A stretch of 64,000 bases of DNA from Streptomyces naganishii JCM 4654. Lineage in GTDB: Bacteria; Actinomycetota; Actinomycetes; Streptomycetales; Streptomycetaceae. Shown piece by piece: positions 1 to 64,000 of this stretch. Each line of letters starts with the position of its first letter. Position 1 is the stretch's first letter. The stretch lies in NCBI RefSeq assembly GCF_014650575.1, contig NZ_BMVF01000003.1:434001-498000 (forward strand), read 5' to 3'. The notes beneath the pieces were generated by a model. That model worked only from the letters and a program-made list of their open reading frames with translations. It did no database searches and was not told where the DNA came from. The position numbers and the translations under genes were made by a program.

Positions 1-59
1 ACCAGGACGGTGGCCACGACGACGAGGGTGATGGCGGGGACGGTGTAGGCGGAGTTCAC
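1..59 (-). CDS. 5' end of a probable sodium:solute symporter (partial)
   Basis: Only the first 19 codons are inside the window. They begin at a GTG (59..57) and encode VNSAYTVPAITLVVVATVL, a hydrophobic start that fits a first membrane segment. It follows a DUF485 gene by 16 nt on the same strand. In actinobacteria and proteobacteria DUF485 genes usually precede actP/mctC-type sodium:solute symporters for acetate or other monocarboxylates, so that identity is inferred from context and not from the sequence itself. Confidence 0.45.
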   Translation of the reverse strand, partial: MNSAYTVPAITLVVVATVL

Positions 60-75
60 GGGTGTGCTGCCGGCC

Positions 76-435
76 TCAGCGGTCCTCGACGAGGCGGACG
101 AAGTCGCGTTCGTTGCGCTCGGCGCGGCGCACGTACCAGCGGGCGAGCAGGACCAGCGGGGCGTAGAGGCCGAAGCCGAGCACCGTCCAGGTGAGGCGGC
201 GGGCCTCGGGGGCCGCCGCGAAGACCAGCGGCAGCGGGCCGACCAGCAGTACGAGCACGGCGAACACGGCGAGCGCGGCGCGCAGTTGGGAGCGCATCAG
301 GGAGCGCACGTAGGTGTGCCCGAGGGTGGTCTGCTCGTCGATCTCGGTGCGCGGGCGGTAGTGCACCGGGGCCGTGCGGGTGCGGCGGGGCGGTCCGGTG
401 ACGACGACGCGGCGCTCGGCGGGGTCCTGCGGCAT
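76..435 (-). CDS. DUF485 small membrane protein
   Basis: A 119-residue protein with a polar, basic N-terminus (about residues 1-50), two hydrophobic segments (about 52-73 and 80-99) and a charged C-terminal tail (RRAERNERDFVRLVEDR). This layout and the motif-like stretch around YVRSLMRSQLR match DUF485 proteins. These are accessory proteins of unknown biochemical role, generally co-transcribed with a solute:sodium symporter. It lies 13 nt after the response regulator gene and 16 nt before the probable symporter start, which suggests a single operon for regulated uptake of a small carboxylate. Confidence 0.8.
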   Translation of the reverse strand: MPQDPAERRVVVTGPPRRTRTAPVHYRPRTEIDEQTTLGHTYVRSLMRSQLRAALAVFAVLVLLVGPLPLVFAAAPEARRLTWTVLGFGLYAPLVLLARWYVRRAERNERDFVRLVEDR

Positions 436-448
436 GACGTACGCCCCC

Positions 449-1204
449 TCAGCCCGCGGTCCGGCGCATCAGCATCTCCCGCAGCTCGCGCGCGTGGCGG
501 CGGCTGACCTGGAGTTCCTCGCCGCCCACGAGCACGCTCACCGTGCCGGCGTCCAGGCGGAGTTCGCCGATGTGGCGCAGCGCGACCAGGTGGCGGCGGT
601 GGATGCGGACGAAGCCGCGGGAGCGCCAGCGCTCCTCCAGGGTGGACAGCGGGATGCGCACGAGGTGGCTGCCCCTGGCGGTGTGCAGCCGGGCGTAGTC
701 GCCGCGCGCCTCGACGTGGGTGATGTCCTCCACCGCGACGAAGCGGGTCACGCCGCCGAGCTCGACGGGTATGTGGTCCGGGTCGGGTTCGCTGACGGGT
801 ATGCGGGGGGCGGCGTCGCGCAACTGGGCGGCGCGGCGGACGGCCTCGGCGAGCCGTTCGGTGCGCACGGGTTTGAGGACGTAGTCGACGGCCTTGAGGT
901 CGAAGGCCTGGACGGCGAAGTCCTCGTGCGCGGTGACGAACACGATCAGTGGCGGCTCGGCGAACCCGGTGAGCAGCCGGGCCAGGTCGAGACCGTCGAG
1001 GCCGGGCATGTGGATGTCGAGGAACACGACGTCGATGGCGTCGGGTCCGTGCGGCCCGGACTGCAGCGCCCGGTTGATGCGGCGCAGCGCCTCCGTGGCG
1101 TCGCCCGCGCCCTCCGCGCCGGCGATCCTCGGGTCGGCGTTGAGAAGGTAGAGCAGTTCCTCCAGCGAGGGGCGTTCGTCGTCGACGGCGAGGGCGCGCA
1201 GCAT
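449..1204 (-). CDS. LytTR-family response regulator
   Basis: A 251-residue regulator. Residues 1-125 form a receiver domain: acidic pair D8-D9, phospho-acceptor D63 in FLDIHMPG, a Thr in FVTAHEDF, and the Lys of VLKPV. Residues about 145-245 form a LytTR DNA-binding domain (VAVEDITHVEARGDYARLHT, then RIHRRHLVAL). The frame is open far upstream, but residues before MLRALAVDDE are low-complexity Arg-rich and not receiver-like, so the ATG at 1204 is the start. It heads an apparent operon with DUF485 and a symporter. No LytS-type kinase is visible here; it may lie beyond the left edge. Confidence 0.9.
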   Translation of the reverse strand: MLRALAVDDERPSLEELLYLLNADPRIAGAEGAGDATEALRRINRALQSGPHGPDAIDVVFLDIHMPGLDGLDLARLLTGFAEPPLIVFVTAHEDFAVQAFDLKAVDYVLKPVRTERLAEAVRRAAQLRDAAPRIPVSEPDPDHIPVELGGVTRFVAVEDITHVEARGDYARLHTARGSHLVRIPLSTLEERWRSRGFVRIHRRHLVALRHIGELRLDAGTVSVLVGGEELQVSRRHARELREMLMRRTAG

Positions 1205-1291
1205 GAACGTGGAGTGTAGGGGCGATGGGCGCGCCTGGACATGTCCGGGACGTGGGCGTTCTCGCTGGACAGGGCTGGATACAGTGCGGGC

Positions 1292-1795
1292 ATGAACAGC
1301 AGGACGGCCCCGTTCGACGAGCTCGACCGGAAGATCCTCACCGCCTTGACGGCGAACGCCCGCACCAGTTTCGCCGAGATCGGCGCGGCCATCGGCCTGT
1401 CCGCGACCGCCGTCAAGCGCCGGGTGGACCGGCTGCGCGAGACGGGGGTGATCACCGGGTTCACGGCCACGGTGCGGCCGTCCGCGCTGGGCTGGCGCAC
1501 GGAGGCCTATGTGGAGGTGTACTGCGAGGGCGCGGCGCCGCCGCGGCGGCTGGCGGAGGTGGTGCGCAACCATCCGGAGATCACGGCGGCGATGACGGTG
1601 ACCGGCGGCGCGGACGCGCTGCTGCACGTGCGGGCGCGGGACGTGGAGCACTTCGAGGAGGTGCTGGAGCGGATCCGCACGGAGCCGTTCATCCGCAAGA
1701 CGATCAGCGTCATGGTGCTCTCCCACCTGCTGCCGGACAGCCCGGAGGCCGCCGCCAGCCATGCCGCGCCGCAGGACGCAGCGGACGTGCGCTGA
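1292..1795 (+). CDS. Lrp/AsnC family transcriptional regulator
   Basis: A 167-residue Lrp/AsnC protein. The N-terminal helix-turn-helix covers about residues 8-55 (LDRKILTALTANARTSFAEI, then LSATAVKRRVDRLRETGVI). A C-terminal RAM/ligand-binding domain follows (about 70-150). The ATG at 1292 gives the usual family start (MNSRTAPFDELDRKIL); upstream in-frame codons are not family-like. It precedes an amidinohydrolase/ornithine aminotransferase pair on the same strand with a 124-nt gap holding a palindrome, so it is probably the local regulator of arginine or ornithine breakdown. The ligand is inferred. Confidence 0.92.
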   Translation: MNSRTAPFDELDRKILTALTANARTSFAEIGAAIGLSATAVKRRVDRLRETGVITGFTATVRPSALGWRTEAYVEVYCEGAAPPRRLAEVVRNHPEITAAMTVTGGADALLHVRARDVEHFEEVLERIRTEPFIRKTISVMVLSHLLPDSPEAAASHAAPQDAADVR

Positions 1796-1808
1796 GCGAC
1801 GGGAACAC

Positions 1809-1821
1809 GCAGCATTGCTGC
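1809..1821. promoter_or_regulatory. candidate Lrp operator (6-1-6 inverted repeat)
   Basis: A perfect inverted repeat GCAGCA-T-TGCTGC sits 14 nt after the Lrp stop and about 99 nt before the amidinohydrolase start. Its place between regulator and catabolic operon makes it a reasonable Lrp-binding site. This is inference from position and symmetry only. Confidence 0.4.
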
Positions 1822-1919
1822 TTGAACGCGCAGCTTTTCTTTCTTGTCGCCCGTATCCCCTCCTTCCTACCTTTGTGTCAACCCACAGTCGACACCGCAG
1901 GAAGCGGAGGAACCCCTTC

Positions 1920-2729
1920 GTGCCCGAATCCCGTGTGCCGCGCCGGCGGCGGTATCTCGTCTGCGAACCCAGACACTTCGCCGTGCAGTACGCGATCAAC
2001 CCCTGGATGCGACCCGACCAGCACGTCGACGTGTCCCTGGCCCAGACGCAGTGGCAGACGCTGATCAGCGCCTACCGCGCCCACGGCCACACCGTCGAGA
2101 CCGTGGAGCCCGTGCCCGGCCTGCCGGACATGGTGTTCGCGGCGAACGCCGCGGTCGTCGTCGACGGCCGCGTCTTCGGCTCCCTCTTCCACTCGCCGGA
2201 ACGCCGGCCCGAGTCCCACCCCTACGACACCTGGTTCAAGTCGGCGGGCTACGACGTCTACCGCCCGGAGTCGGTCTCCGAGGGCGAGGGCGACTTCGTG
2301 CCGGCCGGGCGCTGGGTGCTCGCCGGGACCGGCTTCCGCACCACGCGCGAGGCACACCGCGAGGCGCAGGAGTTCTTCGGCGTCCCGGTCATCGGCCTGA
2401 CCCTGGTGGACCCGTACTTCTACCACCTGGACACGGCGCTGTTCGTCCTGGACGACCACAACATCGCCTACTACCCGGAGGCGTTCTCCCCCGGCAGCCG
2501 CGAGGTGCTGGCCCGGCTCTACCCGGACGCGGTGATCGCCACCCGGGAGGACGCGATGACCTTCGGCCTCAACTCCGTGTCCGACGGCCACCACGTGTTC
2601 ATCTCGCCCGGGGCCACGGCCCTCGCGGAAGAGCTCACCCGCCACGGTTACGTCCCCGTCCCCGTCGACCTGTCGGAGTTCCACAAGGCCGGCGGCGGTA
2701 TCAAGTGCTGCACCCAGGAGATCCGCTGA
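1920..2729 (+). CDS. amidinohydrolase, DDAH / arginine dihydrolase-like
   Basis: A 269-residue guanidino-group hydrolase of the amidinotransferase fold. The GTG start at 1920 is preceded by GGAGG at suitable spacing. Visible motifs in order: AINPWM (N27), DMVFAANAAVV (N76), EGEGD, FYHLDTALFVLDD (catalytic His), YYPEAF, FGLN, and GGGIKCCTQE with the catalytic Cys near the C-terminus. Annotation tools usually call this dimethylargininase. The INPWM, PDMVFxAN and KAGG..KC motifs also match, from memory, the N-terminal domain of cyanobacterial ArgZ/AgrE arginine dihydrolase. The stop overlaps the rocD start (TGATG), so a direct arginine-to-ornithine reaction feeding rocD is attractive. Substrate is unproven. 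Confidence 0.85.
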   Translation: MPESRVPRRRRYLVCEPRHFAVQYAINPWMRPDQHVDVSLAQTQWQTLISAYRAHGHTVETVEPVPGLPDMVFAANAAVVVDGRVFGSLFHSPERRPESHPYDTWFKSAGYDVYRPESVSEGEGDFVPAGRWVLAGTGFRTTREAHREAQEFFGVPVIGLTLVDPYFYHLDTALFVLDDHNIAYYPEAFSPGSREVLARLYPDAVIATREDAMTFGLNSVSDGHHVFISPGATALAEELTRHGYVPVPVDLSEFHKAGGGIKCCTQEIR

Positions 2730-3949
2730 TGACCGCACCCGCCCGCACCCGCACCTCCGCCGAGCTGATCGAGGCCGAGGAGCCGGTCCTCGCCCACAAC
2801 TACCACCCGCTGCCCGTGGTCGTCTCCGGCGCCGAGGGCACCTGGGTGGAGGACGTCGAGGGCCGCCGCTACCTCGACATGCTGGCCGGCTACTCGGCCC
2901 TCAACTTCGGCCACCGCCACCCCGCGCTGATCGAGGCCGCCCACCGCCAGCTCGACCGGCTCACCCTCACCTCGCGCGCCTTCCACAACGACAAGCTGGC
3001 CGGCTTCGCCGAGCGGCTGGCGGCGCTGACCGGGCAGGACATGGTGCTGCCGATGAACACCGGCGCCGAGGCGGTGGAGAGCGGCATCAAGGTGGCCCGC
3101 AAGTGGGCGTACGAGGTCAAGGGCGTCCCGGCCGACCGGGCCACGATCGTGGTCGCGGCGGACAACTTCCACGGCCGTACGACGACGATCGTCAGCTTCT
3201 CCACCGACGAGACGGCGCGGTCGGGCTTCGGGCCCTTCACCCCGGGCTTCAAGGTCGTGCCGTACAACGACCTGGCGGCGCTGGAGGCGGCGGTCGACGA
3301 GACCACGGCGGCCGTGCTGATCGAGCCGATCCAGGGCGAGGCCGGCGTGATCATCCCGGACGACGGCTACCTGGCCGGGGTGCGCGAGCTGACCCGCCGG
3401 GCCGGCTGCCTGTTCGTGGCCGACGAGATCCAGTCCGGTCTCGGCCGCACCGGCCGCACCCTCGCCGTCGAGCACGAGGGCGTGGTGCCGGACGTACTGC
3501 TGCTGGGCAAGGCGCTGGGCGGCGGCATCGTGCCGGTGTCGGCGGTCGTCGGCAGCCGGGACGTGCTCGGCGTGCTGCGGCCGGGCGAGCACGGGTCGAC
3601 GTTCGGCGGCAACCCGCTGGCCGCCGCGGTCGGCACGGCGGTGGTCGAACTGCTGGAGACCGGCGAGTTCCAGCGCCGGGCCGAGGAGCTGGGCGCGGTC
3701 CTGGGCGAGGGGCTCACGGAGCTCGTCGGCAAGGGCGTGGTGGGCTTCCGCGCCCGTGGTCTGTGGGCCGGCGTGGACGTGGACCCGGCCATCGGCACCG
3801 GCCGCGAGATCAGCGAGCGGCTGATGCGGGAGGGCGTCCTGGCCAAGGACACCCACGGCTCCACGATCCGGCTGGCGCCGCCGCTGACGATCACCGAGGA
3901 CGAGCTGCGCTCGGCCCTCGGCTCCCTGGAGAAGGCGCTGGCGGGCTGA
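2729..3949 (+). CDS. rocD: ornithine aminotransferase
   Basis: A 406-residue class-III PLP aminotransferase that converts ornithine and 2-oxoglutarate to glutamate-5-semialdehyde and glutamate. Evidence: NTGAEAVESGIKVARKW, FHGRTTTIVSFS, the PLP-binding DEIQSGLGRTG, the Schiff-base lysine K261 in LLLGKALGGG, and HGSTFGGNPLA. Full family length. It starts at an ATG overlapping the upstream stop by one base, so it is translationally coupled to the amidinohydrolase. A strong bidirectional hairpin ends the operon. Confidence 0.95.
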   Translation: MTAPARTRTSAELIEAEEPVLAHNYHPLPVVVSGAEGTWVEDVEGRRYLDMLAGYSALNFGHRHPALIEAAHRQLDRLTLTSRAFHNDKLAGFAERLAALTGQDMVLPMNTGAEAVESGIKVARKWAYEVKGVPADRATIVVAADNFHGRTTTIVSFSTDETARSGFGPFTPGFKVVPYNDLAALEAAVDETTAAVLIEPIQGEAGVIIPDDGYLAGVRELTRRAGCLFVADEIQSGLGRTGRTLAVEHEGVVPDVLLLGKALGGGIVPVSAVVGSRDVLGVLRPGEHGSTFGGNPLAAAVGTAVVELLETGEFQRRAEELGAVLGEGLTELVGKGVVGFRARGLWAGVDVDPAIGTGREISERLMREGVLAKDTHGSTIRLAPPLTITEDELRSALGSLEKALAG

Positions 3950-3963
3950 CGCCCGTCGGACAC

Positions 3964-3998
3964 CCGGGGGCGCCGGCGGCTGTCGCCGGCGCCCCCGG
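3964..3998. terminator. bidirectional terminator hairpin
   Basis: Left arm GGGGGCGCCGGCG (3966-3978), loop GCTGT and right arm CGCCGGCGCCCCC (3984-3996) make a 13-bp perfect stem, extendable by CC/GG. It lies between the convergent rocD and CBS genes. No U-tract, which is usual in Streptomyces. Confidence 0.8.
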
Positions 3999-4006
3999 CC
4001 TGCCGT

Positions 4007-4426
4007 CTACTGGTTGGGCTTGGCGGCGCTGATGTCGCCCAGGGCCGAGCCCGGGTCGCGCTCGATGGCGAGGTCGCCGAGCGAGACGATGCCCACGGCG
4101 TGCCCCTGGTCGACGACCGGCACCCGGCGCACGGAGTGCTCGCGCATCAGCCGCACCGCCTGGTCCAGGTCCTCGTCGGGGGTCACGGTGAGCAGGTCGC
4201 CGCTGCACGCGGAGGCGACGGTCCGCTGCTCCGGGTCGCCGCCCTCCGCCAGCGCCCGCACCACCAGGTCGCGGTCGCTGACCAGGCCGCGCAACTCCTC
4301 GCCCTCGGTCACCAGGACCACTCCGATGTCCTCGTCGCGCATCTTCTGCGCCACCGTGGTCACCGAGGTCTGCGGTTCCACCGTCACCAGGTGGCTGGTC
4401 ATGATGTCGCGTACGTGCTGAGCCAT
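4007..4426 (-). CDS. tandem CBS-domain protein
   Basis: A 139-residue protein made only of two CBS domains: about residues 5-60 (VRDIMTSHLVTVEPQTSVTT to GLVSDRDLV) and 70-128 (SGDLLTVTPDEDLDQAVRLM to VGIVSLGDLAI). Such Bateman modules bind adenosyl ligands and act as sensors; stand-alone forms are often linked to stress or hypoxia in actinobacteria. A GAGGAGG ribosome site precedes the ATG. It is divergent from a small membrane protein across a palindrome-rich 180-bp gap. Confidence 0.9.
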   Translation of the reverse strand: MAQHVRDIMTSHLVTVEPQTSVTTVAQKMRDEDIGVVLVTEGEELRGLVSDRDLVVRALAEGGDPEQRTVASACSGDLLTVTPDEDLDQAVRLMREHSVRRVPVVDQGHAVGIVSLGDLAIERDPGSALGDISAAKPNQ

Positions 4427-4475
4427 GACGCCTCCTCTCGTCGGGTCCTGCGGTGCCGTTCACCGCGCTGTGCCC

Positions 4476-4518
4476 GCCGGGTACCCGGCGCGTGCGGTGC
4501 CGCACCCGGCATGCCGGG
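4476..4518. promoter_or_regulatory. two perfect 14-bp palindromes between divergent genes
   Basis: GCCGGGTACCCGGC (4476-4489) and CCCGGCATGCCGGG (4505-4518) are both perfect 14-bp palindromes with centres 29 bp apart. A third related half (GCCGGGTACCCG) lies near 4562. They sit between the CBS gene and the divergent small membrane protein gene, so they may be operator sites for one regulator; GC-rich chance palindromes are also possible. Confidence 0.35.
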
Positions 4519-4608
4519 TCCGGCGTGTTCCGTCACCGAACGCGTGCCTGCCCGGCGGGATGCCGGGTACCCGCCGCGGTGACGGGACTCTTTGAGGAGA
4601 TGACTCCC

Positions 4609-4911
4609 ATGCTGCTCATCGGACTGCTCCTCCTCGCGGCGACCGGCGCCTTCACCGCCCTGGCCATCGCCGGCAACATGTCCGGGGGCCCGGAGTACAC
4701 GGTGTCGATGCTCGGCAACGACATCGCCAGGATGGACACCCTGGAGGTCTTCAGCGCCGGGCTGGCGCTCGCGCTGATCTTCTGCCTGGGCCTGACGCTC
4801 CTGGCCGGCGCCGCGACACACCGCCGGGGCACGCACCGGGCCGCCCGGCACTACGGCCGCACGGAGCCGGGCCCGCTGGACGGGACCACGAGCCGCGGTC
4901 CGCGCCCCTGA
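4609..4911 (+). CDS. small two-helix membrane protein of unknown function
   Basis: A 100-residue protein with two hydrophobic segments (MLLIGLLLLAATGAFTALAI and VFSAGLALALIFCLGLTLLA) joined by a polar stretch (about residues 24-43), then a basic polar tail. I start it at ATG 4609 because GAGGAG at 4594-4599 is 9 nt upstream; the in-frame ATG at 4600 would abut the ribosome site. I do not recognise a family. It is divergent from the CBS-domain gene and convergent with the DUF4396 gene. Confidence 0.65.
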   Translation: MLLIGLLLLAATGAFTALAIAGNMSGGPEYTVSMLGNDIARMDTLEVFSAGLALALIFCLGLTLLAGAATHRRGTHRAARHYGRTEPGPLDGTTSRGPRP

Positions 4912-4930
4912 ACGGGCCCGGCGGGGGCGG

Positions 4931-5416
4931 TCAGTGGTAGGCGTGCACGACCGCGTGCCCCTTGCCCCGGCCGATCATCCACCGGTTGACCGGGGTGGTC
5001 AGCAGGAAGGCCAGGGCGAGGGAGAGGACGAGCGACACCCAGAACACGGCGTCGGCCAGACCGGCGTCCATCGCCCCGGGCACCCCGACCATGACGGTGT
5101 TGTCGATGAGTTCCATCACCGCGATGGACACGGTGTCGGCGGCGAGGGCGACCTTCAGCGCCTCGCGTGGCGGCAGGCCCGACCGCAGGACGCCGCGCAT
5201 GGTGAGCGCGTAGCCGAAGACGAAGGCCAGCGCGATGGAGACGACGACGGTGGCCGCGTTGTGCAGACCCGCGGCGGTGCCGACGACCATGCCGAGCACC
5301 TCGCCGATGGCGCATCCGGTCAGGCAGTGCAGGGTCGCCTGGGAGGCCATGCGCCAGGAGACCGCGGAGTGCCGCGGTTCGTGGCCGTGGTGGTGGACGT
5401 GCGCCGAGTGGTTCAT
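4931..5416 (-). CDS. DUF4396 membrane protein with His-rich N-terminus
   Basis: A 161-residue membrane protein. The N-terminus is histidine-rich (NHSAHVHHHGHEPRHS), followed by about four membrane segments: roughly 28-52, 58-80 (ATVVVSIALAFVFGYALTM), 95-115 and 125-150. The sequence SQATLHCLTGCAIGEVLGM resembles DUF4396 proteins, including a CxxxC. The ATG at 5416 has AAGGGG just upstream; longer in-frame starts read through an operator-like palindrome. That palindrome and the His/Cys residues suggest a role in copper or a related metal or thiol stress. Function is not established. Confidence 0.8.
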   Translation of the reverse strand: MNHSAHVHHHGHEPRHSAVSWRMASQATLHCLTGCAIGEVLGMVVGTAAGLHNAATVVVSIALAFVFGYALTMRGVLRSGLPPREALKVALAADTVSIAVMELIDNTVMVGVPGAMDAGLADAVFWVSLVLSLALAFLLTTPVNRWMIGRGKGHAVVHAYH

Positions 5417-5459
5417 GCCGTTCCCCCTTGTCGACGAGGTTTCCGCACACCTCAACCAC

Positions 5460-5476
5460 ATACCCCCTGGGGGTAT
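5460..5476. promoter_or_regulatory. CsoR-family operator-like palindrome
   Basis: ATACCCCC-T-GGGGGTAT is an 8-1-8 perfect inverted repeat, 44 bp upstream of the DUF4396 start. CsoR/RcnR-family repressors bind TACCCC...GGGGTA-type sites, so this is probably an operator for a CsoR-like copper (or persulfide, nickel, formaldehyde) sensor encoded elsewhere. Confidence 0.7.
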
Positions 5477-5510
5477 TCCACCCGTCTTGCGCCGACCGGG
5501 TGACGTGTCC

Positions 5511-6146
5511 TCACTCGCCGGTGTCCGCGCGCTGCTTGCGGCGCCGCAGCACATGGCGGACGACGAACCCGACGACGACGAGGCCCAGCGCGATGAGGAC
5601 GTACCGCTCGTACTTGACGATCTCTTCGTAGACGGTGTTGATGTGGCTGCCCGCGAAGTAGGCGATCGTCAGCCACAGACCCACCCACAGGGCCGCGCCG
5701 AGCGCGTTGAAGGCGACGAAGCGGCGCCAGGGCATGCCGGAGGTGCCGGCGATGATGCCGTTGGCCTGGCGCAGGCCCTCGATGAAGCGCGCCACCGTGA
5801 CGATCTTGCCGCCGTGTCTGGCGAAGAACCGCTCGGCCTTCTCGAACCTCTCCGGAGTCAGGAAGACGTACTTCCCCCAGCGGTGCACGAAGGCGCGCCC
5901 GCCGTAGTGCCCGATGAGATACCCGATGTTGTCCCCGGCGACGGCGGCCGCGAACGCGATCGCGCCCACGACGATCACGTTGAGCTCGCCGGCACCGGCG
6001 TACACGCCCGCGGCGATCAGGATCGTCTCGCCGGGGGCCGGGATGCCGAAGTCCTCCACGAAGACCACGCCCCCCACGGCCCAGTAGCCGTAGTGGCTGA
6101 GCAGCGGTGCCAGGTGCGCGAGGGGACCCGGAAGCGGAGGGGCCAT
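5511..6146 (-). CDS. DedA family membrane protein
   Basis: A 211-residue DedA/VTT protein. It has the family signature FVEDFGIPAPGETILIAAG (about residues 29-47), then AVAGDNIGYLIGHYGG, RFIEGLRQANGIIAG, a helix pair, and a basic C-terminal tail (RHVLRRRKQRADTGE). DedA proteins are multi-pass lipid scramblase-like proteins needed for envelope homeostasis, including undecaprenyl phosphate recycling in some branches. It is followed by the DUF4396 gene on the same strand but the intervening operator suggests separate regulation. A second DedA gene lies at about 57 kb. Confidence 0.93.
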   Translation of the reverse strand: MAPPLPGPLAHLAPLLSHYGYWAVGGVVFVEDFGIPAPGETILIAAGVYAGAGELNVIVVGAIAFAAAVAGDNIGYLIGHYGGRAFVHRWGKYVFLTPERFEKAERFFARHGGKIVTVARFIEGLRQANGIIAGTSGMPWRRFVAFNALGAALWVGLWLTIAYFAGSHINTVYEEIVKYERYVLIALGLVVVGFVVRHVLRRRKQRADTGE

Positions 6147-6395
6147 TCCCCCACCGTACGACGTGCCGCGCCGGCGACGGCGGTTCCAGGGGCCACACGT
6201 GCGCCACTGACCCCTGTGATCACGTCACTCTCAGCGATCGGGTTGATACCTACCGCTCAGTAGTACCAGGCTGACCGTGCCGCGACCGGTTCCGCGTCAC
6301 TGTGCCTGCACTTACACTGACACCCCATTCGACAGACACGTTGACCTGCGAGAACGCGGCGGTTGAGCAGATCCGCACGAGTGAGGAGCGACCCC

Positions 6396-7121
6396 TTGTT
6401 CTACTACCTGCTCAAATACGTCCTGCTGGGACCACTGCTGCGGCTGGTCTTCCGCCCGCGGATCGAGGGGCTCGAGAACGTACCGGCGTCCGGTGCGGCC
6501 ATCGTCGCGGGCAACCACCTGTCGTTCTCGGACCACTTCCTGATGCCGGCCATGCTCAAACGGCGCATCACCTTCCTCGCCAAGGCGGAGTACTTCACCG
6601 GTCCGGGCGTCAAGGGCCGCCTCACCGCTGCCTTCTTCCGCAGCGCGGGGCAGATCCCGGTCGACCGCTCCGGCAAGGAGGCCGGCCAGGCCGCGATCCG
6701 CGAGGGGCTCGGGGTGCTGCGCGAGGGAGAGCTGCTCGGGATCTACCCGGAGGGCACCCGTTCGCACGACGGCCGCCTCTACAAGGGCAAGGTGGGCGTC
6801 GCGGTGATGGCGCTGAGGGCGCAGGTGCCGGTGATTCCCTGCGCCATGATCGGCACGTTCGAGGCGCAGCCGCCGGGCAAGGTGGTGCCGCGCGTCCACC
6901 CGGTGGTCATCCGCTTCGGCAAGCCCCTGGACTTCTCGCGCTACGCGGGCATGGAGAACGAGAAGGCGGTGCTGCGCGCCGTCACCGACGAGATCATGTA
7001 CGCCATCCTGTCGCTGTCCGAGCAGGAGTACGTCGACCAGTACGCGGCCGTGGCCAAGGCGGAGGAGGCGGCGGCCAAGGGCGAGAGGGAGCGCAAGTTC
7101 CCGCGGGCGCCGCTGGGATGA
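6396..7121 (+). CDS. 1-acyl-glycerol-3-phosphate acyltransferase (PlsC-like)
   Basis: A 241-residue acyltransferase of phospholipid synthesis. Motifs: NHLSFSDHF (the HX4D motif I), FFRSAGQIPVDR (motif II), YPEGTRSHDG (motif III) and VIPCAMIGT (motif IV). I choose the TTG at 6396 because GAGGAG at 6383-6388 is 7 nt upstream and the protein then begins FYYLLKYVLLGPLLR, a typical hydrophobic start for this family in Streptomyces. Ends at a strong terminator. Cytoplasmic face of the membrane. Confidence 0.9.
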   Translation: MFYYLLKYVLLGPLLRLVFRPRIEGLENVPASGAAIVAGNHLSFSDHFLMPAMLKRRITFLAKAEYFTGPGVKGRLTAAFFRSAGQIPVDRSGKEAGQAAIREGLGVLREGELLGIYPEGTRSHDGRLYKGKVGVAVMALRAQVPVIPCAMIGTFEAQPPGKVVPRVHPVVIRFGKPLDFSRYAGMENEKAVLRAVTDEIMYAILSLSEQEYVDQYAAVAKAEEAAAKGERERKFPRAPLG

Positions 7122-7172
7122 CCTGCGCGCCACCGGCGAAGGGCGTGGTACGGCGAAGGGGCGGTACGGCGA

Positions 7173-7205
7173 AGGGGCGGCCGGGGTCGAACCCCGGCCG
7201 CCCCT
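7173..7205. terminator. bidirectional terminator hairpin
   Basis: AGGGGCGGCCGGGGT (7173-7187) pairs with ACCCCGGCCGCCCCT (7191-7205) over 15 bp with a CGA loop, between the convergent plsC-like and hydrolase genes. Confidence 0.85.
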
Positions 7206-7224
7206 CGTGCGTCGCGTCCCGGTG

Positions 7225-8814
7225 TTACGGCTTCGGGGTCGCGTGCGGACCGCAGGTCACGTCCGCCTTGTCCACCTTGCCGGTGAGCAGGTAGGCGTTC
7301 ACCCGGTCGTTGATGCACGGGTTGACCAGGCCGGTGACGCCGTGGGAGCCGGCGTCCTTCTCGGTGATCAGGCGGGAGCCCTTGAACCGCTTGTGCAGTT
7401 CGACGGCGCCCTGGTACGGGGTGGCGGCGTCACGCGTGGACTGCACGATGAGCACCTGCGGCAGGCCCTTGCCGGTCTTGACGTTCACCGGGGTCTGCTG
7501 CTTGACCGGCCAGGTGGCGCACGGCAGGTTCATCCATGCGTTGGACCAGGTCAGGAAGGGGTACTTCTTGTTCAGCCGCGTGTTGTCCGCGTCCCACTTC
7601 TTCCAGCTGGTGGGCCACTTGGCGTCGGTGCACTCCACGGCCGTGTAGACGGCGTTGCCGTTCTCCGCGGAGATGTTGCCCGCGGTGTCCGACATGTTGG
7701 GCGCGGCCGCGTCGACGAGCGCCTGGGTGTCGCCGGCGTAGTACTTGCTGAACACCGTCGCCACCGGGATCCACGCGGAGTCGTAGTACGGGGCGCTCTG
7801 GAAGAAGGCGAGCAGCTCGGCCGGGCCGACCACGCCGCCGATCGGGTTCTTCTTGGCGGTGGCGCGCAGCTCGAGCCACTTGGCCTGGACGGCGTCGCGG
7901 GTGGTGCCGAGGTGGAAGGTCGCGTCGTTCTTGGCGACCCAGTCCTGCCAGTCCTTCCAGCGGCCCTCGAAGGCGACGTCCTGGCCCAGGTTGGCCTCGT
8001 ACCAGATGTTCTCCCGCGCCGGGTTGACGACGCTGTCGACGATCATCCGGCGGATGTGGCCCGGGAACAGGGTGCCGTAGACGGCGCCGAGGTAGGTGCC
8101 GTAGGAGACGCCCAGGTAGTTGATCTTCTTCTCGCCGAGCGCGGCGCGGATGACGTCGAGGTCGCGCGCGGTGTTCGGCGTGGTCATCTGCTGGAGCATG
8201 GCGCGGCCGGTGCGGTCCAGGCAGCCCTCGGCGTACTCGCGGGCCAGCTTGCGCTGGGCCAGCTTGTCCGCCTCGGAGCCGGGCACCGGGTCCATCTTGG
8301 GCGCCTTGACGAACTCTTGCGGGTCCATGCAGGAGATGGCCGCGGAGTGGCCGACACCGCGCGGGTCGAACCCGACGAAGTCGTAGGCCTTGGCCACGTT
8401 CGCCCAGACGGGGTTCTTGGAGGTGACGCGGGCCGGGAAGCGCAGGCCCGAGCCGCCCGGTCCACCCGGGTTGTAGACCAGGGCGCCCTGGCGCTCCTCC
8501 TTGGTGCCCGTGTTGCCGATCCGGTCGACGGCGAGCTTGATCTGCTTGCCGTACGGATGGGCGTAGTCGAGCGGCACCGACACGTAACCGCACTGGATCG
8601 GCTTGGCCAGCCCCCAGTCGGCGGGGCAGTCCTGCCAGTGGATGCCGGCCTTCGCGGCGCGGGCCGCGGCGATCGCGGCGCCCTTGGCCTCGCGGTCCTG
8701 GCCGTGCCGGCTGTCCGCGCTGGCGGCGGGAGCCGAGACGGCACCGGCTATCAGGGCCGCGGTGAGCAGCGCACCGGCCGAACCGAACGCCGCCACACGG
8801 CTCTTCGGTCTCAT
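7225..8814 (-). CDS. secreted tripeptidyl aminopeptidase-type alpha/beta hydrolase
   Basis: A 529-residue secreted serine hydrolase of the Streptomyces Tap/SlpD/SlpE type, which removes tripeptides from protein N-termini. Residues 1-34 are a signal peptide (MRPKSR, a hydrophobic core, cleavage after ASA). The alpha/beta hydrolase core shows YNPGGPGGSG (oxyanion region), VGFDPRGVGHS, the nucleophile elbow GVSYGTYLG, and the C-terminal QSTRDAATPYQGA (Asp) and DAGSHGVT (His), the usual TAP_C arrangement. The ATG at 8814 follows GAGGGAC. Monocistronic; ends at the shared terminator. Confidence 0.93.
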   Translation of the reverse strand: MRPKSRVAAFGSAGALLTAALIAGAVSAPAASADSRHGQDREAKGAAIAAARAAKAGIHWQDCPADWGLAKPIQCGYVSVPLDYAHPYGKQIKLAVDRIGNTGTKEERQGALVYNPGGPGGSGLRFPARVTSKNPVWANVAKAYDFVGFDPRGVGHSAAISCMDPQEFVKAPKMDPVPGSEADKLAQRKLAREYAEGCLDRTGRAMLQQMTTPNTARDLDVIRAALGEKKINYLGVSYGTYLGAVYGTLFPGHIRRMIVDSVVNPARENIWYEANLGQDVAFEGRWKDWQDWVAKNDATFHLGTTRDAVQAKWLELRATAKKNPIGGVVGPAELLAFFQSAPYYDSAWIPVATVFSKYYAGDTQALVDAAAPNMSDTAGNISAENGNAVYTAVECTDAKWPTSWKKWDADNTRLNKKYPFLTWSNAWMNLPCATWPVKQQTPVNVKTGKGLPQVLIVQSTRDAATPYQGAVELHKRFKGSRLITEKDAGSHGVTGLVNPCINDRVNAYLLTGKVDKADVTCGPHATPKP

Positions 8815-8941
8815 GTCCCTCAAGTGGGACCTCCCCGTACATCGTTGCGAATGGGATACGGGGATCCTTCCGGCTGTGAGGTCTCTGAGAACAGGGGTTG
8901 TTGACCTTCTTTGCCAATCCGATAACCGGCACGGTGAGTTC

Positions 8942-9827
8942 CGCTGAGCGGAGAAACGACTGCTCCCCCGGGGCCTCCCGTACCCCGGCGTCCGCCCGGC
9001 ACCGCGGGCCCAGGCCACCGCCGCGACGGTCCGGCGGAGCACCGCCTCCCGGGAGACGGTGTCGCGGCCTCCGGCGACCGGCGTGCCCGGCGCGTCTTCG
9101 GCGCGGGTGGCCTTCGGCCGGCCCATGGACTCACGGACCACTTGGCCGCCGGTCGGTCAGAGCTCCCCGGACACGATCCGGACACCCGTCGCCGGTACGA
9201 GCCCGACGTCGAGCCCGACGTCGACCAGGATGACGGGGCCTGAGGGCCACGCAGGCGCTCGCGGCTCGGGCGGGCCAACTGCGCGACGCGCTCACCCTGA
9301 TGCACCAACGCGGCGGGACGGAGTCGCACGCGGCCACCTTCGCGCGGGCGCTGCGCGCGCTGGACGGGGAGCGGCGCACCGCCCGTGTCACCGTCCCGCC
9401 AGGCCAGGGCAGTTGACGCACCCTCCGGCGAGCGCCGCACCCGGCGACGACGAAGCGCGGGCCGCCGAGTCGAAACGGACCAAATGACGTACCCCCTTTC
9501 AGCGTAGGAACGCGTCCTTTTTCGGCACCGTCCGGGTTGCGCAACGCGCGTGCCCGGATGGCGGAATGGGGCGTTCCGGTGCTGGTCCGGGGCTCGCCGC
9601 CAAGAGCGACGACCGTTCGAACGCACGGGTGTCCACCCGAACGGGTGAGTGGTGAGTAACAACACAAATCCCCGGTTGCGTTGGGATTTTCGGACATCCG
9701 TGGGTGAAGATCCGTGTCTGACGACAAGCCCCCGCCACAGCGGCGGGGCGGTCCGCGCGGACGCCGAGTCCTGCCGCCGCGCGGATGACCGGTCGACGGA
9801 AGTGGATCGGCAGGAGTGGAGGACCCA
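8942..9827. other. gene-poor stretch with a possible decayed reading frame
   Basis: About 880 bp with no convincing gene. A coding-like stretch at 9121-9416 on the plus strand reads in one frame to a stop at 9241 and continues in another (QALAARAGQLRDALTLMHQR) to a stop at 9416, which could be a small pseudogene with a one-base frameshift near GGGGCC at 9235-9240. I do not recognise it. The right part holds a GGAAC-type promoter candidate and a 7-bp hairpin (9730-9748) before the riboswitch. Confidence 0.35.
9507..9532 (+). promoter_or_regulatory. candidate sigma-E type ECF promoter
   Basis: GGAAC (9507-9511), 17-nt spacer, CGTC (9529-9532) matches the GGAAC-N16/17-CGTC pattern of the Streptomyces cell-envelope stress sigma factor SigE. 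It points toward the c-di-AMP riboswitch and NlpC/P60 gene, which would give a leader of about 430 nt. Distance makes the link uncertain. Confidence 0.35.
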
Positions 9828-9962
9828 AGCACGACGGGTCGCCGGAACGGTCACGCCATGACCGGACCGAGCAGCCCTTGGGGTGAAGCCGCGGCAACGC
9901 GGCCGGGCAACTTCGCCAGCCCGAATCCGACAGGTCATCCTTCACAGGCGGCTGACGAAGGG
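9828..9962 (+). ncRNA. ydaO/yuaA c-di-AMP riboswitch
   Basis: Contains the hallmark conserved pieces in order: TTGGGGTGAAGCCG, a GC stem (CCGCGGCAACGCGG), GGGCAACTTCGCCAGCCCGAA, CGACAGGTCATCCTTC, CAGGCGG and the terminal GAAGG just before the start codon. The 5' boundary is approximate. In Streptomyces this RNA sits in front of cell-wall hydrolase genes (for example rpfA) and reduces expression when c-di-AMP is high. Its 3' end (GAAGGG) also supplies the ribosome site of the NlpC/P60 gene, so control at readthrough or translation is plausible. Confidence 0.93.
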
Positions 9963-9968
9963 TTGCGC

Positions 9969-10442
9969 ATGACTGCGCTCAATCGTGTCCCGTCACTGAT
10001 GGCCCGGGCCGGCACGGCCTCCGCCCTGACCATCGCCGCCGTGGGTGGCTCCATCGTGGTTCCCGGCGTGGCCTCGGAGGCCTCGGCAGCCACCCTGGGG
10101 ACGAAGGCGCTGCAGGTCGCGGCGTCCAAGAAGGGCTCGCCCTACCAGTGGGGAGCGACAGGGCCCCGCCGGTTCGACTGCTCCGGGCTGACGCTGTACT
10201 CGTTCAAGAAGGCGGGCAAGAAGCTGCCCCGCACGGCGGCCCAGCAGTACAACAAGACCCACCACATCTCCGCGAGCAGCCGCCGGGCCGGGGACCTGGT
10301 GTTCTTCCACTCGGGCTCGTACGTCTACCACGTCGGCATCTACGCCGGCGGCGGCAAGATCTGGCACGCCCCGAAGACCGGGGACGTGGTGCGGTTGCAG
10401 AAGATCTGGACGAGGAGCGTCTGGTACGGCCGGGTCAACTGA
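9969..10442 (+). CDS. secreted NlpC/P60 peptidoglycan endopeptidase
   Basis: A 157-residue secreted wall hydrolase. Residues 1-40 are a signal peptide with a likely AxA site (EASA before ATLG). The NlpC/P60 domain has the catalytic Cys in RFDCSGLTLYSFKKAG, the His in YHVGIYAGGG and a third polar residue in WHAPKTG. It cleaves peptide stems of peptidoglycan; NlpC/P60 enzymes usually cut D-Glu-(m)DAP bonds. There is no LysM or SH3 targeting domain, so this is a minimal form. Expression is expected to respond to c-di-AMP through the upstream riboswitch. Confidence 0.95.
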   Translation: MTALNRVPSLMARAGTASALTIAAVGGSIVVPGVASEASAATLGTKALQVAASKKGSPYQWGATGPRRFDCSGLTLYSFKKAGKKLPRTAAQQYNKTHHISASSRRAGDLVFFHSGSYVYHVGIYAGGGKIWHAPKTGDVVRLQKIWTRSVWYGRVN

Positions 10443-10458
10443 CCCGCGCGCGGACACG

Positions 10459-10483
10459 GTGACGGCGCCCGACGCACCGTCAC
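10459..10483. terminator. weak terminator-like hairpin
   Basis: GTGACGG (10459-10465) pairs with CCGTCAC (10477-10483) around an 11-nt loop, between the NlpC/P60 gene and the convergent ATP-binding protein gene. Confidence 0.4.
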
Positions 10484-10501
10484 GGCCGCCGCCCGGCCGC
10501 G

Positions 10502-10960
10502 CTACGGCTCCTGCCGGCCCGCTGCCGTGACCGGGTGGGCGGGGACGCACCACGGAAGTTCGATGCTGACCGTCTTGCCGCCCTCGCGGGTGGGCCGCAC
10601 GGTCAGCCGGCCGCCGCACTCCGCGGTGAGCCACCGGATGATCACCATGCCCCGGCCGTTGTCCTGCTGGACAGCGGCCGGCAGGCGTTTGGGGAACCGC
10701 GGATGGCTGTCGGTGACCCCGATGCGCAACTGTTCGTCACGCTCCAGGGCGAGGTCCACCGTGAAGGTGGGCGACTGCCCGAACGTGTGCTGCACGGCGT
10801 TGGTGGCGAGCTCGGAGACGATGAGCCGGACCGTGTCGCAGGTGTCCGCCTCCGGTGGCATGCCCCACTCCGCCAGCGTGCCCAGGGCGTAGGCCCGGGC
10901 AGCGGAGACCGAGGCGGGATCGCTCGGCAGAGTGACGGATGCTTCCAGATGGTCTGCCAT
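10502..10960 (-). CDS. HATPase_c anti-sigma-type ATP-binding protein
   Basis: A 152-residue RsbW/SpoIIAB-like ATPase domain. The N box is VSELATNAVQHTF (about 49-61), and the G1 region is DSHPRFPKRLPAAVQQDNGRGMVII. These small proteins are numerous in Streptomyces and often pair with WhiJ-type regulators and DUF397 proteins, as here. They may act as anti-sigma or regulatory kinases; the partner is unknown. Divergent from the XRE/DUF5753 gene across a 213-bp control region. Confidence 0.88.
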   Translation of the reverse strand: MADHLEASVTLPSDPASVSAARAYALGTLAEWGMPPEADTCDTVRLIVSELATNAVQHTFGQSPTFTVDLALERDEQLRIGVTDSHPRFPKRLPAAVQQDNGRGMVIIRWLTAECGGRLTVRPTREGGKTVSIELPWCVPAHPVTAAGRQEP

Positions 10961-11086
10961 GGCGACGTCGTCCCTTTCCCGCGGGACCGTGAGTCCGACA
11001 CGGAGCGGATGGTTCGAGTACGGTCCCGGACTGGTGCTTCGTCGTCAGACTGCCATCACGAACCGGTCCTGGGCGGCGATCCACCA

Positions 11087-11102
11087 AGATATGCATATAT
11101 CT
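11087..11102. promoter_or_regulatory. AT-rich inverted repeat in the WhiJ-type control region
   Basis: AGATAT-GCAT-ATATCT: 6-bp arms around GCAT, strikingly AT-rich for this genome, 72 bp before the XRE/DUF5753 start and 127 bp before the divergent ATPase start. Likely operator or promoter core of the triad. Confidence 0.5.
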
Positions 11103-11173
11103 GTCGCTCGAAGCGGTGAACTCTGCGAGGGCAAACCGTACTGGGGCGGCCCGGGAGGAGTAAGGAGTAGCCC

Positions 11174-12052
11174 ATGCAGCACGGCCCCGCGGTCCGCCGC
11201 CGGAAGCTGGGCGCCGAACTGCGCGCGCTGCGCGCCGCCGCCGGTCTCACCAGTGGGCAGGCGGCCCGGCTGGTGGGCTGGCACCAGTCGAAGGTCAGCC
11301 GGATCGAGACCGGCGCCAGCGGGGTGAAACCGGCCGATGTGCGGTTACTGCTGGACGCCTACGCGGTACGGGACGCCCAGTTGCGCGAGTTGCTGCTGGT
11401 GCTGGCGGGCTCCGAGGACGGCGGCGGCCGGGACCACTGGTGGCACGCCTACCGGGGCGTGCTGCCGCCCGCCTACCGCGACTTCATCAGCCTGGAGTCG
11501 CAGGCGAGCGCGATGCGCACCCTGGAGACCTCGGTCGTGCCGGGGCTGCTGCAGACCCCCGAGTACGCCCGCGCGGTCACCCGGGCCGCCGTGGAGGGGC
11601 TCGACGACGAGCGGCTGGACGCGCTGGTGGAGGTGCGGCTGGCCCGGCAGGACGTACTGCGGGCCGACCCGCCGCTGCGGCTGAGCGCGGTGCTGGACGA
11701 GGCGGTGCTGCGCCGGCAGATCGGCGGCCCCGAGGTGATGGCGCGTCAGCTCCGGCGGCTGGCGGAGGCGGCCCGGCTGCCCCAAGTGCGGTTGCAGGTA
11801 CTGCCGTTCGGCTCGGGTGCGCACATCGGCCTCACCGGGCCTTTCGTTATCTTCTCATTTTCGAACACTTCTGATCTGGATGTGGTGGTTCTCGACCACT
11901 TGACGAGTAGCCTCTACCTCGAACGGAAAGAAGACCTGGAGGCCTATACGGAGGCCTTCGACACTCTTCGGAGCCATGCCCTCTCGCCCGAGGACTCGTC
12001 GGATTTCATCGCCGGATGCGCCGACATCAGTGGCGGCGCGTCACCGCGCTAA
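11174..12052 (+). CDS. WhiJ-type XRE regulator (HTH + DUF5753)
   Basis: A 292-residue regulator. An XRE helix-turn-helix spans about residues 8-60 (LGAELRALRAAAGLTSGQAA, LVGWHQSKVSRIETG). The rest is the DUF5753 domain, with landmarks HWWHAYRGVLPP, YRDFISLESQASAM, VVPGLLQTPEYARAV, RLARQDVL and LPFGSGAHIGLTGPF. This matches the WhiJ/AbaA-cluster regulators of Streptomyces, which with a DUF397 partner affect development and antibiotic production. Nine nt separate it from the DUF397 gene. The sequence around 11835-11965 is locally A/T-richer than its surroundings. Confidence 0.93.
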   Translation: MQHGPAVRRRKLGAELRALRAAAGLTSGQAARLVGWHQSKVSRIETGASGVKPADVRLLLDAYAVRDAQLRELLLVLAGSEDGGGRDHWWHAYRGVLPPAYRDFISLESQASAMRTLETSVVPGLLQTPEYARAVTRAAVEGLDDERLDALVEVRLARQDVLRADPPLRLSAVLDEAVLRRQIGGPEVMARQLRRLAEAARLPQVRLQVLPFGSGAHIGLTGPFVIFSFSNTSDLDVVVLDHLTSSLYLERKEDLEAYTEAFDTLRSHALSPEDSSDFIAGCADISGGASPR

Positions 12053-12061
12053 GGAGGCACC

Positions 12062-12301
12062 ATGACCGCTCTGCCTCGGAACGTACCGTCCACTACCGAT
12101 CTGCACGGCGTGCGATGGCTGCGCAGCAGCTACAGCACCGGGGCCAACAACTGCGTCGAGACGGCCCGGCCGGCCTCGGGGCCGGGCGCCGGACTGCTCG
12201 CCGTGCGCGACTCCAAGGACCCGGCCGGGCCCGCGCTGCTCTTCTCCCCCGCGAGCTGGGCGGACTTCACGGCCGCGGTGCACCGCGTGCCGCACCTCTA
12301 G
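12062..12301 (+). CDS. DUF397 small protein
   Basis: A 79-residue DUF397 protein with the family core VRWLRSSYSTGANNCVETAR, then VAVRDSKDP-like LLAVRDSKDPAGPALLFSP and a C-terminal WADFTAAV. DUF397 proteins act with the adjacent WhiJ-type regulator and are thought to bind it and alter its DNA binding. An AAGGAGG ribosome site precedes the ATG. The pairing with the upstream regulator and the divergent ATPase makes a complete triad. Confidence 0.95.
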   Translation: MTALPRNVPSTTDLHGVRWLRSSYSTGANNCVETARPASGPGAGLLAVRDSKDPAGPALLFSPASWADFTAAVHRVPHL

Positions 12302-12355
12302 AACCCAGGACCTGATACCTCTCAGTCCGGCGACGCCCGGCCGTGTCACGCCGAC

Positions 12356-13483
12356 TCATGGCCGTGTCTCGCCGATGACCCGTACAGCGCGTTCGATCTG
12401 ATCCCCGGAGAGGTCCGCGCGGGCGGTCAGCCTCAGCCGTGAGACACCGTCGGGCACGGAAGGAGGACGGAAGCAGCCCACGGCGAGCCCGGCGGCCCGG
12501 CAGTCGGCCGCCCACCGCACGGCCCCCTCCGGGGACGGAGCCCGCACGGAGACCACCGCGGCGTCCGGACGCACCGCCTCCAGGCCCGCGGCGGTCAGCC
12601 GCGCGTGGAGCTCACCCGCCACCTCACGCGCGCGTGCCGCCCGTTGCGGCTCGCGGCGCAGCAGCCGCAGCGCCGCCAGGGCCGCGCCCGCGGCCGCCGG
12701 TGCGAGGCCCGTGTCGAAGATGAACGTACGGGCCGCGTTGACCAGGTGGTCGACGACCCGCGCGGGACCGAGCACCGCCCCGCCCTGGCTGCCCAGCGAC
12801 TTGGACAGCGTGACCGTCACGACCACGTCCGCCGCGCCCGCGAGGCCCGTAGCCAGCGCGGCCCCCCGGCCCCCGTCGCCGAGGACGCCGAGACCGTGGG
12901 CGTCGTCGACGACCAGGCCCGCGCCGCGCTCCCGGCACACCGCCGCGAACTCGCCGAGCGGGGCCGCGTCGCCGTCCACCGAGAACACGGTGTCGGACAC
13001 CAGGACCGCGGGCCCCTCGTGCGTCCCGAGCGCCTTGCGCACGGCCTCCGGGTCGGCGTGCGGCACGACCTGCGTGACGCCCCGGGCCAGCCGGCAGCCG
13101 TCGATCAGCGAGGCGTGGTTGCCCCCGTCGGACACGACCAGCGTGCCGTGCGGGGCCAGCGCGGTGACCGCGGCGAGGTTCGCGGCGTAACCGGAGGAGA
13201 AGACGAGCGCCGCCTCGAAGCCGCAGAACTCGGCCAGCTCGCGCTCCAGTTCGGTGTGCAGCTCGGTCGTCCCGGTCACCAGCCGGGAGCCGGTGGAGCC
13301 GCCGCCCCAGGTGCGCGCCGCGGCCGCGGCCGCCTCGGTGACCTCCGGATGGCGGGCCAGTCCCAGGTAGTCGTTGCTCGCCAGGTCCAGCAGCGGCGAG
13401 TCGGCCGGGCGGGGGCGCAGCGTCCGTACGAGTCCGGCCCGGCGGCGCGCGTCCGCCTGCTCGTCGATCCAGCCGAACGCCAT
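12356..13483 (-). CDS. bioF: 8-amino-7-oxononanoate synthase
   Basis: A 375-residue alpha-oxoamine synthase of the biotin pathway (pimeloyl thioester plus alanine to KAPA). Motifs: [57 protein letters not shown] and the PLP lysine K228 in [11 protein letters not shown]. Slightly shorter than E. coli BioF but complete. Divergent from bioBAD across 147 bp that holds a symmetric repeat. Confidence 0.95.
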
Positions 13484-13544
13484 GGCTCCTCCGGGGCTTT
13501 TGTAGGCAGTGGACAGACACTAGCGGGCGGACCGGGCGCCCATG

Positions 13545-13562
13545 GTGTGGCAATACCCACAC
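13545..13562. promoter_or_regulatory. candidate biotin operator (6-6-6 inverted repeat)
   Basis: GTGTGG-CAATAC-CCACAC lies in the bioF/bioB divergent gap. Its position fits a repressor site controlling both directions. It does not look like the BioQ site of corynebacteria as I remember it, and I see no regulator gene beside it. Confidence 0.45.
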
Positions 13563-13630
13563 GTCGATGCGTCTCTGTTGTGCAAAGTCTCCTTGGCCCG
13601 GGGCGGCCCCGTAGGACAGGATCGGCTTCC

Positions 13631-14872
13631 ATGGACCTGCTGAACACGCTGGTGGACAAGGGGCTTCGGCGCGAGCTGCCGACCCGCGAGGAAGCTCTGG
13701 CCGTGCTGGCCACCTCCGACGACGACCTGCTCGACGTGGTGGCCGCGGCCGGGAAGGTGCGCCGCCACTGGTTCGGACGGCGGGTGAAACTGAACTACCT
13801 CGTCAACCTCAAGTCGGGCTTGTGCCCCGAGGACTGCTCCTACTGCTCGCAGCGCCTCGGCTCGAAGGCCGACATCCTCAAGTACACCTGGCTCAAGCCC
13901 GACGACGCCTCGAAGGCGGCCGCGGCCGGGCTGGCGGGCGGCGCCAAGCGGGTGTGCCTGGTGGCCAGCGGGCGCGGTCCGACGGACCGTGACGTGGACC
14001 GGGTCTCGGACACCATCAAGGCGATCAAGGAGCAGAACGAGGGCGTCGAGGTGTGCGCCTGCCTCGGCCTGCTCTCCGACGGCCAGGCCGAGCGGCTGCG
14101 CGAGGCCGGCGCCGACGCCTACAACCACAACCTGAACACCTCCGAGTCGACCTACGGCGACATCACCACCACCCACACCTACGCCGACCGGGTGGACACG
14201 GTGAACAAGGCGCACGCGGCCGGTCTGTCCGCGTGCTCCGGTCTGATCGCCGGCATGGGCGAGAGCGACGAGGACCTCGTCGACGTCGTGTACTCGCTGC
14301 GCGAGCTGGATCCGGACTCCGTTCCGGTGAACTTCCTGATCCCGTTCGAGGGCACCCCGCTCGCCAAGGAGTGGAACCTGACCCCGCAGCGCTGTCTGCG
14401 GATCCTCGCGATGGTGCGGTTCGTCTGCCCCGACGTGGAGGTCCGGATCGCGGGCGGCCGCGAGGTGCACCTGCGCACCATGCAGCCCCTGGCCCTGCAC
14501 TTGGCCAACTCCATCTTCCTCGGCGACTACCTGACCAGCGAGGGCCAGGCCGGCAAGGCCGACCTGGAGATGATCGCGGACGCCGGCTTCGAGGTGGAGG
14601 GCGCCGGCGAGGTGACGCTTCCGGAGCACCGCGTGACGGCCGGGACCGGGGCCGGGGTGTGCGGCTCGCACGAGGACGCCGGGTGCGGGTCGCACGAGGG
14701 CGCCGGGTGCGGGTCGGCGGAGAGCGCGGGGTGCGGGTCGCACGAGGGCGCCGGAGTGTGCGGTTCCGCCGCGGCTCCCGTCGCGGAGACGAAGGCGGCG
14801 GGCGAGCCCCGCACGGACCTCGTGGCCGTACGCCGCCGGGGCGCCGGCACGGATCTCGCGCCCAATGCCTGA
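13631..14872 (+). CDS. bioB: biotin synthase with Cys-rich repeat tail
   Basis: A 413-residue radical SAM enzyme inserting sulfur into dethiobiotin. The CxxxCxxC cluster motif is C65-C69-C72 (CPEDCSYC). Other landmarks: [29 protein letters not shown] and RIAGGRE (the Arg ligand of the [2Fe-2S] cluster). The catalytic domain ends near residue 335. A roughly 75-residue tail follows with an 8-residue repeat ([24 protein letters not shown]) carrying six cysteines and several His. Its stop overlaps bioA by 8 nt. Confidence 0.95.
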
Positions 14873-16154
14873 GGTGCCCGCCCTGTCCGTGCCCGAACTG
14901 CTGGACCTCGACCGCCGGCACGTGTGGCACCCGTACGGCCCGATGCCGGGCCGTACGGAACCGCTCGTCGTGGAATCGGCGAGCGGGGTGCGGCTCAGGC
15001 TTGCGGACGGCTCGGGCGAGCTCGTGGACGGCATGTCGTCCTGGTGGGCCGCGATCCACGGCTACCGCCACCCGGTGCTCGACGAGGCCGTCCGCGAGCA
15101 GCTTTCGCGGATGAGCCACGTCATGTTCGGCGGGCTCACCCACGAGCCCGCCGTCCGCCTCGCGAAGCTCCTTGTCGACATGTCACCCGACGGCCTGGAG
15201 CACGTGTTCCTCGCCGACTCCGGCTCGGTGTCGGTCGAGGTGGCGGTCAAGATGTGCCTGCAGTACTGGCGTTCGCTGGGCCGCCCGGAGAAGCGGCGCC
15301 TGCTGACCTGGCGCGGCGGCTACCACGGCGACACCTGGCAGCCGATGTCCGTGTGCGATCCCGAGGGCGGGATGCACGAGCTGTGGTCGGGCGTCCTGCC
15401 CCGCCAGGTCTTCGCCGATGCGCCGCCGGCCGCGTACGAGGAGTCGTACGCCGCCCATCTGCACGACCTGATCGAACGGCACGCCGGCGAACTGGCCGCC
15501 GTGATCGTCGAGCCGGTGGTGCAGGGCGCGGGCGGGATGCGCTTCCACTCCCCCGCGTATCTGCGGACGCTGCGCGAGGCGTGCGACGCGCACGGCGTGC
15601 TGCTGGTGTTCGACGAGATCGCCACCGGTTTCGGCCGCACCGGTGAGCTGTTCGCCGCCGGGCACGCGTCCGTGACTCCGGACGTGATGTGCGTGGGCAA
15701 GGCGCTGACCGGTGGCTATCTGACGATGGCGGCGACGCTGTGCACCGCGCGGGTGGCCGACGGCATCTCGCGCGGCGAGGTGCCGGTGCTGGCGCACGGT
15801 CCCACGTTCATGGGCAACCCGCTGGCGGCCGCGGTGGCGTGCGCCTCGGTCGAACTGCTGCTGGGCCAGGACTGGCGCACCGAGGTGAAGCGGATCGAGG
15901 CGGGCCTGCGCGACGGGCTCGCCCCGGCGGCCGGACTCGACGGGGTGCGGGACGTGCGCGTCCTGGGCGCCATCGGCGTGGTCCAGCTCGACCACGAGGT
16001 GGACATGACGGCGGCGACCCGGGCCGCCGTGCACGAGGGCGTCTGGCTGCGCCCGTTCCGGGACCTGGTCTACACGATGCCGCCGTACGTCACGGGCGAC
16101 GCGGACGTGGCACGGATCGCGCGCGCGGTGTGCGCGGCAGCACGGGAGGGCTGA
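14865..16154 (+). CDS. bioA: adenosylmethionine-8-amino-7-oxononanoate aminotransferase
   Basis: A 429-residue class-III aminotransferase that converts KAPA to DAPA with SAM as amino donor. Evidence: [60 protein letters not shown] and K279 in [20 protein letters not shown] also fits. The ATG at 14865 overlaps the bioB stop by 8 nt and the stop is 1 nt before bioD, so bioB-A-D is a tight operon. Confidence 0.95.
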
Positions 16155-16155
16155 G

Positions 16156-16899
16156 ATGCCGGTACTGGTGATCACGGGAACGGGCACGGAGGTCGGCAAG
16201 ACGGTCACGACGGCCGCGGTCGCCGCCGCTGCCCTCGCGGCCGGGCGGTCGGTGGCCGTGCTCAAGGCCGCGCAGACCGGGGTCGGGCCGGACGAGCGCG
16301 GCGACGCCGACGAGGTCGCGCGGCTCGCCGGACCGGTGACGACGGCCGAAGTGGCCCGCTATCCCGAACCGTTGGCGCCCGGCACGGCGGCCCTGCGGGC
16401 CGGGCGCGCCCCGGTGCGCCCGCAGCAGGTGGCCGAGGCCGCCACCGGGCTGGCCGCCGGGCACGACCTGGTGCTGGTGGAGGGCGCGGGCGGGCTGCTC
16501 GTACGGTTCGACGAGGAGGGCGGCACACTCGCGGACGTGGCGGAACTGCTGCGCGCCCCGGTGCTGGTGGTCGCCCAGGCGGGGCTCGGCACGCTCAACA
16601 CGACCGAGCTGACCGTACGGGAACTGCGGCGCCGCGAGCTGGACCCGCTCGGCGTGGTGATCGGCAGCTGGCCCGCCGAACCCGACCTCGCCGCCCGCTG
16701 CAATGTGGCCGATCTGCCGCAGGTGGCCGGCGCTCCCCTGCTCGGCGCGCTGCCGGAGGGCGCGGGGTCGCTCGCGCCCGGCGGATTCCGCGCTGCGGCC
16801 CCGGACTGGCTGGCGCCCCGCCTCAACGGCAGGTGGGACGCGGAGGCGTTCACGGTGCGCGAGTGCCCGGCGCCGTTCGCTCCGGCGGGCGTGCGCTGA
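16156..16899 (+). CDS. bioD: dethiobiotin synthetase
   Basis: A 247-residue ATP-dependent enzyme closing the ureido ring of DAPA. P-loop TGTGTEVGKT (about 8-17), then the catalytic region KAAQTGVGPDERGDADEVARL, VLVEGAGGLLVRFDE (metal-binding Glu) and a switch-like QAGLGTLNTTELTV. Third gene of bioBAD. No separate methyltransferase bioC or bioH is seen beside it, so the pimeloyl precursor route is encoded elsewhere. Confidence 0.95.
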   Translation: MPVLVITGTGTEVGKTVTTAAVAAAALAAGRSVAVLKAAQTGVGPDERGDADEVARLAGPVTTAEVARYPEPLAPGTAALRAGRAPVRPQQVAEAATGLAAGHDLVLVEGAGGLLVRFDEEGGTLADVAELLRAPVLVVAQAGLGTLNTTELTVRELRRRELDPLGVVIGSWPAEPDLAARCNVADLPQVAGAPLLGALPEGAGSLAPGGFRAAAPDWLAPRLNGRWDAEAFTVRECPAPFAPAGVR

Positions 16900-16948
16900 G
16901 GCCGGACGGGGGACACTCCCGGTAGGCCCGTCCGCCCGGGAGGTCGCC

Positions 16949-17647
16949 ATGCCGATACGGTCCGAGGGCGCCGGCAAGGTCGCGCCGGACCCCGTCCACC
17001 ATCCGCTGTTCGCGCGCTGCTACGCCCGCGCCGCGGTGGCCGCGGAGACCAGGCTGGGCATGGCGGGGGTGCGGGAGCGGCTGCTGACCGGGCTCTCCGG
17101 GCGGGTCCTGGAGATCGGCGCGGGCAACGGGCTGAACTTCGCCCGCTACCCGGGCACGGTCGCGGAGGTCGTCGCCATCGAGCCGGAGCGGCTGCTGCGG
17201 CAGCGGGCGGTGGAGGCGGCCCTGCGCGCCGAGGTCCCGGTGGACGTGGTGCCGGGGTGCGCGGAGGCGCTGCCGGTCAAGAGCGAGGCCTTCGACGCCG
17301 TGGTGCTCTGCCTGGTGCTGTGCAGCGTGCGCGATGTGCCCCGGGCGCTCGGCGAGGTCCGCCGGGTGCTGCGGCCGGGCGGCGAGGCGCGGTTCCTCGA
17401 GCACGGCAGGGGCGGCGGCCGGGCGATGGGGCTGACCCAGCGCGCCCTGGACCGCACGGTGTGGCCGCTGCTGAGCGGCGGCTGCCATCTGGCCCGCGAT
17501 CCGGTGGCCGCGCTGCGGGAGGCCGGCTTCGCGCTCGGGCCCTACCGGCGGGTGCTCCTGCCGGAGAAGGGGCCGGCCCTGCCCAGCTCGTACTGCTCAG
17601 TGGGTACGGCGTGGCGGCCGGAGTCCGGTGACTCGATGACCCGGTGA
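16949..17647 (+). CDS. class I SAM-dependent methyltransferase (UbiE/Menaquinone-type fold)
   Basis: A 232-residue methyltransferase. Motif I is VLEIGAGNGLNFARYPG (about 52-68), then AIEPERLLRQRAVEAA, post-II ALPVKSEAFDAVVLCLVLCSVRD, and LRPGGEARFLEHGRGGG. It resembles Methyltransf_11 proteins that act on small molecules or lipids. The ATG at 16949 has GGAGGT at good spacing. It lies 49 nt after bioD on the same strand; a role in the biotin pathway (a BioC-like step) is possible but not indicated by specific motifs. Confidence 0.85.
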   Translation: MPIRSEGAGKVAPDPVHHPLFARCYARAAVAAETRLGMAGVRERLLTGLSGRVLEIGAGNGLNFARYPGTVAEVVAIEPERLLRQRAVEAALRAEVPVDVVPGCAEALPVKSEAFDAVVLCLVLCSVRDVPRALGEVRRVLRPGGEARFLEHGRGGGRAMGLTQRALDRTVWPLLSGGCHLARDPVAALREAGFALGPYRRVLLPEKGPALPSSYCSVGTAWRPESGDSMTR

Positions 17648-17688
17648 CCGAGGAGCCGGAGAGCCGGTGAGTGGCTGACCCGGTGACT

Positions 17689-18063
17689 TCACAGGCTCCA
17701 CTGCCGGAGTTCCTCCGCGATGTCGTGCACCGAGGCCTCACCGCTCTTGACCAGCCGGGCCAGGTCGCGGACCTGCTCGGGCGAGGTGACCACCTTCAGG
17801 CCGCTGGCGACCAGGTAGGCGTAGGCGACCGCGGAGGCGAACAGGGCGTTGGAACGCTCCAGCGCGGGCACGTGGACGAGGAGTTGCAGCAGCGCGGCGG
17901 CGCGCGCGTGCGGGGTGTCGTAGACGGGGACGTCGAAGATCTCGGCCCGGTGCCGTGCCACCGCCGCGACCAGCGCGCCCCAGTCGGTGACCTGCGGGTC
18001 CCCGGGCGTCATCCGTTCGGCGAGCATGAGCAGCCAGGCGAGGTCGATCCTGAGATCGTTCAA
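17689..18063 (-). CDS. Fic/Doc-like toxin of a toxin-antitoxin pair
   Basis: A 124-residue helical protein. The stretch AALLQLLVHVPALERSNALFASAVAYAYLVASG has the position and layout of the Doc/Fic core (HPFxDGNKRTA then a helix), but the sequence is HVPALERSNALFA: the first His and an Asn remain while the glycine and the basic residues are replaced. Doc phosphorylates EF-Tu and Fic proteins AMPylate targets; with these changes the chemistry is uncertain. TTG start at 18063, 4 nt after the antitoxin stop, so translation is coupled. Confidence 0.75.
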   Translation of the reverse strand: MNDLRIDLAWLLMLAERMTPGDPQVTDWGALVAAVARHRAEIFDVPVYDTPHARAAALLQLLVHVPALERSNALFASAVAYAYLVASGLKVVTSPEQVRDLARLVKSGEASVHDIAEELRQWSL

Positions 18064-18067
18064 GGGA

Positions 18068-18319
18068 TCAGCGCCGGCCTTCGCCCCGGTGTCCGCGGCT
18101 ACCCTCGCGGTGGGTGCCGAACTCCTCGGCGAAGACCGCCTCGTAGCTCTTCATGAAGTCGGCGGCGGCCTCCACGAAGGTGCGGCCCGCCTCGCCGGTG
18201 TCCTGGCGGACCAGCTCCTCGATGTAGCGGTTGACGCTCATGCCCCGGGCCAGGGCGCGTTCGCGGGCGGCGCGGGCGGTGCCCTCGTCGACTCTCACGT
18301 TCAGCTGGGTCTTCGCCAT
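18068..18319 (-). CDS. ribbon-helix-helix antitoxin
   Basis: An 83-residue protein. Residues 4-42 fit a ribbon-helix-helix DNA-binding fold (TQLNVRVDEGTARAARERAL then GMSVNRYIEELVRQD). The C-terminal half (FVEAAADFMKSYEAVFAEEF) is an amphipathic helix suitable for toxin neutralisation, and the tail is Arg/Gly-rich. It precedes the Fic/Doc-like toxin in the normal antitoxin-toxin order. The promoter overlaps paired GCTAGC sites, as expected for autoregulation. Confidence 0.8.
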   Translation of the reverse strand: MAKTQLNVRVDEGTARAARERALARGMSVNRYIEELVRQDTGEAGRTFVEAAADFMKSYEAVFAEEFGTHREGSRGHRGEGRR

Positions 18320-18325
18320 GCCTCG

Positions 18326-18355
18326 ACGCTAGCGCGTGACCGCTAGCATGGGCAA
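18326..18355 (-). promoter_or_regulatory. leaderless promoter with paired GCTAGC operator sites
   Basis: Reading the minus strand, TTGCCC (18355-18350), 18-nt spacer and TAGCGT (18331-18326) lie just 6 nt before the antitoxin ATG, so the transcript should start at or near the ATG with no leader. Two copies of the palindrome GCTAGC (18328-18333, 18342-18347), centres 14 bp apart, overlap the -10 and spacer. Ribbon-helix-helix repressors often bind such repeated short palindromes. Confidence 0.6.
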
Positions 18356-18550
18356 GGGCTGTCCCGGCGTGCCGCCCCCCGGGTGGAGGGTGCCCCTTAC
18401 ACGGACCGCGAAGTGCCTGCCCGGGGGTGGAGACGCGGCTCGGCCCAACGGGGGATACCGGCTGTGGACCTGGTCACACTAGGCTCGGCCGGGGACAAGG
18501 CAGTCATGTGCCAGGACGTACAGGGACGCAGGACCATCGAGGAGGCCGTC

Positions 18551-19555
18551 GTGTCCACACCTGCTGCTGCGACGCCGGGCAGGCCGCTGGCCGAGGGCAC
18601 CGCGGCCCGCGCCCGCGGGCTGACCAAGGCGTACGGGTCGGGCGAGACCACCGTGCTCGCACTGGACTCGGTGGACGTCGACATCGCGCGCGGCCGCTTC
18701 ACGACGGTCATGGGCCCGTCCGGTTCCGGCAAGTCCACCCTGATGCACTGCCTGGCGGGGCTCGACACGGTCTCGGCCGGACAGGTGTGGATCGGCGACA
18801 CGGAGATCACGGGGCTGAAGGACCGTGAGCTGACCCGGCTGCGCCGGGACCGGATCGGCTTCATGTTCCAGTCGTTCAACCTCATTCCGACGCTCAACGC
18901 GCTGGAGAACATCACCCTGCCGATGGACATCGCCGGCAGGAAGCCCGACGAGGAGTGGCTGGACCGGGTGATCGACACGCTCGGGCTGCGCGACCGGCTC
19001 AAGCACCGGCCGTCCCAGCTGTCCGGCGGCCAGCAGCAACGCGTGGCCTGCGCGCGGGCGCTCGCCTCCCGGCCCGAGCTGATCTTCGCCGACGAGCCGA
19101 CCGGAAACCTCGACTCGCGGTCCGGTCTCGAGGTGCTCGGCTTCCTGCGCGAGGCCGTCGACTCCCTCGGCCAGACGGTCGTCATGGTCACCCACGACCC
19201 GGGCGCCGCCGCCCACTCCGACCTGGTGCTCTACCTCGCGGACGGCCGGATCGTGGACGAGATGGAACACCCGACGGCCGAGGCCGTACTGGAGCGGATG
19301 CGCCTGTTCGCGGGCGCGCAGACCCCGGCCGGCGGCGACGACGGCGGTCCGGGGAACGCCGGGGGGCCGGGGCACGCCGGGGGGCCGGCCGGTTCCGGCC
19401 GAACCGCCCCTGTCCGACGGGTCGACGGCGCTCCCCGCACCCCCCGCATCCCCGGCAGCACACGGCCCTCGCGTCCCGGCGCGGCCGGTGACCGGTTCGT
19501 GGAGGACGGGCCGCGCGGCACCGACGGCGACGGCGCCGCCGTAGAGGAGGCCTGA
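18551..19555 (+). CDS. ABC transporter ATP-binding protein (MacB/LolD type)
   Basis: A 334-residue ATPase. Walker A GPSGSGKST, FMFQSFNLIPTLNALEN (Q loop), signature LSGGQQQR, Walker B LIFADEPTGNLD, and the switch VMVTHD. The GTG at 18551 has GAGGAGG 5 nt upstream. The first 240 residues are a normal MacB/FtsE-type domain. The last 85 are an unusual Gly/Pro/Arg-rich disordered tail with GGPGHAGGP-like repeats. Four nt separate it from the permease gene. Predicted substrate: lipoproteins, peptides or drugs, or a mechanotransmission role; unknown. Confidence 0.93.
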   Translation: MSTPAAATPGRPLAEGTAARARGLTKAYGSGETTVLALDSVDVDIARGRFTTVMGPSGSGKSTLMHCLAGLDTVSAGQVWIGDTEITGLKDRELTRLRRDRIGFMFQSFNLIPTLNALENITLPMDIAGRKPDEEWLDRVIDTLGLRDRLKHRPSQLSGGQQQRVACARALASRPELIFADEPTGNLDSRSGLEVLGFLREAVDSLGQTVVMVTHDPGAAAHSDLVLYLADGRIVDEMEHPTAEAVLERMRLFAGAQTPAGGDDGGPGNAGGPGHAGGPAGSGRTAPVRRVDGAPRTPRIPGSTRPSRPGAAGDRFVEDGPRGTDGDGAAVEEA

Positions 19556-19559
19556 GCCG

Positions 19560-22127
19560 GTGCTCAGGGCGACGCTGCGCAGCTTCCTCGCCCACAAGGG
19601 GCGTCTGCTGCTCTCCGCCCTGGCGGTCGTGCTGTCCGTGGCGTTCGTCGCGGGCAGCCTGATCTTCTCGGACACCGTCGCCCGCACCTTCGACCGCCTC
19701 TTCGCCTCGACCGCCGCCGATGTCACCGTGGCGCCCCGGCAGGACCTCAAGTCCCCCATCCGCACGGGCGCGGTGCAGACCCTGCCGGCCTCGCTGGCCG
19801 CCCGCCTGGCCAAGGTGGACGGCGTCGCCGCGAGCCGGGTGAACGTCCTCGTGGAGAACGTCACGGTGGTCGACGACAGGAACCAGCCGGTCGGACCGAC
19901 CACCGGGGCCCCGACCATCGCGTCCAACTGGCAGGCCACCGCCCGCAGCCCGGTCCGGCTGACCTCGGGCCACGCCCCGCACGGCGACGGCGAGGCGGTC
20001 CTGGACGCCGACACGGCCCGGCACAAGGGCGTGCGGATCGGCGACCGGCTGGCCGTGCAGGCGCCGACCGGGACGTTCCCGGTGCGCGTCAGCGGCATCG
20101 CGACCTTCACCACCACCAACCCGGGCTCGGCACGGATCTTCCTCGACACCCCGACCGCGCAGAGCCGCCTGCTCGGCTCCGCGGACCGCGCGACGAGCAT
20201 CTCCCTCGACGCGGTGAAGGGCGTCAGCGACGCCGCACTCAAGCGCCGCGTGGGCGCGGCGATCGGCACCGGCGGCTACGACCTGAGGACGGCGGGCGAG
20301 CAGGCCAAGTCGGCCGCCGCCGACCTCGGCGGCTTCCTCAAGGTCATCAAGTACGTGATGCTCGGCTTCGCCGGGATCGCCGTCCTCGTCGGCGTCTTCC
20401 TCATCGTCAACACCTTCTCCATGCTGATCGCCCAGCGCACCCGTGAGCTGGGCCTGCTGCGCGCCCTGGGCGCGGACCGGCGTCAGGTGCGGCGGTCGGT
20501 GCTGACCGAGGCGGTCCTGCTCGGCCTGGTCGGGTCCACGCTGGGCCTGGCGGCGGGCATCGGCCTGGCGGCCGGGCTGATCAGGCTGCTGAGCGCCTTC
20601 GGCATGAATCTGACGGCCACCGAGATGGTCATCGGCTGGAGCACACCGGTCGCGGCGTACGTCGTCGGTGTCGGGGTCACCTTCGTGGCGGCCTATCTGC
20701 CGGCCCGCCGCGCCGCCGGTGTGTCGCCGATGGCGGCCCTCGCGGACGCGGAAGTCGCCGGTGCGGGGCGCCCGTTGCGGGTGCGCGCGGTGGCGGGCGC
20801 GGCCCTCGGGGCCGTGGGCCTGGCCGCGCTCGGGGGCTGCGCCGCGGCGACCAGGACCGCGACGGCCGCCTCCCTGCTGGGCGTCGGCGTGGTCCTCACC
20901 CTGGTCGCGACCGTCGTGGCCGGGCCGCTGCTGGTGCGCCCGCTGATCCGGGTGCTGGGCGGCGCCTTCCCCGCGCTGTTCGGCCCCATCGGGCGGATGA
21001 GCCAGCGCAACGCCCTGCGCAATCCCCGCCGGACCGGCGCCACCGCGGCCGCCCTGATGGTGGGGCTGGCCCTGGTGGGCGGCATGTCGGTGGCCAGCGC
21101 CTCGATGACCCGTTCCTTCGACCGGCAGATCGACAAGACGCTGGGCGCCGACTTCGTGGTGCAGAACCGCAACTTCGTGCCCTTCCCGGCGGAGGTCACC
21201 GGCAAGGTGCGCGGCACCCCGGGCGCGGGGCTCGTCGTACGGCAGCGGCTCGCCGCGATCGCCGTACGGCTGCCGGACGGCAAGCGCGTCGAGACGGCGG
21301 CCTCCGGATACGACCCGCGACTCGACTCGGTCGCGCACATCAAGTACGCGGCAGGGAACACGGCGGCGGCACTGGCCGACGGGCATCTCGCCATGGACGC
21401 CGGCTTCGCGCGCAAGCACGGGGTGCGCGTGGGCACCGTGGTGCCCGCCGAGTTCCAGGGCGGCCGCCGGGCCGCGCTGAGGGTCGGCGCCCTGACCGAC
21501 CAGGAGGCGGCCGAGGGGTTCGGCGTGCAGGGCGGCCTCTTCTTCGGCATCGGCACGGTCGACAAGTACGTGCCCGGCACCGAGGACGCCGCGCTGTACG
21601 TCAACGCGGCCCCGGGCACGGGCGCCGGCGAGCTGCGCTCCCGCCTGGAGCGGTCCCTCGCCCCGTATCCGAACGTGCAGGTGCGCGACCAGGCCGACTA
21701 CAAGAAGCTGGTGCACGATCAGATCGCGGTGCTGCTGTACCTCGTCTACGCCCTGCTGGGGCTGGCGATCGTCATCGCCGTCCTCGGCGTGGTGAACACC
21801 CTGGCCCTGTCGGTGGTGGAGCGCACCCGCGAGATCGGCCTGCTGCGGGCCATCGGGCTGGCCAGGCGGCAGCTGCGGCGGATGATCCGGCTGGAGTCGG
21901 TGGTGATCGCGGTCTTCGGCGCGGTCCTGGGCCTGGCGCTCGGCCTGGTCTGGGGCGTGAGCATGCAGCAGGTCCTGGCCCTCCAGGGCATGACGGCGCT
22001 GGCGATCCCGTGGGGCACGATCGTGGCGGTCGTCGTCGGCGCCGCGGTGGTCGGCATCGTCGCGGCCCTGCTGCCCGCCCTGAGAGCCTCCCGGATGAAC
22101 GTCCTGGCGGCCATCGCCCACGAGTGA
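19560..22127 (+). CDS. FtsX/MacB-type ABC permease, double FtsX domain
   Basis: An 855-residue membrane protein. An N-terminal helix (about 13-33, LLLSALAVVLSVAFVAGSLI) and a periplasmic-type domain lead to three helices of the first FtsX module (about 262-385, containing QRTRELGLLRALGADRRQVR). Two more helices (about 410-460) follow, then a second extracytoplasmic region and a second FtsX module (about 725-850, containing VERTREIGLLRAIGLARRQLR). Paired with the upstream ATPase, it fits an extracytoplasmic-substrate exporter or an envelope-stress module. GTG start. A hairpin at 22142-22162 follows. Confidence 0.93.
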   Translation: MLRATLRSFLAHKGRLLLSALAVVLSVAFVAGSLIFSDTVARTFDRLFASTAADVTVAPRQDLKSPIRTGAVQTLPASLAARLAKVDGVAASRVNVLVENVTVVDDRNQPVGPTTGAPTIASNWQATARSPVRLTSGHAPHGDGEAVLDADTARHKGVRIGDRLAVQAPTGTFPVRVSGIATFTTTNPGSARIFLDTPTAQSRLLGSADRATSISLDAVKGVSDAALKRRVGAAIGTGGYDLRTAGEQAKSAAADLGGFLKVIKYVMLGFAGIAVLVGVFLIVNTFSMLIAQRTRELGLLRALGADRRQVRRSVLTEAVLLGLVGSTLGLAAGIGLAAGLIRLLSAFGMNLTATEMVIGWSTPVAAYVVGVGVTFVAAYLPARRAAGVSPMAALADAEVAGAGRPLRVRAVAGAALGAVGLAALGGCAAATRTATAASLLGVGVVLTLVATVVAGPLLVRPLIRVLGGAFPALFGPIGRMSQRNALRNPRRTGATAAALMVGLALVGGMSVASASMTRSFDRQIDKTLGADFVVQNRNFVPFPAEVTGKVRGTPGAGLVVRQRLAAIAVRLPDGKRVETAASGYDPRLDSVAHIKYAAGNTAAALADGHLAMDAGFARKHGVRVGTVVPAEFQGGRRAALRVGALTDQEAAEGFGVQGGLFFGIGTVDKYVPGTEDAALYVNAAPGTGAGELRSRLERSLAPYPNVQVRDQADYKKLVHDQIAVLLYLVYALLGLAIVIAVLGVVNTLALSVVERTREIGLLRAIGLARRQLRRMIRLESVVIAVFGAVLGLALGLVWGVSMQQVLALQGMTALAIPWGTIVAVVVGAAVVGIVAALLPALRASRMNVLAAIAHE

Positions 22128-22141
22128 CCGCCTGCCGCGCC

Positions 22142-22177
22142 CGGGCCGCGGCGCGCGGCCCGTTCCGGATGCCGGAA
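22142..22177. terminator. hairpin pair after the ABC operon
   Basis: CGGGCCGC (22142-22149) pairs with GCGGCCCG (22155-22162), a probable terminator. It is followed at once by TTCCGG-ATG-CCGGAA (22163-22177), a perfect 6-3-6 inverted repeat that could be a second hairpin or an operator for the GNAT gene starting at 22217. Confidence 0.5.
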
Positions 22178-22216
22178 TCCCGCCCGCCGGCCGCCGTTTC
22201 CTGGTGGGATCGCCGC

Positions 22217-22642
22217 ATGATCGATCTGCGGATACGGGCTGCCACCTGCGAAGACGTCGACGGTGTACTGGCCTTCTGGAAGACGGCCGCCGAAGGCACG
22301 AGCATCAGTGACGACCGGGAGGGCGTGGAGCGGCTGGTCGCCCGCGACCCGGGGGCGCTGCTGCTGGCCGAGGAGGCCGGTGAGCCGGTCGGCACGGTGA
22401 TCGCGGGCTTCGACGGCTGGCGGTGCCATCTGTACCGGCTGGCGGTGCGTCCGGACCGCCGGCGGCTGGGCATCGGCTCGGCGCTGCTCGCCGCGGCCGA
22501 GGAGCGTTTCGTGCGGCTGGGCGGACGGCGGGCGGACGCCATGGTGCTGACCCGCAACGAGCGCGCGCACCACGCCTGGCGGGCCGCGGGATACGGGTCC
22601 GAGGAGCACTGGAGGCGCTGGGTGAAGCCGCTGGCGCGGTGA
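22217..22642 (+). CDS. GNAT family N-acetyltransferase
   Basis: A 141-residue single-domain GNAT. The acetyl-CoA site is VRPDRRRLGIGSALLAAAEERF (motif A, with RRLGIG), and motif B is LTRNERAHHAWRAAGY. It resembles the ribosomal-protein/small-molecule GNAT group; substrate unknown. ATG at 22217 gives MIDLRIRAAT, a typical GNAT start. Confidence 0.9.
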   Translation: MIDLRIRAATCEDVDGVLAFWKTAAEGTSISDDREGVERLVARDPGALLLAEEAGEPVGTVIAGFDGWRCHLYRLAVRPDRRRLGIGSALLAAAEERFVRLGGRRADAMVLTRNERAHHAWRAAGYGSEEHWRRWVKPLAR

Positions 22643-22651
22643 GCCCGGGGG

Positions 22652-22676
22652 GCCGGCCGGTACCGGATCGGCCGGC
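22652..22676. terminator. terminator hairpin after the GNAT gene
   Basis: GCCGGCC (22652-22658) pairs with GGCCGGC (22670-22676) and is followed by a short AT-rich run (ATTTCCCAATTCCTTT). Confidence 0.6.
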
Positions 22677-22790
22677 ATTTCCCAATTCCTTTGCCCATCC
22701 TTTACCATTGAAGGATCACTCGGTTCTGCATGAAAGGTTGTGAGCGTCCGCCCATGGGCGAGCCTCCCAGTGCGCGACATCGCGCGAACT

Positions 22791-22820
22791 CCCCCGTCCG
22801 GGCCAACCATGGGATGGGGG
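22791..22820 (+). promoter_or_regulatory. hairpin overlapping the CNNM ribosome site
   Basis: CCCCCGTCC (22791-22799) can pair with GGATGGGGG (22812-22820), with one G-U pair, around a 12-nt loop. The right arm contains the G-rich ribosome site (GGGGG, ending 7 nt before ATG 22828). Upstream in the same leader are a CGCCCATGGGCG palindrome and a GCGCGA/TCGCGC hairpin, so the leader is heavily structured. Confidence 0.45.
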
Positions 22821-22827
22821 TGACCCG

Positions 22828-24210
22828 ATGACCGAAGTGCTCCTGCTGCTGGTGGCCGTCCTGCTGTCCGTGACCTGCGGCGCGTTCGTCGCGGCCGAGT
22901 TCTCGCTGACCACCGTGGACCGCGGCTCCCTCGAGCGGGCGGCCGAGCGCGGCGAGCGGGGCGCGGCCGGCGCCCTGAAAGCCGCACGGAACCTGACGTT
23001 CCAGCTCTCCGGCGCCCAGCTCGGCATCACCGTCACCAACCTGGTGGTCGGCATGCTCGCCGAGCCCTCGATCGCCAAGCTGATCGCGGGGCCCCTCCAG
23101 GCGCTCGGACTGTCCGGGTCCACCGCGACCTCGGTGGCGCTCGTCCTCGGCACGGCGCTGTCCACGGTGTTCCTGATGGTGGTCGGCGAACTGGTCCCGA
23201 AGAACTGGGCGATCTCCTCGCCGCTCGCTGTGGCCCGGCGGGTCGCCACCCCGCAGCGGTGGTTCAGCGCGGCCTTCCGCCCCTTCATCACCCATCTCAA
23301 CAACACGGCCAACCGCGTGGTGCGCCGGCTCGGTGTGGAGCCCGCCGAGGAGCTGGCCTCCGCCCGCGGCCCCCAGGAGCTGGCGGCGCTCGCCCGGCAC
23401 TCGGCGAAGAAGGGCGCCCTGGAGGCGGACACCGCCGAGCTGTTCGTGCGGACGCTGAACCTCGCCGACCTGACCGCGGAGAACGTGATGACCCCGCGCG
23501 TCCAGGTGGTCGCCCTTGAGGCGCAGGCCACCTGCGAGGACGTGGCGAACGCGACCCGGGCGACGGGCCTGTCCCGGTTCCCCGTCTACCGCGGCAGCCT
23601 CGACGCGGTGGTCGGCACCGCCCACGTCAAGGACGTGCTGGCCCTGTCCGCCGAGCGGCGTCCACGGGTCCGGGTCTCCGAGATCATGCGCGAGCCGCTG
23701 CTCGTGCCGGAGTCGCTCACGGTCGACCGGCTGCTGGACCGGCTGTCCGGCCGCCGCACGATGGCCGTCGTGATCGACGAGTACGGCGGCACGGCGGGGG
23801 TCGCCACACTGGAGGACATCGTCGAGGAGGTCGTCGGCGAGGTGCGCGACGAGCACGACCCGCACGAGACACCCGACCTCGCCCCGGCCGGGGCCGACAC
23901 CGAGGGCCGTGCCCTGTACTCGGCCGACGGCTCCGCGCGCATCGACCAGCTCGCGCGCGTCGGACTGCGGGTCCCGGAGGGTCCGTACGAGACGCTCGCG
24001 GGCCTGGTCGCCACCGAGCTGGGCCGGATACCCGCGGCCGGTGACGTGCTCCAGGTGGGCGGCTGGCGGCTGGACGTGGTGGACGCGGGCGGCCGCCGGG
24101 CCGCGCGCGTGCTGCTGCACGCGCCGCTCGACGACGAGCCGTCCCGAGCCGATCGGCGCGACGGACGACGCGGCAGGCATGCCGACGAGGAGAGGAAGGC
24201 CGGCCGGTGA
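22828..24210 (+). CDS. CNNM/CorC-type membrane protein with CBS pair and CorC domain
   Basis: A 460-residue protein often annotated as hemolysin. DUF21/CNNM membrane domain at about 1-190 (CGAFVAAEFSLTTVDRGSLE, LGITVTNLVVGMLAEPS, VGELVPKNWAIS); CBS pair about 205-330 (ENVMTPRVQVV, FPVYRG, DEYGGTAGVATLEDIVEE); CorC_HlyC domain about 360-440. These proteins transport or regulate Mg2+/Co2+. Charged disordered tail. It overlaps the next gene, a shorter paralogue, by 4 nt (GTGA), suggesting a hetero-oligomer. Confidence 0.93.
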   Translation: MTEVLLLLVAVLLSVTCGAFVAAEFSLTTVDRGSLERAAERGERGAAGALKAARNLTFQLSGAQLGITVTNLVVGMLAEPSIAKLIAGPLQALGLSGSTATSVALVLGTALSTVFLMVVGELVPKNWAISSPLAVARRVATPQRWFSAAFRPFITHLNNTANRVVRRLGVEPAEELASARGPQELAALARHSAKKGALEADTAELFVRTLNLADLTAENVMTPRVQVVALEAQATCEDVANATRATGLSRFPVYRGSLDAVVGTAHVKDVLALSAERRPRVRVSEIMREPLLVPESLTVDRLLDRLSGRRTMAVVIDEYGGTAGVATLEDIVEEVVGEVRDEHDPHETPDLAPAGADTEGRALYSADGSARIDQLARVGLRVPEGPYETLAGLVATELGRIPAAGDVLQVGGWRLDVVDAGGRRAARVLLHAPLDDEPSRADRRDGRRGRHADEERKAGR

Positions 24211-25220
24211 CCGCGGTACAGATCCTGATCGGCCTGGCGACCCTCGTCGTCAACGGCTTCTTCGTGGGCGCGGAGTTCGCCCTGATCTCCGTGCGCCGCA
24301 GCCAGATCGAACCCTACGCGGAGGCGGGCGACCGGCGTGCGAAAAGCGTGCTGTGGGGCCTGGAGCACGTCTCCGCGCTGCTCGCCGCCGCCCAGCTCGG
24401 CATCACCCTGTGCACGCTGGTGCTCGGCGTGGTCGCCGAACCCGCGATCGCGCACCTGCTGGAGCCGGTGTTCCACGCGGTCGGCATGCCGGCGAGCGCC
24501 GGGCACGCGGTGTCGTTCGTGATCGCGCTGGCGCTGGCGACGTATCTGCACATGCTGCTCGGCGAGATGGTGCCGAAGAACATCTCGCTGGCGGAACCGG
24601 TGCGCAGCGCGCTGCTGCTCGGCCCGCCGCTGGTCGGGCTGTCCCGCGCCCTGCGCCCGGTGATCTTCACGGTCAACGCGTTCGCGAACGGGCTGCTGAA
24701 GCTGTTGCGGGTGGAGGCCAAGAACGAGGTGTCCGCGACCTTCACCGACACGGAGCTGGCCGAGATCGTCAAGGACGCCAGCGAGGCCGGGCTCATCGAC
24801 GACAGGGCGCAGGAGCGGCTGCACGACGCGCTGGAGCTCGGCAGCCGGCCCGTGCGCGACGTGGTGCTCCCGCTGGAGCGGGTCGTCTACGCACGTCTCG
24901 GGGTCACCCCGGAGCAGCTGGAGCGGCTGTCGGCCGACTCCGGCTTCTCCCGCTTCCCCGTGGTCGACGAGGGCCGCCGGATCATCGGCTACCTGCACGT
25001 GAAGGACGCGCTGGACGCCTCCCCGCGCAACGAGCCGTTCCGGCTGCGCGACATGCGGCCCATCGCGCGGGTCCGCGAAGGCACACCGCTGGACGACGTG
25101 CTCACCGCCATGCGCGGCAGCCGCACCCACCTCGCGGCCGTCCTCGGCGCGGACGGCCGGCTGTCGGGCCTGGTCACCATGGAGGACGTGCTGCGAGAGC
25201 TGTTCGGCCAGCCCGTCTGA
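24207..25220 (+). CDS. CNNM-type membrane protein without CorC domain
   Basis: A 337-residue paralogue of the upstream gene. CNNM domain (FFVGAEFALISVRRSQIEPY, LGITLCTLVLGVVAEPA, LGEMVPKNISLAEP) followed by a CBS pair (RDVVLPLERVVYARLG to FSRFPVVDEG, VTMEDVLRELFG). The C-terminal CorC domain found in its partner is absent, not truncated by a frameshift. GTG start inside the upstream stop. The two-gene arrangement is common in actinobacteria and suggests one membrane complex. Confidence 0.92.
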   Translation: MTAVQILIGLATLVVNGFFVGAEFALISVRRSQIEPYAEAGDRRAKSVLWGLEHVSALLAAAQLGITLCTLVLGVVAEPAIAHLLEPVFHAVGMPASAGHAVSFVIALALATYLHMLLGEMVPKNISLAEPVRSALLLGPPLVGLSRALRPVIFTVNAFANGLLKLLRVEAKNEVSATFTDTELAEIVKDASEAGLIDDRAQERLHDALELGSRPVRDVVLPLERVVYARLGVTPEQLERLSADSGFSRFPVVDEGRRIIGYLHVKDALDASPRNEPFRLRDMRPIARVREGTPLDDVLTAMRGSRTHLAAVLGADGRLSGLVTMEDVLRELFGQPV

Positions 25221-25287
25221 CCCGTCGCCCGGGAAGAACCGACCGCTTGGTATGCGAGCGGCCGGGCGGGATACCATCGCTCTCGCC

Positions 25288-26085
25288 ATGCAGACGAATC
25301 CCGCATATTCCAGCCTGGTCGCGGTCGGCGACTCCTTCACCGAGGGCATGTCGGACCTGCTGCCCGACGGCTCCTACCGCGGCTGGGCCGACCTCCTCGC
25401 GGCGCGGATGGCCGCCCGTGAGCCCGGCTTCCGGTACGCCAACCTGGCCGTGCGCGGCAAGCTGATCGGGCAGATCGTCGACGAGCAGGTCGACGTGGCG
25501 GCGGCCATGCGGGCCGACGTGGTCACGCTGGTGGGCGGGCTCAACGACACCCTGCGGCCCAAGTGCGACATGGGCCGGGTCAGGGACCTGCTGACCGAGG
25601 CGGTGGAACGGCTGGCGCCGTCGTGCGAACGGCTCGTGCTCATGCGCAGCCCGGGCCGGCAGGGGCCCGTGCTGGAGCGCTTCCGGCCGCGTATGGAGCA
25701 GCTGTTCGCCTACGTCGACGAGCTGGCCGGGCGGCACGGGGCGACCGTCGTCGACCTGTACGGCGCCCCGTCGCTGGCCGACCCCCGCCTGTGGGACGTG
25801 GACCGCCTGCACCTGACGGCGGAGGGCCACCGCAGGGTCGCGGAGGCGGTGTGGCAGGCCCTCGGGTACGAGCCCGAGGACACCGAGTGGCGTACGCCCA
25901 TGGCCGCGACCGCGCCGCCGAACTGGGTCAGCCGCCGTGTCGCGGACGCCCGCTTCGCCCGGCAGCACCTGCTGCCGTGGATAGGCAGGCGGCTGACCGG
26001 ACGCTCCTCCGGCGACGGCCGCCCGGCCAAGCGGCCCGAACTGCTGCCGTACGGCGACGCCGGTGAGCTCTCCGGGCTCTCGTAG
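25288..26085 (+). CDS. SGNH/GDSL hydrolase
   Basis: A 265-residue SGNH hydrolase. Block I GDSFTEGMSD (catalytic Ser), block II region NLAVRGKLIGQ, block III VGGLNDTLRP (Gly/Asn), and block V DRLHLTAEGHRRVA (Asp-x-x-His). No signal peptide, so it acts in the cytoplasm; substrates are likely ester or acyl groups. C-terminal 40 residues are basic. There is no clear ribosome site before ATG 25288; GATACCAT 10-17 nt upstream could be a -10 box and the mRNA nearly leaderless. Confidence 0.9.
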   Translation: MQTNPAYSSLVAVGDSFTEGMSDLLPDGSYRGWADLLAARMAAREPGFRYANLAVRGKLIGQIVDEQVDVAAAMRADVVTLVGGLNDTLRPKCDMGRVRDLLTEAVERLAPSCERLVLMRSPGRQGPVLERFRPRMEQLFAYVDELAGRHGATVVDLYGAPSLADPRLWDVDRLHLTAEGHRRVAEAVWQALGYEPEDTEWRTPMAATAPPNWVSRRVADARFARQHLLPWIGRRLTGRSSGDGRPAKRPELLPYGDAGELSGLS

Positions 26086-26144
26086 GTTCCGACGAACAAC
26101 CCCGCGGCGCTGGCCTGCACGAATCGCCAGTAAACTCGGTGCAC

Positions 26145-27587
26145 GTGACTGCTGCGCCCGCAAAGCCCCGTATCCCGAACGTCCTCGCCGGACGCTACGC
26201 CTCCGCCGAACTCGCCACGCTCTGGTCGCCCGAGCAGAAGGTGAGGCTGGAGCGGCAGCTCTGGCTCGCCGTGCTGCGCGCCCAGAAGGATCTCGGGATC
26301 GAGGTGCCGGACGCGGCGATCGCCGACTACGAGCGCGTCCTCGACACCGTCGACCTGGCCTCCATCGCCGAGCGCGAGAAGGTCACGCGGCACGACGTGA
26401 AGGCGCGGATCGAGGAGTTCAACGACCTCGCCGGGCACGAGCACGTGCACAAGGGCATGACCTCCCGCGACCTGACGGAGAACGTCGAGCAGCTGCAGAT
26501 CCGGCTCTCGCTGGAGCTGGTGCGCGACCGCACGGTGGCCGTACTGGCCCGCCTGGGCAGGCTCGCCGCCGAGTACGGCGAGCTGGTCATGGCCGGCCGC
26601 TCGCACAACGTGGCCGCGCAGGCCACCACCCTCGGCAAGCGCTTCGCCACCGCGGCCGACGAACTGCTCGTCGCCCACGGCCGGGTGGAGGAGCTGCTGG
26701 GCCGCTACCCGCTGCGCGGCATCAAGGGCCCGGTCGGCACCGCGCAGGACATGCTGGACCTGCTGGGCGGCGACGCCGCGAAGCTCGCCGAGCTGGAGCG
26801 GCGCATCGCCGGTCACCTGGGCTTCTCGCAGGCGTTCACCTCGGTCGGCCAGGTCTACCCGCGCTCCCTGGACTACGAGGTCGTCACCGCGCTGGTGCAG
26901 CTGGCGGCCGCTCCCTCCTCGCTGGCGAAGACGATCCGCCTGATGGCCGGGCACGAGCTGGTCACCGAGGGCTTCAAGCCCGGCCAGGTCGGCTCCTCGG
27001 CCATGCCGCACAAGATGAACACCCGCTCCTGCGAGCGCGTCAACGGCCTGATGGTCATCCTGCGCGGCTACGCCTCCATGACCGGCGAGCTGGCGGGCGA
27101 CCAGTGGAACGAGGGCGACGTGTCCTGCTCGGTGGTGCGCCGGGTCGCGCTGCCGGACGCGTTCTTCGCGCTGGACGGCCTGCTGGAGACGTTCCTGACC
27201 GTTCTCGACGAGTTCGGCGCCTTCCCGGCCGTCATCGCCCGTGAGCTGGACCGCTACCTTCCGTTCCTCGCCACCACCAAGGTGCTGATGGGCGCGGTGC
27301 GGGCAGGGGTCGGCCGCGAGGTCGCCCACGAGGCGATCAAGGAGAACGCCGTCGCCACCGCGCTGGCGATGCGGGAGCGGGGCGCCGAGCGCAACGACCT
27401 GCTCGACAAGCTCGCCGCCGACGATCGCCTCCCCCTCGACGGCGCGCAGCTCCAGGCGCTGATGGCGGACAAGCTGTCCTTCACCGGCGCGGCCGCCGAC
27501 CAGGTCGGCGCGGTCGTCGCGCGCGTCGAGGAGATCGTGAAGCAGCACCCGGAGGCCGCCGCCTACGCTCCCGGGGCGATCCTCTGA
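26145..27587 (+). CDS. purB: adenylosuccinate lyase
   Basis: A 480-residue fumarase/aspartase-superfamily lyase acting twice in purine synthesis (SAICAR and adenylosuccinate). Motifs: HDVKARIEEF, THE-like HKGMTSRDLTEN, GRSHNVAAQATTLGKRFA and the signature GSSAMPHKMNTRSCERV. I pick the GTG at 26145 because TAAACT (26131-26136) lies 8 nt before it, a good -10 for a leaderless transcript; the in-frame GTG at 26139 would be upstream of the expected start site. Followed with no gap by mug. Confidence 0.95.
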   Translation: MTAAPAKPRIPNVLAGRYASAELATLWSPEQKVRLERQLWLAVLRAQKDLGIEVPDAAIADYERVLDTVDLASIAEREKVTRHDVKARIEEFNDLAGHEHVHKGMTSRDLTENVEQLQIRLSLELVRDRTVAVLARLGRLAAEYGELVMAGRSHNVAAQATTLGKRFATAADELLVAHGRVEELLGRYPLRGIKGPVGTAQDMLDLLGGDAAKLAELERRIAGHLGFSQAFTSVGQVYPRSLDYEVVTALVQLAAAPSSLAKTIRLMAGHELVTEGFKPGQVGSSAMPHKMNTRSCERVNGLMVILRGYASMTGELAGDQWNEGDVSCSVVRRVALPDAFFALDGLLETFLTVLDEFGAFPAVIARELDRYLPFLATTKVLMGAVRAGVGREVAHEAIKENAVATALAMRERGAERNDLLDKLAADDRLPLDGAQLQALMADKLSFTGAAADQVGAVVARVEEIVKQHPEAAAYAPGAIL

Positions 27588-27640
27588 CCCGCTTCACCCG
27601 CGCGGAACTCGAGGCCGCCCGCGACCGCCCGATACCGGAC

Positions 27641-28132
27641 GTGGTCGCGGCCGGCCTGCGCGTGCTGTTCTGCGGCATCAACCCCGGTCTGATGTCGGCC
27701 GCCACCGGCCACCACTTCGCCCGCCCCGGCAACCGCTTCTGGCCGGTGCTGCACCGGTCGGGGTTCACGCCCAGGCTGCTCAGGCCGGCGGAGCAGGACG
27801 AGCTCGTGTCGTACGGGCTCGGCATCACGAACGTCGTGGCGCGGCCCACCGCCCGGGCCGACGAGCTGACGCCCGAGGAGTACCGGGAGGGCGGCCGGGC
27901 GCTGGCCCTGAAGGTGGCGCACTGGCGGCCCCGGTGGCTGGCCGTGGTCGGAGTGACCGCGTACCGCGCGGCCTTCGACGACCGCAAGGCTCAGGTCGGG
28001 CCGCAGGAGCGGACGATCGGCGCCACGCGGGTGTGGGTGCTGCCCAACCCGAGCGGGCTGAACGCCCATTGGACGGCCGAGACGATGGCGGAGGAGTTCG
28101 CGCGGCTGCGGGCCGCGGCGGAGGCCGGCTGA
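27641..28132 (+). CDS. mug: G/U mismatch-specific DNA glycosylase
   Basis: A 163-residue uracil-DNA glycosylase of the Mug/TDG family, which removes uracil, thymine or ethenocytosine from mispairs. Motif 1 is FCGINPGLMSAATGHHFARPGNRFW (catalytic Asn in GINPG) and motif 2 is LPNPSGLNAHW. The GTG at 27641 is used here, but it has no ribosome site and coding-like sequence continues upstream (TRFTRAELEAARDRPIPDV) to a CTG at 27584 that overlaps the purB stop as CTGA. The true start may be that CTG. Confidence 0.9.
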   Translation: MVAAGLRVLFCGINPGLMSAATGHHFARPGNRFWPVLHRSGFTPRLLRPAEQDELVSYGLGITNVVARPTARADELTPEEYREGGRALALKVAHWRPRWLAVVGVTAYRAAFDDRKAQVGPQERTIGATRVWVLPNPSGLNAHWTAETMAEEFARLRAAAEAG

Positions 28133-28148
28133 CACGGGCCGCCACTGG

Positions 28149-28304
28149 TCACGGCGGGTCCGGGTCACGGGGGGTCCGGGTCACGGCGGGTCCGGGTCAC
28201 GGCGGGTCCGGGTCACGGCGGGTCCGGGTCACGGGGGGTCCGGGTCACGGGGGGCCGGGTCACGGGGGGTCCGGGTCACGGGGGGTCCGGGTCACGGCGG
28301 GTCC
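28149..28304. repeat. 16-bp tandem repeat, nine full copies plus a partial
   Basis: Unit TCACGGSGGGTCCGGG, starting at 28149 and repeating every 16 bp (one copy, 28245-28259, is 15 bp). The partial tenth copy (28292-28304) supplies the stop codon and last codons of the minus-strand gene that ends at 28292. It fills the whole gap between convergent genes. Confidence 0.95.
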
Positions 28305-28738
28305 ATGTCGGTGACGACCGCGAGGAGTTGTATCTCGTCGGCGCGGTCGCGGTCGGCCACGCCGACCGCCAGCCAGCGGCCCGTCTCGTCCGGCCCCCAC
28401 AGGTTCAGCTCGTCCGTGCGCAGGCTGAGGTCCGACCAGGGCTCGGGTATCGCCTCGCCGCGCGCACGGCGGACTCTGAGCGTGAGCATGCCCCAGGGCT
28501 CCTGCCGCTCGCCCATGCGGGCGTCCAGCGCCTGGGAAAGGGCCTCCTTCAGGGCGTGGAAGTCGTCCGCGGCTCCCGCGCGCCGCTCCGCGCAGTCCAG
28601 CCGCAGACCGTGGCTCGCCTCCAACTCGGCCAGGAAATAGCGGGGTCCGCCCACCACGAGGTCCGACCGGCCGCGCTCCGCCGGGAACTCCCGGGCGCGC
28701 AGCCGGTCGATCACGGCGAGGTACTCGGCGATGTCCAT
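28292..28738 (-). CDS. hypothetical protein, actinobacterial
   Basis: A 148-residue acidic, soluble protein that I do not recognise. It begins MDIAEYLAVIDRLRAREFP and has hydrophilic segments with LTLRVRRARGE and LNLWGPDETGRWLAVGV; no membrane segment or known catalytic motif is visible. Coding bias is clear. An upstream TTG (28768) is possible but lacks a better ribosome site. The last codons (DPP-stop) are supplied by a tandem repeat, so the C-terminus may vary among strains. Confidence 0.6.
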   Translation of the reverse strand: MDIAEYLAVIDRLRAREFPAERGRSDLVVGGPRYFLAELEASHGLRLDCAERRAGAADDFHALKEALSQALDARMGERQEPWGMLTLRVRRARGEAIPEPWSDLSLRTDELNLWGPDETGRWLAVGVADRDRADEIQLLAVVTDMDPP

Positions 28739-28878
28739 GCGTTCCAGTAAACCGGCTGCCACTGACAATTGGCGGTGCGTCAGAACCGGCGCCCCCGGCT
28801 CGCGGTCCCGGCGCTCGCTGTGGTGGGCCGGGCCGAGTACGATCCGCCCAACACGCGCACGAGCTGGGAGGACGGACG

Positions 28879-30036
28879 GTGGGGCGGCTGACCGGCGGGG
28901 ATCCCTCGCTGCTGCGAAGGATCAATTCCGCGGTGGTGCTGCACGCGCTGCGTGCCACGGACTGCGCGACGCTCACGGAGATCACCCGGGTCACCGGACT
29001 GTCCCGGCCGACCGTCGAGGGAGTCGTCGAGGACCTCATCGAAGCCGGCCTCGTCGTCGAACAGGCCGCCGAGGAGGGCGCCGCCCGCCGCCAGGGACGC
29101 CCGGCGCGGCGGTTCCGGTTCCGGGCCGAGGCGGGGCACCTGCTCGGGCTGGAGATCGGCGCGCACCGGGTCGCCGCGCTGCTGGCCGACCTCGACGGCA
29201 AGGTGCTCGGGGCGCAGGCCAGGGAGGTCGACGAGACGGCCGGCGCGGACGAGCGCCTGGAGCGGCTGCGCTCCGCGGTGGCCGAGCTGCTGCGCAGGGC
29301 CGGTGTCGCGCGCGGCTCACTGCGGGCCGTGGGCGTGGGTACGCCGGGGATCGTGCAGGCGGACGGCGTCGTACGGCTGGGCACCGCGCTGCCGGGGTGG
29401 ACCGGGCTGCATCTGGGCGAGCGGCTGAGCCGTTCCTTCAAGTGCCCTGTGCTGGTGGAGAACGACGCCAACGCCGCCGCGGTCGCCGAGCACTGGAAGG
29501 GCGCCGCCACCGAGTCGGACGACGTGGTCTTCGTGCTGGCCGGGCTGAGTCCGGGCGCCGGTTCGCTGATCGGCGGGCGGCTGCACCGCGGGTTCGGCGG
29601 GGCCGCCGGAGAGATCGGGGCGCTGCACCTGCTGGGCCGGGAGGCGACGCCCGAGACACTGCTGTCGACCACGGACCAGCCGCTGCACCCGCTGGACGAG
29701 CAGGCGGTGGCCGAGGTCTTCGCGCTGGCCCGGAAGGGCGACCGGCGTGCCCGCGCGGCGGAGGACCGCTTCATCCAGCGGCTCGTGCACGACGTGGCGG
29801 CGCTGGCACTGGCGCTGGACCCGGAGCTGGTGGTGATCGGCGGCTGGGCGGCCGGTCTGGACGGCGTCCTCGAGCCGCTGCGGCGCGAACTGGCCCGCTA
29901 CTGCCTGCGGCCTCCGCAGGTGACCCTCTCGATGCTCGGTGAGGCGGCCGTGGCGACGGGTGCGCTGCGGCTGGCTCTCGACCACGTCGAGGAGCAGTTG
30001 TTCGCGGTGGAGGGCACGGTGACGGCCCGGCGCTGA
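28879..30036 (+). CDS. ROK family transcriptional regulator
   Basis: A 385-residue ROK protein. Residues about 15-60 are a winged helix (ATLTEITRVTGLSRPTVEGV, IEAGLV). The sugar-kinase-like domain follows: LGLEIGAHRVAALLADLDGK, GVGTPGIV, VLVENDANAAAVAEHW, GFGGAAGEIGALH and VVIGGWAAG. The CxCGxxGC zinc motif of canonical ROK proteins is missing after GEIGALH, and the ATP-binding signature is weak, so it is probably a sugar-sensing repressor without kinase activity. GTG start with GGGAGGAC upstream. Confidence 0.9.
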   Translation: MGRLTGGDPSLLRRINSAVVLHALRATDCATLTEITRVTGLSRPTVEGVVEDLIEAGLVVEQAAEEGAARRQGRPARRFRFRAEAGHLLGLEIGAHRVAALLADLDGKVLGAQAREVDETAGADERLERLRSAVAELLRRAGVARGSLRAVGVGTPGIVQADGVVRLGTALPGWTGLHLGERLSRSFKCPVLVENDANAAAVAEHWKGAATESDDVVFVLAGLSPGAGSLIGGRLHRGFGGAAGEIGALHLLGREATPETLLSTTDQPLHPLDEQAVAEVFALARKGDRRARAAEDRFIQRLVHDVAALALALDPELVVIGGWAAGLDGVLEPLRRELARYCLRPPQVTLSMLGEAAVATGALRLALDHVEEQLFAVEGTVTARR

Positions 30037-30066
30037 GCGCGCCGGGCCGGGGGCGTTGGGCCGCCG

Positions 30067-30130
30067 TCAGGACGCCTGACGCTCGGGCCGGGCCGGGCCG
30101 CCCTCAGGAGGCCTGGCGCTCGGGTCCGTG
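30067..30130. repeat. partial duplication of the end of the GntR gene
   Basis: TCAGGACGCCTGACGCTCGG at 30067-30086 is an imperfect copy of the gene end TCAGGAGGCCTGGCGCTCGG at 30104-30123, 37 bp apart. It looks like a local duplication covering the stop codon. Confidence 0.6.
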
Positions 30131-30865
30131 GTGGATTTCCACGCCGCCCGAGTCGCCGAAGGTGAGCCGGCAGGTGTCCGCGCGGTAGGTGGCGACGGAC
30201 AGGGCGGCGATGCACGACCCGGCGGTGAAGCGGGTGGTGACGACCAGGACGGGGGCGCCGGGCAGCCGGTCCAGCTCCTTGGCGTCGTCCGCGCGGGCGG
30301 AGCCCAGTTCGACGGCGCGCTCCTGGCCGTCGAGTTCGAGTCGCTGGAGTTCGCGCAGCACGGCACGCGCGCGTGCCGGTCCGGAGGGGGCGTCGATCGC
30401 GCTGAGTTCGGGAACGGACGAGGCCGGGATGTAGAGCAGCTCCGCCGCGACCGGCTGGCCGTGGCTGACGCGGGAACGGCGCACGGTGTGCACGGGCTCG
30501 TCGCGGCCCGTACCCAGGGCGTCGGCGACGCTCGCGGGCGGTACGTCCAGCGCGCAGTCCACGGGCTGCCAGGCGTCGCCGGCGGCGCCCGGCCAGGCAT
30601 GCTGCTCGGTGCCCACGGCCACACCCACGCGGGGCGGCGCGACGGTGGTGCCGACGCCGCGGCGGCGCTGGAGCCTGCCTTCCAGCTCCAGCTGCTCCAG
30701 GGCCTGGCGGAGCGTGGCGCGGGCCACGCCGAACCGGGCGGCCAGCTCCCGCTCGTTGGGCAGGATCTCGCCCACCGAGAACTCGGAGTCCAGTGCCTCA
30801 CTGAGCACGGTCTTCAGATGCCAGTACTTGGGCTCCGGCACCGTTTCCAGCTGCGTGGTCCCCAC
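30104..30865 (-). CDS. GntR/HutC family transcriptional regulator
   Basis: A 253-residue regulator. N-terminal winged helix about 10-75 (YWHLKTVLSEALDSEFSVGE, LPNERELAARFGVARATLRQ, LEGRLQRRRGVGTTV). The C-terminal UTRA-type ligand domain spans about 95-245. It has the DasR/HutC layout and nearly the same length as DasR but the sequence differs widely. The convergent ROK regulator at 28.9-30 kb suggests a sugar or amino-sugar theme, though no transporter is adjacent. The promoter region (30890-30950) is unusually AT-rich. Confidence 0.9.
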   Translation of the reverse strand: MGTTQLETVPEPKYWHLKTVLSEALDSEFSVGEILPNERELAARFGVARATLRQALEQLELEGRLQRRRGVGTTVAPPRVGVAVGTEQHAWPGAAGDAWQPVDCALDVPPASVADALGTGRDEPVHTVRRSRVSHGQPVAAELLYIPASSVPELSAIDAPSGPARARAVLRELQRLELDGQERAVELGSARADDAKELDRLPGAPVLVVTTRFTAGSCIAALSVATYRADTCRLTFGDSGGVEIHHGPERQAS

Positions 30866-31115
30866 CCTGTCCTCCGCGATCGCCCTGGTCCGGCGGCGTT
30901 TTAGCGCCCTTGTTTATTAAAGGTTGTTGTACTTATCAGCGACCATAGGGCGGCCCCCACCCTTGGTCAAGACCAATCCTCGAATGCCCGGTCACTCCAC
31001 AGGCGCCTGCCACGCGGCGTTCACGAGGCGTTCGCACGAGGCGGGCCGCGCGGTGAGGCAGGCGGTCGGGCAGGCGGTGTGCGGAGGTTGTGCGGCGGGG
31101 CGTGGAGCGCGCGGC

Positions 31116-31988
31116 TCAGGACGCGGCGAGGGACGTCAGCTTGTCCGGGTTGCGGATGATGTAGACGGCCTGGACGCGCCCGTCGGCGACGTCGAGCTGG
31201 AAGACGCTGTCGGGCAGGCCCGCGGAGAGGACCAGCAGGGCGGGGCCGCCGTTGAGTTCCAGGATGCGGACGGAGGGGTCCGCGACGCCCTTGCGCACCG
31301 CGCCCACGAGGAAGCGGCCCACCTTGTCGGCGGTGCTCAGGATCCGCAGCGGCGCCTTGGCCTTGCCGCCGCTGTCGCCCACCAGGCGGACGTCGGGCGC
31401 CAGCAGTGCCATCAGGCCCTCCAGGTCGCCGTTCGCGGCGGCGGCGAGGAACCGCTCGGTCAGGTCGCGCCGCTGGGCGGGGTCGACCTCGTAGCGCGGC
31501 CGCCGCTCCTCGACGTGCCGGCGGGCGCGTCCGGCCAGCTGGCGCACCGCCGGTTCGCCCCGCTCCAGCATGGCGGCGATCTCGGCGTACGGGTAGCCGA
31601 AGGCCTCCCTGAGCACGAACACGGCGCGCTCCAGCGGGGAGAGCGACTCCAGGACGACGAGCACCGCCAGGGACACCGAGTCGGCGAGCACGGCCTGCTC
31701 CGCCGCGTCCGCGACGGTGCCGGCGACATCGGTGACCAGGGGTTCGGGCAGCCACGGGCCGACGTAGGACTCTCCGCGCGCCTTGATCTGGCGCAGCCTG
31801 TCGATGGCCAGCCGGGTGGTGATGCGCACCAGGTACGCCCGCGGCTCGCGGACGGCGTCGTGGTCGGCGCGCGACCAGCGCAGCCAGGCGTCCTGCACCA
31901 CGTCCTCCGCGTCCGCCACCCGCCCCAGCATGCGGTAGGCGACGCCCATGAGGACGGGTCGGTGCTCCTCGAAGAGGTCGGTCTTCAT
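31116..31988 (-). CDS. ECF41-like sigma factor (SigJ type)
   Basis: A 290-residue ECF sigma factor with the SnoaL-like C-terminal extension of ECF41. Region 2: EEHRPVLMGVAYRMLGRVAD, AEDVVQDAWLRW. Region 4: LSPLERAVFVLREAFGYPYAEIAAML. The extension (about 165-290) includes the conserved GDSGGKAKAP (DGGGK-like) and the terminal NPDKL motif, which control activity in place of an anti-sigma factor. A GTG at 32018 is an alternative start. The usual neighbour, a carboxymuconolactone decarboxylase-like gene, is absent; instead an alpha/beta hydrolase is divergent. A good minus-strand promoter is TTGTCA (32085-32080), 18 nt, TAGCCC. Confidence 0.92.
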   Translation of the reverse strand: MKTDLFEEHRPVLMGVAYRMLGRVADAEDVVQDAWLRWSRADHDAVREPRAYLVRITTRLAIDRLRQIKARGESYVGPWLPEPLVTDVAGTVADAAEQAVLADSVSLAVLVVLESLSPLERAVFVLREAFGYPYAEIAAMLERGEPAVRQLAGRARRHVEERRPRYEVDPAQRRDLTERFLAAAANGDLEGLMALLAPDVRLVGDSGGKAKAPLRILSTADKVGRFLVGAVRKGVADPSVRILELNGGPALLVLSAGLPDSVFQLDVADGRVQAVYIIRNPDKLTSLAAS

Positions 31989-32065
31989 CCCGGTGGTCAC
32001 CGGTCCATCCCAGCCCACGGACCCGGGAGGTGTCCAGACGGAACGTCACACCGGGGGCTACCGGT

Positions 32066-32095
32066 GGGTAGTAATTGCTGACAAGCTGTCTACCC
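32066..32095. promoter_or_regulatory. inverted repeat between the sigma factor and hydrolase genes
   Basis: GGGTAG (32066-32071) and CTACCC (32090-32095) flank an 18-bp centre and overlap the probable sigma-factor promoter. Candidate operator shared by both divergent genes. Confidence 0.35.
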
Positions 32096-32129
32096 GGCGT
32101 CCGTCAGCGATCCCCCGACGAGGAGCACC

Positions 32130-32960
32130 ATGTCCGCCACCGTCTCCTTCAAGGTCCCCACCCCGCACGGCCCGCGGACCGTGACCCTGTCCTACGCGCG
32201 CGTGGGCAGCGGTGAACCGCTGCTCCTGCTGCACGGCATCGGTCACCACCGCCAGGCCTGGGACCCGGTGGTCCATCTGCTGGCGGCCGAGCGGGACGTG
32301 ATCGCCGTCGACCTGCCGGGCTTCGGCGACTCGCCCGCGCTGCCCGACGGGCTTCGCCACGACCTGCCCACGATGAACGCGGCGCTCGGCGCGCTGTGCG
32401 AGGCCGTGGGGATCGAGCGGCCGCACGTGGCGGGCAACTCCCTGGGCGGACTGCTGGCCCTGGAGCTGGGCCGGGAGAAGCTCGTACGGTCCGTCACGGC
32501 CCTGTCCCCCGCCGGGTTCTGGTCGCAGGCCGAGCGGCGGTACGCCTTCGGGGTGCTCCAGGCGATGCGGGCGATCGCCCGGCGCACGCCGCTGCCGCTG
32601 GTCGAGCGGCTGTCGCGCTCCGCGGCCGGCCGGACCGTGCTGACCAGCACCATCTACGCCCGCCCGGGCCGACGCCCACCCGAGGCCGTGGTCGCCGAGA
32701 CGCTCGCCCTCGCGCAGGCCACCGGGTTCGAGGAGACGCTCCGCGCGGGCATCGACGTGCTGTTCACCGACGACGTCTCCGGCATCCCCGTCACGGTGGC
32801 CTGGGGCACCCAGGACCGGCTGCTGGTGCGCAGGCAGGGGGTCAGGGCCAAGCAGATCATCCCTCACGCGCGTCTCGTGCGGCTGCCCGGCTGCGGGCAC
32901 GTCCCGATGAACGACGACCCGGCCCTCGTCGCACGCGTCATCCTCGACGGCAGCCGCTGA
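32130..32960 (+). CDS. alpha/beta-fold hydrolase
   Basis: A 276-residue hydrolase. Oxyanion LLLLHGIGHHRQAWDPV, VDLPGFGDSPAL, nucleophile elbow VAGNSLGGLLALE (Ser), acid in VAWGTQDRLLV, and base in GCGHVPMNDDP (His). No signal peptide. It is divergent from the ECF41-like sigma gene and may be its target, since ECF41 members commonly control an adjacent oxidoreductase or hydrolase. A GAGGAG ribosome site precedes the ATG. Its 3' end overlaps the readthrough tail of the EamA frame on the other strand. Confidence 0.92.
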   Translation: MSATVSFKVPTPHGPRTVTLSYARVGSGEPLLLLHGIGHHRQAWDPVVHLLAAERDVIAVDLPGFGDSPALPDGLRHDLPTMNAALGALCEAVGIERPHVAGNSLGGLLALELGREKLVRSVTALSPAGFWSQAERRYAFGVLQAMRAIARRTPLPLVERLSRSAAGRTVLTSTIYARPGRRPPEAVVAETLALAQATGFEETLRAGIDVLFTDDVSGIPVTVAWGTQDRLLVRRQGVRAKQIIPHARLVRLPGCGHVPMNDDPALVARVILDGSR

Positions 32961-34471
32961 CCACCCGCCGACCCACGCGGGTTGGGCGACTGCGGCCACC
33001 GACGACCGGATGGCCCGCGCGGGCCCGCTGACGGCAACCACTGATTGCCGTGCCCCCGCGCGGGCGCGCTCATGGCGGCCGCCGACCCCCCTTCGGCCCG
33101 CGCGGGCCCGCTGACGGCAGCCGCCGACGAACGGATGGCCCGCACGGGTGGGTCAAAGGGTGACCACAGGCCGCCACTCGCCCCGCGCGGGTGGTCGTAG
33201 GTGACCCGCCAGCCGCCGACTGCCGGATGGCCCGCTCGCATGCGTCGATGGCAGCCGCCGTGCCCTTCCGCCCCATGCGGGCGCGCTGATGGCGGCCCAT
33301 GACCGCCCTTTGCCCCGCGCGGGCGCGTTGATGGGGGGCAGCCGCCTTCCCCTTCTCCCCGCGCGGGGAGGTCGAAGGTGGCCACCGGCCGCCGCTCGCC
33401 CCGCGCGGGCGCATTGACGGCGGCCGACGACCACCCGTCGTCCCGCGCGGGCGCGTCGACGGCAGCCACTGATCGCGATCCGCCCCGCGCGGGTGTGTCG
33501 ATGGTGGCCGATGACCGCCCTTCGGCCCGCGCGGGTGCGTCAAAGGTGACCGGGTTGAGGGCAGCCGTCGGTCGGCGGCCGGGGCGGGTGAGGGTGCCGG
33601 AGCCTGTGGCGACTCCGGCGCAGACCAGGGCGCTGCCCAGGGCCTGGGCGGTGCCGTAGGAACCCGTGCCGGTCAGGGGGGCGGTGCAGGCGGCCGCGAC
33701 CGGGATCAGTCCCGAGAACAAGGTGGCGCGCTCGGCGCCGATCCGCTGCATGCCCATGTACCAGCACACGAAGCCGATCACGGTGACGACGGCCGCCTGC
33801 CACAGCAGCGCGGCGGCCTCACCGGCGGCGGGCCACCGCAGCCAGCCGGCGCCGTCGAGGACCATGCCGGTGAGTGCCGCCTCCAGCGCCGCCGCCCCGC
33901 ACACCACCGTCGCCAGCAGCCGCGGCCCCAGCGGGCGCAGTACGGGAACGGCGAGGACCGCGAAGCCGACCTCGCCGGCCAGCGCGCAGACGGAGAAGGC
34001 GAGTCCGGCGCCGTCGGTGCGGCCCCAGCCCTGCACGGCGCAGGCCCCCGCCGCCACCAGGAGCGCCCCGTACAGGACGGTCCGCTGCGGACGCCGGCCC
34101 TGAGCGAGGGGCACGAGGACCGCGACCACCACGGGGGCGCAGCCCACGAGGACCCCCGGCACGGCGGGCTCGGCGGTGCGCTCGGCGGCCAGGACCGCCA
34201 GGTTGAAGCCGACCATGCCGACCGCCGCGAGCAGCGCGACGCGGGCCCACAGGCGGGGCGTGAGCCGCCGCAGCCGGGCGGCGGCGTCCCGCCGGGCCGA
34301 CGGGTTCCGCGCCACGAGCGGCAGGAGCAGCAGCCAGGCGAGGCCGTAGCGCAGGAACTGGCCGCCGGCGTACGGGTAGTGGCCGAGGACGCTGTTGGCG
34401 GTGAAGGATCCTCCGACGAGGACGCAGGCGAGCGCGGCGAGCAGGGCCCCGCGCGAGGTGGTCGCGTTCAT
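32864..34471 (-). CDS. EamA family transporter with a repeat-encoded tail
   Basis: The open frame is 535 residues. Residues 1 to about 303 are a normal ten-helix EamA/DMT exporter (GGSFTANSVLGHYPYAGGQF, AERTAEPAVPGVLVGCAP, FVCWYMGMQRIGAERATLFS). After TLTRPGRRPTAALNP the frame enters a 42-bp repeat array and encodes about 230 residues of 14-residue repeats (VDAPARG-like, then, after frame changes, STRPRGA-like). It ends only inside the convergent hydrolase gene. The core is certain; the tail is probably an accident of repeat expansion that removed the original stop. The adjacent MocR gene likely regulates it. Confidence 0.85.
   Translation of the reverse strand: MNATTSRGALLAALACVLVGGSFTANSVLGHYPYAGGQFLRYGLAWLLLLPLVARNPSARRDAAARLRRLTPRLWARVALLAAVGMVGFNLAVLAAERTAEPAVPGVLVGCAPVVVAVLVPLAQGRRPQRTVLYGALLVAAGACAVQGWGRTDGAGLAFSVCALAGEVGFAVLAVPVLRPLGPRLLATVVCGAAALEAALTGMVLDGAGWLRWPAAGEAAALLWQAAVVTVIGFVCWYMGMQRIGAERATLFSGLIPVAAACTAPLTGTGSYGTAQALGSALVCAGVATGSGTLTRPGRRPTAALNPVTFDAPARAEGRSSATIDTPARGGSRSVAAVDAPARDDGWSSAAVNAPARGERRPVATFDLPARGEGEGGCPPSTRPRGAKGGHGPPSARPHGAEGHGGCHRRMRAGHPAVGGWRVTYDHPRGASGGLWSPFDPPVRAIRSSAAAVSGPARAEGGSAAAMSAPARGHGNQWLPSAGPRGPSGRRWPQSPNPRGSAGGQRLPSRMTRATRAGSSFIGTCPQPGSRTRRA
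32961..33560. repeat. 42-bp tandem repeat array with palindromic core
   Basis: Fourteen units, each with CCCGCGCGGG or a close variant, at 32972, 33014, 33055, 33097, 33139, 33182, 33231, 33272, 33314, 33358, 33400, 33442, 33484 and 33526. Spacing is mostly exactly 42 bp (range 41-49). The remaining 32 bp of each unit are related to one another (around TGATGGCGGCCGACGACC), so this is a diverged minisatellite, not CRISPR. The CCCGCGCGGG core is itself a perfect 10-bp palindrome. Confidence 0.95.
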
Positions 34472-34510
34472 GGTGGCGACGCTAGGGAGCGCGGCGGCCC
34501 GGTTTAAGGT

Positions 34511-34517
34511 CCACTTT
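34511..34517. promoter_or_regulatory. MocR/PdxR-type half site
   Basis: CCACTTT here (AAAGTGG on the other strand), followed by ACCTTA, lies 2 nt before the MocR start and 40 nt from the EamA start. AAAGTGG is, from memory, the core of the actinobacterial PdxR binding site, so this may be the autoregulatory and EamA operator. Confidence 0.4.
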
Positions 34518-34518
34518 C

Positions 34519-36012
34519 ATGACGTCATCGGGGACCAATCGGGGCGAGCCGGCGGCCCGTCCGGCCGGAACGACCGGCGCCGCCGCCTGGGAACTGCTGC
34601 TGCCTGCCGCCTCGGCGCCGGCCCGCGCGCGCGGGCGCGCGCTGCAGGCGGCCCTGCGTGAGGCGGTCCGCTCGGGGCGGCTCGCGCCGGGCACACGGCT
34701 GCCCTCCAGCCGGGACCTCGCGGCGGACCTCGGCGTCTCGCGCGGGCTGGTCACCGAGGCCTACGAGCAGTTGACGGCGGAGGGCTATCTGCGCACCGGC
34801 CGGGGTGCGGGCACGTGGGTGGGCGGTGCGGTCCGGGCCGCACGCACGCGCGCGCGTGACCTCGCCCCGCGCTCCCTCGACTCCCGCGCGGACTTCGTGC
34901 CCGGCACGCCCGACCTGTCGCTGTTCCCGCGGGCCGCCTGGGGCGCGGCGCACCGGTCCGTCCTGGCGGACCTGGCACACCACGACCTCGGCTACCCCGA
35001 CCCGCGCGGGCTGCCCCGGCTGCGCACCGCGCTCGCCGCACTGCTCGCACGGCGCCGGGGCGTGGTGGCCGACCCGGAGCGGATCGTCGTCGTCTCCGGG
35101 GTGGCCCAGGCCAGTACCCTGCTCGGCTCCGTGCTGCACGCGCGCGGGATACGCGCCGTGGGCGTCGAGGACCCCGGCAGCCCACAGCACGGCGAGTTGT
35201 ACGGCGCGGCGGGCGTCGGCACCGTCCCGCTCCCCCTGGACGACGAGGGCCCGGCCATCGGCCCGCTGCGCCGCTCGGGCGTACGCGCCCTGGTGACGAC
35301 CCCGGCCCACCAGTTCCCCACCGGCATGGCCTGTTCCGCGCGCCGCCGCGCCGAACTGCTCGACTGGGCGCGGCAGGTGGACGGCTTCGTCTTCGAGGAC
35401 GACTACGACGGAGACTTCCGCTACGACCGTGCCCCGGTCGGCGCTCTCCAGGGGCTCGACCCGGAACGCGTCGTCTACGCCGGCTCCGTCAGCAAGTCGC
35501 TGGCCCCCGGACTGCGGCTGGGCTGGCTGCTCGTGCCGGACTCGCTGGCCGGCGAGGTGGTCGAGCGCAAGCGGACCATGGACCTCGGCCATCCCGCCCT
35601 CGACCAGGCGCTGTTCGCCCGCTTCGTCGAACGGGGCGACTACGACCGCCAGTTGCGCCGCTGCCAGCGTGCCTACCGGGAACGCCGTGACGTGCTCGCC
35701 GCCGCCCTGGAGGAGCACTTCCCCGGCGCCCGCCTCTCGGGCATCGCGGCCGGCCTGCACCTGATCGCGCACCTGCCCGCGCGGTACGGGCCCGAGGAGC
35801 GGTTCCTCGCCCGCATGACCGGCGCGGGAGTCGCGGTGCGCACCCTGAACGCGTACCGGCACGCGCGTACCGCCGACGGGGACGGCGGCGCGGCAGGCGG
35901 CGGCACTGCGGGCGGGGACGGCGGCGTACGGCTGGTGCTGGGGTACGCGCATCTGCCGCCCGCGCGGATCCGCGCGGGGGTGCGGCTGATGGCCGAGGCG
36001 GCGCGCGACTGA
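34519..36012 (+). CDS. MocR family regulator (GntR HTH + aminotransferase domain)
   Basis: A 497-residue MocR protein. Winged helix about 35-105 (LQAALREAVRSGRLAPGTRL, SSRDLAADLGVSRGLVTEAY, LRTGRGAGTWV). A fold-type I aminotransferase domain follows: VVVSGVAQASTLLG, EDPGSPQHGE, FVFEDDYDGDFRYDR and the PLP lysine K326 in GSVSKSLAPGLRLGW. MocR proteins sense PLP or amino compounds and regulate vitamin B6, GABA, taurine or transporter genes. It is divergent from an EamA exporter 47 nt away. A Gly/Ala-rich insertion (about 453-470) interrupts the small domain. Confidence 0.93.
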   Translation: MTSSGTNRGEPAARPAGTTGAAAWELLLPAASAPARARGRALQAALREAVRSGRLAPGTRLPSSRDLAADLGVSRGLVTEAYEQLTAEGYLRTGRGAGTWVGGAVRAARTRARDLAPRSLDSRADFVPGTPDLSLFPRAAWGAAHRSVLADLAHHDLGYPDPRGLPRLRTALAALLARRRGVVADPERIVVVSGVAQASTLLGSVLHARGIRAVGVEDPGSPQHGELYGAAGVGTVPLPLDDEGPAIGPLRRSGVRALVTTPAHQFPTGMACSARRRAELLDWARQVDGFVFEDDYDGDFRYDRAPVGALQGLDPERVVYAGSVSKSLAPGLRLGWLLVPDSLAGEVVERKRTMDLGHPALDQALFARFVERGDYDRQLRRCQRAYRERRDVLAAALEEHFPGARLSGIAAGLHLIAHLPARYGPEERFLARMTGAGVAVRTLNAYRHARTADGDGGAAGGGTAGGDGGVRLVLGYAHLPPARIRAGVRLMAEAARD

Positions 36013-36125
36013 GCGCGCGACTGACGGTCCCCCTTTGAAAAAGCAACAAAAGGGATGGATCCACGCTTTACGATCGGTCACAAACCGTTCGTGATCACGC
36101 AACACGCTTCCTTCACAGTGGCTGC

Positions 36126-37520
36126 ATGACTCCAGACATGTCTGATGTGACCCGTGCGAAGCACGGACGCCCGGTGCACCACTGGCGCCGGGACGCGGTG
36201 GAACTGGCCGCGCTGTTCACGGCCGTCGCGGTGGCGGACGGGGTGGCCAATCTGATCGGGCACGGGCCCGACGGTCCGGCCCTGCTGGTGATCTCGGCGC
36301 TGGCGCTGGTGGCCACGGCGGCGTTCCACACCTGGTGGGCACGGCGCCACGGTCACGCACCACCGCCCGCGGACGATACCGGCGCCCGGCCGGCCGGGAC
36401 GGGCACGCTGTGGCGGATGCGGACGACGGTGCGCGACGAACCGGGCTCGCTGGCCTCGCTGTGCGCGGCGCTGGCCGGCCGGCACGTCGACATCCTGAGC
36501 CTCCAGACGCATCCGCTGGCCGAGGGGACGGTGGACGAGTTCCTGCTGCGGGCCCCCGCCGAGCTGGAGGCGTCCGCGATCACCCGGGCGGTGTCGCTGG
36601 CGGGCGGGGACGGCACCTGGATCGAGCGGGCGGACGCGCACGACCTGGTGGACGTGCCGACCCGGGTGCTGGGCCTGGCCGCGCGCACGGCGGTGGACGC
36701 GGCGGAACTGCCTCTGGCCCTGCGGCAGTTGCTGGGCCGGTGCACGATCCGTTCGCTGCCCGCCCGGCCGGCCGGCGGCGGCCCCGGTCCGCAGCCGGTG
36801 CCCTCCGACGGGGTGCTCGAGGACACGGTGATGCGGCTGCGGGCGCCCGAGGGCGGGGTGATCACGGTGGAGCGGCCGTATCTGCCGTTCACGCCCACCG
36901 AGTTCGCGCGGGCCCGCGCGCTGGTGGAACTGGACGCCCGGCTGGGCCCGCGCATCCCGCGCGGCCAGGACGTACTGACCCTGCCCGAGGGCAACGCGAT
37001 CACCGTGCGCAGGGCCGACACCGGTGACCTCGCGGCGGCCCGGCGGATGCACGAGCGGTGCTCGGCGCGCACGCTGAGCATGCGCTACCACGGGCCGGTC
37101 GGTGACGCCGACCGCTATCTGAACCACCTGCTCAGCCCGCGGTTCGGCCGGACGCTGGCCGCGCAGTCCGCCTCGGGACGGATCATCGGCCTCGGCCACC
37201 TGCTGTGGGACGGCGACGAGACCGAGGTCGCCCTGCTCGTCGAGGACGAGTGGCAGCACCGGGGCATCGGCGGGGAGCTGCTGGGACGGCTGGTCGCGAT
37301 GGCCGCGGAGGCGGGCTGCGCGAGCGTGTACGCGGTGACGCGGGCGTCGAACACCGGGATGGTCGCCGCGATGCGCGGCCTCGGCCTCCCGCTCGACTAC
37401 CAGATCGAGGAGGGCACCCTGGTGATCACGGCCCGGCTGGACGCGGCCCCGGCGCCCGCGCGTGCGCCGTACGACGCCCGCCAGGAGGCGCACCACCGCG
37501 CGGCCGGCCTGCGGGACTGA
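36126..37520 (+). CDS. membrane-anchored ACT-GNAT acetyltransferase
   Basis: A 464-residue protein. Two hydrophobic segments (about 27-45 and 51-70) are followed by a linker, an ACT domain (about 97-170, MRTTVRDEPGSLASLCAALAG, VDILSLQTHPL) and a C-terminal GNAT domain (about 295-440, ITVRRADTGDLAAARRMHER, EDEWQHRGIGGELLGRLVAM with the acetyl-CoA motif, RASNTGMVAAMRGLGL). GNAT-ACT enzymes of actinobacteria are amino-acid-regulated protein lysine acetyltransferases, with Cys and Arg as effectors in the Micromonospora enzyme. The two N-terminal helices would tether this one to the membrane. Start: ATG 36126 or 36138. Confidence 0.85.
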   Translation: MTPDMSDVTRAKHGRPVHHWRRDAVELAALFTAVAVADGVANLIGHGPDGPALLVISALALVATAAFHTWWARRHGHAPPPADDTGARPAGTGTLWRMRTTVRDEPGSLASLCAALAGRHVDILSLQTHPLAEGTVDEFLLRAPAELEASAITRAVSLAGGDGTWIERADAHDLVDVPTRVLGLAARTAVDAAELPLALRQLLGRCTIRSLPARPAGGGPGPQPVPSDGVLEDTVMRLRAPEGGVITVERPYLPFTPTEFARARALVELDARLGPRIPRGQDVLTLPEGNAITVRRADTGDLAAARRMHERCSARTLSMRYHGPVGDADRYLNHLLSPRFGRTLAAQSASGRIIGLGHLLWDGDETEVALLVEDEWQHRGIGGELLGRLVAMAAEAGCASVYAVTRASNTGMVAAMRGLGLPLDYQIEEGTLVITARLDAAPAPARAPYDARQEAHHRAAGLRD

Positions 37521-37534
37521 ACCGGACGCACGAC

Positions 37535-37565
37535 CTGCGGCCCGGCGCGGTAGGCCGGGCCGCAG
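37535..37565. terminator. terminator hairpin plus 30-bp direct repeat
   Basis: CTGCGGCCCGGC (37535-37546) pairs with GCCGGGCCGCAG (37554-37565), 12 bp with a 7-nt loop, between convergent genes. It is followed by two copies of a 30-bp repeat (37566-37624) whose second copy abuts the minus-strand gene. Confidence 0.8.
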
Positions 37566-37626
37566 TCCGTGTGCGGCGTGTTGCCCGGGCCGTAGGCCGT
37601 GTGCGGCCTGTTGCCCGGGCCGGCGG

Positions 37627-38844
37627 TCAGATCATCGCCTCGTGCAGCCCCTTCACCTCGGCCGCCCGGGGCCGCCCCGCGAGCGCCTGGTCGAGGTCCG
37701 CCCACAGGTCCTCGACGTCCTCCAGGCCCACCGACATCCGCAGCAGCCGGTCGCTGACGCCGGCGCCGCGCCGGTCGTCCGCGTCGACGATGCGGTGGCT
37801 GATGGAGGCAGGGTGCTGTATCAGCGTGTCGACGCTGCCGAGGCTCACCGCCGGGGTGATCAGCCGCACTCCGCCGATGACCTCGTGCGGGTCGCCGTGC
37901 ACCTCGAAGGCGACCATCGCCCCGCCGATGCGCGGGTAGTGCACGCGGGCGACGCGCGGGTCGGCCGCGAGCCGGGCGGCCAGTTCCGCGGCGGTGGCGG
38001 AGGCGGCCCGCACCCGCACCGGAAGCGTGGACAGGCCGCGCAGCAGCAGGTAGCCGGCCAGCGGGTGGAGCACGCCGCCGGTGGCGAACCGCACCTGCCG
38101 CAGCTTCCCGGCGAACTCCTCGTCGCAGGCGACCACGCCCGCCATCACGTCCCCGTGCCCGCCCAGGTACTTGGTGGCGCTGTGCAGCACCAGCCGCGCC
38201 CCCTGCTCGGCCGGGCGCTGGAGCACCGGGGTCGCGAAGGTGTTGTCCGCGAGCAGCGGCACGGAGCCGCAGGCGTGGGCGACGGCCCGCAGGTCGACCT
38301 CGGCGAGGGTCGGGTTGGCCGGGGACTCCACCATGACCAGTCCGGTGTCCGGGCGCAGCGCGTCCGCGATCCCGGCCGGGTCGGTCCAGGTCACCTCGGT
38401 GCCGAGCAGTCCCGCGGTCAGCAGGTGGTCGCTGCAGCCGTAGAGGGGGCGTACGGCGACGACGTGGCGCAGGCCGGTGGCGGCGCGGGCGAGGAGGACC
38501 GCGCTGAGCGCGGCCATGCCGCTGGCGAACGCGACCGCGGACTCGGTGCCCTCCAGCCGGGCCAGGGCGGTCTCGAAGCGGGCGACGGTGGGGTTGCCGA
38601 GCCGGGCGTAGACCGGGGTGCCCTCCAGTTCCGCGCCGTCGGCGGCGAAGGCGTCGATGCGGGCGGCCTCGGCGCGGCTGTCGTAGGAGGGGTAGGTGGT
38701 GGACAGGTCGATCGGCGGGGCGTGCAGTCCCTGCCGGGCGAGGTCGTCGCGGCCGGCGTGCACGGCCTCGGTGGCCAGTGCTCGGGGGGCGGTGCGTACG
38801 TCGTCGTACGCGGACGGGCTCACTGCGTCCAAGGGCGTGTCCAT
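37627..38844 (-). CDS. trans-sulfuration family PLP enzyme (Cys/Met gamma-lyase type)
   Basis: A 405-residue Cys/Met metabolism PLP enzyme. Evidence: YARLGNPTVARFETALARLE, VAFASGMAALSAVL, PLYGCSDHLL (PLP-stacking Tyr), ESPANPTLAEVDL, ADNTFATPVLQRP and K225 in HSATKYLGGHGDV. The C-terminal LGSVDTLIQHPASISH and SVGLEDVEDL are typical. It could be methionine gamma-lyase, cystathionine gamma-lyase or a synthase. Divergent from an Lrp regulator with a 59-bp gap, which favours degradation of a sulfur amino acid. Confidence 0.9.
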   Translation of the reverse strand: MDTPLDAVSPSAYDDVRTAPRALATEAVHAGRDDLARQGLHAPPIDLSTTYPSYDSRAEAARIDAFAADGAELEGTPVYARLGNPTVARFETALARLEGTESAVAFASGMAALSAVLLARAATGLRHVVAVRPLYGCSDHLLTAGLLGTEVTWTDPAGIADALRPDTGLVMVESPANPTLAEVDLRAVAHACGSVPLLADNTFATPVLQRPAEQGARLVLHSATKYLGGHGDVMAGVVACDEEFAGKLRQVRFATGGVLHPLAGYLLLRGLSTLPVRVRAASATAAELAARLAADPRVARVHYPRIGGAMVAFEVHGDPHEVIGGVRLITPAVSLGSVDTLIQHPASISHRIVDADDRRGAGVSDRLLRMSVGLEDVEDLWADLDQALAGRPRAAEVKGLHEAMI

Positions 38845-38867
38845 GGCGGAAGGGTGAACAGCGGCCG

Positions 38868-38897
38868 GGTCACCGGGGTGGAAGTCCGTGCTACGTT
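38868..38897 (+). promoter_or_regulatory. leaderless promoter of the Lrp gene
   Basis: GTCACC (38868-38873), 17 nt, TACGTT (38891-38896) lies 7 nt before ATG 38904, with no ribosome site. A leaderless mRNA is likely. Confidence 0.45.
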
Positions 38898-38903
38898 CGA
38901 GCC

Positions 38904-39422
38904 ATGGCCGAATCCGTCGTACTGGATCCGGTCGATCTGCATCTGCTGCGGCTGCTGCAGAACGACGCCCGGACCACCTACCGCGACCTCGCCGCGCAGG
39001 TCGGGGTGGCGCCGTCGACCTGTCTGGACCGGGTGACGAGGCTGCGCCGCTCCGGCGTGATCCTCGGCCACCAGTTGCGCCTTGACCCCGCCAAGCTGGG
39101 CCGCGGTCTGGAGGCGCTGCTGTCGGTGCAGGTCAGGCCGCACCGCAGGGAGCTGGTGGGGCCGTTCGTGGAGCGGATCCGGGCGCTGCCGGAGTCTCGG
39201 ACGGTGTTCCATCTGACCGGGCCGGACGACTACCTGGTGCATGTGGCGGTCGCGGACATGGCGGATCTGCAGCGGCTGGTGCTGGACGAGTTCACGTCAC
39301 GCAAGGAGGTCGCGCGGGTCGAGACCCGGCTGATCTTCCAGCAGTGGGACTGCGGTCCGCTGCTGCCGCTGGGCGCCCCGGCGGGCACGCACCCGGCGAA
39401 GGCGGACGCGGCGCGGCACTGA
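38904..39422 (+). CDS. Lrp/AsnC family transcriptional regulator
   Basis: A 172-residue Lrp/AsnC regulator. HTH about 9-55 (LHLLRLLQNDARTTYRDLAA, VAPSTCLDRVTRLRRSGVI), RAM domain about 70-150 (VHVAVADMADLQRLVLDEF). Divergent from the gamma-lyase-type enzyme, so it probably activates or represses sulfur amino acid breakdown in response to Met or Cys (inferred). ATG 38904 gives MAESVVLDPVDLHLL, the usual start; the promoter is placed for a leaderless transcript. Confidence 0.92.
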   Translation: MAESVVLDPVDLHLLRLLQNDARTTYRDLAAQVGVAPSTCLDRVTRLRRSGVILGHQLRLDPAKLGRGLEALLSVQVRPHRRELVGPFVERIRALPESRTVFHLTGPDDYLVHVAVADMADLQRLVLDEFTSRKEVARVETRLIFQQWDCGPLLPLGAPAGTHPAKADAARH

Positions 39423-39474
39423 GCGGCGTGAACGGGGCTGACGCGGGCCGTGTCCTCGTATGAGGATGGTGCGC

Positions 39475-41166
39475 ATGTCTGAGACCAAGAGCCCGCTTCC
39501 CCGTCAGGTCGCCGACGCCTACGTCGACGAACTCATCGCCCTCGACCCGATCACCGGTACCTACCTCGGTGTGAAGGAGAGTTCGAGCAGGCTGCCCGAC
39601 ACCTCACCCGCGGGCCAGGAGGCGCTCGCGGAACTCGCCCGCACCACGCTGGCCCGGCTCGACGAGGCCGAGCGCCGGCCCGGCGCGGACAGTGACATCG
39701 AGCGCCGGTGCGCGCGCCTGCTGCGCGAGCGGCTCACCGCGGAGCTCGCCGTGCACGAGGCCGACGAGGGCCTGCGCGCGGTCAGCAACATCCACAGCCC
39801 CGTGCACTCCGTGCGCGACGTCTTCACCCTCACGCCCACGGACACCGACGAGGACTGGACCGCGGTCGCGGAGCGGCTGCGCGCGGTGCCGGCCGCGCTG
39901 CGCGGCTACCGCGAGTCCCTGGCCCTCGGCCTGGACCGCAAGCTGTACGGGGGCCCGCGCCCGACGGCCACCTTCGTCGAGCAGCTCACCGAGTGGTCGG
40001 ACACCGACGGCCGGGGCCGCGGCTGGTTCGAGGACTTCGCCTCCGCCGGGCCCGAGGCGCTGCGCGCGGAGCTGGACGAGGCCGCCCGGGCGGCGACCGC
40101 GGCCGTGGTGGAGCTGCGGGACTGGATGCGCGACGTGTACGCGCCGACCGTCGAGGGCTCCCCGGACACCGTGGGCCGCGAGCGCTACGCCCGCTTCTCG
40201 CGGTACTTCAACGGTACGGACCTGGACCTGGACGAGGCGTACGCGTACGGCTGGTCGGAGTTCCACCGCCTGCTCGGCGAGATGAAGCAGGAGGCCGAGA
40301 AGGTGCTGCCCGGCGCGGCGACGCCGTGGGTGGCGCTCGCGCACCTCGACGAGCACGGCACGCACATCGAGGGCGTGGACGAGGTGCGCGACTGGCTCCA
40401 GGGGCTGATGGACGAGGCGATCGACGCGCTGGACGGGACGCACTTCGAACTCGCCGAGCGGGTGCGGAAGGTGGAGTCCCGGATCGCGCCGCCCGGGGGC
40501 GCCGCCGCGCCGTACTACACGGCGCCGTCCGCCGACTTCTCGCGCCCCGGCCGCACCTGGCTGCCCACCATGGGCCAGACCCGCTTCCCGGTGTACGACC
40601 TGGTGTCGACCTGGTACCACGAGGGCGTCCCGGGCCACCACCTCCAGCTCGCCCAGTGGGCGCACGTGGCGGAGAACCTCTCGCGCTACCAGGCGACGGT
40701 CGGCATCGTCAGCGCCAACGCGGAGGGCTGGGCCCTGTACGCGGAACGCCTGATGGACGAGCTGGGCTTCCTCACCGACCCGGAGCGGCGGCTGGGGTAC
40801 CTGGACGCCCAGATGATGCGCGCGGTCCGCGTCATCATCGACATCGGCATGCACCTGGAGCTGGACATCCCGGCGGACTCGCCGTTCCACCCGGGTGAGC
40901 GGTGGACGCCGGAGCTGGCGCAGGAGTTCTTCGGCGCGCACAGCAGCCGTCCCCGGGACTTCGTTGCCAGCGAACTGATCCGCTACCTGTCGATGCCGGG
41001 CCAGGCGATCGGCTACAAGCTGGGCGAACGCGCCTGGCTCCTGGGCCGCGAGAAGGCCCGCGAGCGCCGCGGCGACGCCTTCGACGCGAAGTCCTGGCAC
41101 ATGGCCGCCCTCTCCCAGGGCTCCCTGGGCCTGGACGACCTGCTGGACGAGCTGTCGCAGCTGTGA
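39475..41166 (+). CDS. DUF885 family metallopeptidase-like protein
   Basis: A 563-residue DUF885 protein. The probable zinc site is the HExxGHH-like STWYHEGVPGHHLQLAQW (about residue 375-392), with a downstream Glu in SANAEGWALYAERLMDELG. Other family landmarks: TFVEQLTEW, YGWSEFHRL, PTMGQTRFPVYDL and LSMPGQAIGYKLGERAWL. Members are thought to be zinc carboxypeptidase-like enzymes; substrate unknown. No signal peptide. GAGGA 8 nt before ATG 39475 supports this start over ATG 39460. Confidence 0.92.
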   Translation: MSETKSPLPRQVADAYVDELIALDPITGTYLGVKESSSRLPDTSPAGQEALAELARTTLARLDEAERRPGADSDIERRCARLLRERLTAELAVHEADEGLRAVSNIHSPVHSVRDVFTLTPTDTDEDWTAVAERLRAVPAALRGYRESLALGLDRKLYGGPRPTATFVEQLTEWSDTDGRGRGWFEDFASAGPEALRAELDEAARAATAAVVELRDWMRDVYAPTVEGSPDTVGRERYARFSRYFNGTDLDLDEAYAYGWSEFHRLLGEMKQEAEKVLPGAATPWVALAHLDEHGTHIEGVDEVRDWLQGLMDEAIDALDGTHFELAERVRKVESRIAPPGGAAAPYYTAPSADFSRPGRTWLPTMGQTRFPVYDLVSTWYHEGVPGHHLQLAQWAHVAENLSRYQATVGIVSANAEGWALYAERLMDELGFLTDPERRLGYLDAQMMRAVRVIIDIGMHLELDIPADSPFHPGERWTPELAQEFFGAHSSRPRDFVASELIRYLSMPGQAIGYKLGERAWLLGREKARERRGDAFDAKSWHMAALSQGSLGLDDLLDELSQL

Positions 41167-41180
41167 GGCGCTGACCCCCG

Positions 41181-41208
41181 GGCGGGCGGCCCACCCGGAC
41201 CGCCCGCC
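41181..41208. terminator. bidirectional terminator hairpin
   Basis: GGCGGGCGG (41181-41189) pairs with CCGCCCGCC (41200-41208), loop 10 nt, between convergent DUF885 and rhodanese genes. Confidence 0.75.
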
Positions 41209-41219
41209 GAAGGGGCGTC

Positions 41220-41738
41220 TCAGCAGCCGCAGGGGGCGCCGGGCGCCGGCGCCGTCAGCGGATCGGCCGGGCGGGTCTCGGTGCCCTGCCAGGTCTCGTA
41301 GGCTAGGCCCTCGCGCACCCAGTACTCGAATCCGCCGAGCATCTCCTTGACCCGGTAGCCGAGTCCGGCGAGGGCGAGGGCTGCTCGGGTGGCGCCGTTG
41401 CAGCCGGGGCCCCAGCAGTAGGTGACGACCGGGATCGACTTGTCGACAAGGTTCTCGGCCTGCTCGCGGATCAGCGCGGTGGGCAGGTGGAGCGCGCCCG
41501 GGATGTGCCCCTGGTCCCACGCCTCGGTGGAGCGGGAGTCGAGCAGCACGAATCCGGGGTCGCCACCGGCGCCGAGCGCGGCGGCGACGTCGGAGACGTC
41601 CGCGTGGAAGGCGAGGCTCGCGCGGAAGTGGGCGGCGGCCTCGGCCGGGGGCGCGGGGGCGACGCGCAGCACGGGGTTGTCGTTTTCCATGACCCAGAAC
41701 CTACGGTCGTGGAGCGCCGCGCTGAAGCGGTGATCCAC
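41220..41738 (-). CDS. single-domain rhodanese
   Basis: A 172-residue rhodanese-like protein. FVLLDSRSTEAWDQGHIPGALHLP and the active-site loop VVTYCWGPGCNGATRAALAL, then LGGFEYWVREG. The loop has two cysteines (YC and GC); the first is the usual persulfide-forming nucleophile. The C-terminus ends PGAPCGC, a Cys-rich tail that could bind metal or carry persulfide. GTG 41738 has AGAGGTG upstream; ATG 41690 is an alternative. Divergent from an Lrp regulator. Confidence 0.9.
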   Translation of the reverse strand: MDHRFSAALHDRRFWVMENDNPVLRVAPAPPAEAAAHFRASLAFHADVSDVAAALGAGGDPGFVLLDSRSTEAWDQGHIPGALHLPTALIREQAENLVDKSIPVVTYCWGPGCNGATRAALALAGLGYRVKEMLGGFEYWVREGLAYETWQGTETRPADPLTAPAPGAPCGC

Positions 41739-41748
41739 GGCGCACCTC

Positions 41749-41778
41749 TTGATGGGCCGGGGAATCTGCTGCTATTCA
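41749..41778 (+). promoter_or_regulatory. leaderless promoter of the Lrp gene beside rhodanese
   Basis: TTGATG (41749-41754), 18-nt spacer, TATTCA (41773-41778), then 6 nt to ATG 41785. No ribosome site is present, so transcription should begin at or next to the ATG. Confidence 0.55.
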
Positions 41779-41784
41779 TCGCCC

Positions 41785-42231
41785 ATGACCGCGTTTTCCC
41801 CGGACGCCACCGACTGGCGCATACTCGACGTCCTCCAGCGCGAGGGGCGGGCCAGCTTCGCCGAGCTGGCGCGCGCCGTCTCGATGTCCCCGAGCGCGGT
41901 CACCGAACGGGTGCGGCGGATGGAGGAGGCGGGCGTCATCGAGGGCTACGCGGCGGTGGTCGACCCGCAGCGGATCGGCCTGCCGATCCTGGCGTTCGTA
42001 CGCCTGCGCTACCCCAACGGCAACTACAAGCCGTTCCACGACCTGGTCGCCGCCACGCCGGAGATCCTCGAGGCGCACCATGTGACGGGCGACGACTGCT
42101 TCGTCATCAAGGTCGCCGCCCGCTCGATGCGTCACCTGGAGGAGGTCTCCGGCCGGATCGGCGCCCTCGGCTCGGTGACGACGAGCGTGGTGTACTCCTC
42201 GCCCCTGCCCCGCCGCCCCCTGGGCCGCTGA
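41785..42231 (+). CDS. Lrp/AsnC family transcriptional regulator
   Basis: A 148-residue Lrp/AsnC regulator, third in the window. HTH about 8-55 (DWRILDVLQREGRASFAELA, MSPSAVTERVRRMEEAGVI) and a RAM domain (YKPFHDLVAATPEILEAHHV, GDDCFVIKVAARSMRHLEEV). Divergent from the rhodanese, 46 nt apart from GTG to ATG, which suggests control of sulfane sulfur handling by an amino acid signal. Confidence 0.92.
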   Translation: MTAFSPDATDWRILDVLQREGRASFAELARAVSMSPSAVTERVRRMEEAGVIEGYAAVVDPQRIGLPILAFVRLRYPNGNYKPFHDLVAATPEILEAHHVTGDDCFVIKVAARSMRHLEEVSGRIGALGSVTTSVVYSSPLPRRPLGR

Positions 42232-42256
42232 GCCGCGCGGGCAGGGCGCCGCCGGG

Positions 42257-45247
42257 TCAGCGCACTCCCCGCTGCCGTACCGTCGAGCCCGTCCTGGTCT
42301 TGGTGACTTCCAGCTGGGCGTGGATGCGGCGGCGCAGGTCGGGGACGTGGCTGACGATGCCTACGCTCCGGTCGCGTTCGCGCAGGGAGTCGAGGACGTC
42401 GAGGACCTCGTCGAGGGTCTGGTCGTCGAGGCTGCCGAAGCCCTCGTCGATGAAGAGGGTGTCCAGGCGCACCCCGCCCGCCTCGTCGGTGACCACGTCG
42501 GCGAGCCCGAGGGCGAGGGCGAGCGAGGCGAAGAACGTCTCGCCGCCCGACAGGGTGGCCGTGTCGCGCTCCCGCCCGGTCCAGGCGTCGACGACGTGCA
42601 GCCCGAGCCCGCTGCGCCCGCGTCCGCTGCGGTCGTCGGAGTGGACCAGGGTGTACCGGCCGGACGACATGCGCAGCAGCCGTACGGTCGCGGCGGCGGC
42701 CACCTGTTCCAGGCGGGCGGCGAGAACGTAGGACTCCAGGCGCATCTTGCGCTCGTTGTCCGCGGAGGTGCCCGCGGCGAGGGCGGCGAGGCGGGCCACG
42801 CGGTCGTACTCCTCGCGCAGGGGCGCCAGTTGCCGTATGCCTCTGGCCGCGCGGGCGGAGAGCCGGTCGAGCTCGGCGCAGCGGCGGGCGGCGGCGTCCC
42901 GCGCGGAGGCCGCCTCGCGCAGGCGCCGCTCCGCGGCGTCCGCCGCGGCCTGTGCGGCGGCGAGGTCGGCGGCCGGGCGCTCGGCGGCGGCCGTGGTCCC
43001 GGCCTCGGCGAGGACCGCGCGCACGGCGGCCTCCTCCGACTGCCAGGCGTCTAGGCGCCGTTGCAGCTCGCGGTGGGCGGCGTCGTCGAGCAGCGCGGCG
43101 GCCGCGGCCCGCGGGGTGTCGAAGCCCGCGCGGAAAGCGGCCTCGGCGAGCCGGCCGTCGGCGTCCTTGAGCCGTACGGCGCTCTCCTCGGCGGCGCGCA
43201 CGGCGTCGGCGGCGCCGGTGAGCACCGCGGCCCGCCGCTCCAGTTCCGCGGCGCGCTCGCCCACCGTACGGGCGCTGCCCCGCGCTGTCGCCAACTCCGC
43301 CTCCAGGCCGGACTGTTCGCGGTCCAGGTGCTCCCGGCGGGTCTGGCGTGCCGCGGCCCTCACCTCAGCCCGGCGGCGGTCGGCCAGCCGGCGCTCGTAC
43401 TCCTCCTCCGCGCCCCGCAGCTCCTCCCGCGCCGCGTGCAGCGCCGAGGCCTCCCGGTGCGCACGCGCCAGCCGGCGCTCCAGATCGGCGGCCTCCTCGG
43501 CGAGACGCGCCACCGGCGCGTCCCCGGCCTCGGCGGTGGCGGCGGCCAGGGCCGCGCGCAGGTCCGCGTGGCGGCGCTCGTCCTCGGCGCGCCGCTCCTC
43601 GGCGTCCTGGTGGGCGGCCAGGGCACGCTCCTCCGCGTCGCGGTCGACGTGGCCCGCGACCCGGCGGGCGGGCGCGGGGTGCTCGGTGGCGCCGCACACG
43701 GCGCAGGGCTCGCCGTCGGTGAGGTGCGCGGCGAGTTCCGCCGCGATGCCGTTCAGGCGCTGTTCCTTCAGCTCGAGCCAGTGGCCCTTGGCCCGGACCG
43801 CGTGTTCGGCGGAGGCGAGGGCCCTGCGCCGGGCCTCCTCGGTCTGTCCGGCCAGCCGGTCGCGGGTGCGGGCGGCCGTCAGCCGCGCCTCGGCGCTCTC
43901 CCGCAGCACGGCCAGCTGTTGCGCCTGTCCGGCCGTCTCCTGGGCGGTCTCGATACGGTCCTGGAGTCCCGCGCGGGCGCTCTCCCACCCGGCGAGCCAG
44001 TCCTCGGCCTCCTGGAGCGCCTCGGTGTCGGCGCGCTCCTCGCGGTCCACGTCCGCGCGCTCGGCGACGAGTTCGGCCAGGCGGCGCTCCGCGCGGCGGG
44101 CCGACTCCAGGGCGCCGAGCTCCTCGGCGGCCCGGCGGGCGGCCGCGGCGAGGCCGGCGGCGCCGGCACCGGCGAGGCCGTCCGGCAGCAGGGCACGCGC
44201 GCGTGCCTCGGCGGCGGCCGCGCGAGCGTGCTCTGCGTCGGCGGCCTCGCGCAGTTCGAGCGCGGGGGCCACGGACTCCGCCTTGCGGCCGCGCTCCATC
44301 CGCCGCTGGGCCTCGCGGTGCTCGTCGGCATGCTCCGCGAGGCGGGCGGCACGTTCCCGTGCCTGAGTGAACCGGCTTTGCAGCCGGGCCAGTTCGCGGG
44401 TGTCGTCCAGGGCGCGCTCGGCGGAGGTGTGGGCGGATTCGGCCGCGTTCAGGCGGCACTGGGCGACGGTCAGTTGCTCGCGTGCGGTCGCGCGGGCCAC
44501 CGCGGCGGCGGTCAGGACGGCCTCGGCCAGGCCCGGTTCGCCGGGCGCGAGGGCGGGCGGTTCCATCGCGTCGCCCGCCGCCTGCTGCATACGGTGGGCG
44601 TCGGCGAGCAGCTCGGCATCGCCCTCGCGCACCCGCGCCTCGGTGGTGCGCCGGCGCTCGGCGAGGCGCTTCTCGACCTCGGCGAAGCGGCGGGTGTCGA
44701 ACAGGCGGCCAAGGAGTCTGCCGCGGGCCTCGGCGTCGGCGCGCAGGAAGCGGGCGAAGTCGCCCTGCGGCAACAGCACGACCTGGCAGAACTGCTCGCG
44801 GCTCATGCCGAGCAGTTGGGTGATCTCCTCGCCGACCTCCTGGTGGGAGCGGCTGAGGTCCTTCCAGGCACCGGCCGCCGCGTCGTACTCGCGCAGCCAG
44901 GTCTGCGCCTTGTCGACGGTGGTGCCGGTGCCGCGGCGCTTGGGGCGCTCCCAGGGGGGCTGCCGGGTGATCTCCAGCCGGCGTCCGGCGACGGTGAGGT
45001 CGAGGGTGACCTCGGTGCGGGTGCCCGCGGCGGCGTGGTCGCTGCGCAGGGCGGTCCCCTGGCCCTGACGGGCGCCGGGCACCGCGCCGTACAGCGCGTA
45101 GCACACGGCGTCGAGCACGGAGGTCTTGCCGGCGCCGGTCGGGCCGTGCAGCAGGAAGAGTCCCGCGGCGGACAGCGCGTCGAAGTCGACGCGCTGCGAG
45201 CCGCCGAAGGGGCCGAAGGCGGTGATGTCGAGCCGGTGCAGCCTCAC
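42257..45247 (-). CDS. sbcC: exonuclease subunit SbcC (Rad50-like)
   Basis: A 996-residue SMC-like ATPase, partner of SbcD in processing DNA hairpins and double-strand ends. Walker A GPTGAGKTS (about 35-43, K41), long Ala/Glu/Arg-rich coiled coils (about 180-470 and 560-830), a zinc hook CAVCG near the middle, signature TLSGGETFFASLALALGLAD and Walker B LDTLFIDEGFGSLDD. The frame is open upstream, but GTG 45247 with GGGGAGG gives the conserved MRLHRLDITAFGPFGG. It follows sbcD by 76 nt. Confidence 0.95.
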   Translation of the reverse strand: MRLHRLDITAFGPFGGSQRVDFDALSAAGLFLLHGPTGAGKTSVLDAVCYALYGAVPGARQGQGTALRSDHAAAGTRTEVTLDLTVAGRRLEITRQPPWERPKRRGTGTTVDKAQTWLREYDAAAGAWKDLSRSHQEVGEEITQLLGMSREQFCQVVLLPQGDFARFLRADAEARGRLLGRLFDTRRFAEVEKRLAERRRTTEARVREGDAELLADAHRMQQAAGDAMEPPALAPGEPGLAEAVLTAAAVARATAREQLTVAQCRLNAAESAHTSAERALDDTRELARLQSRFTQARERAARLAEHADEHREAQRRMERGRKAESVAPALELREAADAEHARAAAAEARARALLPDGLAGAGAAGLAAAARRAAEELGALESARRAERRLAELVAERADVDREERADTEALQEAEDWLAGWESARAGLQDRIETAQETAGQAQQLAVLRESAEARLTAARTRDRLAGQTEEARRRALASAEHAVRAKGHWLELKEQRLNGIAAELAAHLTDGEPCAVCGATEHPAPARRVAGHVDRDAEERALAAHQDAEERRAEDERRHADLRAALAAATAEAGDAPVARLAEEAADLERRLARAHREASALHAAREELRGAEEEYERRLADRRRAEVRAAARQTRREHLDREQSGLEAELATARGSARTVGERAAELERRAAVLTGAADAVRAAEESAVRLKDADGRLAEAAFRAGFDTPRAAAAALLDDAAHRELQRRLDAWQSEEAAVRAVLAEAGTTAAAERPAADLAAAQAAADAAERRLREAASARDAAARRCAELDRLSARAARGIRQLAPLREEYDRVARLAALAAGTSADNERKMRLESYVLAARLEQVAAAATVRLLRMSSGRYTLVHSDDRSGRGRSGLGLHVVDAWTGRERDTATLSGGETFFASLALALGLADVVTDEAGGVRLDTLFIDEGFGSLDDQTLDEVLDVLDSLRERDRSVGIVSHVPDLRRRIHAQLEVTKTRTGSTVRQRGVR

Positions 45248-45323
45248 CGCGCCTCCCCGGGGTCGTACGGTGCCCGGTGCGCGGCCGGGCCGTGCGGCGC
45301 CGTCTCCTCGCGCGCGTGCCGCG

Positions 45324-46487
45324 TCACCGGGCCACCTCCCGGACCGTGTCGTCCGCCCGGACCGCGTCGAACGCCTCGCGCAGCACGGCCTGTTCGTACG
45401 CGTCCGGTCCCGCGCCGCGCACGTGCGCCACGAAGTCCTCGGCGATCCGCTGGTCGTCACGGCCGGCGAGACGGCGGGCGTAGGACACGTCCGGGCCGCC
45501 GGGGGCGCGGTCGGGGTCGAAGACGAGGCTGAGGGTGTGCGGGAAGCGCTCGCTGAGGCGGGCCATGGGGTCGGCGGGGCGGACGGGGTCGGTGAGCGTG
45601 GCCTCCACCCAGGCCTCCCGGTGGCGGTCCAGGCCGGGATCGGCGAGCAGTCCCTCGAGCGTGCCCCGGATCCGGGCCAGCGCGCGCGGGACGGGGCAGT
45701 CGACCCGCTCGGCGGTGACCGCGCCGGTGGCGTCCAGGTCGACGAGCCACATGCTCTTGCGGTGCTCGGCCTCGGAGAAGGAGTACGGCAGCGGGGAGCC
45801 GGAGTAGCGGACGCGCCCGGTGATGGTCTGGCAGCCGTGGAGGTGGCCGAGCGCCACGTAGTCGACGCCGTCGAAGACGGAGGCGGGCACGGCGGCGACA
45901 CCGCCGACGGTGATGTCCCGTTCGCTGTCGCTGGCCTGGCCGCCGGTGACGAAGGCGTGCGCGAGGACGACGGAGCGGGTGCCCCGCGCGCGGGTGGCGA
46001 GGTCGGCGCGGACGCGGTCCATGGCGGCGGCGAGGACGGTCTCGTGGGCGGCCTTGTCGATGCCGAACTCATCCCTCACCAGGGCGGGTTCGAGGTACGG
46101 CAGGCCGTAGAACGCCACGTCTCCGTGGGCGTCGGCGAGCACCACCGGCGTACCGCAGGCGGACGGTTCGGTCCGCAGGTGGATGCCCGCGCGGTCGATC
46201 AGCCCGGCTCCGACGCCGAGCCGGCGGCCGGAGTCGTGGTTGCCGGAGATCATCACCGTGGGCACGCCCAGGGCGGCGAGGCGGTGCAGGGCGTCGTCGA
46301 ACAGCTCGACGGCGGCGAGCGGGGGCACCGCGCGGTCGTACACGTCTCCCGAGACGACCACCGCGTCGACGGCGCGCTCGCGCGCGGTCGCCACCAGGTG
46401 GCCGATGAACTCGGCCTGGGCGTCCAGCATGTTCACGCGGTGGAACGCGCGGCCCAGATGCCAGTCGGAAGTGTGCAGCAGCCTCAT
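45324..46487 (-). CDS. sbcD: exonuclease subunit SbcD (Mre11-like)
   Basis: A 387-residue calcineurin-like nuclease. Metal-binding motifs: HTSDWHLGRAF (I), VVVSGDVYDR (II), MISGNHDSG (III), VLAHAFVTG (IV) and VALGHLHGCQ (V). It pairs with SbcC to cut hairpins and long inverted repeats. That is of interest here because several large palindromes and tandem repeats lie nearby. First gene of sbcDC. Confidence 0.95.
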   Translation of the reverse strand: MRLLHTSDWHLGRAFHRVNMLDAQAEFIGHLVATARERAVDAVVVSGDVYDRAVPPLAAVELFDDALHRLAALGVPTVMISGNHDSGRRLGVGAGLIDRAGIHLRTEPSACGTPVVLADAHGDVAFYGLPYLEPALVRDEFGIDKAAHETVLAAAMDRVRADLATRARGTRSVVLAHAFVTGGQASDSERDITVGGVAAVPASVFDGVDYVALGHLHGCQTITGRVRYSGSPLPYSFSEAEHRKSMWLVDLDATGAVTAERVDCPVPRALARIRGTLEGLLADPGLDRHREAWVEATLTDPVRPADPMARLSERFPHTLSLVFDPDRAPGGPDVSYARRLAGRDDQRIAEDFVAHVRGAGPDAYEQAVLREAFDAVRADDTVREVAR

Positions 46488-46562
46488 GATCCCCGCAGAC
46501 TATCGGGCGGGTCCGACATCACGGCCGGTTACTCCCGTTTCACCCGCGATCAAGGGTGCGGG

Positions 46563-46580
46563 AAGCGGCATTTGCCGCTT
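46563..46580. terminator. intrinsic terminator-like hairpin
   Basis: AAGCGGC-ATTT-GCCGCTT (46563-46580), with TT following on the plus strand. It lies 25 nt after the YigZ gene end (minus strand). The U-tract side faces the plus strand, on which no gene ends here; for the minus strand it is a plain hairpin. Confidence 0.6.
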
Positions 46581-46604
46581 TTACCTGTTCCGTCCCGGGT
46601 GCCG

Positions 46605-47231
46605 TCACGCGTCCCCGTACGCCTCGCCGCCCAGTTCGAGTGCGGCTGTGCCCTGGGTGGCGTCCGCGAGCCAGGCGCGGAACGCGTCCACGTCGGCGTC
46701 GGGCAGGCCGACCTCGAGGGTCACCGCGTCCGCGTAACGCACGTCCCGGACGTCGCGTCCGGTCGCCCTGAGGTCGTTCTGCAGCTTGCCGGCCCGCTGG
46801 TGGTCGACGGTCACCGTGGCGAGCCTGAAACGCCGGCGCGTGCGGGCGCCGACCGCGTCCAGGGCCTCGCCCACCGCTCCGCCGTAGGCGCGGATGAGCC
46901 CGCCGGCGCCGAGCTTGACCCCGCCGTAGTAGCGGGTGACGACGGCGACGACGTAGCGCATGTCGCGGCGCAGCAGCATCTGGAGCATGGGGACGCCCGC
47001 GGTGCCGCCGGGTTCCCCGTCGTCGCTCGCCTTCTGCACGCCGGCGTCGGCGCCGATCACATAGGCCCAGCAGTTGTGGGTGGCGTCCGCGTGCTCCTTG
47101 CGCACGGCGGCGACGAACTCCTGCGCCTCCCTCTCGCTGCCCGCCGGCGCGAGGGAACACAGGAACCGCGACCGGTTGACCTCGGTCTCATGCACTCCCG
47201 CGCGGGCCACTGTCCGGTACTCGTCCTGCAT
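46605..47231 (-). CDS. YigZ/IMPACT family protein
   Basis: A 208-residue protein of the UPF0029/IMPACT family. Signature region KEHADATHNCWAYVIG, SDDGEPGGTAGVPMLQMLLR, VVAVVTRYYGGVKLGAGGLIRAYG, then the C-terminal DUF1949 domain. Bacterial members (E. coli YigZ) have an uncertain role, possibly regulatory in translation or proteolysis. Well conserved and complete. Confidence 0.93.
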   Translation of the reverse strand: MQDEYRTVARAGVHETEVNRSRFLCSLAPAGSEREAQEFVAAVRKEHADATHNCWAYVIGADAGVQKASDDGEPGGTAGVPMLQMLLRRDMRYVVAVVTRYYGGVKLGAGGLIRAYGGAVGEALDAVGARTRRRFRLATVTVDHQRAGKLQNDLRATGRDVRDVRYADAVTLEVGLPDADVDAFRAWLADATQGTAALELGGEAYGDA

Positions 47232-47288
47232 GCGGCCAGCCTATGCGGACCGGGCGCAGCGGCTCGTCGCAGGCGGGCGGCGGGCGGA

Positions 47289-47834
47289 TCAGGAGGCTTT
47301 GGCGCCCCTCGGGACGGTCAGGGCGGTGAGGAGGGCGGCGGCGGGGGCGAGGGTTCGCCAGGAGGCGCCGTACCAGGCCAGGACGGCGATCGCGGAGGTG
47401 GGGAACTTCGTCCGGAGCCGGTCCAGGGTGTCGTCCAGGCCGTCGCCGGCCAGGTCGAGGACCAGCTCCTCCAGGCCCGGGTTGTGCCCGAGGAGCAGCA
47501 GCGTCTCCACCTCGGGCGGTGTTTCGCGCACCACCGTCAGCAAAGTGGCGGCGTCGGCCGCGTACAGCCGCCGGTCGTAGCGCACCGGCGGCGGGGTGCC
47601 CCACTGGGCGGAGGCCAGGTCCCAGGTCTGGCGCGCCCGGCGCGCGGTGGAGCACAGCGCGAGGTCGGGCAGGCAGTCCGCCTCGGCGAGCGCCCGGCCG
47701 GCCGCGGGCGCGTCCCGCCGTCCCCGGTTCGCGAGCGGCCGCTCGTGGTCGGCGACCCCCTCGGGCCAGGCGGACTTGGCGTGCCGCAGCACCACCAGCC
47801 GCCGCAGGGGCCCCGACCGGGCACGGCGGGTCAC
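47289..47834 (-). CDS. SixA-like histidine phosphatase
   Basis: A 181-residue histidine phosphatase. It has LVVLRHAKSAWP (the RHG-type motif as RHA with the catalytic His), LANRGRRDAP (Arg) and LLLLGHNPGLEELVLDLAG (second His). E. coli SixA removes phosphate from phosphohistidine in ArcB and NPr; the target here is unknown. GTG start with GGGAGCC upstream. C-terminal helices about 145-175. Confidence 0.9.
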   Translation of the reverse strand: MTRRARSGPLRRLVVLRHAKSAWPEGVADHERPLANRGRRDAPAAGRALAEADCLPDLALCSTARRARQTWDLASAQWGTPPPVRYDRRLYAADAATLLTVVRETPPEVETLLLLGHNPGLEELVLDLAGDGLDDTLDRLRTKFPTSAIAVLAWYGASWRTLAPAAALLTALTVPRGAKAS

Positions 47835-47895
47835 CTCACGGCTCCCGTCCGGCCGGTCCGGCCCGTCCGGCCCGCTCGGGCGGTCCGCGCGGCTC

Positions 47896-48963
47896 TCACA
47901 GCGCGTGTCCGATGTCGCGGGTCAGGTCGAGGCCCAGCAGGCGGTCGGCGTAGGCGTACGTCTCGAAGCGGGCACCGTCCGCGAGGTCGGGCCGGGTGGC
48001 GACCCACTCCAGCACCCGGAGCACCGCCGGGACGTCCAGATCGTCCTCCCAGGCCCCGCGCAACCGGCCGCGTACGTCGTCGGGGATCGGCCGGGAGGGC
48101 TGCCGGGCCCAGCCCGCGACCGCGCGCCGCCAACCCACGAGGGTGCGACGGGCCTCCTCGAGCCCCCGCTCGTCCAGCCGCAGAGGCTGCCCGTACCGCC
48201 GGCCCAGCAACGCCAGCCGCCACACGGCGGGATCGCCGGTGGCGAGGGACGCGCCGGGGCGGGTGCCGCCGGGCGCAACAGAGGCGTGGGCGGCGTCGGC
48301 GGACCCGGCCGGGCCGTGGGCGGCGTCGGCGGACGCAGCAGGGACGCGGCCGGGGCCGCCGGACACAACCGGGCCGTCACCGGCATCCGCCCGCGCAGCC
48401 GCGCAGCCGCCGGCGTCCACGCGCCCGGCCGGGCCGTCACCGCCATCCGCCCGCGCCTCCGGGCCGCCGTCGTCCGCGTCGGCAGGCGACGGGGAGGGGG
48501 AGAAGGTCACCGTCGCTTCCACGGGGGCCACGGCGACCAGGGCACCACCGCCCGGGCCGCCCCGGGCCGCCTCACCGGCGCCCGCTCCCCCGCCACCGGC
48601 ACCGCTGCCACCGCCACCGCCCGGCTCCGTGTCCGCCAGGCGGGCGGCCTCGCCCATGCCCGCCACTCGGACGACCTGCGCCTCACCCAGGGCCGCGCCG
48701 AGGTCTCGGCTGTCCTCGAAGGGGCGGATGCCGAGGGCCTCGGCGCCCGCCCGCAGTTCGGCCTGTTCGCGGTCGCCGGTCAGCAGGGACCACACGGGGG
48801 TGCCGCCCAGTTCCAGGGCGCGTACCAGCAGGTCGGCGACGAGGAGCACCCGCAGGCCCGATGCGTCGTAACCGGACGCGCGCGCCTCGACGCGGGTCAG
48901 CCCGCGGCGGGCGGGGGCGGCGTCGGCGGTCTCGCCGGTTCGGGCGTCGATGATGCGCAGCAC
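47896..48963 (-). CDS. degenerate cysteinyl-tRNA synthetase-like protein
   Basis: A 355-residue protein. The N-terminal about 120 residues follow the start of CysS/MshC (VLRIIDARTGETADAAPARRG, LRVLLVADLLVRALELGG) but the HIGH motif region reads YDASGLR and no zinc cysteines or KMSKS are seen. A Gly/Ala/Asp-rich linker (about 120-235) contains repeats such as ADAGDGPV and SADAAHG. The C-terminal about 105 residues resemble the helical domain of CysS (WRLALLGRRYGQPLRLDERG). It is likely a non-catalytic paralogue of unknown function. GTG start; TACGCT 6 nt upstream suggests a leaderless mRNA. Confidence 0.7.
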   Translation of the reverse strand: MLRIIDARTGETADAAPARRGLTRVEARASGYDASGLRVLLVADLLVRALELGGTPVWSLLTGDREQAELRAGAEALGIRPFEDSRDLGAALGEAQVVRVAGMGEAARLADTEPGGGGGSGAGGGGAGAGEAARGGPGGGALVAVAPVEATVTFSPSPSPADADDGGPEARADGGDGPAGRVDAGGCAAARADAGDGPVVSGGPGRVPAASADAAHGPAGSADAAHASVAPGGTRPGASLATGDPAVWRLALLGRRYGQPLRLDERGLEEARRTLVGWRRAVAGWARQPSRPIPDDVRGRLRGAWEDDLDVPAVLRVLEWVATRPDLADGARFETYAYADRLLGLDLTRDIGHAL

Positions 48964-49172
48964 GGCCCGAGCGTAGGCGGCCGGAGAGCCGCGCGCAGGT
49001 AGGTCGCACACATTCCGGACAGGATGGCGCACGCCACCGGCGGGATCGGCCCACCTCACCGCGGGGATCTCCGCACCCCGGCGGGGAATCGGCGTGCCCC
49101 GGCCGCTGTTGCGCTGTGCGGGACCCCTGGCCGGGTCCTTCCGTCAGTTCCCCGGACTCGAGGAGATCAGTG

Positions 49173-49580
49173 GTGTACGGCGACGCGGCGACGATCCGGA
49201 AGATCCTGACCGAGCTCGGTGACACCTGGGCAGTGGTGGGGCTGTCCTCCAACCGCGGCCGCGCCGCGTACGGCGTGGCGCAGGTGCTCCAGCGCTTCGG
49301 CAAGCGCGTCGTCCCCGTGCACCCGAAGGCGGAGACGGTGCACGGCGAGCGGGGCTACGCCTCCCTCGCGGACATCCCCTTCGACGTGGACGTGGTGGAC
49401 GTCTTCGTCAACAGCGACCTGGCCGGCGCCGTGGCCGACGAGGCGGTGGCCAAGGGCGCGAAGGGCGTCTGGTTCCAGCTCGGCGTCGTCGACGAGTCGG
49501 CCTACGCCCGGACCCGCGCCGCGGGCCTGGAGATGGTCATGGACCGCTGCCCCGCCATCGAAATCCCCCGGCTTGTGTAA
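49173..49580 (+). CDS. CoA-binding domain protein (YccU-like)
   Basis: A 135-residue Rossmann-fold CoA_binding_2 protein: WAVVGLSSNRGRAAYGVAQVL, GKRVVPVHPKAETVHGERGY, VDVVDVFVNSDLAGAVADEA, KGVWFQLGVVDESAYARTR and the end MDRCPAIEIPRL with a conserved Cys. Yeast and bacterial relatives bind CoA and may take part in thiol modification. GAGGAG 7 nt before GTG 49173 sets the start. Divergent from the CysS-like gene. Confidence 0.92.
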   Translation: MYGDAATIRKILTELGDTWAVVGLSSNRGRAAYGVAQVLQRFGKRVVPVHPKAETVHGERGYASLADIPFDVDVVDVFVNSDLAGAVADEAVAKGAKGVWFQLGVVDESAYARTRAAGLEMVMDRCPAIEIPRLV

Positions 49581-49637
49581 CCTGTGTCACGCTCTTCTAA
49601 CATTTCGCAACTGAATAGAGACATTCCGCGACCCGCC

Positions 49638-49665
49638 TTGACCTGTGCAAAGTCCACGCAAAGGT
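49638..49665 (+). promoter_or_regulatory. candidate promoter of the APC permease gene
   Basis: TTGACC near 49638 is a good -35 box; AAGGTA about 17 nt downstream is a fair -10. A second candidate -10 (TAACAT, about 49597) lies further up. The 204-bp gap is AT-richer than the genome average. Confidence 0.35.
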
Positions 49666-49707
49666 AGCCCCCCTGGAAGAGTCAAATTTCCGGGATCGGG
49701 CTTCTGT

Positions 49708-49783
49708 TCAAGGGGCCTCCATTCCTACTCTGAGCCGCCATTGGGCGTTAATCCCCTTGTTCAGAAACTGAGAGGCCCCTTGA
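49708..49783 (+). promoter_or_regulatory. leader inverted repeat that can cover the permease ribosome site
   Basis: TCAAGGGGCCTC (49708-49719) and GAGGCCCCTTGA (49772-49783) are perfect 12-bp complements separated by 52 nt. The right arm carries the GAGAGG ribosome site and ends 1 nt before ATG 49785. A second CCCCTTG (49753-49759) can pair with the same left arm, which offers an alternative fold that leaves the ribosome site free. Confidence 0.6.
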
Positions 49784-49784
49784 C

Positions 49785-51422
49785 ATGGTGAAAGTCGACC
49801 ATGCAGCCCCCGACGTCACACGGGACCGGACCGGTCTGCGGCGCGACGTCGGTCTGATCGGACTGATGTGGGCCTCGGTGGGTTCCATCATCGGCTCCGG
49901 CTGGCTCTACGGCGCCGAGAAGGCCGTCGTGATGGCAGGCCCCGCGGCGATCATCTCGTGGCTGATCGGCACGGTGGCCATCGTCCTGCTGGCCCTCGTG
50001 CACGCCGAACTCGGCGGCATGTTCCCGGTGGCCGGCGGTACGGCCCGGTACCCGCACTACGCCTTCGGCGGACTGGCGGGCATGTCGTTCGGCTGGTTCT
50101 CCTGGCTCCAGGCGGCGACCGTGGCCCCGATCGAGGTCGAGGCCATGATCGGCTACGCCGCGCACTGGAACTTCGCCAAGGGCTTCCAGCACACCGACGG
50201 CACCCTGACGACCAGCGGTTTCGTCGTCGCCGTGGTCCTGATGGCCGTATTCGTGGCCGTCAACTTCCTCGGTGTGCGCGTACTGGCCCACACCAACAGC
50301 GCGGCCACCTGGTGGAAGATCGCCGTGCCGCTGGCCACGATCTTCATCATCGCCATCGGCAACTTCCACCCGCACAACTTCACCGTGCACGGTTTCGCCC
50401 CGTTCGGCGCGAAGGGCGTGCTCGGCGCGATCAGCTCCAGCGGCATCATCTTCGCCCTGCTGGGCTTCGAGCAGGCGATCCAGCTGGCGGGCGAGAGCCG
50501 CGACCCCAAGCGCGACCTGCCGCGCGCCACGCTGGGCTCGGTCGCCATCGGCGCGACCATCTACGTCCTGCTCCAGGTGGTGTTCATCGGCGCCCTGCCG
50601 GTGAGCTCCTTCGCGCACGGCTGGGCCAAGCTCGACTTCCCCGGCATCAGCGGCCCGTGGGCGGGCGTGGCGACGCTGGTCGGCCTCGGCTGGCTGGGCG
50701 TGGTGCTCTACGTCGACGCCGTCATCTCCCCCGGCGGCACCGGCCTGATCTACACCACGGCCACCTCCCGCGTCTCCTACGGCCTGGCCAAGAACGGCTA
50801 CGCGCCCAAGATCTTCGAGAAGATCGACTCCCGTGGCGTGCCGTGGTTCGGTCTGATCCTCTCCTTCGTGACCGGCATCGTCTGCTTCCTGCCGTTCCCG
50901 AGCTGGCAGGAACTGGTCGGCTTCATCACCTCGGCGAGCGTCCTGATGTACGCCGGCGCCCCGCTGGCCTACGGCGTCTTCTCCGACCGGCTGCCGCACC
51001 ACGAGCGTCCGTACCGCCTGCCCGCCGGCAAGGTGATCGCGCCGCTGTCCTTCGTGGTCGCCAACCTGATCATCTACTGGGCCGGCTGGGACACCCTGTG
51101 GCGCCTCGGCATCGCCATCGTCCTCGGCTACGTGCTGCTCGGCGGCTACGCCCTGTACGCCAAGAGCAAGGGACTGCCGGACGCGCCCCGGCTGGACTGG
51201 AAGGCCGCGCAGTGGCTGCCCGGCTACCTGCTGGGCATGGGCCTGATCTCCTGGCAGGGCGGCTTCGGCGGCCAGGGCCACATCGCACTGTGGTGGGACA
51301 TGCTGGTCGTCGCCGCCTTCTCGGTGGTCATCTACTACTGGGCGAAGGCCACCGCGTCGGCGCCCGAGGAGATCGAGCGGAGCATCGAGGAGGTCGTGGT
51401 CACCGACGCCCCCGCGCACTGA
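49785..51422 (+). CDS. APC family amino acid permease
   Basis: A 545-residue APC transporter with about 12-14 membrane segments. Conserved opening GLMWASVGSIIGSGWLYGAE, then MFPVAGGTARYPHYAFGGLAG, FALLGFEQAIQLAGESRDPKRDLPRA and YVDAVISPGGTGLIYTTATSR. Downstream helices include FITSASVLMYAGAPLAYGVF. It is related to aspartate/proton-symporter-like permeases; the substrate is unknown. C-terminal tail is acidic and cytoplasmic. The leader has features of post-transcriptional control, and two strong hairpins terminate the unit. Confidence 0.93.
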   Translation: MVKVDHAAPDVTRDRTGLRRDVGLIGLMWASVGSIIGSGWLYGAEKAVVMAGPAAIISWLIGTVAIVLLALVHAELGGMFPVAGGTARYPHYAFGGLAGMSFGWFSWLQAATVAPIEVEAMIGYAAHWNFAKGFQHTDGTLTTSGFVVAVVLMAVFVAVNFLGVRVLAHTNSAATWWKIAVPLATIFIIAIGNFHPHNFTVHGFAPFGAKGVLGAISSSGIIFALLGFEQAIQLAGESRDPKRDLPRATLGSVAIGATIYVLLQVVFIGALPVSSFAHGWAKLDFPGISGPWAGVATLVGLGWLGVVLYVDAVISPGGTGLIYTTATSRVSYGLAKNGYAPKIFEKIDSRGVPWFGLILSFVTGIVCFLPFPSWQELVGFITSASVLMYAGAPLAYGVFSDRLPHHERPYRLPAGKVIAPLSFVVANLIIYWAGWDTLWRLGIAIVLGYVLLGGYALYAKSKGLPDAPRLDWKAAQWLPGYLLGMGLISWQGGFGGQGHIALWWDMLVVAAFSVVIYYWAKATASAPEEIERSIEEVVVTDAPAH

Positions 51423-51435
51423 CCCGGCTTCCCGT

Positions 51436-51522
51436 ACGGTGTCCCGCCGGCCGCCACCCCCGTGGCGGCCGGCGGGACACCGTCGTTTCCGGCACCGGCC
51501 GCCGCCGGACGGCGGCCGGTGC
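51436..51522. terminator. two consecutive long perfect hairpins
   Basis: Hairpin 1: 51436-51457 pairs with 51462-51483, a perfect 22-bp stem with a 4-nt CCCC loop. Hairpin 2: GCACCGGCCGCCG (51492-51504) pairs with CGGCGGCCGGTGC (51510-51522), 13 bp with a 5-nt loop, ending at the ArsR stop codon. They separate the convergent permease and ArsR genes. Confidence 0.9.
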
Positions 51523-51882
51523 TCAGTCGTGCGTCGGCCGGTCGGCAAGCCGGTGGTCCGCCACGTTCAGCGCCTCGTCGACGAGGCGGCGCAGATGGCC
51601 GTCGCGCAGGGAGTAGATCACCCGGCGGCCCTCCTTGCGGGTGCCGACCAGGCCGGCCAGCCGCAGCCGCGCCAGGTGCTGGCTCACGGCGGGACGGGCC
51701 GCGCCACAGGTCTCGGTGAGCGTGCCGACGTCCGCCTCGCCCCGCGTCAGCGCGTGCAGCAGGGCGAGCCGGGTGCGGTCGCCGAGCAGGGCGAGGAGTT
51801 CGGCGGCGAGCGCCAGTTGCTCCTCGCCCGCATCACGCGGGTGCGCATCGTGCGCAGATGACAGGTGCATGCGTGCGCTCAT
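51523..51882 (-). CDS. ArsR/SmtB family metalloregulator
   Basis: A 119-residue ArsR regulator. Winged helix: LALAAELLALLGDRTRLALL, GEADVGTLTETCGAARPAVS, HLARLRLAGLVGTRKEGRRVIYSL. The DNA-recognition CGAARPAVSQHL holds one Cys, and the C-terminal DGHLRRLVDEALNVADHRL has Asp and His residues placed like the SmtB/CzrA/NmtR alpha-5 metal site. The N-terminus is also His-rich (MHLSSAHDAHPRD). It likely senses Zn, Ni or Co and represses the divergent CDF exporter. Confidence 0.92.
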   Translation of the reverse strand: MSARMHLSSAHDAHPRDAGEEQLALAAELLALLGDRTRLALLHALTRGEADVGTLTETCGAARPAVSQHLARLRLAGLVGTRKEGRRVIYSLRDGHLRRLVDEALNVADHRLADRPTHD

Positions 51883-51941
51883 ACGCACATAATGGCGACG
51901 TGGATGCCGAGCGTCCACTCCGGCGGCGGAAGGGGAACCAC

Positions 51942-53066
51942 GTGAGCGACCGGCACCCGCACCACGACCACGGCCACGACCCCGCGCGGGACCATACCCC
52001 GCACCACCACCACGACCCCGCGCGGGACCACGCCCCGCACCACCACCACGACCACGGCCCCGCGCGGGACCACGTCCCGGCCTCCCCACGTCACCGGCTC
52101 GCGCACCTGCTCACCCCGCACTCCCACGACAGCGCCGACAGGACCGACCCCGCGCTGGAGTCCTCCGCGCGCGGAACGCGGGCCCTGTGGGTGTCGCTCG
52201 CCGCGCTGGGGGCGACCGCGCTGCTCCAGGCGCTGGTGGTGCTGGTCTCCGGCTCGGTCGCGCTGCTCGGCGACACGGTCCACAACGCGGCGGACGCGCT
52301 GACCGCCGTACCGCTCGGCATCGCCTTCGTCCTGGGCCGCCGCGCCGCGAACCGCCGCTTCACCTACGGCTACGGCCGCGCCGAGGATCTCGCGGGTCTG
52401 GCGATCGTGCTGACGATCGCCGCGTCGGCGGTGTTCACCGCGTGGGCGGCCGTGGAGCGGCTGCTCGAACCGCGGCCCGTGCAGCACCTGCCCGCGGTGG
52501 CGGTGGCGGCGCTCGCCGGGTTCGCGGGCAACGAGTGGGTGGCGCGGTACCGGATCCGCGTGGGCCGCGCGATCGGCTCGGCGGCCCTGGTCGCCGACGG
52601 ACTGCACGCCCGTACGGACGCGTACGCCTCGCTCGCCGTACTCCTGGGGGCCGCCGGGTCGGCGCTCGGCTGGCAGGCGGCCGACCCGGTCGTCGGGCTG
52701 GCGATCACGGCGGCCGTCGTGCTGGTGCTGCGCGACGCCGCGCGCGAGGTGTTCCGGCGGATCATGGACGCGGTCGACCCCGCCCTGGTGGACCGGGCCG
52801 AGCGGGCGCTGCGCGAGGTGGCCGGGGTGCGGGCGGTGGGCGAGCTGCGGCTGCGCTGGATCGGGCACCGGCTGCGCGCCGAGGTGGCGGTGGTGGTCGA
52901 CGGCGAGGCGACGGTACGCCAGGCGCACGCCGTGGCCGTGGACGCCGAGCACGCCCTCCTGCACGCCGTGCCCCGCCTCACCGCGGCCCTGGTCCACGCC
53001 GACCCGGCCCCCGCGCCCGGCGAGACCGATCCGCACCTGGCCCTGGCCCACCACACCCGCGCCTGA
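51942..53066 (+). CDS. CDF cation efflux protein with His-rich N-terminus
   Basis: A 374-residue CDF/ZitB-CzcD type exporter for Zn2+/Co2+/Ni2+. The first about 45 residues are extremely His/Asp-rich with a repeated pattern (HHHHDPARDHAP, HHHHDHGPARDH). Membrane domain about 75-270 with the metal sites LLGDTVHNAADAL and LVADGLHARTDAYAS (HxxxD pair). Cytoplasmic dimer domain at the C-terminus. GTG 51942 follows GAAGGGG. Divergent from the ArsR regulator across 59 bp that includes CATAAT, a probable -10 box, and a GTGCG/CGCAC repeat. Confidence 0.93.
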   Translation: MSDRHPHHDHGHDPARDHTPHHHHDPARDHAPHHHHDHGPARDHVPASPRHRLAHLLTPHSHDSADRTDPALESSARGTRALWVSLAALGATALLQALVVLVSGSVALLGDTVHNAADALTAVPLGIAFVLGRRAANRRFTYGYGRAEDLAGLAIVLTIAASAVFTAWAAVERLLEPRPVQHLPAVAVAALAGFAGNEWVARYRIRVGRAIGSAALVADGLHARTDAYASLAVLLGAAGSALGWQAADPVVGLAITAAVVLVLRDAAREVFRRIMDAVDPALVDRAERALREVAGVRAVGELRLRWIGHRLRAEVAVVVDGEATVRQAHAVAVDAEHALLHAVPRLTAALVHADPAPAPGETDPHLALAHHTRA

Positions 53067-53086
53067 ACCGGGCCCTTCCCGCCGCC

Positions 53087-53118
53087 GCCGGACTCCCGGA
53101 CCGCCGGACTCCCGGACC
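53087..53118. repeat. 16-bp direct repeat, two copies
   Basis: GCCGGACTCCCGGACC is present twice in tandem (53087-53102, 53103-53118) in the gap between the convergent CDF and YbaK genes. Confidence 0.9.
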
Positions 53119-53119
53119 G

Positions 53120-53674
53120 TCAGACCCCCAGGCCGTCCAGGACCACGGCTCCCGGCAGCCCCGCGAAGGCCTTGCCGGGGACGAGCAGCTTGCCGCGCCG
53201 CCGGCCACTGCCGACCAGGACGTAGGGCAGGTCGACGACGGCCCGGTCGACGAGGATCGGCCAGCTCTCCGGGAGGCCGATCGGCGTGATGCCGCCGTAC
53301 TCCATGCCGGTCTCCCCCGTGGCCACGTCCATCGGCGCGAACGAGGCCTTGCGGGCGTCGAGTCGGCGGCGCACCACACCGTTGACGTCGACGCGGGTGG
53401 TGGACAGCACTACACACGCGGCCAGGCGGGTCTCGCCGCCGCGCCTGCCCGCCACCACCACGCAGTTCGCGGACTGCTCGAGCAGTTCGCGCCCATAGCG
53501 CTCGACGAAGACCGCCGTGTCGGCCCACTGCGGATCGGTCTCGACGTAGACGATCTGGTCGGCCGGGACGTCGCCGCGCCAGTCGCGCAGGGCGTCGGCG
53601 ACCGGGCCGGTCAGCTCGTCCAGGCAGTCGGGTGCGGGAGTGGCCTGATCGAAGTTTCCGATGGGTGCGCGCAT
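53120..53674 (-). CDS. YbaK/ProX-type aminoacyl-tRNA deacylase
   Basis: A 184-residue YbaK/EbsC domain protein that hydrolyses mischarged aminoacyl-tRNA in trans. Evidence: CVVVAGRRGGETRLAACVVLSTTRVDVNGVVRRRL, ARKASFAPMDVATGETGMEYGGITPIGLP (the GGITP-type loop) and a C-terminal GSGRRRGKLLVPGKAF. The conserved Lys/Arg positions are present. It lies between metal-efflux genes and an EamA pair with no obvious operon partner. Confidence 0.9.
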   Translation of the reverse strand: MRAPIGNFDQATPAPDCLDELTGPVADALRDWRGDVPADQIVYVETDPQWADTAVFVERYGRELLEQSANCVVVAGRRGGETRLAACVVLSTTRVDVNGVVRRRLDARKASFAPMDVATGETGMEYGGITPIGLPESWPILVDRAVVDLPYVLVGSGRRRGKLLVPGKAFAGLPGAVVLDGLGV

Positions 53675-53749
53675 TCCCGCACGCTAACAGCCGTACCGCG
53701 CCCACCGGCCGGGCGTCTCAGGAGGCGGTCGCCCCCGCGCACGGGCCCC

Positions 53750-54355
53750 TCAGCGCACCGGCGGCACCGAGACCGCCATGACCATCTCCATCGGGACGGC
53801 GCCGTGATTGGCGTACGTGTGCGGTGTGTTGGCCTCGAAGGAGGCGCTCGCGCCCTCGGGCACGCGGTACTCGACGCCGTCGACGGTCAGCGAGAGCTCC
53901 CCCGCCGTGACGTGGACCAGTTCCACCGTGCCCGTCGGGTGCGGGTCGGACGGGCTGCCCTCATCCGGCATCAGGCGCCACTCCCACATCTCCAGCGGGC
54001 CGGGCGCCTCGGTGCCCGCGAGCAGCCGGTTGTAGCTGCCGGCGTCGGTGTGCCAGAGCCGTACGGCCTGCTCGGCCGGCACGATGCGGACCTTCGGTCC
54101 CTGCTCGTAGTCGAGCAGCGTCGTGATGCTGACGCCGAGCGCGTCACCGATCTTGACGACGGTGCCCAGACTGGGGTTCGTGCGGGCCTGCTCGATCTGG
54201 ATGAGCATGCCGCGACTGACCCCGGCACGGCCGGCGAGCGTGTCGAGGGTGAAGCCGCGCTCGGTGCGCCAGCGCTTGACGTTGCGCGCCAGTGACTGGG
54301 TCAGGAGGTCGAGGTCCGACACATTCCGTCCAATATTCTGGATGACAGCGTTCAT
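53750..54355 (-). CDS. XRE family regulator with cupin domain
   Basis: A 201-residue regulator. XRE HTH about 23-80 (LARNVKRWRTERGFTLDTLA, AGVSRGMLIQIEQARTNPSL, TVVKIGDALGVSITTLL). C-terminal cupin about 125-195 (PHPTGTVELVHVTAGELSLT, SFEANTPHTYANHG). This HTH-cupin type often controls a divergent EamA or amino acid exporter, as here. The ATG at 54355 is 6 nt after TAGTTC on its strand, so a leaderless transcript is possible. Confidence 0.92.
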   Translation of the reverse strand: MNAVIQNIGRNVSDLDLLTQSLARNVKRWRTERGFTLDTLAGRAGVSRGMLIQIEQARTNPSLGTVVKIGDALGVSITTLLDYEQGPKVRIVPAEQAVRLWHTDAGSYNRLLAGTEAPGPLEMWEWRLMPDEGSPSDPHPTGTVELVHVTAGELSLTVDGVEYRVPEGASASFEANTPHTYANHGAVPMEMVMAVSVPPVR

Positions 54356-54374
54356 TTGCTTGAACTACGGTGGG

Positions 54375-54403
54375 TTGCACCTGATCGTTCACCGAACTGT
54401 ACT
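54375..54403 (+). promoter_or_regulatory. promoter of the EamA gene
   Basis: TTGCAC (54375-54380), 17-nt spacer, TGTACT (54398-54403), 12 nt before GTG 54416, which has a GAGG ribosome site. Confidence 0.55.
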
Positions 54404-54415
54404 GCGAGGCGCGCC

Positions 54416-55273
54416 GTGACAGCATTCTTCGCCCTGGCCACCAGCCTCCTGTGGGGCCTGGCCGACTTCGGCGGCGGGCTGCTCACACGGCGCAATCCGG
54501 CGCTGACCGTGGTCGTGGTCTCGCAGACCATCGCGGCGGCGGTGCTCGGCGCGATCGTGGTCGCCACCGGCGGCTGGAGCGAGGCGGGGCCCCGGCTGTG
54601 GTTCGCGTTCGCCGCGGGGCTGGTCGGTCCGGTGGCCATGCTGTCCTTCTACAAGGCGCTGGCGATGGGCCCGATGGGCGTGGTCTCGCCGCTGGCCACC
54701 CTCAGCGTGGCCGTCCCGGTCACCGTGGGGCTCTTCCTCGGGGAGCGGCCGGGACTGACACAGGTGGCGGGGATCGCGGTCGCCGTGGGCGGGGTGGTGC
54801 TCGCGGGCGGACCGCAGTTGAAGGGCGCCCCGGTGCAGCGGCGGACGATCTGGCTGACCCTGGTCGCCGCGGCGGGCTTCGGCACGGTGTTCGTGCTGAT
54901 CGCCGAGGCGTCCACCGGCGTGAAGGGACTCTTCCTCGCCCTCTTCGTGCAGCGGGTGACCAACGTGGCCGCTGGTGGCGCGGCCCTGTACGCCTCGGCG
55001 CGGCGGGGCGGCGCCGTGCTGCCCGAGGGCGGCTTCCCCTGGGGCGCGCTGCCCGCCCTCGGCTTCGTCGGCCTCGCGGACGTCGCCGCCAACGGCACCT
55101 ACGCCATCGCCGCCCAGCACGGTCCGGTCACGGTGGCCGCGGTGCTCGCATCGCTCTACCCGGTGGTGACCGCGCTGGCCGCCCGCGGCTTTCTCAGCGA
55201 ACGGCTGCGCATCATCCAGGCGGCCGGCGCCGGCCTGGCACTGGTGGGCACCTTGCTGCTCGCCACGGGGTGA
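54416..55273 (+). CDS. EamA/DMT family transporter
   Basis: A 285-residue ten-helix EamA protein. Landmarks: FFALATSLLWGLADFGGGLL, YKALAMGPMGVVSPLATLSV in the first repeat, and YAIAAQHGPVTVAAVLASLY, PVVTALAARGFLSERLRIIQ in the second. Probable exporter of an amino acid or metabolite. GTG start at 54416; the longer frame start is not family-like. Controlled by the divergent XRE-cupin gene (inferred). Confidence 0.93.
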   Translation: MTAFFALATSLLWGLADFGGGLLTRRNPALTVVVVSQTIAAAVLGAIVVATGGWSEAGPRLWFAFAAGLVGPVAMLSFYKALAMGPMGVVSPLATLSVAVPVTVGLFLGERPGLTQVAGIAVAVGGVVLAGGPQLKGAPVQRRTIWLTLVAAAGFGTVFVLIAEASTGVKGLFLALFVQRVTNVAAGGAALYASARRGGAVLPEGGFPWGALPALGFVGLADVAANGTYAIAAQHGPVTVAAVLASLYPVVTALAARGFLSERLRIIQAAGAGLALVGTLLLATG

Positions 55274-55328
55274 CGGGGGCGGTGGCCGGTGGCCGGACCG
55301 CTCCTGGCGCCGGCCGACGTACCGGCCC

Positions 55329-55353
55329 GCTGAGCCGCCCGCGCCGGCTCAGC
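55329..55353. terminator. terminator hairpin overlapping a stop codon
   Basis: GCTGAGCCG (55329-55337) pairs with CGGCTCAGC (55345-55353), loop 7 nt, between convergent genes; the right arm includes the minus-strand stop. Confidence 0.7.
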
Positions 55354-56209
55354 TCCCCGGCTCAAGCTCCGCGAGCCGCTGACCGGTCTTCCCGGAGGCC
55401 GCGGGGGTCCCGGCCGTCTCCGCCCCGCACCCCGGCCCGGCGGGGTCGCCCGCCGCGTCCAGTTCGGCGAGGCGGGCCACGGCTTCCTCGTCCAGGCCCG
55501 CCAGCGCGAGCAGCTGATCCGGTGTGACACCGTCCGGTATCGGCACCGGGGCCGGCGTCCGCAGCGGCGGCTGCCAGCCCTCCGCCGGCGTCCAGCGGCG
55601 CACCACGCGGGCGGGCGCGCCGGCGACCACCGAGTGGTCGGGCACCTCGCCCCGGACCACCGCACCGGCCGCGACCACGACGTTCCGCCCGATCCGGGCG
55701 CCCGGCAGGATCACCGCGCCGGTGCCGATCCAGCAGCCGGGGCCGATCTCCACCGGCTCCATCCGGGGCCACTGCCTGCCGATGGGCTCGTTGGGGTCGT
55801 CGTAGGAGTGGTTGGTGGAGGTGACGTAGACGTACGGCCCGAAGTAGCAGTCGCTGCCGATGGTGACCGTGGTGTCCGCGATCACGTGGCTGCCCCGCCC
55901 GAGGACGACTCCGTCACCGATGCGCAGGATCGGCTCGGGGCCGAGGTCGAGGTCGGGCATCAGGCCGGCGGTCAGCGTGACCTGCTCGCCGACGATGCAG
56001 TGGGAGCCCAGGTGGATCCACGGCTCGCCGAAGACCGTGCCCAGCGGGAAGGCGAGTCTGGTACCTGTTCCCATCGCGCCGAAGCGCAGCCGTCCGGGGT
56101 GCTCGGCCGTGACGGAGCCAGTGCGCTGCACCCAGGCCCAGCCCGCGTGGACGGCGCGCTGGGCGAGGCGGCGCCGCCATGATGAGAACGTGTTCTTGCG
56201 CTTGGGCAC
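55349..56209 (-). CDS. hexapeptide-repeat acyltransferase (LbetaH)
   Basis: A 286-residue left-handed beta-helix acyltransferase of the maltose/galactoside O-acetyltransferase type. A basic N-terminus (VPKRKNTFSSWRRRLAQRAV) precedes a long hexapeptide region (about 60-195) with CYFGPYVYVTSTNHSYDDPN (catalytic His), EIGPGCWIGTGAVILPGARI and VVAAGAVVRGEVPDHSVVAG. The last about 60 residues are disordered. Its start is inferred from GTG 56209; the longer open frame is poor. It probably modifies a sugar or amino compound. Divergent from a gamma-carbonic anhydrase-like gene. Confidence 0.85.
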   Translation of the reverse strand: MPKRKNTFSSWRRRLAQRAVHAGWAWVQRTGSVTAEHPGRLRFGAMGTGTRLAFPLGTVFGEPWIHLGSHCIVGEQVTLTAGLMPDLDLGPEPILRIGDGVVLGRGSHVIADTTVTIGSDCYFGPYVYVTSTNHSYDDPNEPIGRQWPRMEPVEIGPGCWIGTGAVILPGARIGRNVVVAAGAVVRGEVPDHSVVAGAPARVVRRWTPAEGWQPPLRTPAPVPIPDGVTPDQLLALAGLDEEAVARLAELDAAGDPAGPGCGAETAGTPAASGKTGQRLAELEPGS

Positions 56210-56333
56210 CCGCTCACGGTACTCAGCCGCGCCCGCGCCCACGGTGCGGGACGCCTGTGATCTTCGCCCCACCGGATGACGTACGGTGCCGTGAGCACCC
56301 ACGCCGTCGAGGGCAGTGAAAGGCAGGACGAGG

Positions 56334-56861
56334 ATGACGCGCAAGGCGCTGATCACGGGCATCGGCGGCCGGGAGCCGCGGGTGGACGAGCGGGCGTTCG
56401 TGGCGCCCACGGCCACGGTGGTCGGCGACGTCGCGCTGAGCGCGGGCGCGAGCGTCTGGTACGGCGCGGTGCTGCGCGGCGACGTCGAGTCGATCGCGGT
56501 GGGCGCGGACAGCAACGTTCAGGACAACTGCACGCTGCACGCCGACCCGGGTTTCCCGGTGAGTGTGGGCGAGCGGGTCTCGATCGGGCACAACGCGGTG
56601 GTGCACGGCTCCACGGTCGAGGACGACTGCCTGATCGGCATGGGCGCGACCGTGCTGAACGGCGCGGTGATCGGCGCCGGGTCGCTGGTGGCCGCGCAGG
56701 CGCTGGTGCCGCAGGGGATGCGGGTGCCGCCGGGGTCGCTGGTCGCGGGCGTGCCGGCCAAGGTGCGGCGCGAGCTGACGGAGGAGGAGCGGCAGGGCAT
56801 CAGCCTCAACGGGACGATGTACGCCTCGCTGGCCGGGGCGCACCGCGAGGCGCACTCCTGA
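56334..56861 (+). CDS. gamma-carbonic anhydrase-like protein
   Basis: A 175-residue LbetaH protein of the gamma-CA/YrdA family. DERAFVAPTATVVGDVALSA, VWYGAVLRGDVESIAVGADS (Arg/Asp), NVQDNCTLHADPGFPVSVGE and IGHNAVVHGSTVEDDCLIGMG with the three zinc histidines (HAD, GHN, VHG). It lacks the acidic loop of the archetype, so activity is uncertain. ATG 56334 gives the usual MTRKALITGIGG start. Confidence 0.92.
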   Translation: MTRKALITGIGGREPRVDERAFVAPTATVVGDVALSAGASVWYGAVLRGDVESIAVGADSNVQDNCTLHADPGFPVSVGERVSIGHNAVVHGSTVEDDCLIGMGATVLNGAVIGAGSLVAAQALVPQGMRVPPGSLVAGVPAKVRRELTEEERQGISLNGTMYASLAGAHREAHS

Positions 56862-56884
56862 GACTCCGGCGGGGCGTTCCCCGG

Positions 56885-56975
56885 GCCGGCCGGCGGGTGA
56901 GCCTCAGGGCCGGCCCGCGCCGGGTGTGCCTCGGGCCGGTCGGCGGGGTGAGCCTCGGACCGGCCGGTGCCTGGG
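56885..56975. repeat. three imperfect 24-27 bp repeats
   Basis: GTGAGCCTC / GTGTGCCTC / GTGAGCCTC at 56897, 56924 and 56948, each followed by GGGCCGG-like sequence, fill the gap between convergent genes. Confidence 0.7.
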
Positions 56976-56987
56976 CGTTCCCCGGCC

Positions 56988-57641
56988 TCACTCCCCGGCC
57001 GGCACCGGCTCCGGCTCCTCGGCCTGTTCGGGGGCGGCGTTCGCCTTCTTGGCCTTGCGCTTGAGCACCAGCATGGAGCCGAGGCCGATCAGCACGGCCA
57101 CCACCAGGCCCAGCCAGGAGAACTTCTTCAGCCAGGACTCGGCGACGACACCGACGTAGTAGATGACCGCGGTGGTGCCGCCGGCCCAGCAGATGCCGCC
57201 GAGGACGTTGGCGATCAGGAACTTCCAGTACGGCATCCGCAGTACGCCCGCGAGCGGGCCGGCGAAGATGCGCAGCAGGGCGACGAAGCGGCCGAAGAAC
57301 ACGGCCCACATGCCCCACTTCTGGAAGGAGCGCTCGGCGGTGGCGATGTGCCCTTCGCCGAAGTGCTTGGGGAACTTCTTCCCGAGCCAGGCCAGCAGCG
57401 GCCGTCCGCCCTTGCGGCCGATGGCGTAGCCGATGGAGTCGCCGACGACCGCGCCCACCGTGGCGCACGCGCCGAGCACCACCGGGTTGATTCCGGAGTG
57501 CTGGGAGGACAGCAGGGCCGCGGAGACGAGGACGATCTCGCCGGGCAGGGGGATGCCCAGGCTCTCCAGACCGATGACCAGCGCCACCGCGGCGTAGACG
57601 GCGGCCGCGGGTACCGTGTCGAGCCACTCCTGGACGTGCAC
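56988..57641 (-). CDS. DedA family membrane protein
   Basis: A 217-residue DedA protein, second in the window. LVIGLESLGIPLPGEIVLVSA is the family signature; VVGDSIGYAIGRKGGRPLLA, FGRFVALLRIFAGPLAGVLRM (conserved R.R) and NVLGGICWAGGTTAVIYYVG follow. The tail is Lys/Ala/Glu/Pro-rich (KRKAKKANAAPEQAEEPEP). GTG 57641 has GGGGAGGAAC upstream. Role in lipid translocation or envelope homeostasis. Confidence 0.93.
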   Translation of the reverse strand: MHVQEWLDTVPAAAVYAAVALVIGLESLGIPLPGEIVLVSAALLSSQHSGINPVVLGACATVGAVVGDSIGYAIGRKGGRPLLAWLGKKFPKHFGEGHIATAERSFQKWGMWAVFFGRFVALLRIFAGPLAGVLRMPYWKFLIANVLGGICWAGGTTAVIYYVGVVAESWLKKFSWLGLVVAVLIGLGSMLVLKRKAKKANAAPEQAEEPEPVPAGE

Positions 57642-57675
57642 CGACGGTTCCTCCCCGTTTCGCGTCCTGATGTTC

Positions 57676-57704
57676 CACGGGGCGCCCGCGAAAGGCGCCC
57701 CGTG
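57676..57704. terminator. terminator hairpin
   Basis: CACGGGGCGCC (57676-57686) pairs with GGCGCCCCGTG (57694-57704) around CGCGAAA, 11 bp. It lies between two minus-strand genes and probably ends the zinc-finger protein transcript. Confidence 0.75.
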
Positions 57705-57763
57705 AAAGCCTACCGGTACCCGCACGGGACGCCCCGGCACAATCCGGACGGCGTCCCGGCCTC

Positions 57764-59038
57764 TCAGGGCAACCCGAGCACGGCCCCCGCGGGCGCGCCG
57801 GCCCTGCTCGGGTGCGCGGCGCCGGTGGTGGGCGCTCCCCAGGGGACGCGCGGGCCGCGGACGGCGCCGTCGTCCGTCCAGCCCTTGGCCACCAGCACGG
57901 TGGCGAGCAGCACCAGCGAGGTGAGTCCGATGCCCAGGGCCACGGCCTTGCGGTGCCGGCGCGAGAGCGGCTCCCGGCCGGCGGAGCCGCCACGATGACG
58001 TCCGGCACCCACGGAGCCGATGACCCCGGACGCCCGGGACGGTCCGGGCACCCGGGACGGTCCGGAAACCCCGGAGGGCCCGGTTGGTCCGGACGCCCCG
58101 GACGGTCCGGGCAGCCCGGGTGATCCCGGCCGCCCGAGCGGCCCGGGCCGGCCGCCGGGCGCGGACGCCGTCACCGTGCCGCCGCGCATCGGGCGGGAGT
58201 CGAGATAGCGGCGGGCTCCCCATCCCAGCACGCTCTCCGCGAGGAGCACGTCCAGCGCGTCGTCGAAATGCGCGAGCTGTTCGGCCGCGGAGCGGCAGTG
58301 TCCGCACTCACGCAGATGACGTCGGACATCCGGCAGGAGTGCCCCGCCGCGCCGCATGGGAACGTCGAGCAGGCGGTTGTGGAAGCGGCATTCACTGGTC
58401 GGCGCGAGTTCCCGGTGGGCGCGTACGCAGCCCGCCCGGAATTGCTCGCGCGCCTGCCGCAGCGCGCCCTCCGCGGTCTCGGTGCCGAGGGCCAGCAGAC
58501 CGGCCGGTATGGTTATGGGTTCGGCCTCCACCTCCGTGTGCCACAACAGGCATTGGAAGGCCGCGGGAAGTGCCTGGAAAGCCCGCTCGGCGAGTTGCCG
58601 CTTTTCGGGGGTGATGGACCTGACCGCGCGCAGCGCGCGGCCGCCGCCGGGCCTGCGCAGTTCCGGCAGCACCACGCAGGCCGCCTCGTCGGCGGCCCAC
58701 TGCCGTACGGTTTCGCGGGCGGCGGCGAGCAGTTGGGGGCGCAGGGCGCCGCCGACCGCTCCCCCGGTAAGCCGCCGCAGCACCTGGCGGAACGCGGCGG
58801 TGGCCACCATGGCCGCCGAACTCCCGGGCCCGGCAAGGCAGATGACGGCGTAGTCGTACGTCGCCCGCCAGTGCCGGGCGAGCAGCAGCGCGACGGCGTG
58901 GTGGCCGCCGTCGGGGTCGCGCAGCCGGGCGACGAGGCTGCGGTCGGACTCCCCCGGGGGCGGTCCGGGGTGGGGCGGGTAGGGAGGACGAGGGGGGTGT
59001 GGGGGATGCGGGGGATGCGGGGGGTGGGGGGATTGCAC
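57764..59038 (-). CDS. sigma-like / zinc-finger / collagen-like membrane protein
   Basis: A 424-residue protein. It starts with a PHPPHPP repeat (about 4-27), then a helical region (about 30-220) resembling a degenerate ECF sigma factor (LVARLRDPDGGHHAVALLLA, RAFQALPAAFQCLLWHTEVE). A zinc-finger follows (about 235-260, HLRECGHCRSAAEQLAHFDDAL, HxxxCxxC like anti-sigma factors). Then comes a Gly-X-Y collagen-like stretch (about 285-340), a membrane helix (about 365-385, AVALGIGLTSLVLLATVLVA) and a short external tail. GTG 59038 is preceded by GGAAGGA. It looks like a fused sigma/anti-sigma regulator or a membrane-tethered relative; function unknown. Confidence 0.7.
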   Translation of the reverse strand: MQSPHPPHPPHPPHPPRPPYPPHPGPPPGESDRSLVARLRDPDGGHHAVALLLARHWRATYDYAVICLAGPGSSAAMVATAAFRQVLRRLTGGAVGGALRPQLLAAARETVRQWAADEAACVVLPELRRPGGGRALRAVRSITPEKRQLAERAFQALPAAFQCLLWHTEVEAEPITIPAGLLALGTETAEGALRQAREQFRAGCVRAHRELAPTSECRFHNRLLDVPMRRGGALLPDVRRHLRECGHCRSAAEQLAHFDDALDVLLAESVLGWGARRYLDSRPMRGGTVTASAPGGRPGPLGRPGSPGLPGPSGASGPTGPSGVSGPSRVPGPSRASGVIGSVGAGRHRGGSAGREPLSRRHRKAVALGIGLTSLVLLATVLVAKGWTDDGAVRGPRVPWGAPTTGAAHPSRAGAPAGAVLGLP

Positions 59039-59071
59039 GGAATCATTTCCTTCCGAGCCGCAGGACGGCAT

Positions 59072-59769
59072 ACGGAACGCACGTCCACGGGAACGCGTGC
59101 CTGGTGGGTGCGTGCGCCGGCCGGAAAAGCGTGACCGGTTCCGCCTTTCCCACAGGGAGGCTCACTTTCGCACACGCGACTGACAGGAAACAAGCAGTTC
59201 GAATAGACGATGTTTCAACTACCGGGAATTCCCAGGGGGTTACCGCTGGTATCGGTCTCGGTGTGCGAAGAACGCGTCGCAGGGTGGTCAACTTGTGTGC
59301 GAAAACGCCCGGATGGCACACGCAATCTCCAACCGCGTTCCCACAGCGCGCTCCTGTGCCGCTCCGGGTTCACCGGACGACACCGTGCGGCTCGACGCGA
59401 CCCGCGATCCGGCCCGCTCCTGCAATGCCGTGCTGTGCTACGCCCTCGGCCCGGCGGTGTCCGGCGTGCCGGAGCGCATCCCACCCGGGCGCGGCGGCGA
59501 GGTCCGGCTCACCGACGCCCCCCGCGGGCCGGCGTCGGACGGCACGGTCCACGGGGCCGCCTTCGACGGCCCTCGCCACGACACCGGCGACAAGGCGCAC
59601 CACTTGCGCACGGTCGTCCGGCCGGCCTGCGACCGCCCCGGTCCCCCGATCCGGGACCGCAGTTCCTGTCCTGGCCACGGGAGTTCGTGACGAGCGCCAA
59701 GAGAGCGAGCCGGATCCGAACCGCCGGCGCGGGCCGCCGTGGGCCGCGCGCGCCGGGGTCCGGTTCCGC
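59072..59769. other. gene-poor stretch
   Basis: About 700 bp without a convincing gene. On the minus strand a possible ECF promoter (GGAAT 59232-59228, CGTCTA 59209-59204, 18-nt spacer) points to the zinc-finger gene, and overlaps the palindrome GGGAATTCCC (59224-59233). A plus-strand open frame at 59313-59690 has weak codon structure and no ribosome site, and I do not accept it as a gene. Confidence 0.4.
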
Positions 59770-60222
59770 TCAGCCGTTGGGACGCAGGGTCCACAGGACC
59801 GTCATCTCGCCGGTCACGGCCCCGTCCTCGCGGCGGATCTCGACCGACACCGGGAACTCGGGCCGCTGCCCCGCGTCCAGTTCGGCCACGACCTCCGCGG
59901 CCGGGCGGCCCAGGGTGGCGGTGGCGGTCACGCGGCCCATCGCGAGCTTCCGGTAGGCGATCTCGGCGCGCACGGCCAGCGGCACGGCGCGGGAGAGCTG
60001 GTCCCCGAACGCGGCCAGCACGATGGCGCCGCTGGCGGACTCCCCCAGCGTGAACATCGCGCCGGCGTGCGGGCCGCCCACGTGGTTGTGGTACTCGCCC
60101 TGGTCGGGCAGGGCGACCACGGCCTTGTCCCGGGCGGTCTCGAGGAACTCGAGGTTCAGGGTCCGGGCCATCGGCACGGTGGCGGCGAGCATCTCGCCGA
60201 CGGACATCTGGTCTGCGCTCAT
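59770..60222 (-). CDS. hotdog-fold thioesterase (DUF4442/PaaI-like)
   Basis: A 150-residue hotdog protein. HNHVGGPHAGAMFTLGESASG carries the conserved HxGA-type segment of PaaI/DUF4442 thioesterases, followed by LAVRAEIAYRKLAMGRVTAT. Probably an acyl-CoA thioesterase. ATG at 60222. Confidence 0.85.
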   Translation of the reverse strand: MSADQMSVGEMLAATVPMARTLNLEFLETARDKAVVALPDQGEYHNHVGGPHAGAMFTLGESASGAIVLAAFGDQLSRAVPLAVRAEIAYRKLAMGRVTATATLGRPAAEVVAELDAGQRPEFPVSVEIRREDGAVTGEMTVLWTLRPNG

Positions 60223-60359
60223 GGCGGCATGTTACTCACGGGTAGCCGATACTGAACAGACGCGGCGGACCAGATGTGACGGCACCGCCCCGGCGCGGCC
60301 CCGCGTTTCTGGTACGTCCCTGACAAGGCCCGGTGACCGAATCGTGTCCCCGGCGCCAC

Positions 60360-60365
60360 TAGGGT
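60360..60365 (+). promoter_or_regulatory. -10 box of a leaderless promoter
   Basis: TAGGGT lies 8 nt before ATG 60374. No ribosome site is visible, so a leaderless or near-leaderless mRNA is likely. The -35 is not clear. Confidence 0.45.
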
Positions 60366-60373
60366 TACTGCCC

Positions 60374-61381
60374 ATGTGGCCAGGACAGCAGCCGCCCGGG
60401 GGCGAGCAGAACCCGCAGAACAACCCCTACCAGCAGCCGGGGTACCAGCAGCCGAATCCGTACCAGCAGCCCGGCTACCAGCAGCCCGGCCCCTACGCGC
60501 AGCAGCAGCCGCAGTGGGGCGCCCCCACGCCCCCCGTGGGCACACCGCAGGCGCCCCAGGGCCCGGGCGGCGGTGGCGGCAACCGGACCAAGCTCATCGC
60601 GGTCATCGCGGCCACTGCGGTCGTGGTCGCCGCCGGCGTGACCGGTTTCCTGGTCCTCGGGGGGAAGAAGGACGACAAGGCGGGCGAGGACGGCAAGCCG
60701 AGCCCGGCCGTGTCCGCGTCGGCGAAACCGTCCGACTCCGCGTCCGCGACGGACGAGGACCCGCGCGGGACGCAGACGGAGAAGCCGACCATCGCAGGCT
60801 GGAAGGTCGTGGTGAACCCGAAGCGCGGCGTCGCCTTCGACGTGCCCGCGGACTGGGAGGTCCAGTCGCCGGGACTGTCCACCGGCTTCGAGGACGACAA
60901 GACGGGCAAGCCCGTGGCCATCATGTCGGGAGTCGCCGAGTACAAGTCCAAGTGGTGCACGTCCGACGACGACAAGGACGGGCGGACGGAGGACACGTCC
61001 CTGGCCCAGGTGGGCACGAAGGGCGCCGACGGGGCGAAGAACACCGACGAGGTGGCCGTCAACACCGTGGGCTGGTGGATCTACGGCGGGTACACACAGC
61101 CCGACAAGAAGAGCCTGAGTTACGACCACAAGGCCAAGCCATACAAGACCGCCTCCGGCATCGAGGGCAGCATCGCCTGGGCCAGGTCCACGAACACGCC
61201 GCAGAAGGGCAAGTGCGCGAGCGACGGCAAGGCGCTCAGCTTCGGCTTCAAGAACTCCGCCGGCGACTTCGTCTCCTGGAATTTCTTCGGCGCGAAGGGC
61301 GTGAAGGGCGAGGTCCCCGAGGCGACTGTCATGAAGATCCTCAGCACCGTCCGCCTGCACGGCACCCCCACGGCCGACTGA
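60374..61381 (+). CDS. PQ-rich single-pass membrane protein
   Basis: A 335-residue protein. Residues 1-65 are Pro/Gln/Tyr-rich with NPYQQPGYQQP repeats; residues about 71-94 are a membrane helix (LIAVIAATAVVVAAGVTGFL); a Ser/Ala/Pro-rich linker leads to an extracytoplasmic domain (about 130-330) beginning IAGWKVVVNPKRGVAFDVPA. Two Cys (WCTSDD and KCASDG) could form a disulfide. It resembles actinobacterial proteins of unknown function with a PsbP/LpqN-like domain. The ATG at 60374 has a leaderless -10. Confidence 0.85.
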   Translation: MWPGQQPPGGEQNPQNNPYQQPGYQQPNPYQQPGYQQPGPYAQQQPQWGAPTPPVGTPQAPQGPGGGGGNRTKLIAVIAATAVVVAAGVTGFLVLGGKKDDKAGEDGKPSPAVSASAKPSDSASATDEDPRGTQTEKPTIAGWKVVVNPKRGVAFDVPADWEVQSPGLSTGFEDDKTGKPVAIMSGVAEYKSKWCTSDDDKDGRTEDTSLAQVGTKGADGAKNTDEVAVNTVGWWIYGGYTQPDKKSLSYDHKAKPYKTASGIEGSIAWARSTNTPQKGKCASDGKALSFGFKNSAGDFVSWNFFGAKGVKGEVPEATVMKILSTVRLHGTPTAD

Positions 61382-61398
61382 GACCGTACCGGCCGGCC

Positions 61399-62244
61399 TC
61401 AGCCGATGCCGAACGCCCCCTCGGGAGGCCGCGGGGACGGCACCGCGTCCTCGTCGCGCACCGGAGCGGCGGTCCCGGTGAACCGCCGTAGCCCCGCCCC
61501 GTGTTCCACGCGGGCGGGGAAGGCGTCGGACGCGGTCAGGCGTGCCAGCGTGGCCGTGTCGACGGGGTCGTGCGAGGCGACGAGGACCGCGTTGCCGAAG
61601 CGGCGCCCCCGCAGCACCGCCGGTTCCGCGATCAGCGCGAGTTCCTCGAAGAGTGCGGCGAAGGTCGCCAGTTGGGAGCGCAGGAAGGCGAACGGCGCGG
61701 CGTCGGCGAGGTTGGCGAGGTAGACGCCGCCGGGTCGCAGCACGCGCCGGGCCTCGCGGGCGTAGGCGAGGGACGTGAGGTGGGCGGGCACGCGCGAGCC
61801 GCCGAAGACGTCGGCGATGAGCACGTCGGCCGAGCCGGCGGGGGCGGCTTCCAGCCAGGAGCGCGCGTCGGCGGTGTGCAGCGCGATGCCCGCGTCCTTG
61901 GGCAGCGGCAGATGCGTGACCACCAGGTCCAGCAGGCCGCGGTCGGCCTCGACGACGTGCTGCCGGGAACCGGGCCGGGTGGCGGCCACGTAGCGGGGCA
62001 GGGTGAGCGCGCCGCCGCCGAGGTGCAGCACGTCCAGCGGGTTGCCCGGTTCGGCGACGGTGTCCAGCACGTGCCCGAGCCGGCGGGCGTACTCGAACTC
62101 CAGGTGGGTGGGCTCGTCCAGGTCGACGTACGACTGCGGCGCTCCGTCCACCGTCAGCAGCCAGGCCCGGGCGCGGTCGACGTCGGGCATCAGCTTGGCG
62201 GTCCCGTGATCGACGGCTCGGGTCACGGGTATCGGCTCGGTCAC
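61399..62244 (-). CDS. spermidine synthase-like methyltransferase-fold protein
   Basis: A 281-residue SpeE-fold protein. LLTVDGAPQSYVDLDEPTHLEFEYARRLGH, VLHLGGGALTLPRY (SAM/dcSAM motif), VEADRGLLDLVVTHLPLP, SADVLIADVFGGSRVPAHLT and VLRPGGVYLANLAD. The short length (no N-terminal strand domain) matches the Streptomyces spermidine synthase-like proteins, which may not make spermidine. GTG 62244 gives MTEPIPVTRAVDHG; the longer open frame runs into a tandem repeat. Confidence 0.9.
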   Translation of the reverse strand: MTEPIPVTRAVDHGTAKLMPDVDRARAWLLTVDGAPQSYVDLDEPTHLEFEYARRLGHVLDTVAEPGNPLDVLHLGGGALTLPRYVAATRPGSRQHVVEADRGLLDLVVTHLPLPKDAGIALHTADARSWLEAAPAGSADVLIADVFGGSRVPAHLTSLAYAREARRVLRPGGVYLANLADAAPFAFLRSQLATFAALFEELALIAEPAVLRGRRFGNAVLVASHDPVDTATLARLTASDAFPARVEHGAGLRRFTGTAAPVRDEDAVPSPRPPEGAFGIG

Positions 62245-62275
62245 GGGTCCATTGTGCCGGGCAGGCCCACGCCGG

Positions 62276-62383
62276 GGTGACCGCGGGACCGGCCACGACC
62301 GGCCCCGCCGGGGTGACCGCGGGACCGGCCGCGACCGGCCCCGCCGACGTGACGGCGCGACCGGCCACGACCGGTCGCACCGT
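62276..62383. repeat. 36-bp tandem repeat, three copies
   Basis: GGTGACCGCGGGACCGGCCA-type units begin at 62276, 62312 and about 62348, 36 bp apart, in the gap between the SpeE-like gene start and the tuf3-type gene end. Confidence 0.9.
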
Positions 62384-62449
62384 CCCTTCACCCCCGGCGC
62401 CCGCGCGCCCGGCTCGCGCGCCCGCGTGTCCCGGCGGCCTCGTGCGCTC

Positions 62450-63619
62450 TCACTCCACCGCGGTCACGGTCCCCGCGCCGACCGTCCGTCCGCCCTCGCG
62501 GACGGCGAAGCCCAGCCCGGTCTCCAGCGGCACCTCGCGCCCCAGCTCCACGGTCATGGTGACCGTGTCGCCGGGCCGCGCGACCGCCGTCTGCCCGAGG
62601 TCGACGTCGCCGACGACGTCCGCGGTGCGGATGTAGAACTGCGGCCGGTAACCGGTGGACACCGGCGTCGTACGACCGCCCTCCCGCGCCGAGAGGACGT
62701 ACACCCGCGCGGTGAAGCGCCGGCGGGGCCGCACGCTGCCCGGCGCGGCGACGACGTGGCCGCGCCGGACCGCGTCGCGCGGGACGCCGCGCAGCAGCAG
62801 CGCCACGTTGTCCCCGGCCTGCGCCTCCTCCATGGGCTTGCCGAAGGTCTCCAGGCCGGTGACCACGGTCTCCACGTCCGCGCCGAGCACCTCCACGCGG
62901 TCGCCGACCCGGACGGTGCCGCGCTCGACCGCGCCCGTGACGACGGTCCCGCGCCCGGTGATGGTGAGCACGTTCTCCACCGGCAGCAGGAAGGGCGCGT
63001 CCAGGTACCGCTCGGGCATGGGCACATAGGTGTCCACCGCGTCGAGCAGCGCCTCGACCGACGCCGTCCAGCGCGGGTCGCCCTCCAGCGCCCTCAGTCC
63101 GGAGACCCGTACGACGGGCACGGAGTCGCCCGGGTAGCCCTGGCGGGTGAGCAGGTCGCGGACCTCGAGCTCGACGAGGTCGATGAGCTCCTCGTCGCCC
63201 GCGTCGGCCTTGTTGAGCGCGACCACGATGTGGTCGACGCCCACCTGCCGGGCGAGCAGCACGTGTTCGGCGGTCTGCGGCATGATCCCGTCGAGCGCGG
63301 AGACGACGAGGATCGCCCCGTCCAGCTGCGCGGCCCCGGTGACCATGTTCTTGACGTAGTCGGCGTGGCCCGGCATGTCCACGTGCGCGTAGTGCCGGGT
63401 GTCGGTCTCGTACTCGACGTGCGCGATGTTGATGGTGATGCCGCGCGCGGCCTCCTCGGGGGCCCGGTCGATGCGGTCGAAGGGCACGAAGGTGCCGGTG
63501 CCGCGCTCGGCGAGGACCTTGGTGATGGCGGCGGTCAGGGTGGTCTTGCCGTGGTCGACATGGCCCATCGTGCCGATGTTCAGATGCGGTTTGGTGCGTA
63601 CGTACGCCGTCTTGGGCAT
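62450..63619 (-). CDS. tuf3: elongation factor Tu, divergent second copy (tuf3 type)
   Basis: A 389-residue EF-Tu. G1 [10 protein letters not shown], switch region [15 protein letters not shown]3 [13 protein letters not shown]4 NKAD and the domain 2/3 landmarks [28 protein letters not shown] and [14 protein letters not shown]. It differs from housekeeping EF-Tu at many normally fixed positions (for example [20 protein letters not shown] and [14 protein letters not shown]), and is slightly shorter than the usual 397. Streptomyces often has a second, weakly expressed tuf3, linked to stringent conditions or elfamycin tolerance. It is not in an rpsL-fusA operon. AGGT ribosome site. Confidence 0.92.
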
Positions 63620-63670
63620 GGCTGTACCTCGAAGCCTCGTGAAGTGTGCGCCGGACCCCGGGAAGTCACC

Positions 63671-63713
63671 GACCCTCCCCCTGCGGGGTCCGCCGGACGA
63701 TCCGGGGAGGGTC
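63671..63713 (-). promoter_or_regulatory. long hairpin in the tuf3 upstream region
   Basis: GACCCTCCCC (63671-63680) and GGGGAGGGTC (63704-63713) make a perfect 10-bp stem with a 23-nt loop that can pair further (GTCCGCCGGAC). It lies 52-94 nt upstream of the tuf3 start, so it could be an attenuator or the terminator of the upstream minus-strand gene. Confidence 0.5.
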
Positions 63714-63895
63714 AGCTTCGGGCGCCGTCGACTGCGGCCAGGAGGATCACGACGGCAGCCTTCGGCGCATCCGCGACGGCGGATGCTGCGAGGAGGAAGG
63801 CGTGCCGGAACATGACGCCGATCATCGCCGACGCCCCACCGGCCGTCCAACGGTTTTCCGGCAGGCGGGGCGGGTGGTGAGGGGCGGTCAGCGGG

Positions 63896-64000
63896 TCAGG
63901 GACCGATGTTCTTCAGCGCCTCGCGCACCGACAGGGGCGCGAGGCGTCCCCGCTCGCGCGCGACGAAGTCGCCTACCGCGTCGGGGTCCGTCCTGGCGTA
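63896..64000 (-). CDS. 3' end of an unrecognised gene (partial)
   Basis: The last 34 codons before a TGA at 63898..63896: YARTDPDAVGDFVARERGRL then APLSVREALKNIGP. Strong coding bias. I do not recognise the family from this fragment. It runs in the same direction as tuf3 but is 277 bp upstream of it. Confidence 0.6.
   Translation of the reverse strand, partial: YARTDPDAVGDFVARERGRLAPLSVREALKNIGP

Follow-up and report, generated by a model that had tools for sequence, protein, structure and literature searches.

Sequence within or directly behind the promoter of a Streptomyces amino acid permease gene is complementary to the gene's own Shine-Dalgarno (SD) region, and across relatives the two sides of this complementarity covary. 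The most likely explanation, to which we give a probability of roughly 0.47, a little short of even odds, is that the SD-complementary arm acts as a filter for transcript origin by fold-back inhibition. We infer that the permease's own promoter would give rise to an mRNA beginning at about 49735-49741, without the 5' arm found in the window, and that this mRNA would be translated; RNA from the codirectional CoA-binding gene would carry the arm, fold onto the SD and be poorly translated at the permease start. Why keep a complement of the ribosome site where the gene's own message would not contain it? An arm that covaries, lies at the start or upstream of it and comes with a codirectional neighbour is what would be expected of protection from read-through translation. 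Promoter conservation, the positions of the arms, their covariation and the association with the upstream gene are direct observations. Throughout, the window is the whole 64,000-nucleotide stretch of Streptomyces naganishii JCM 4654 DNA that was analysed, and its features are as follows.

49173..49580, + strand: gene for a CoA_binding_2 domain protein, codirectional with the permease (PF13380, E 4.3e-39)
49681..49685, + strand: GTCAA element upstream of the -35 (mean information 1.59 bits; exact in 63/74 leaders)
49701..49706, + strand: CTTnTG (CTTCTG in the window), presumed -35 region (mean 1.42 bits; exact in 51/74)
49708..49719, + strand: 5' arm, complement of the SD region, inside the promoter spacer
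49726..49731, + strand: -10 box TACTCT (TANNNT at the aligned place in 74/74)
49732..49739, + strand: p1-p8, usual site of the SD-complementary arm; degenerate in the window (GAGCCGCC)
about 49735..49741, + strand: predicted transcription start (-10 position plus the 4-9 nt S. lividans distance)
49753..49759, + strand: loop CCCCTTG, competing pairing partner, not conserved
49770..49775, + strand: Shine-Dalgarno GAGAGG (tGAGAGGCC block, 1.78 bits)
49772..49783, + strand: 3' arm, overlapping the SD
49785..51422, + strand: APC-superfamily amino acid permease, 545 aa (PF13520, E 1.6e-44)

Genome setting and homologous leaders

The host genome comprises 7.81 Mb in 75 contigs, and the nearest relatives of the permease are from Streptomyces, the top one being that of S. 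anandii JCM 4720 (98%; L043). None of the 23 NCBIfam models listed matches the permease at cutoff, and no substrate is assigned. The CoA_binding_2 gene, which ends in a stop at 49578-49580, about 190 nt 5' of the permease SD, is the presumed source of read-through transcripts into the permease leader. Some copies of the permease are interrupted: that of S. anandii (L069/L043) reaches an in-frame stop at 251 aa and has a match about 37 nt longer than most, and for both reasons looks frameshifted, and L041 reaches a stop at 121 aa. Elsewhere in the window, at 9784-9965 on the + strand, lies a c-di-AMP (ydaO/yuaA) riboswitch (RF00379; 39.2 bits, gathering score 38).

We gathered 97 distinct permease leaders and aligned 74. 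Excluded were 10 leaders with less than 70% identity over the first 110 aa and 11 named loci, namely the 63% paralogs together with L040 and L042, whose upstream regions look unlike the rest; of the 76 that remained, L065 and L039 fail the SD pattern and read TAATCG and TACTGT, respectively, at the place of the -10 box. Most of the covariation analysis uses a subset of 52 of the 74 (alignment A1), without the 12 leaders of the window's clade and 10 others lacking the CoA gene, a choice made after the family-arm data had been inspected. The tree was built with partial coding sequence for 16 of the 74 (12 loci of 50-60 codons, and L031, L041, L069 and L089, which are short). L146-L162 were left out: they are one further Streptomyces paralog and more distant homologs from another family within the order. 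A search for the CoA gene upstream of them gave no match, several of these entries being evidently read on the wrong strand. Further genome sampling brought up largely the Streptomyces genomes already drawn.

We searched nine genomes at E<=1 with a leader covariance model (R1), scoring 150 of the 1237-2004 first-look candidates in each. R1 matched once, at the permease leader, in each of eight genomes and gave no match in the ninth (G014); its single match in the window is likewise the permease leader. Because R1 matches this leader alone among the candidates scored, the arrangement looks gene-specific and we claim no regulon.

A conserved promoter and its predicted start

All 74 leaders carry TANNNT at the aligned place of the -10 box, the form in which Streptomyces -10 boxes are given in passages of two publications (PMC8780764, PMC8079986). 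Upstream of it the spacings are near-fixed: GTCAA, a possible activator contact, precedes the CTTnTG columns by 20 nt in 72 leaders and by 19 nt in two, and CTTnTG precedes TANNNT by 19 nt in 65 and by 18 nt in nine, whereas the distance from TANNNT to the SD varies from 26 to 50 nt. The -35/-10 spacer has the lowest information among the blocks compared (0.56 bits). A strict sigma-70 scan of the permease leader called no promoter, because the -35 is far from TTGACA. A passage on S. lividans places transcription starts 4-9 nt after the -10 box (PMC8079986), and since the box lies at 49726-49731 we predict the start at about 49735-49741. Normal permease mRNA would thus be without the 5' arm, since 49708-49719 is part of the -35/-10 spacer. 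An earlier, sequence-only reading of this DNA had depended on a start upstream of that arm; the conserved -10 box instead predicts one downstream of 49719.

Other inverted repeats occur around this promoter in a few relatives. Upstream of GTCAA in L093, L096 and L037, by eye, a TTCCTG...CCAGGAA repeat that looks like an operator replaces the TGACCTG element of other relatives, and the alignment places an inverted repeat, CCGCCTTT...AAAGGCGG, across the -35/-10 spacer of L018, L084 and L087.

An SD-complementary arm that covaries across the family

Most relatives carry, in the 8 nt p1-p8 that immediately follow TANNNT, a complement to the GAGGCCnC of the SD region. Transcripts from the gene's own promoter would retain just the final few bases of this arm. 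Scanning positions along the 52 leaders of A1 gives a single clear peak of SD complementarity, at p1, with a mean excess of 8.52. The excess is 9.61 among 14 representatives of less than 75% identity, as against 0.17 for windows further upstream, and is weak (3.2) in the 10 leaders outside the window's clade that lack the CoA gene. In the same 52 leaders, 90.1% of cells pair, compared with 43-55% in slid registers; the covariation score is 0.167 against 0.078 after shuffling, and 20 cells are altered on both sides against 4.4 (each reached in 0 of 500 shuffles). The counts of pairs altered on both sides (3 against 1.7; 40 of 500) and of pair types (8 against 6.9; 138 of 500) are not striking. 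Pair p2-q7 occurs in all four Watson-Crick types (U-A, C-G, G-C and A-U) and p4-q5 in G-C and A-U forms; when every pair of columns is scanned and those formed in 55% or more of the leaders are ranked, p2-q7 comes second (E 0.21).

The covariation also exceeds a tree-based null over all 74 leaders (0.342 against 0.094, equalled in 8 of 1000); under the same null, neither the fraction of cells paired (140 of 1000) nor the number of pair types (90 of 1000) is significant. On 53 leaders, a set picked after seeing the data by omitting nine distant and the 12 window-clade leaders, the paired fraction and the covariation are reached in 0 of 1000 and the pair types in 136 of 1000.

Because p1 overlaps the promoter, pairing between DNA sites rather than within RNA is a serious rival: the arms would be half-sites of a regulator, an inverted repeat spanning the promoter and gene start, and the covariation would be that of co-evolving operator copies. 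The overlap of p1 with the -10/+1 region suits such an operator, as do the palindromic nature of GAGGCCTC, which several relatives carry there, and the position of the window clade's arm about two helical turns further upstream. Against it, the loop from the p1 arm to the SD arm ranges from 28 to 37 nt among the 58 leaders with the CoA gene, unphased, a variation that suits RNA better than paired DNA sites; moreover, the SD copy is itself non-palindromic in most leaders, and by eye we noticed no likeness beyond the complementary core. We consider an operator unlikely. In some relatives, such as L121 and L124, an internal hairpin can be seen by eye between the arms.

The arm accompanies a codirectional upstream gene

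A same-strand CoA gene precedes 58 of the 74 leaders, with 123-294 nt between the end of its match and the SD. The p1 arm stands out against shuffles at p<=0.05 in 39 of these 58 and in none of the 16 leaders without the gene (Fisher 6e-7, uncorrected for kinship). All 39 belong to the 52 CoA-gene leaders outside the window's clade, 13 of which miss that level. The sixteen leaders without the gene fall in few clusters, so the association rests on few independent contrasts. For a spacer arm, the leaders at p<=0.05 number 7 among the 58 that have the gene and 1 among the other 16.

What stands upstream in place of the CoA gene was judged by a heuristic based on codon-position G+C. It places the upstream gene on the other strand in the six window-clade members that lack the CoA gene. 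Outside the clade it was applied to seven of the ten such leaders, all but L133, L135 and L141: the nearest gene called runs the opposite way in L089 and L044, is on the same strand but 477-979 nt away in L086, L035, L027 and L033, and is missing in L038. Transcription running in from upstream is a prediction, made from the codirectional gene in 58 of 74 leaders and from a search for terminator-like sites across 49560-51600 of the window that found none.

The 12-bp complementarity in the window and its clade

In the window itself, 49708-49719 (TCAAGGGGCCTC) is the exact reverse complement of 49772-49783 (GAGGCCCCTTGA), 52 nt away, so the perfect 12-bp pairing described in the sequence-only reading is there. 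Two details of that description need adjusting: the 3' arm, said to contain GAGAGG, includes only its last four nucleotides (GAGG), the rest of 49770-49775 lying outside, and a single base separates it from the ATG at 49785, which it was said to abut. The complementarity was also expected to be conserved in homologous leaders, and this did not hold. The 12-bp register is complete in two of the 74, the window's leader and its near twin L069, and the others form 1-9 of its pairs; the longest unbroken run between spacer and SD in the remaining 72 is 3 to 8, near the shuffled null.

Is the 12-bp match then a lineage-specific coincidence in a GC-rich spacer, functionless even if the family's p1 arm is real? 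Its restriction to two near twins would suit that reading, as would its location in the least conserved block and the frequency of shorter matches, since SD complements of 9-10 bp are expected by chance a few times per window. From both strands of the window we took 879 candidate starts preceded by an SD (at most four per reading frame) and compared them with a null in which upstream stretches were taken from elsewhere in the window, coding DNA included, at 20 draws per start. At 15-75 nt upstream, a complement to the SD of at least 9 bp is found for the permease alone, which enters the count with two adjacent starts. Expected hits under the null number 5.15 for 9 bp, 2.3 for 10 bp and 0.0 for 12 bp; it is therefore the length of 12 bp that is unusual. 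Nor did a run of 12 ever arise when the spacer of each of the 74 leaders was shuffled 100 times. The same comparison over the whole window finds three SD-complementary 8-mers at 15-75 nt upstream, two of them the permease's, where 11.45 are expected, as if such 8-mers were avoided; we make no claim from this, the null including coding DNA.

The window's clade speaks against coincidence as well. Across its 12 members the 12-bp register pairs 71.4% of cells, compared with 33-60% when slid, 70 of the 100 paired cells belonging to a 7-bp core. We find coincidence doubtful as an account of the match. The SD side is nearly invariant in this clade. The p1 arm is degenerate in all 12 members (2-4 of 8 pairs), and the peak of SD complementarity lies 21-24 nt further upstream of p1 (-24 to -21), with a height of 8.7-8.8 in the six members with the CoA gene and 3.9-4.4 in the six without. 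Taken one by one against 1000 shuffles, the spacer arms of members with the gene give p values of 0.0000 (the window's leader), 0.001 (L069), 0.007 (L101) and 0.025 (L013), with L011 (0.071) and L005 (0.404) above 0.05; those without it give 0.027 (L003), 0.066 (L070), 0.075 (L106), 0.253 (L063), 0.759 (L099) and 0.902 (L102). Under fold-back inhibition, the p1 arm of this clade would have decayed, and complementarity in the -35/-10 spacer, 12 bp long in this genome and in its near twin, would serve in its place.

A 22-nt direct repeat (77%) also runs through this leader, at 49636-49657 and 49778-49799 (CCTTGACCTGTGCAAAGTCCAC and CCTTGACATGGTGAAAGTCGAC), its second copy covering the start codon; a comparable repeat at p<=0.05 occurs in 7 of the 74 leaders, and it may be a regulator site or chance.

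Competing pairings and folding

The sequence-only reading had taken the leader for a translational on/off switch, in which a second CCCCTTG could pair with the 5' arm in place of the SD. That alternative pairing is indeed available: 49753-49759 complements 49709-49715, within a longer match of 14 nt at 86% that takes in 49702-49715 and 49753-49766. Were transcription to begin upstream of 49708, a ligand or factor could choose between two pairings that are both present in the window, and the full region folds better than shuffles (49700-49815; -44.4 kcal/mol, z -3.70); the fold beginning near the predicted start (49738-49815) has -19.4 kcal/mol and z -1.13. The relatives speak against such a switch in the normal leader. 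The -10 box sits between the arms in 74 of 74 leaders, the 7-bp run between spacer and loop occurs in two (the window's leader and L028) and in one of the 12 in the window's clade, and CCCCTTG lies between -10 and SD in three (the window's leader, L060 and L086) and in one of those 12. An Rfam search of the leader found no family at gathering score, in keeping with the earlier remark that no named RNA motif has this sequence, and the best match of a permissive search has E 3.3 and lies on the other strand. A switch worked by a ligand or factor in normal mRNA therefore seems improbable to us, neither pairing being conserved and the start being predicted downstream of the 5' arm. What survives of the proposal is its target: complementarity to the SD appears to be selected in the permease family. 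A conserved RNA switch formed from the 12-bp stem, considered as a candidate, was rejected on stem conservation in 2/74, loop pairing in 2/74 and the -10 box between the arms.

Translational riboswitches and RNA thermometers resemble the permease leader in that the SD is held in a stem. The permease differs in that its normal transcript is predicted to begin downstream of the 5' arm, its homologs do not keep the two exclusive pairings, and the leader matches no described family in Rfam.

Folding separates own-promoter from read-through RNA weakly. Over the 52 leaders, mean predicted SD openness falls from 0.35 in the own transcript to 0.17 in the read-through transcript, with 0.27 for shuffled upstream sequence. 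The drop reaches p<=0.05 individually in only 10 of the 52, in 3 of the 10 leaders without the CoA gene outside the window's clade and in one of the clade's six members with it. The window's own leader shows no separation (0.14 own, 0.10 read-through, p 0.347), and RNAalifold on the 52 leaders predicts no consensus pairs.

Relation to known fold-back systems

Set against what defines fold-back systems, the permease leaders have upstream sequence able to pair with the SD, seen as complementarity (12 bp in the window, an 8-bp covarying stem in the family). Their own promoter is predicted by conservation (TANNNT in 74/74) and, with a start where we predict it, would give transcripts lacking most or all of the arm. 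It is possible, and we put this forward tentatively, that streptomycetes keep a movable SD-complementary arm in the promoter of a chromosomal transporter, making translation depend on transcript origin, and that the arm is kept by its complementarity, lost away from a codirectional neighbour and re-evolved elsewhere in the window's clade. If so, genes could be insulated from transcription of a neighbour at the level of translation, with no terminator needed, and it would be a mistake to take promoter-overlapping segments complementary to an SD for riboswitches. The signature, an arm that covaries, sits at the start or upstream of it and is absent where the neighbour is divergent, could be searched for genome-wide given maps of transcription starts.

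A literature search at the level of titles and abstract openings, with subscription papers mostly outside its reach, returned no Streptomyces case of fold-back inhibition of read-through RNA. The principle is familiar from the transposases of IS10 and IS50, where upstream sequence pairs with the ribosome site and blocks translation of read-through RNA. The permease arm would share this protective role; by contrast, there is no transposase and no terminal inverted repeat, and the supposed source of read-through is a fixed neighbouring gene.

The closest likeness is to genes of phage T4. Passages of one publication (PMC2988022) describe the SD of I-TevI as sequestered only in transcripts from upstream promoters, its late promoter being placed so that late transcripts lack enough sequence to form the structure; they list I-TevI, I-TevII, I-TevIII and segB of T4 and mobE of phage Aeh1 as hairpin-regulated, and name T4 soc and e for SD sequestration. 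As proposed for the permease, the inhibitory structure forms on transcripts from upstream promoters and the gene's own promoter excludes the arm. The permease differs in being a chromosomal amino acid transporter with no phage timing, and its family's arms, of 8-12 bp, are placed differently between clades. If the proposal is right, a movable arm in the promoter would be the cell's equivalent of late-gene control in T4, insulating a gene from its neighbour's transcription.
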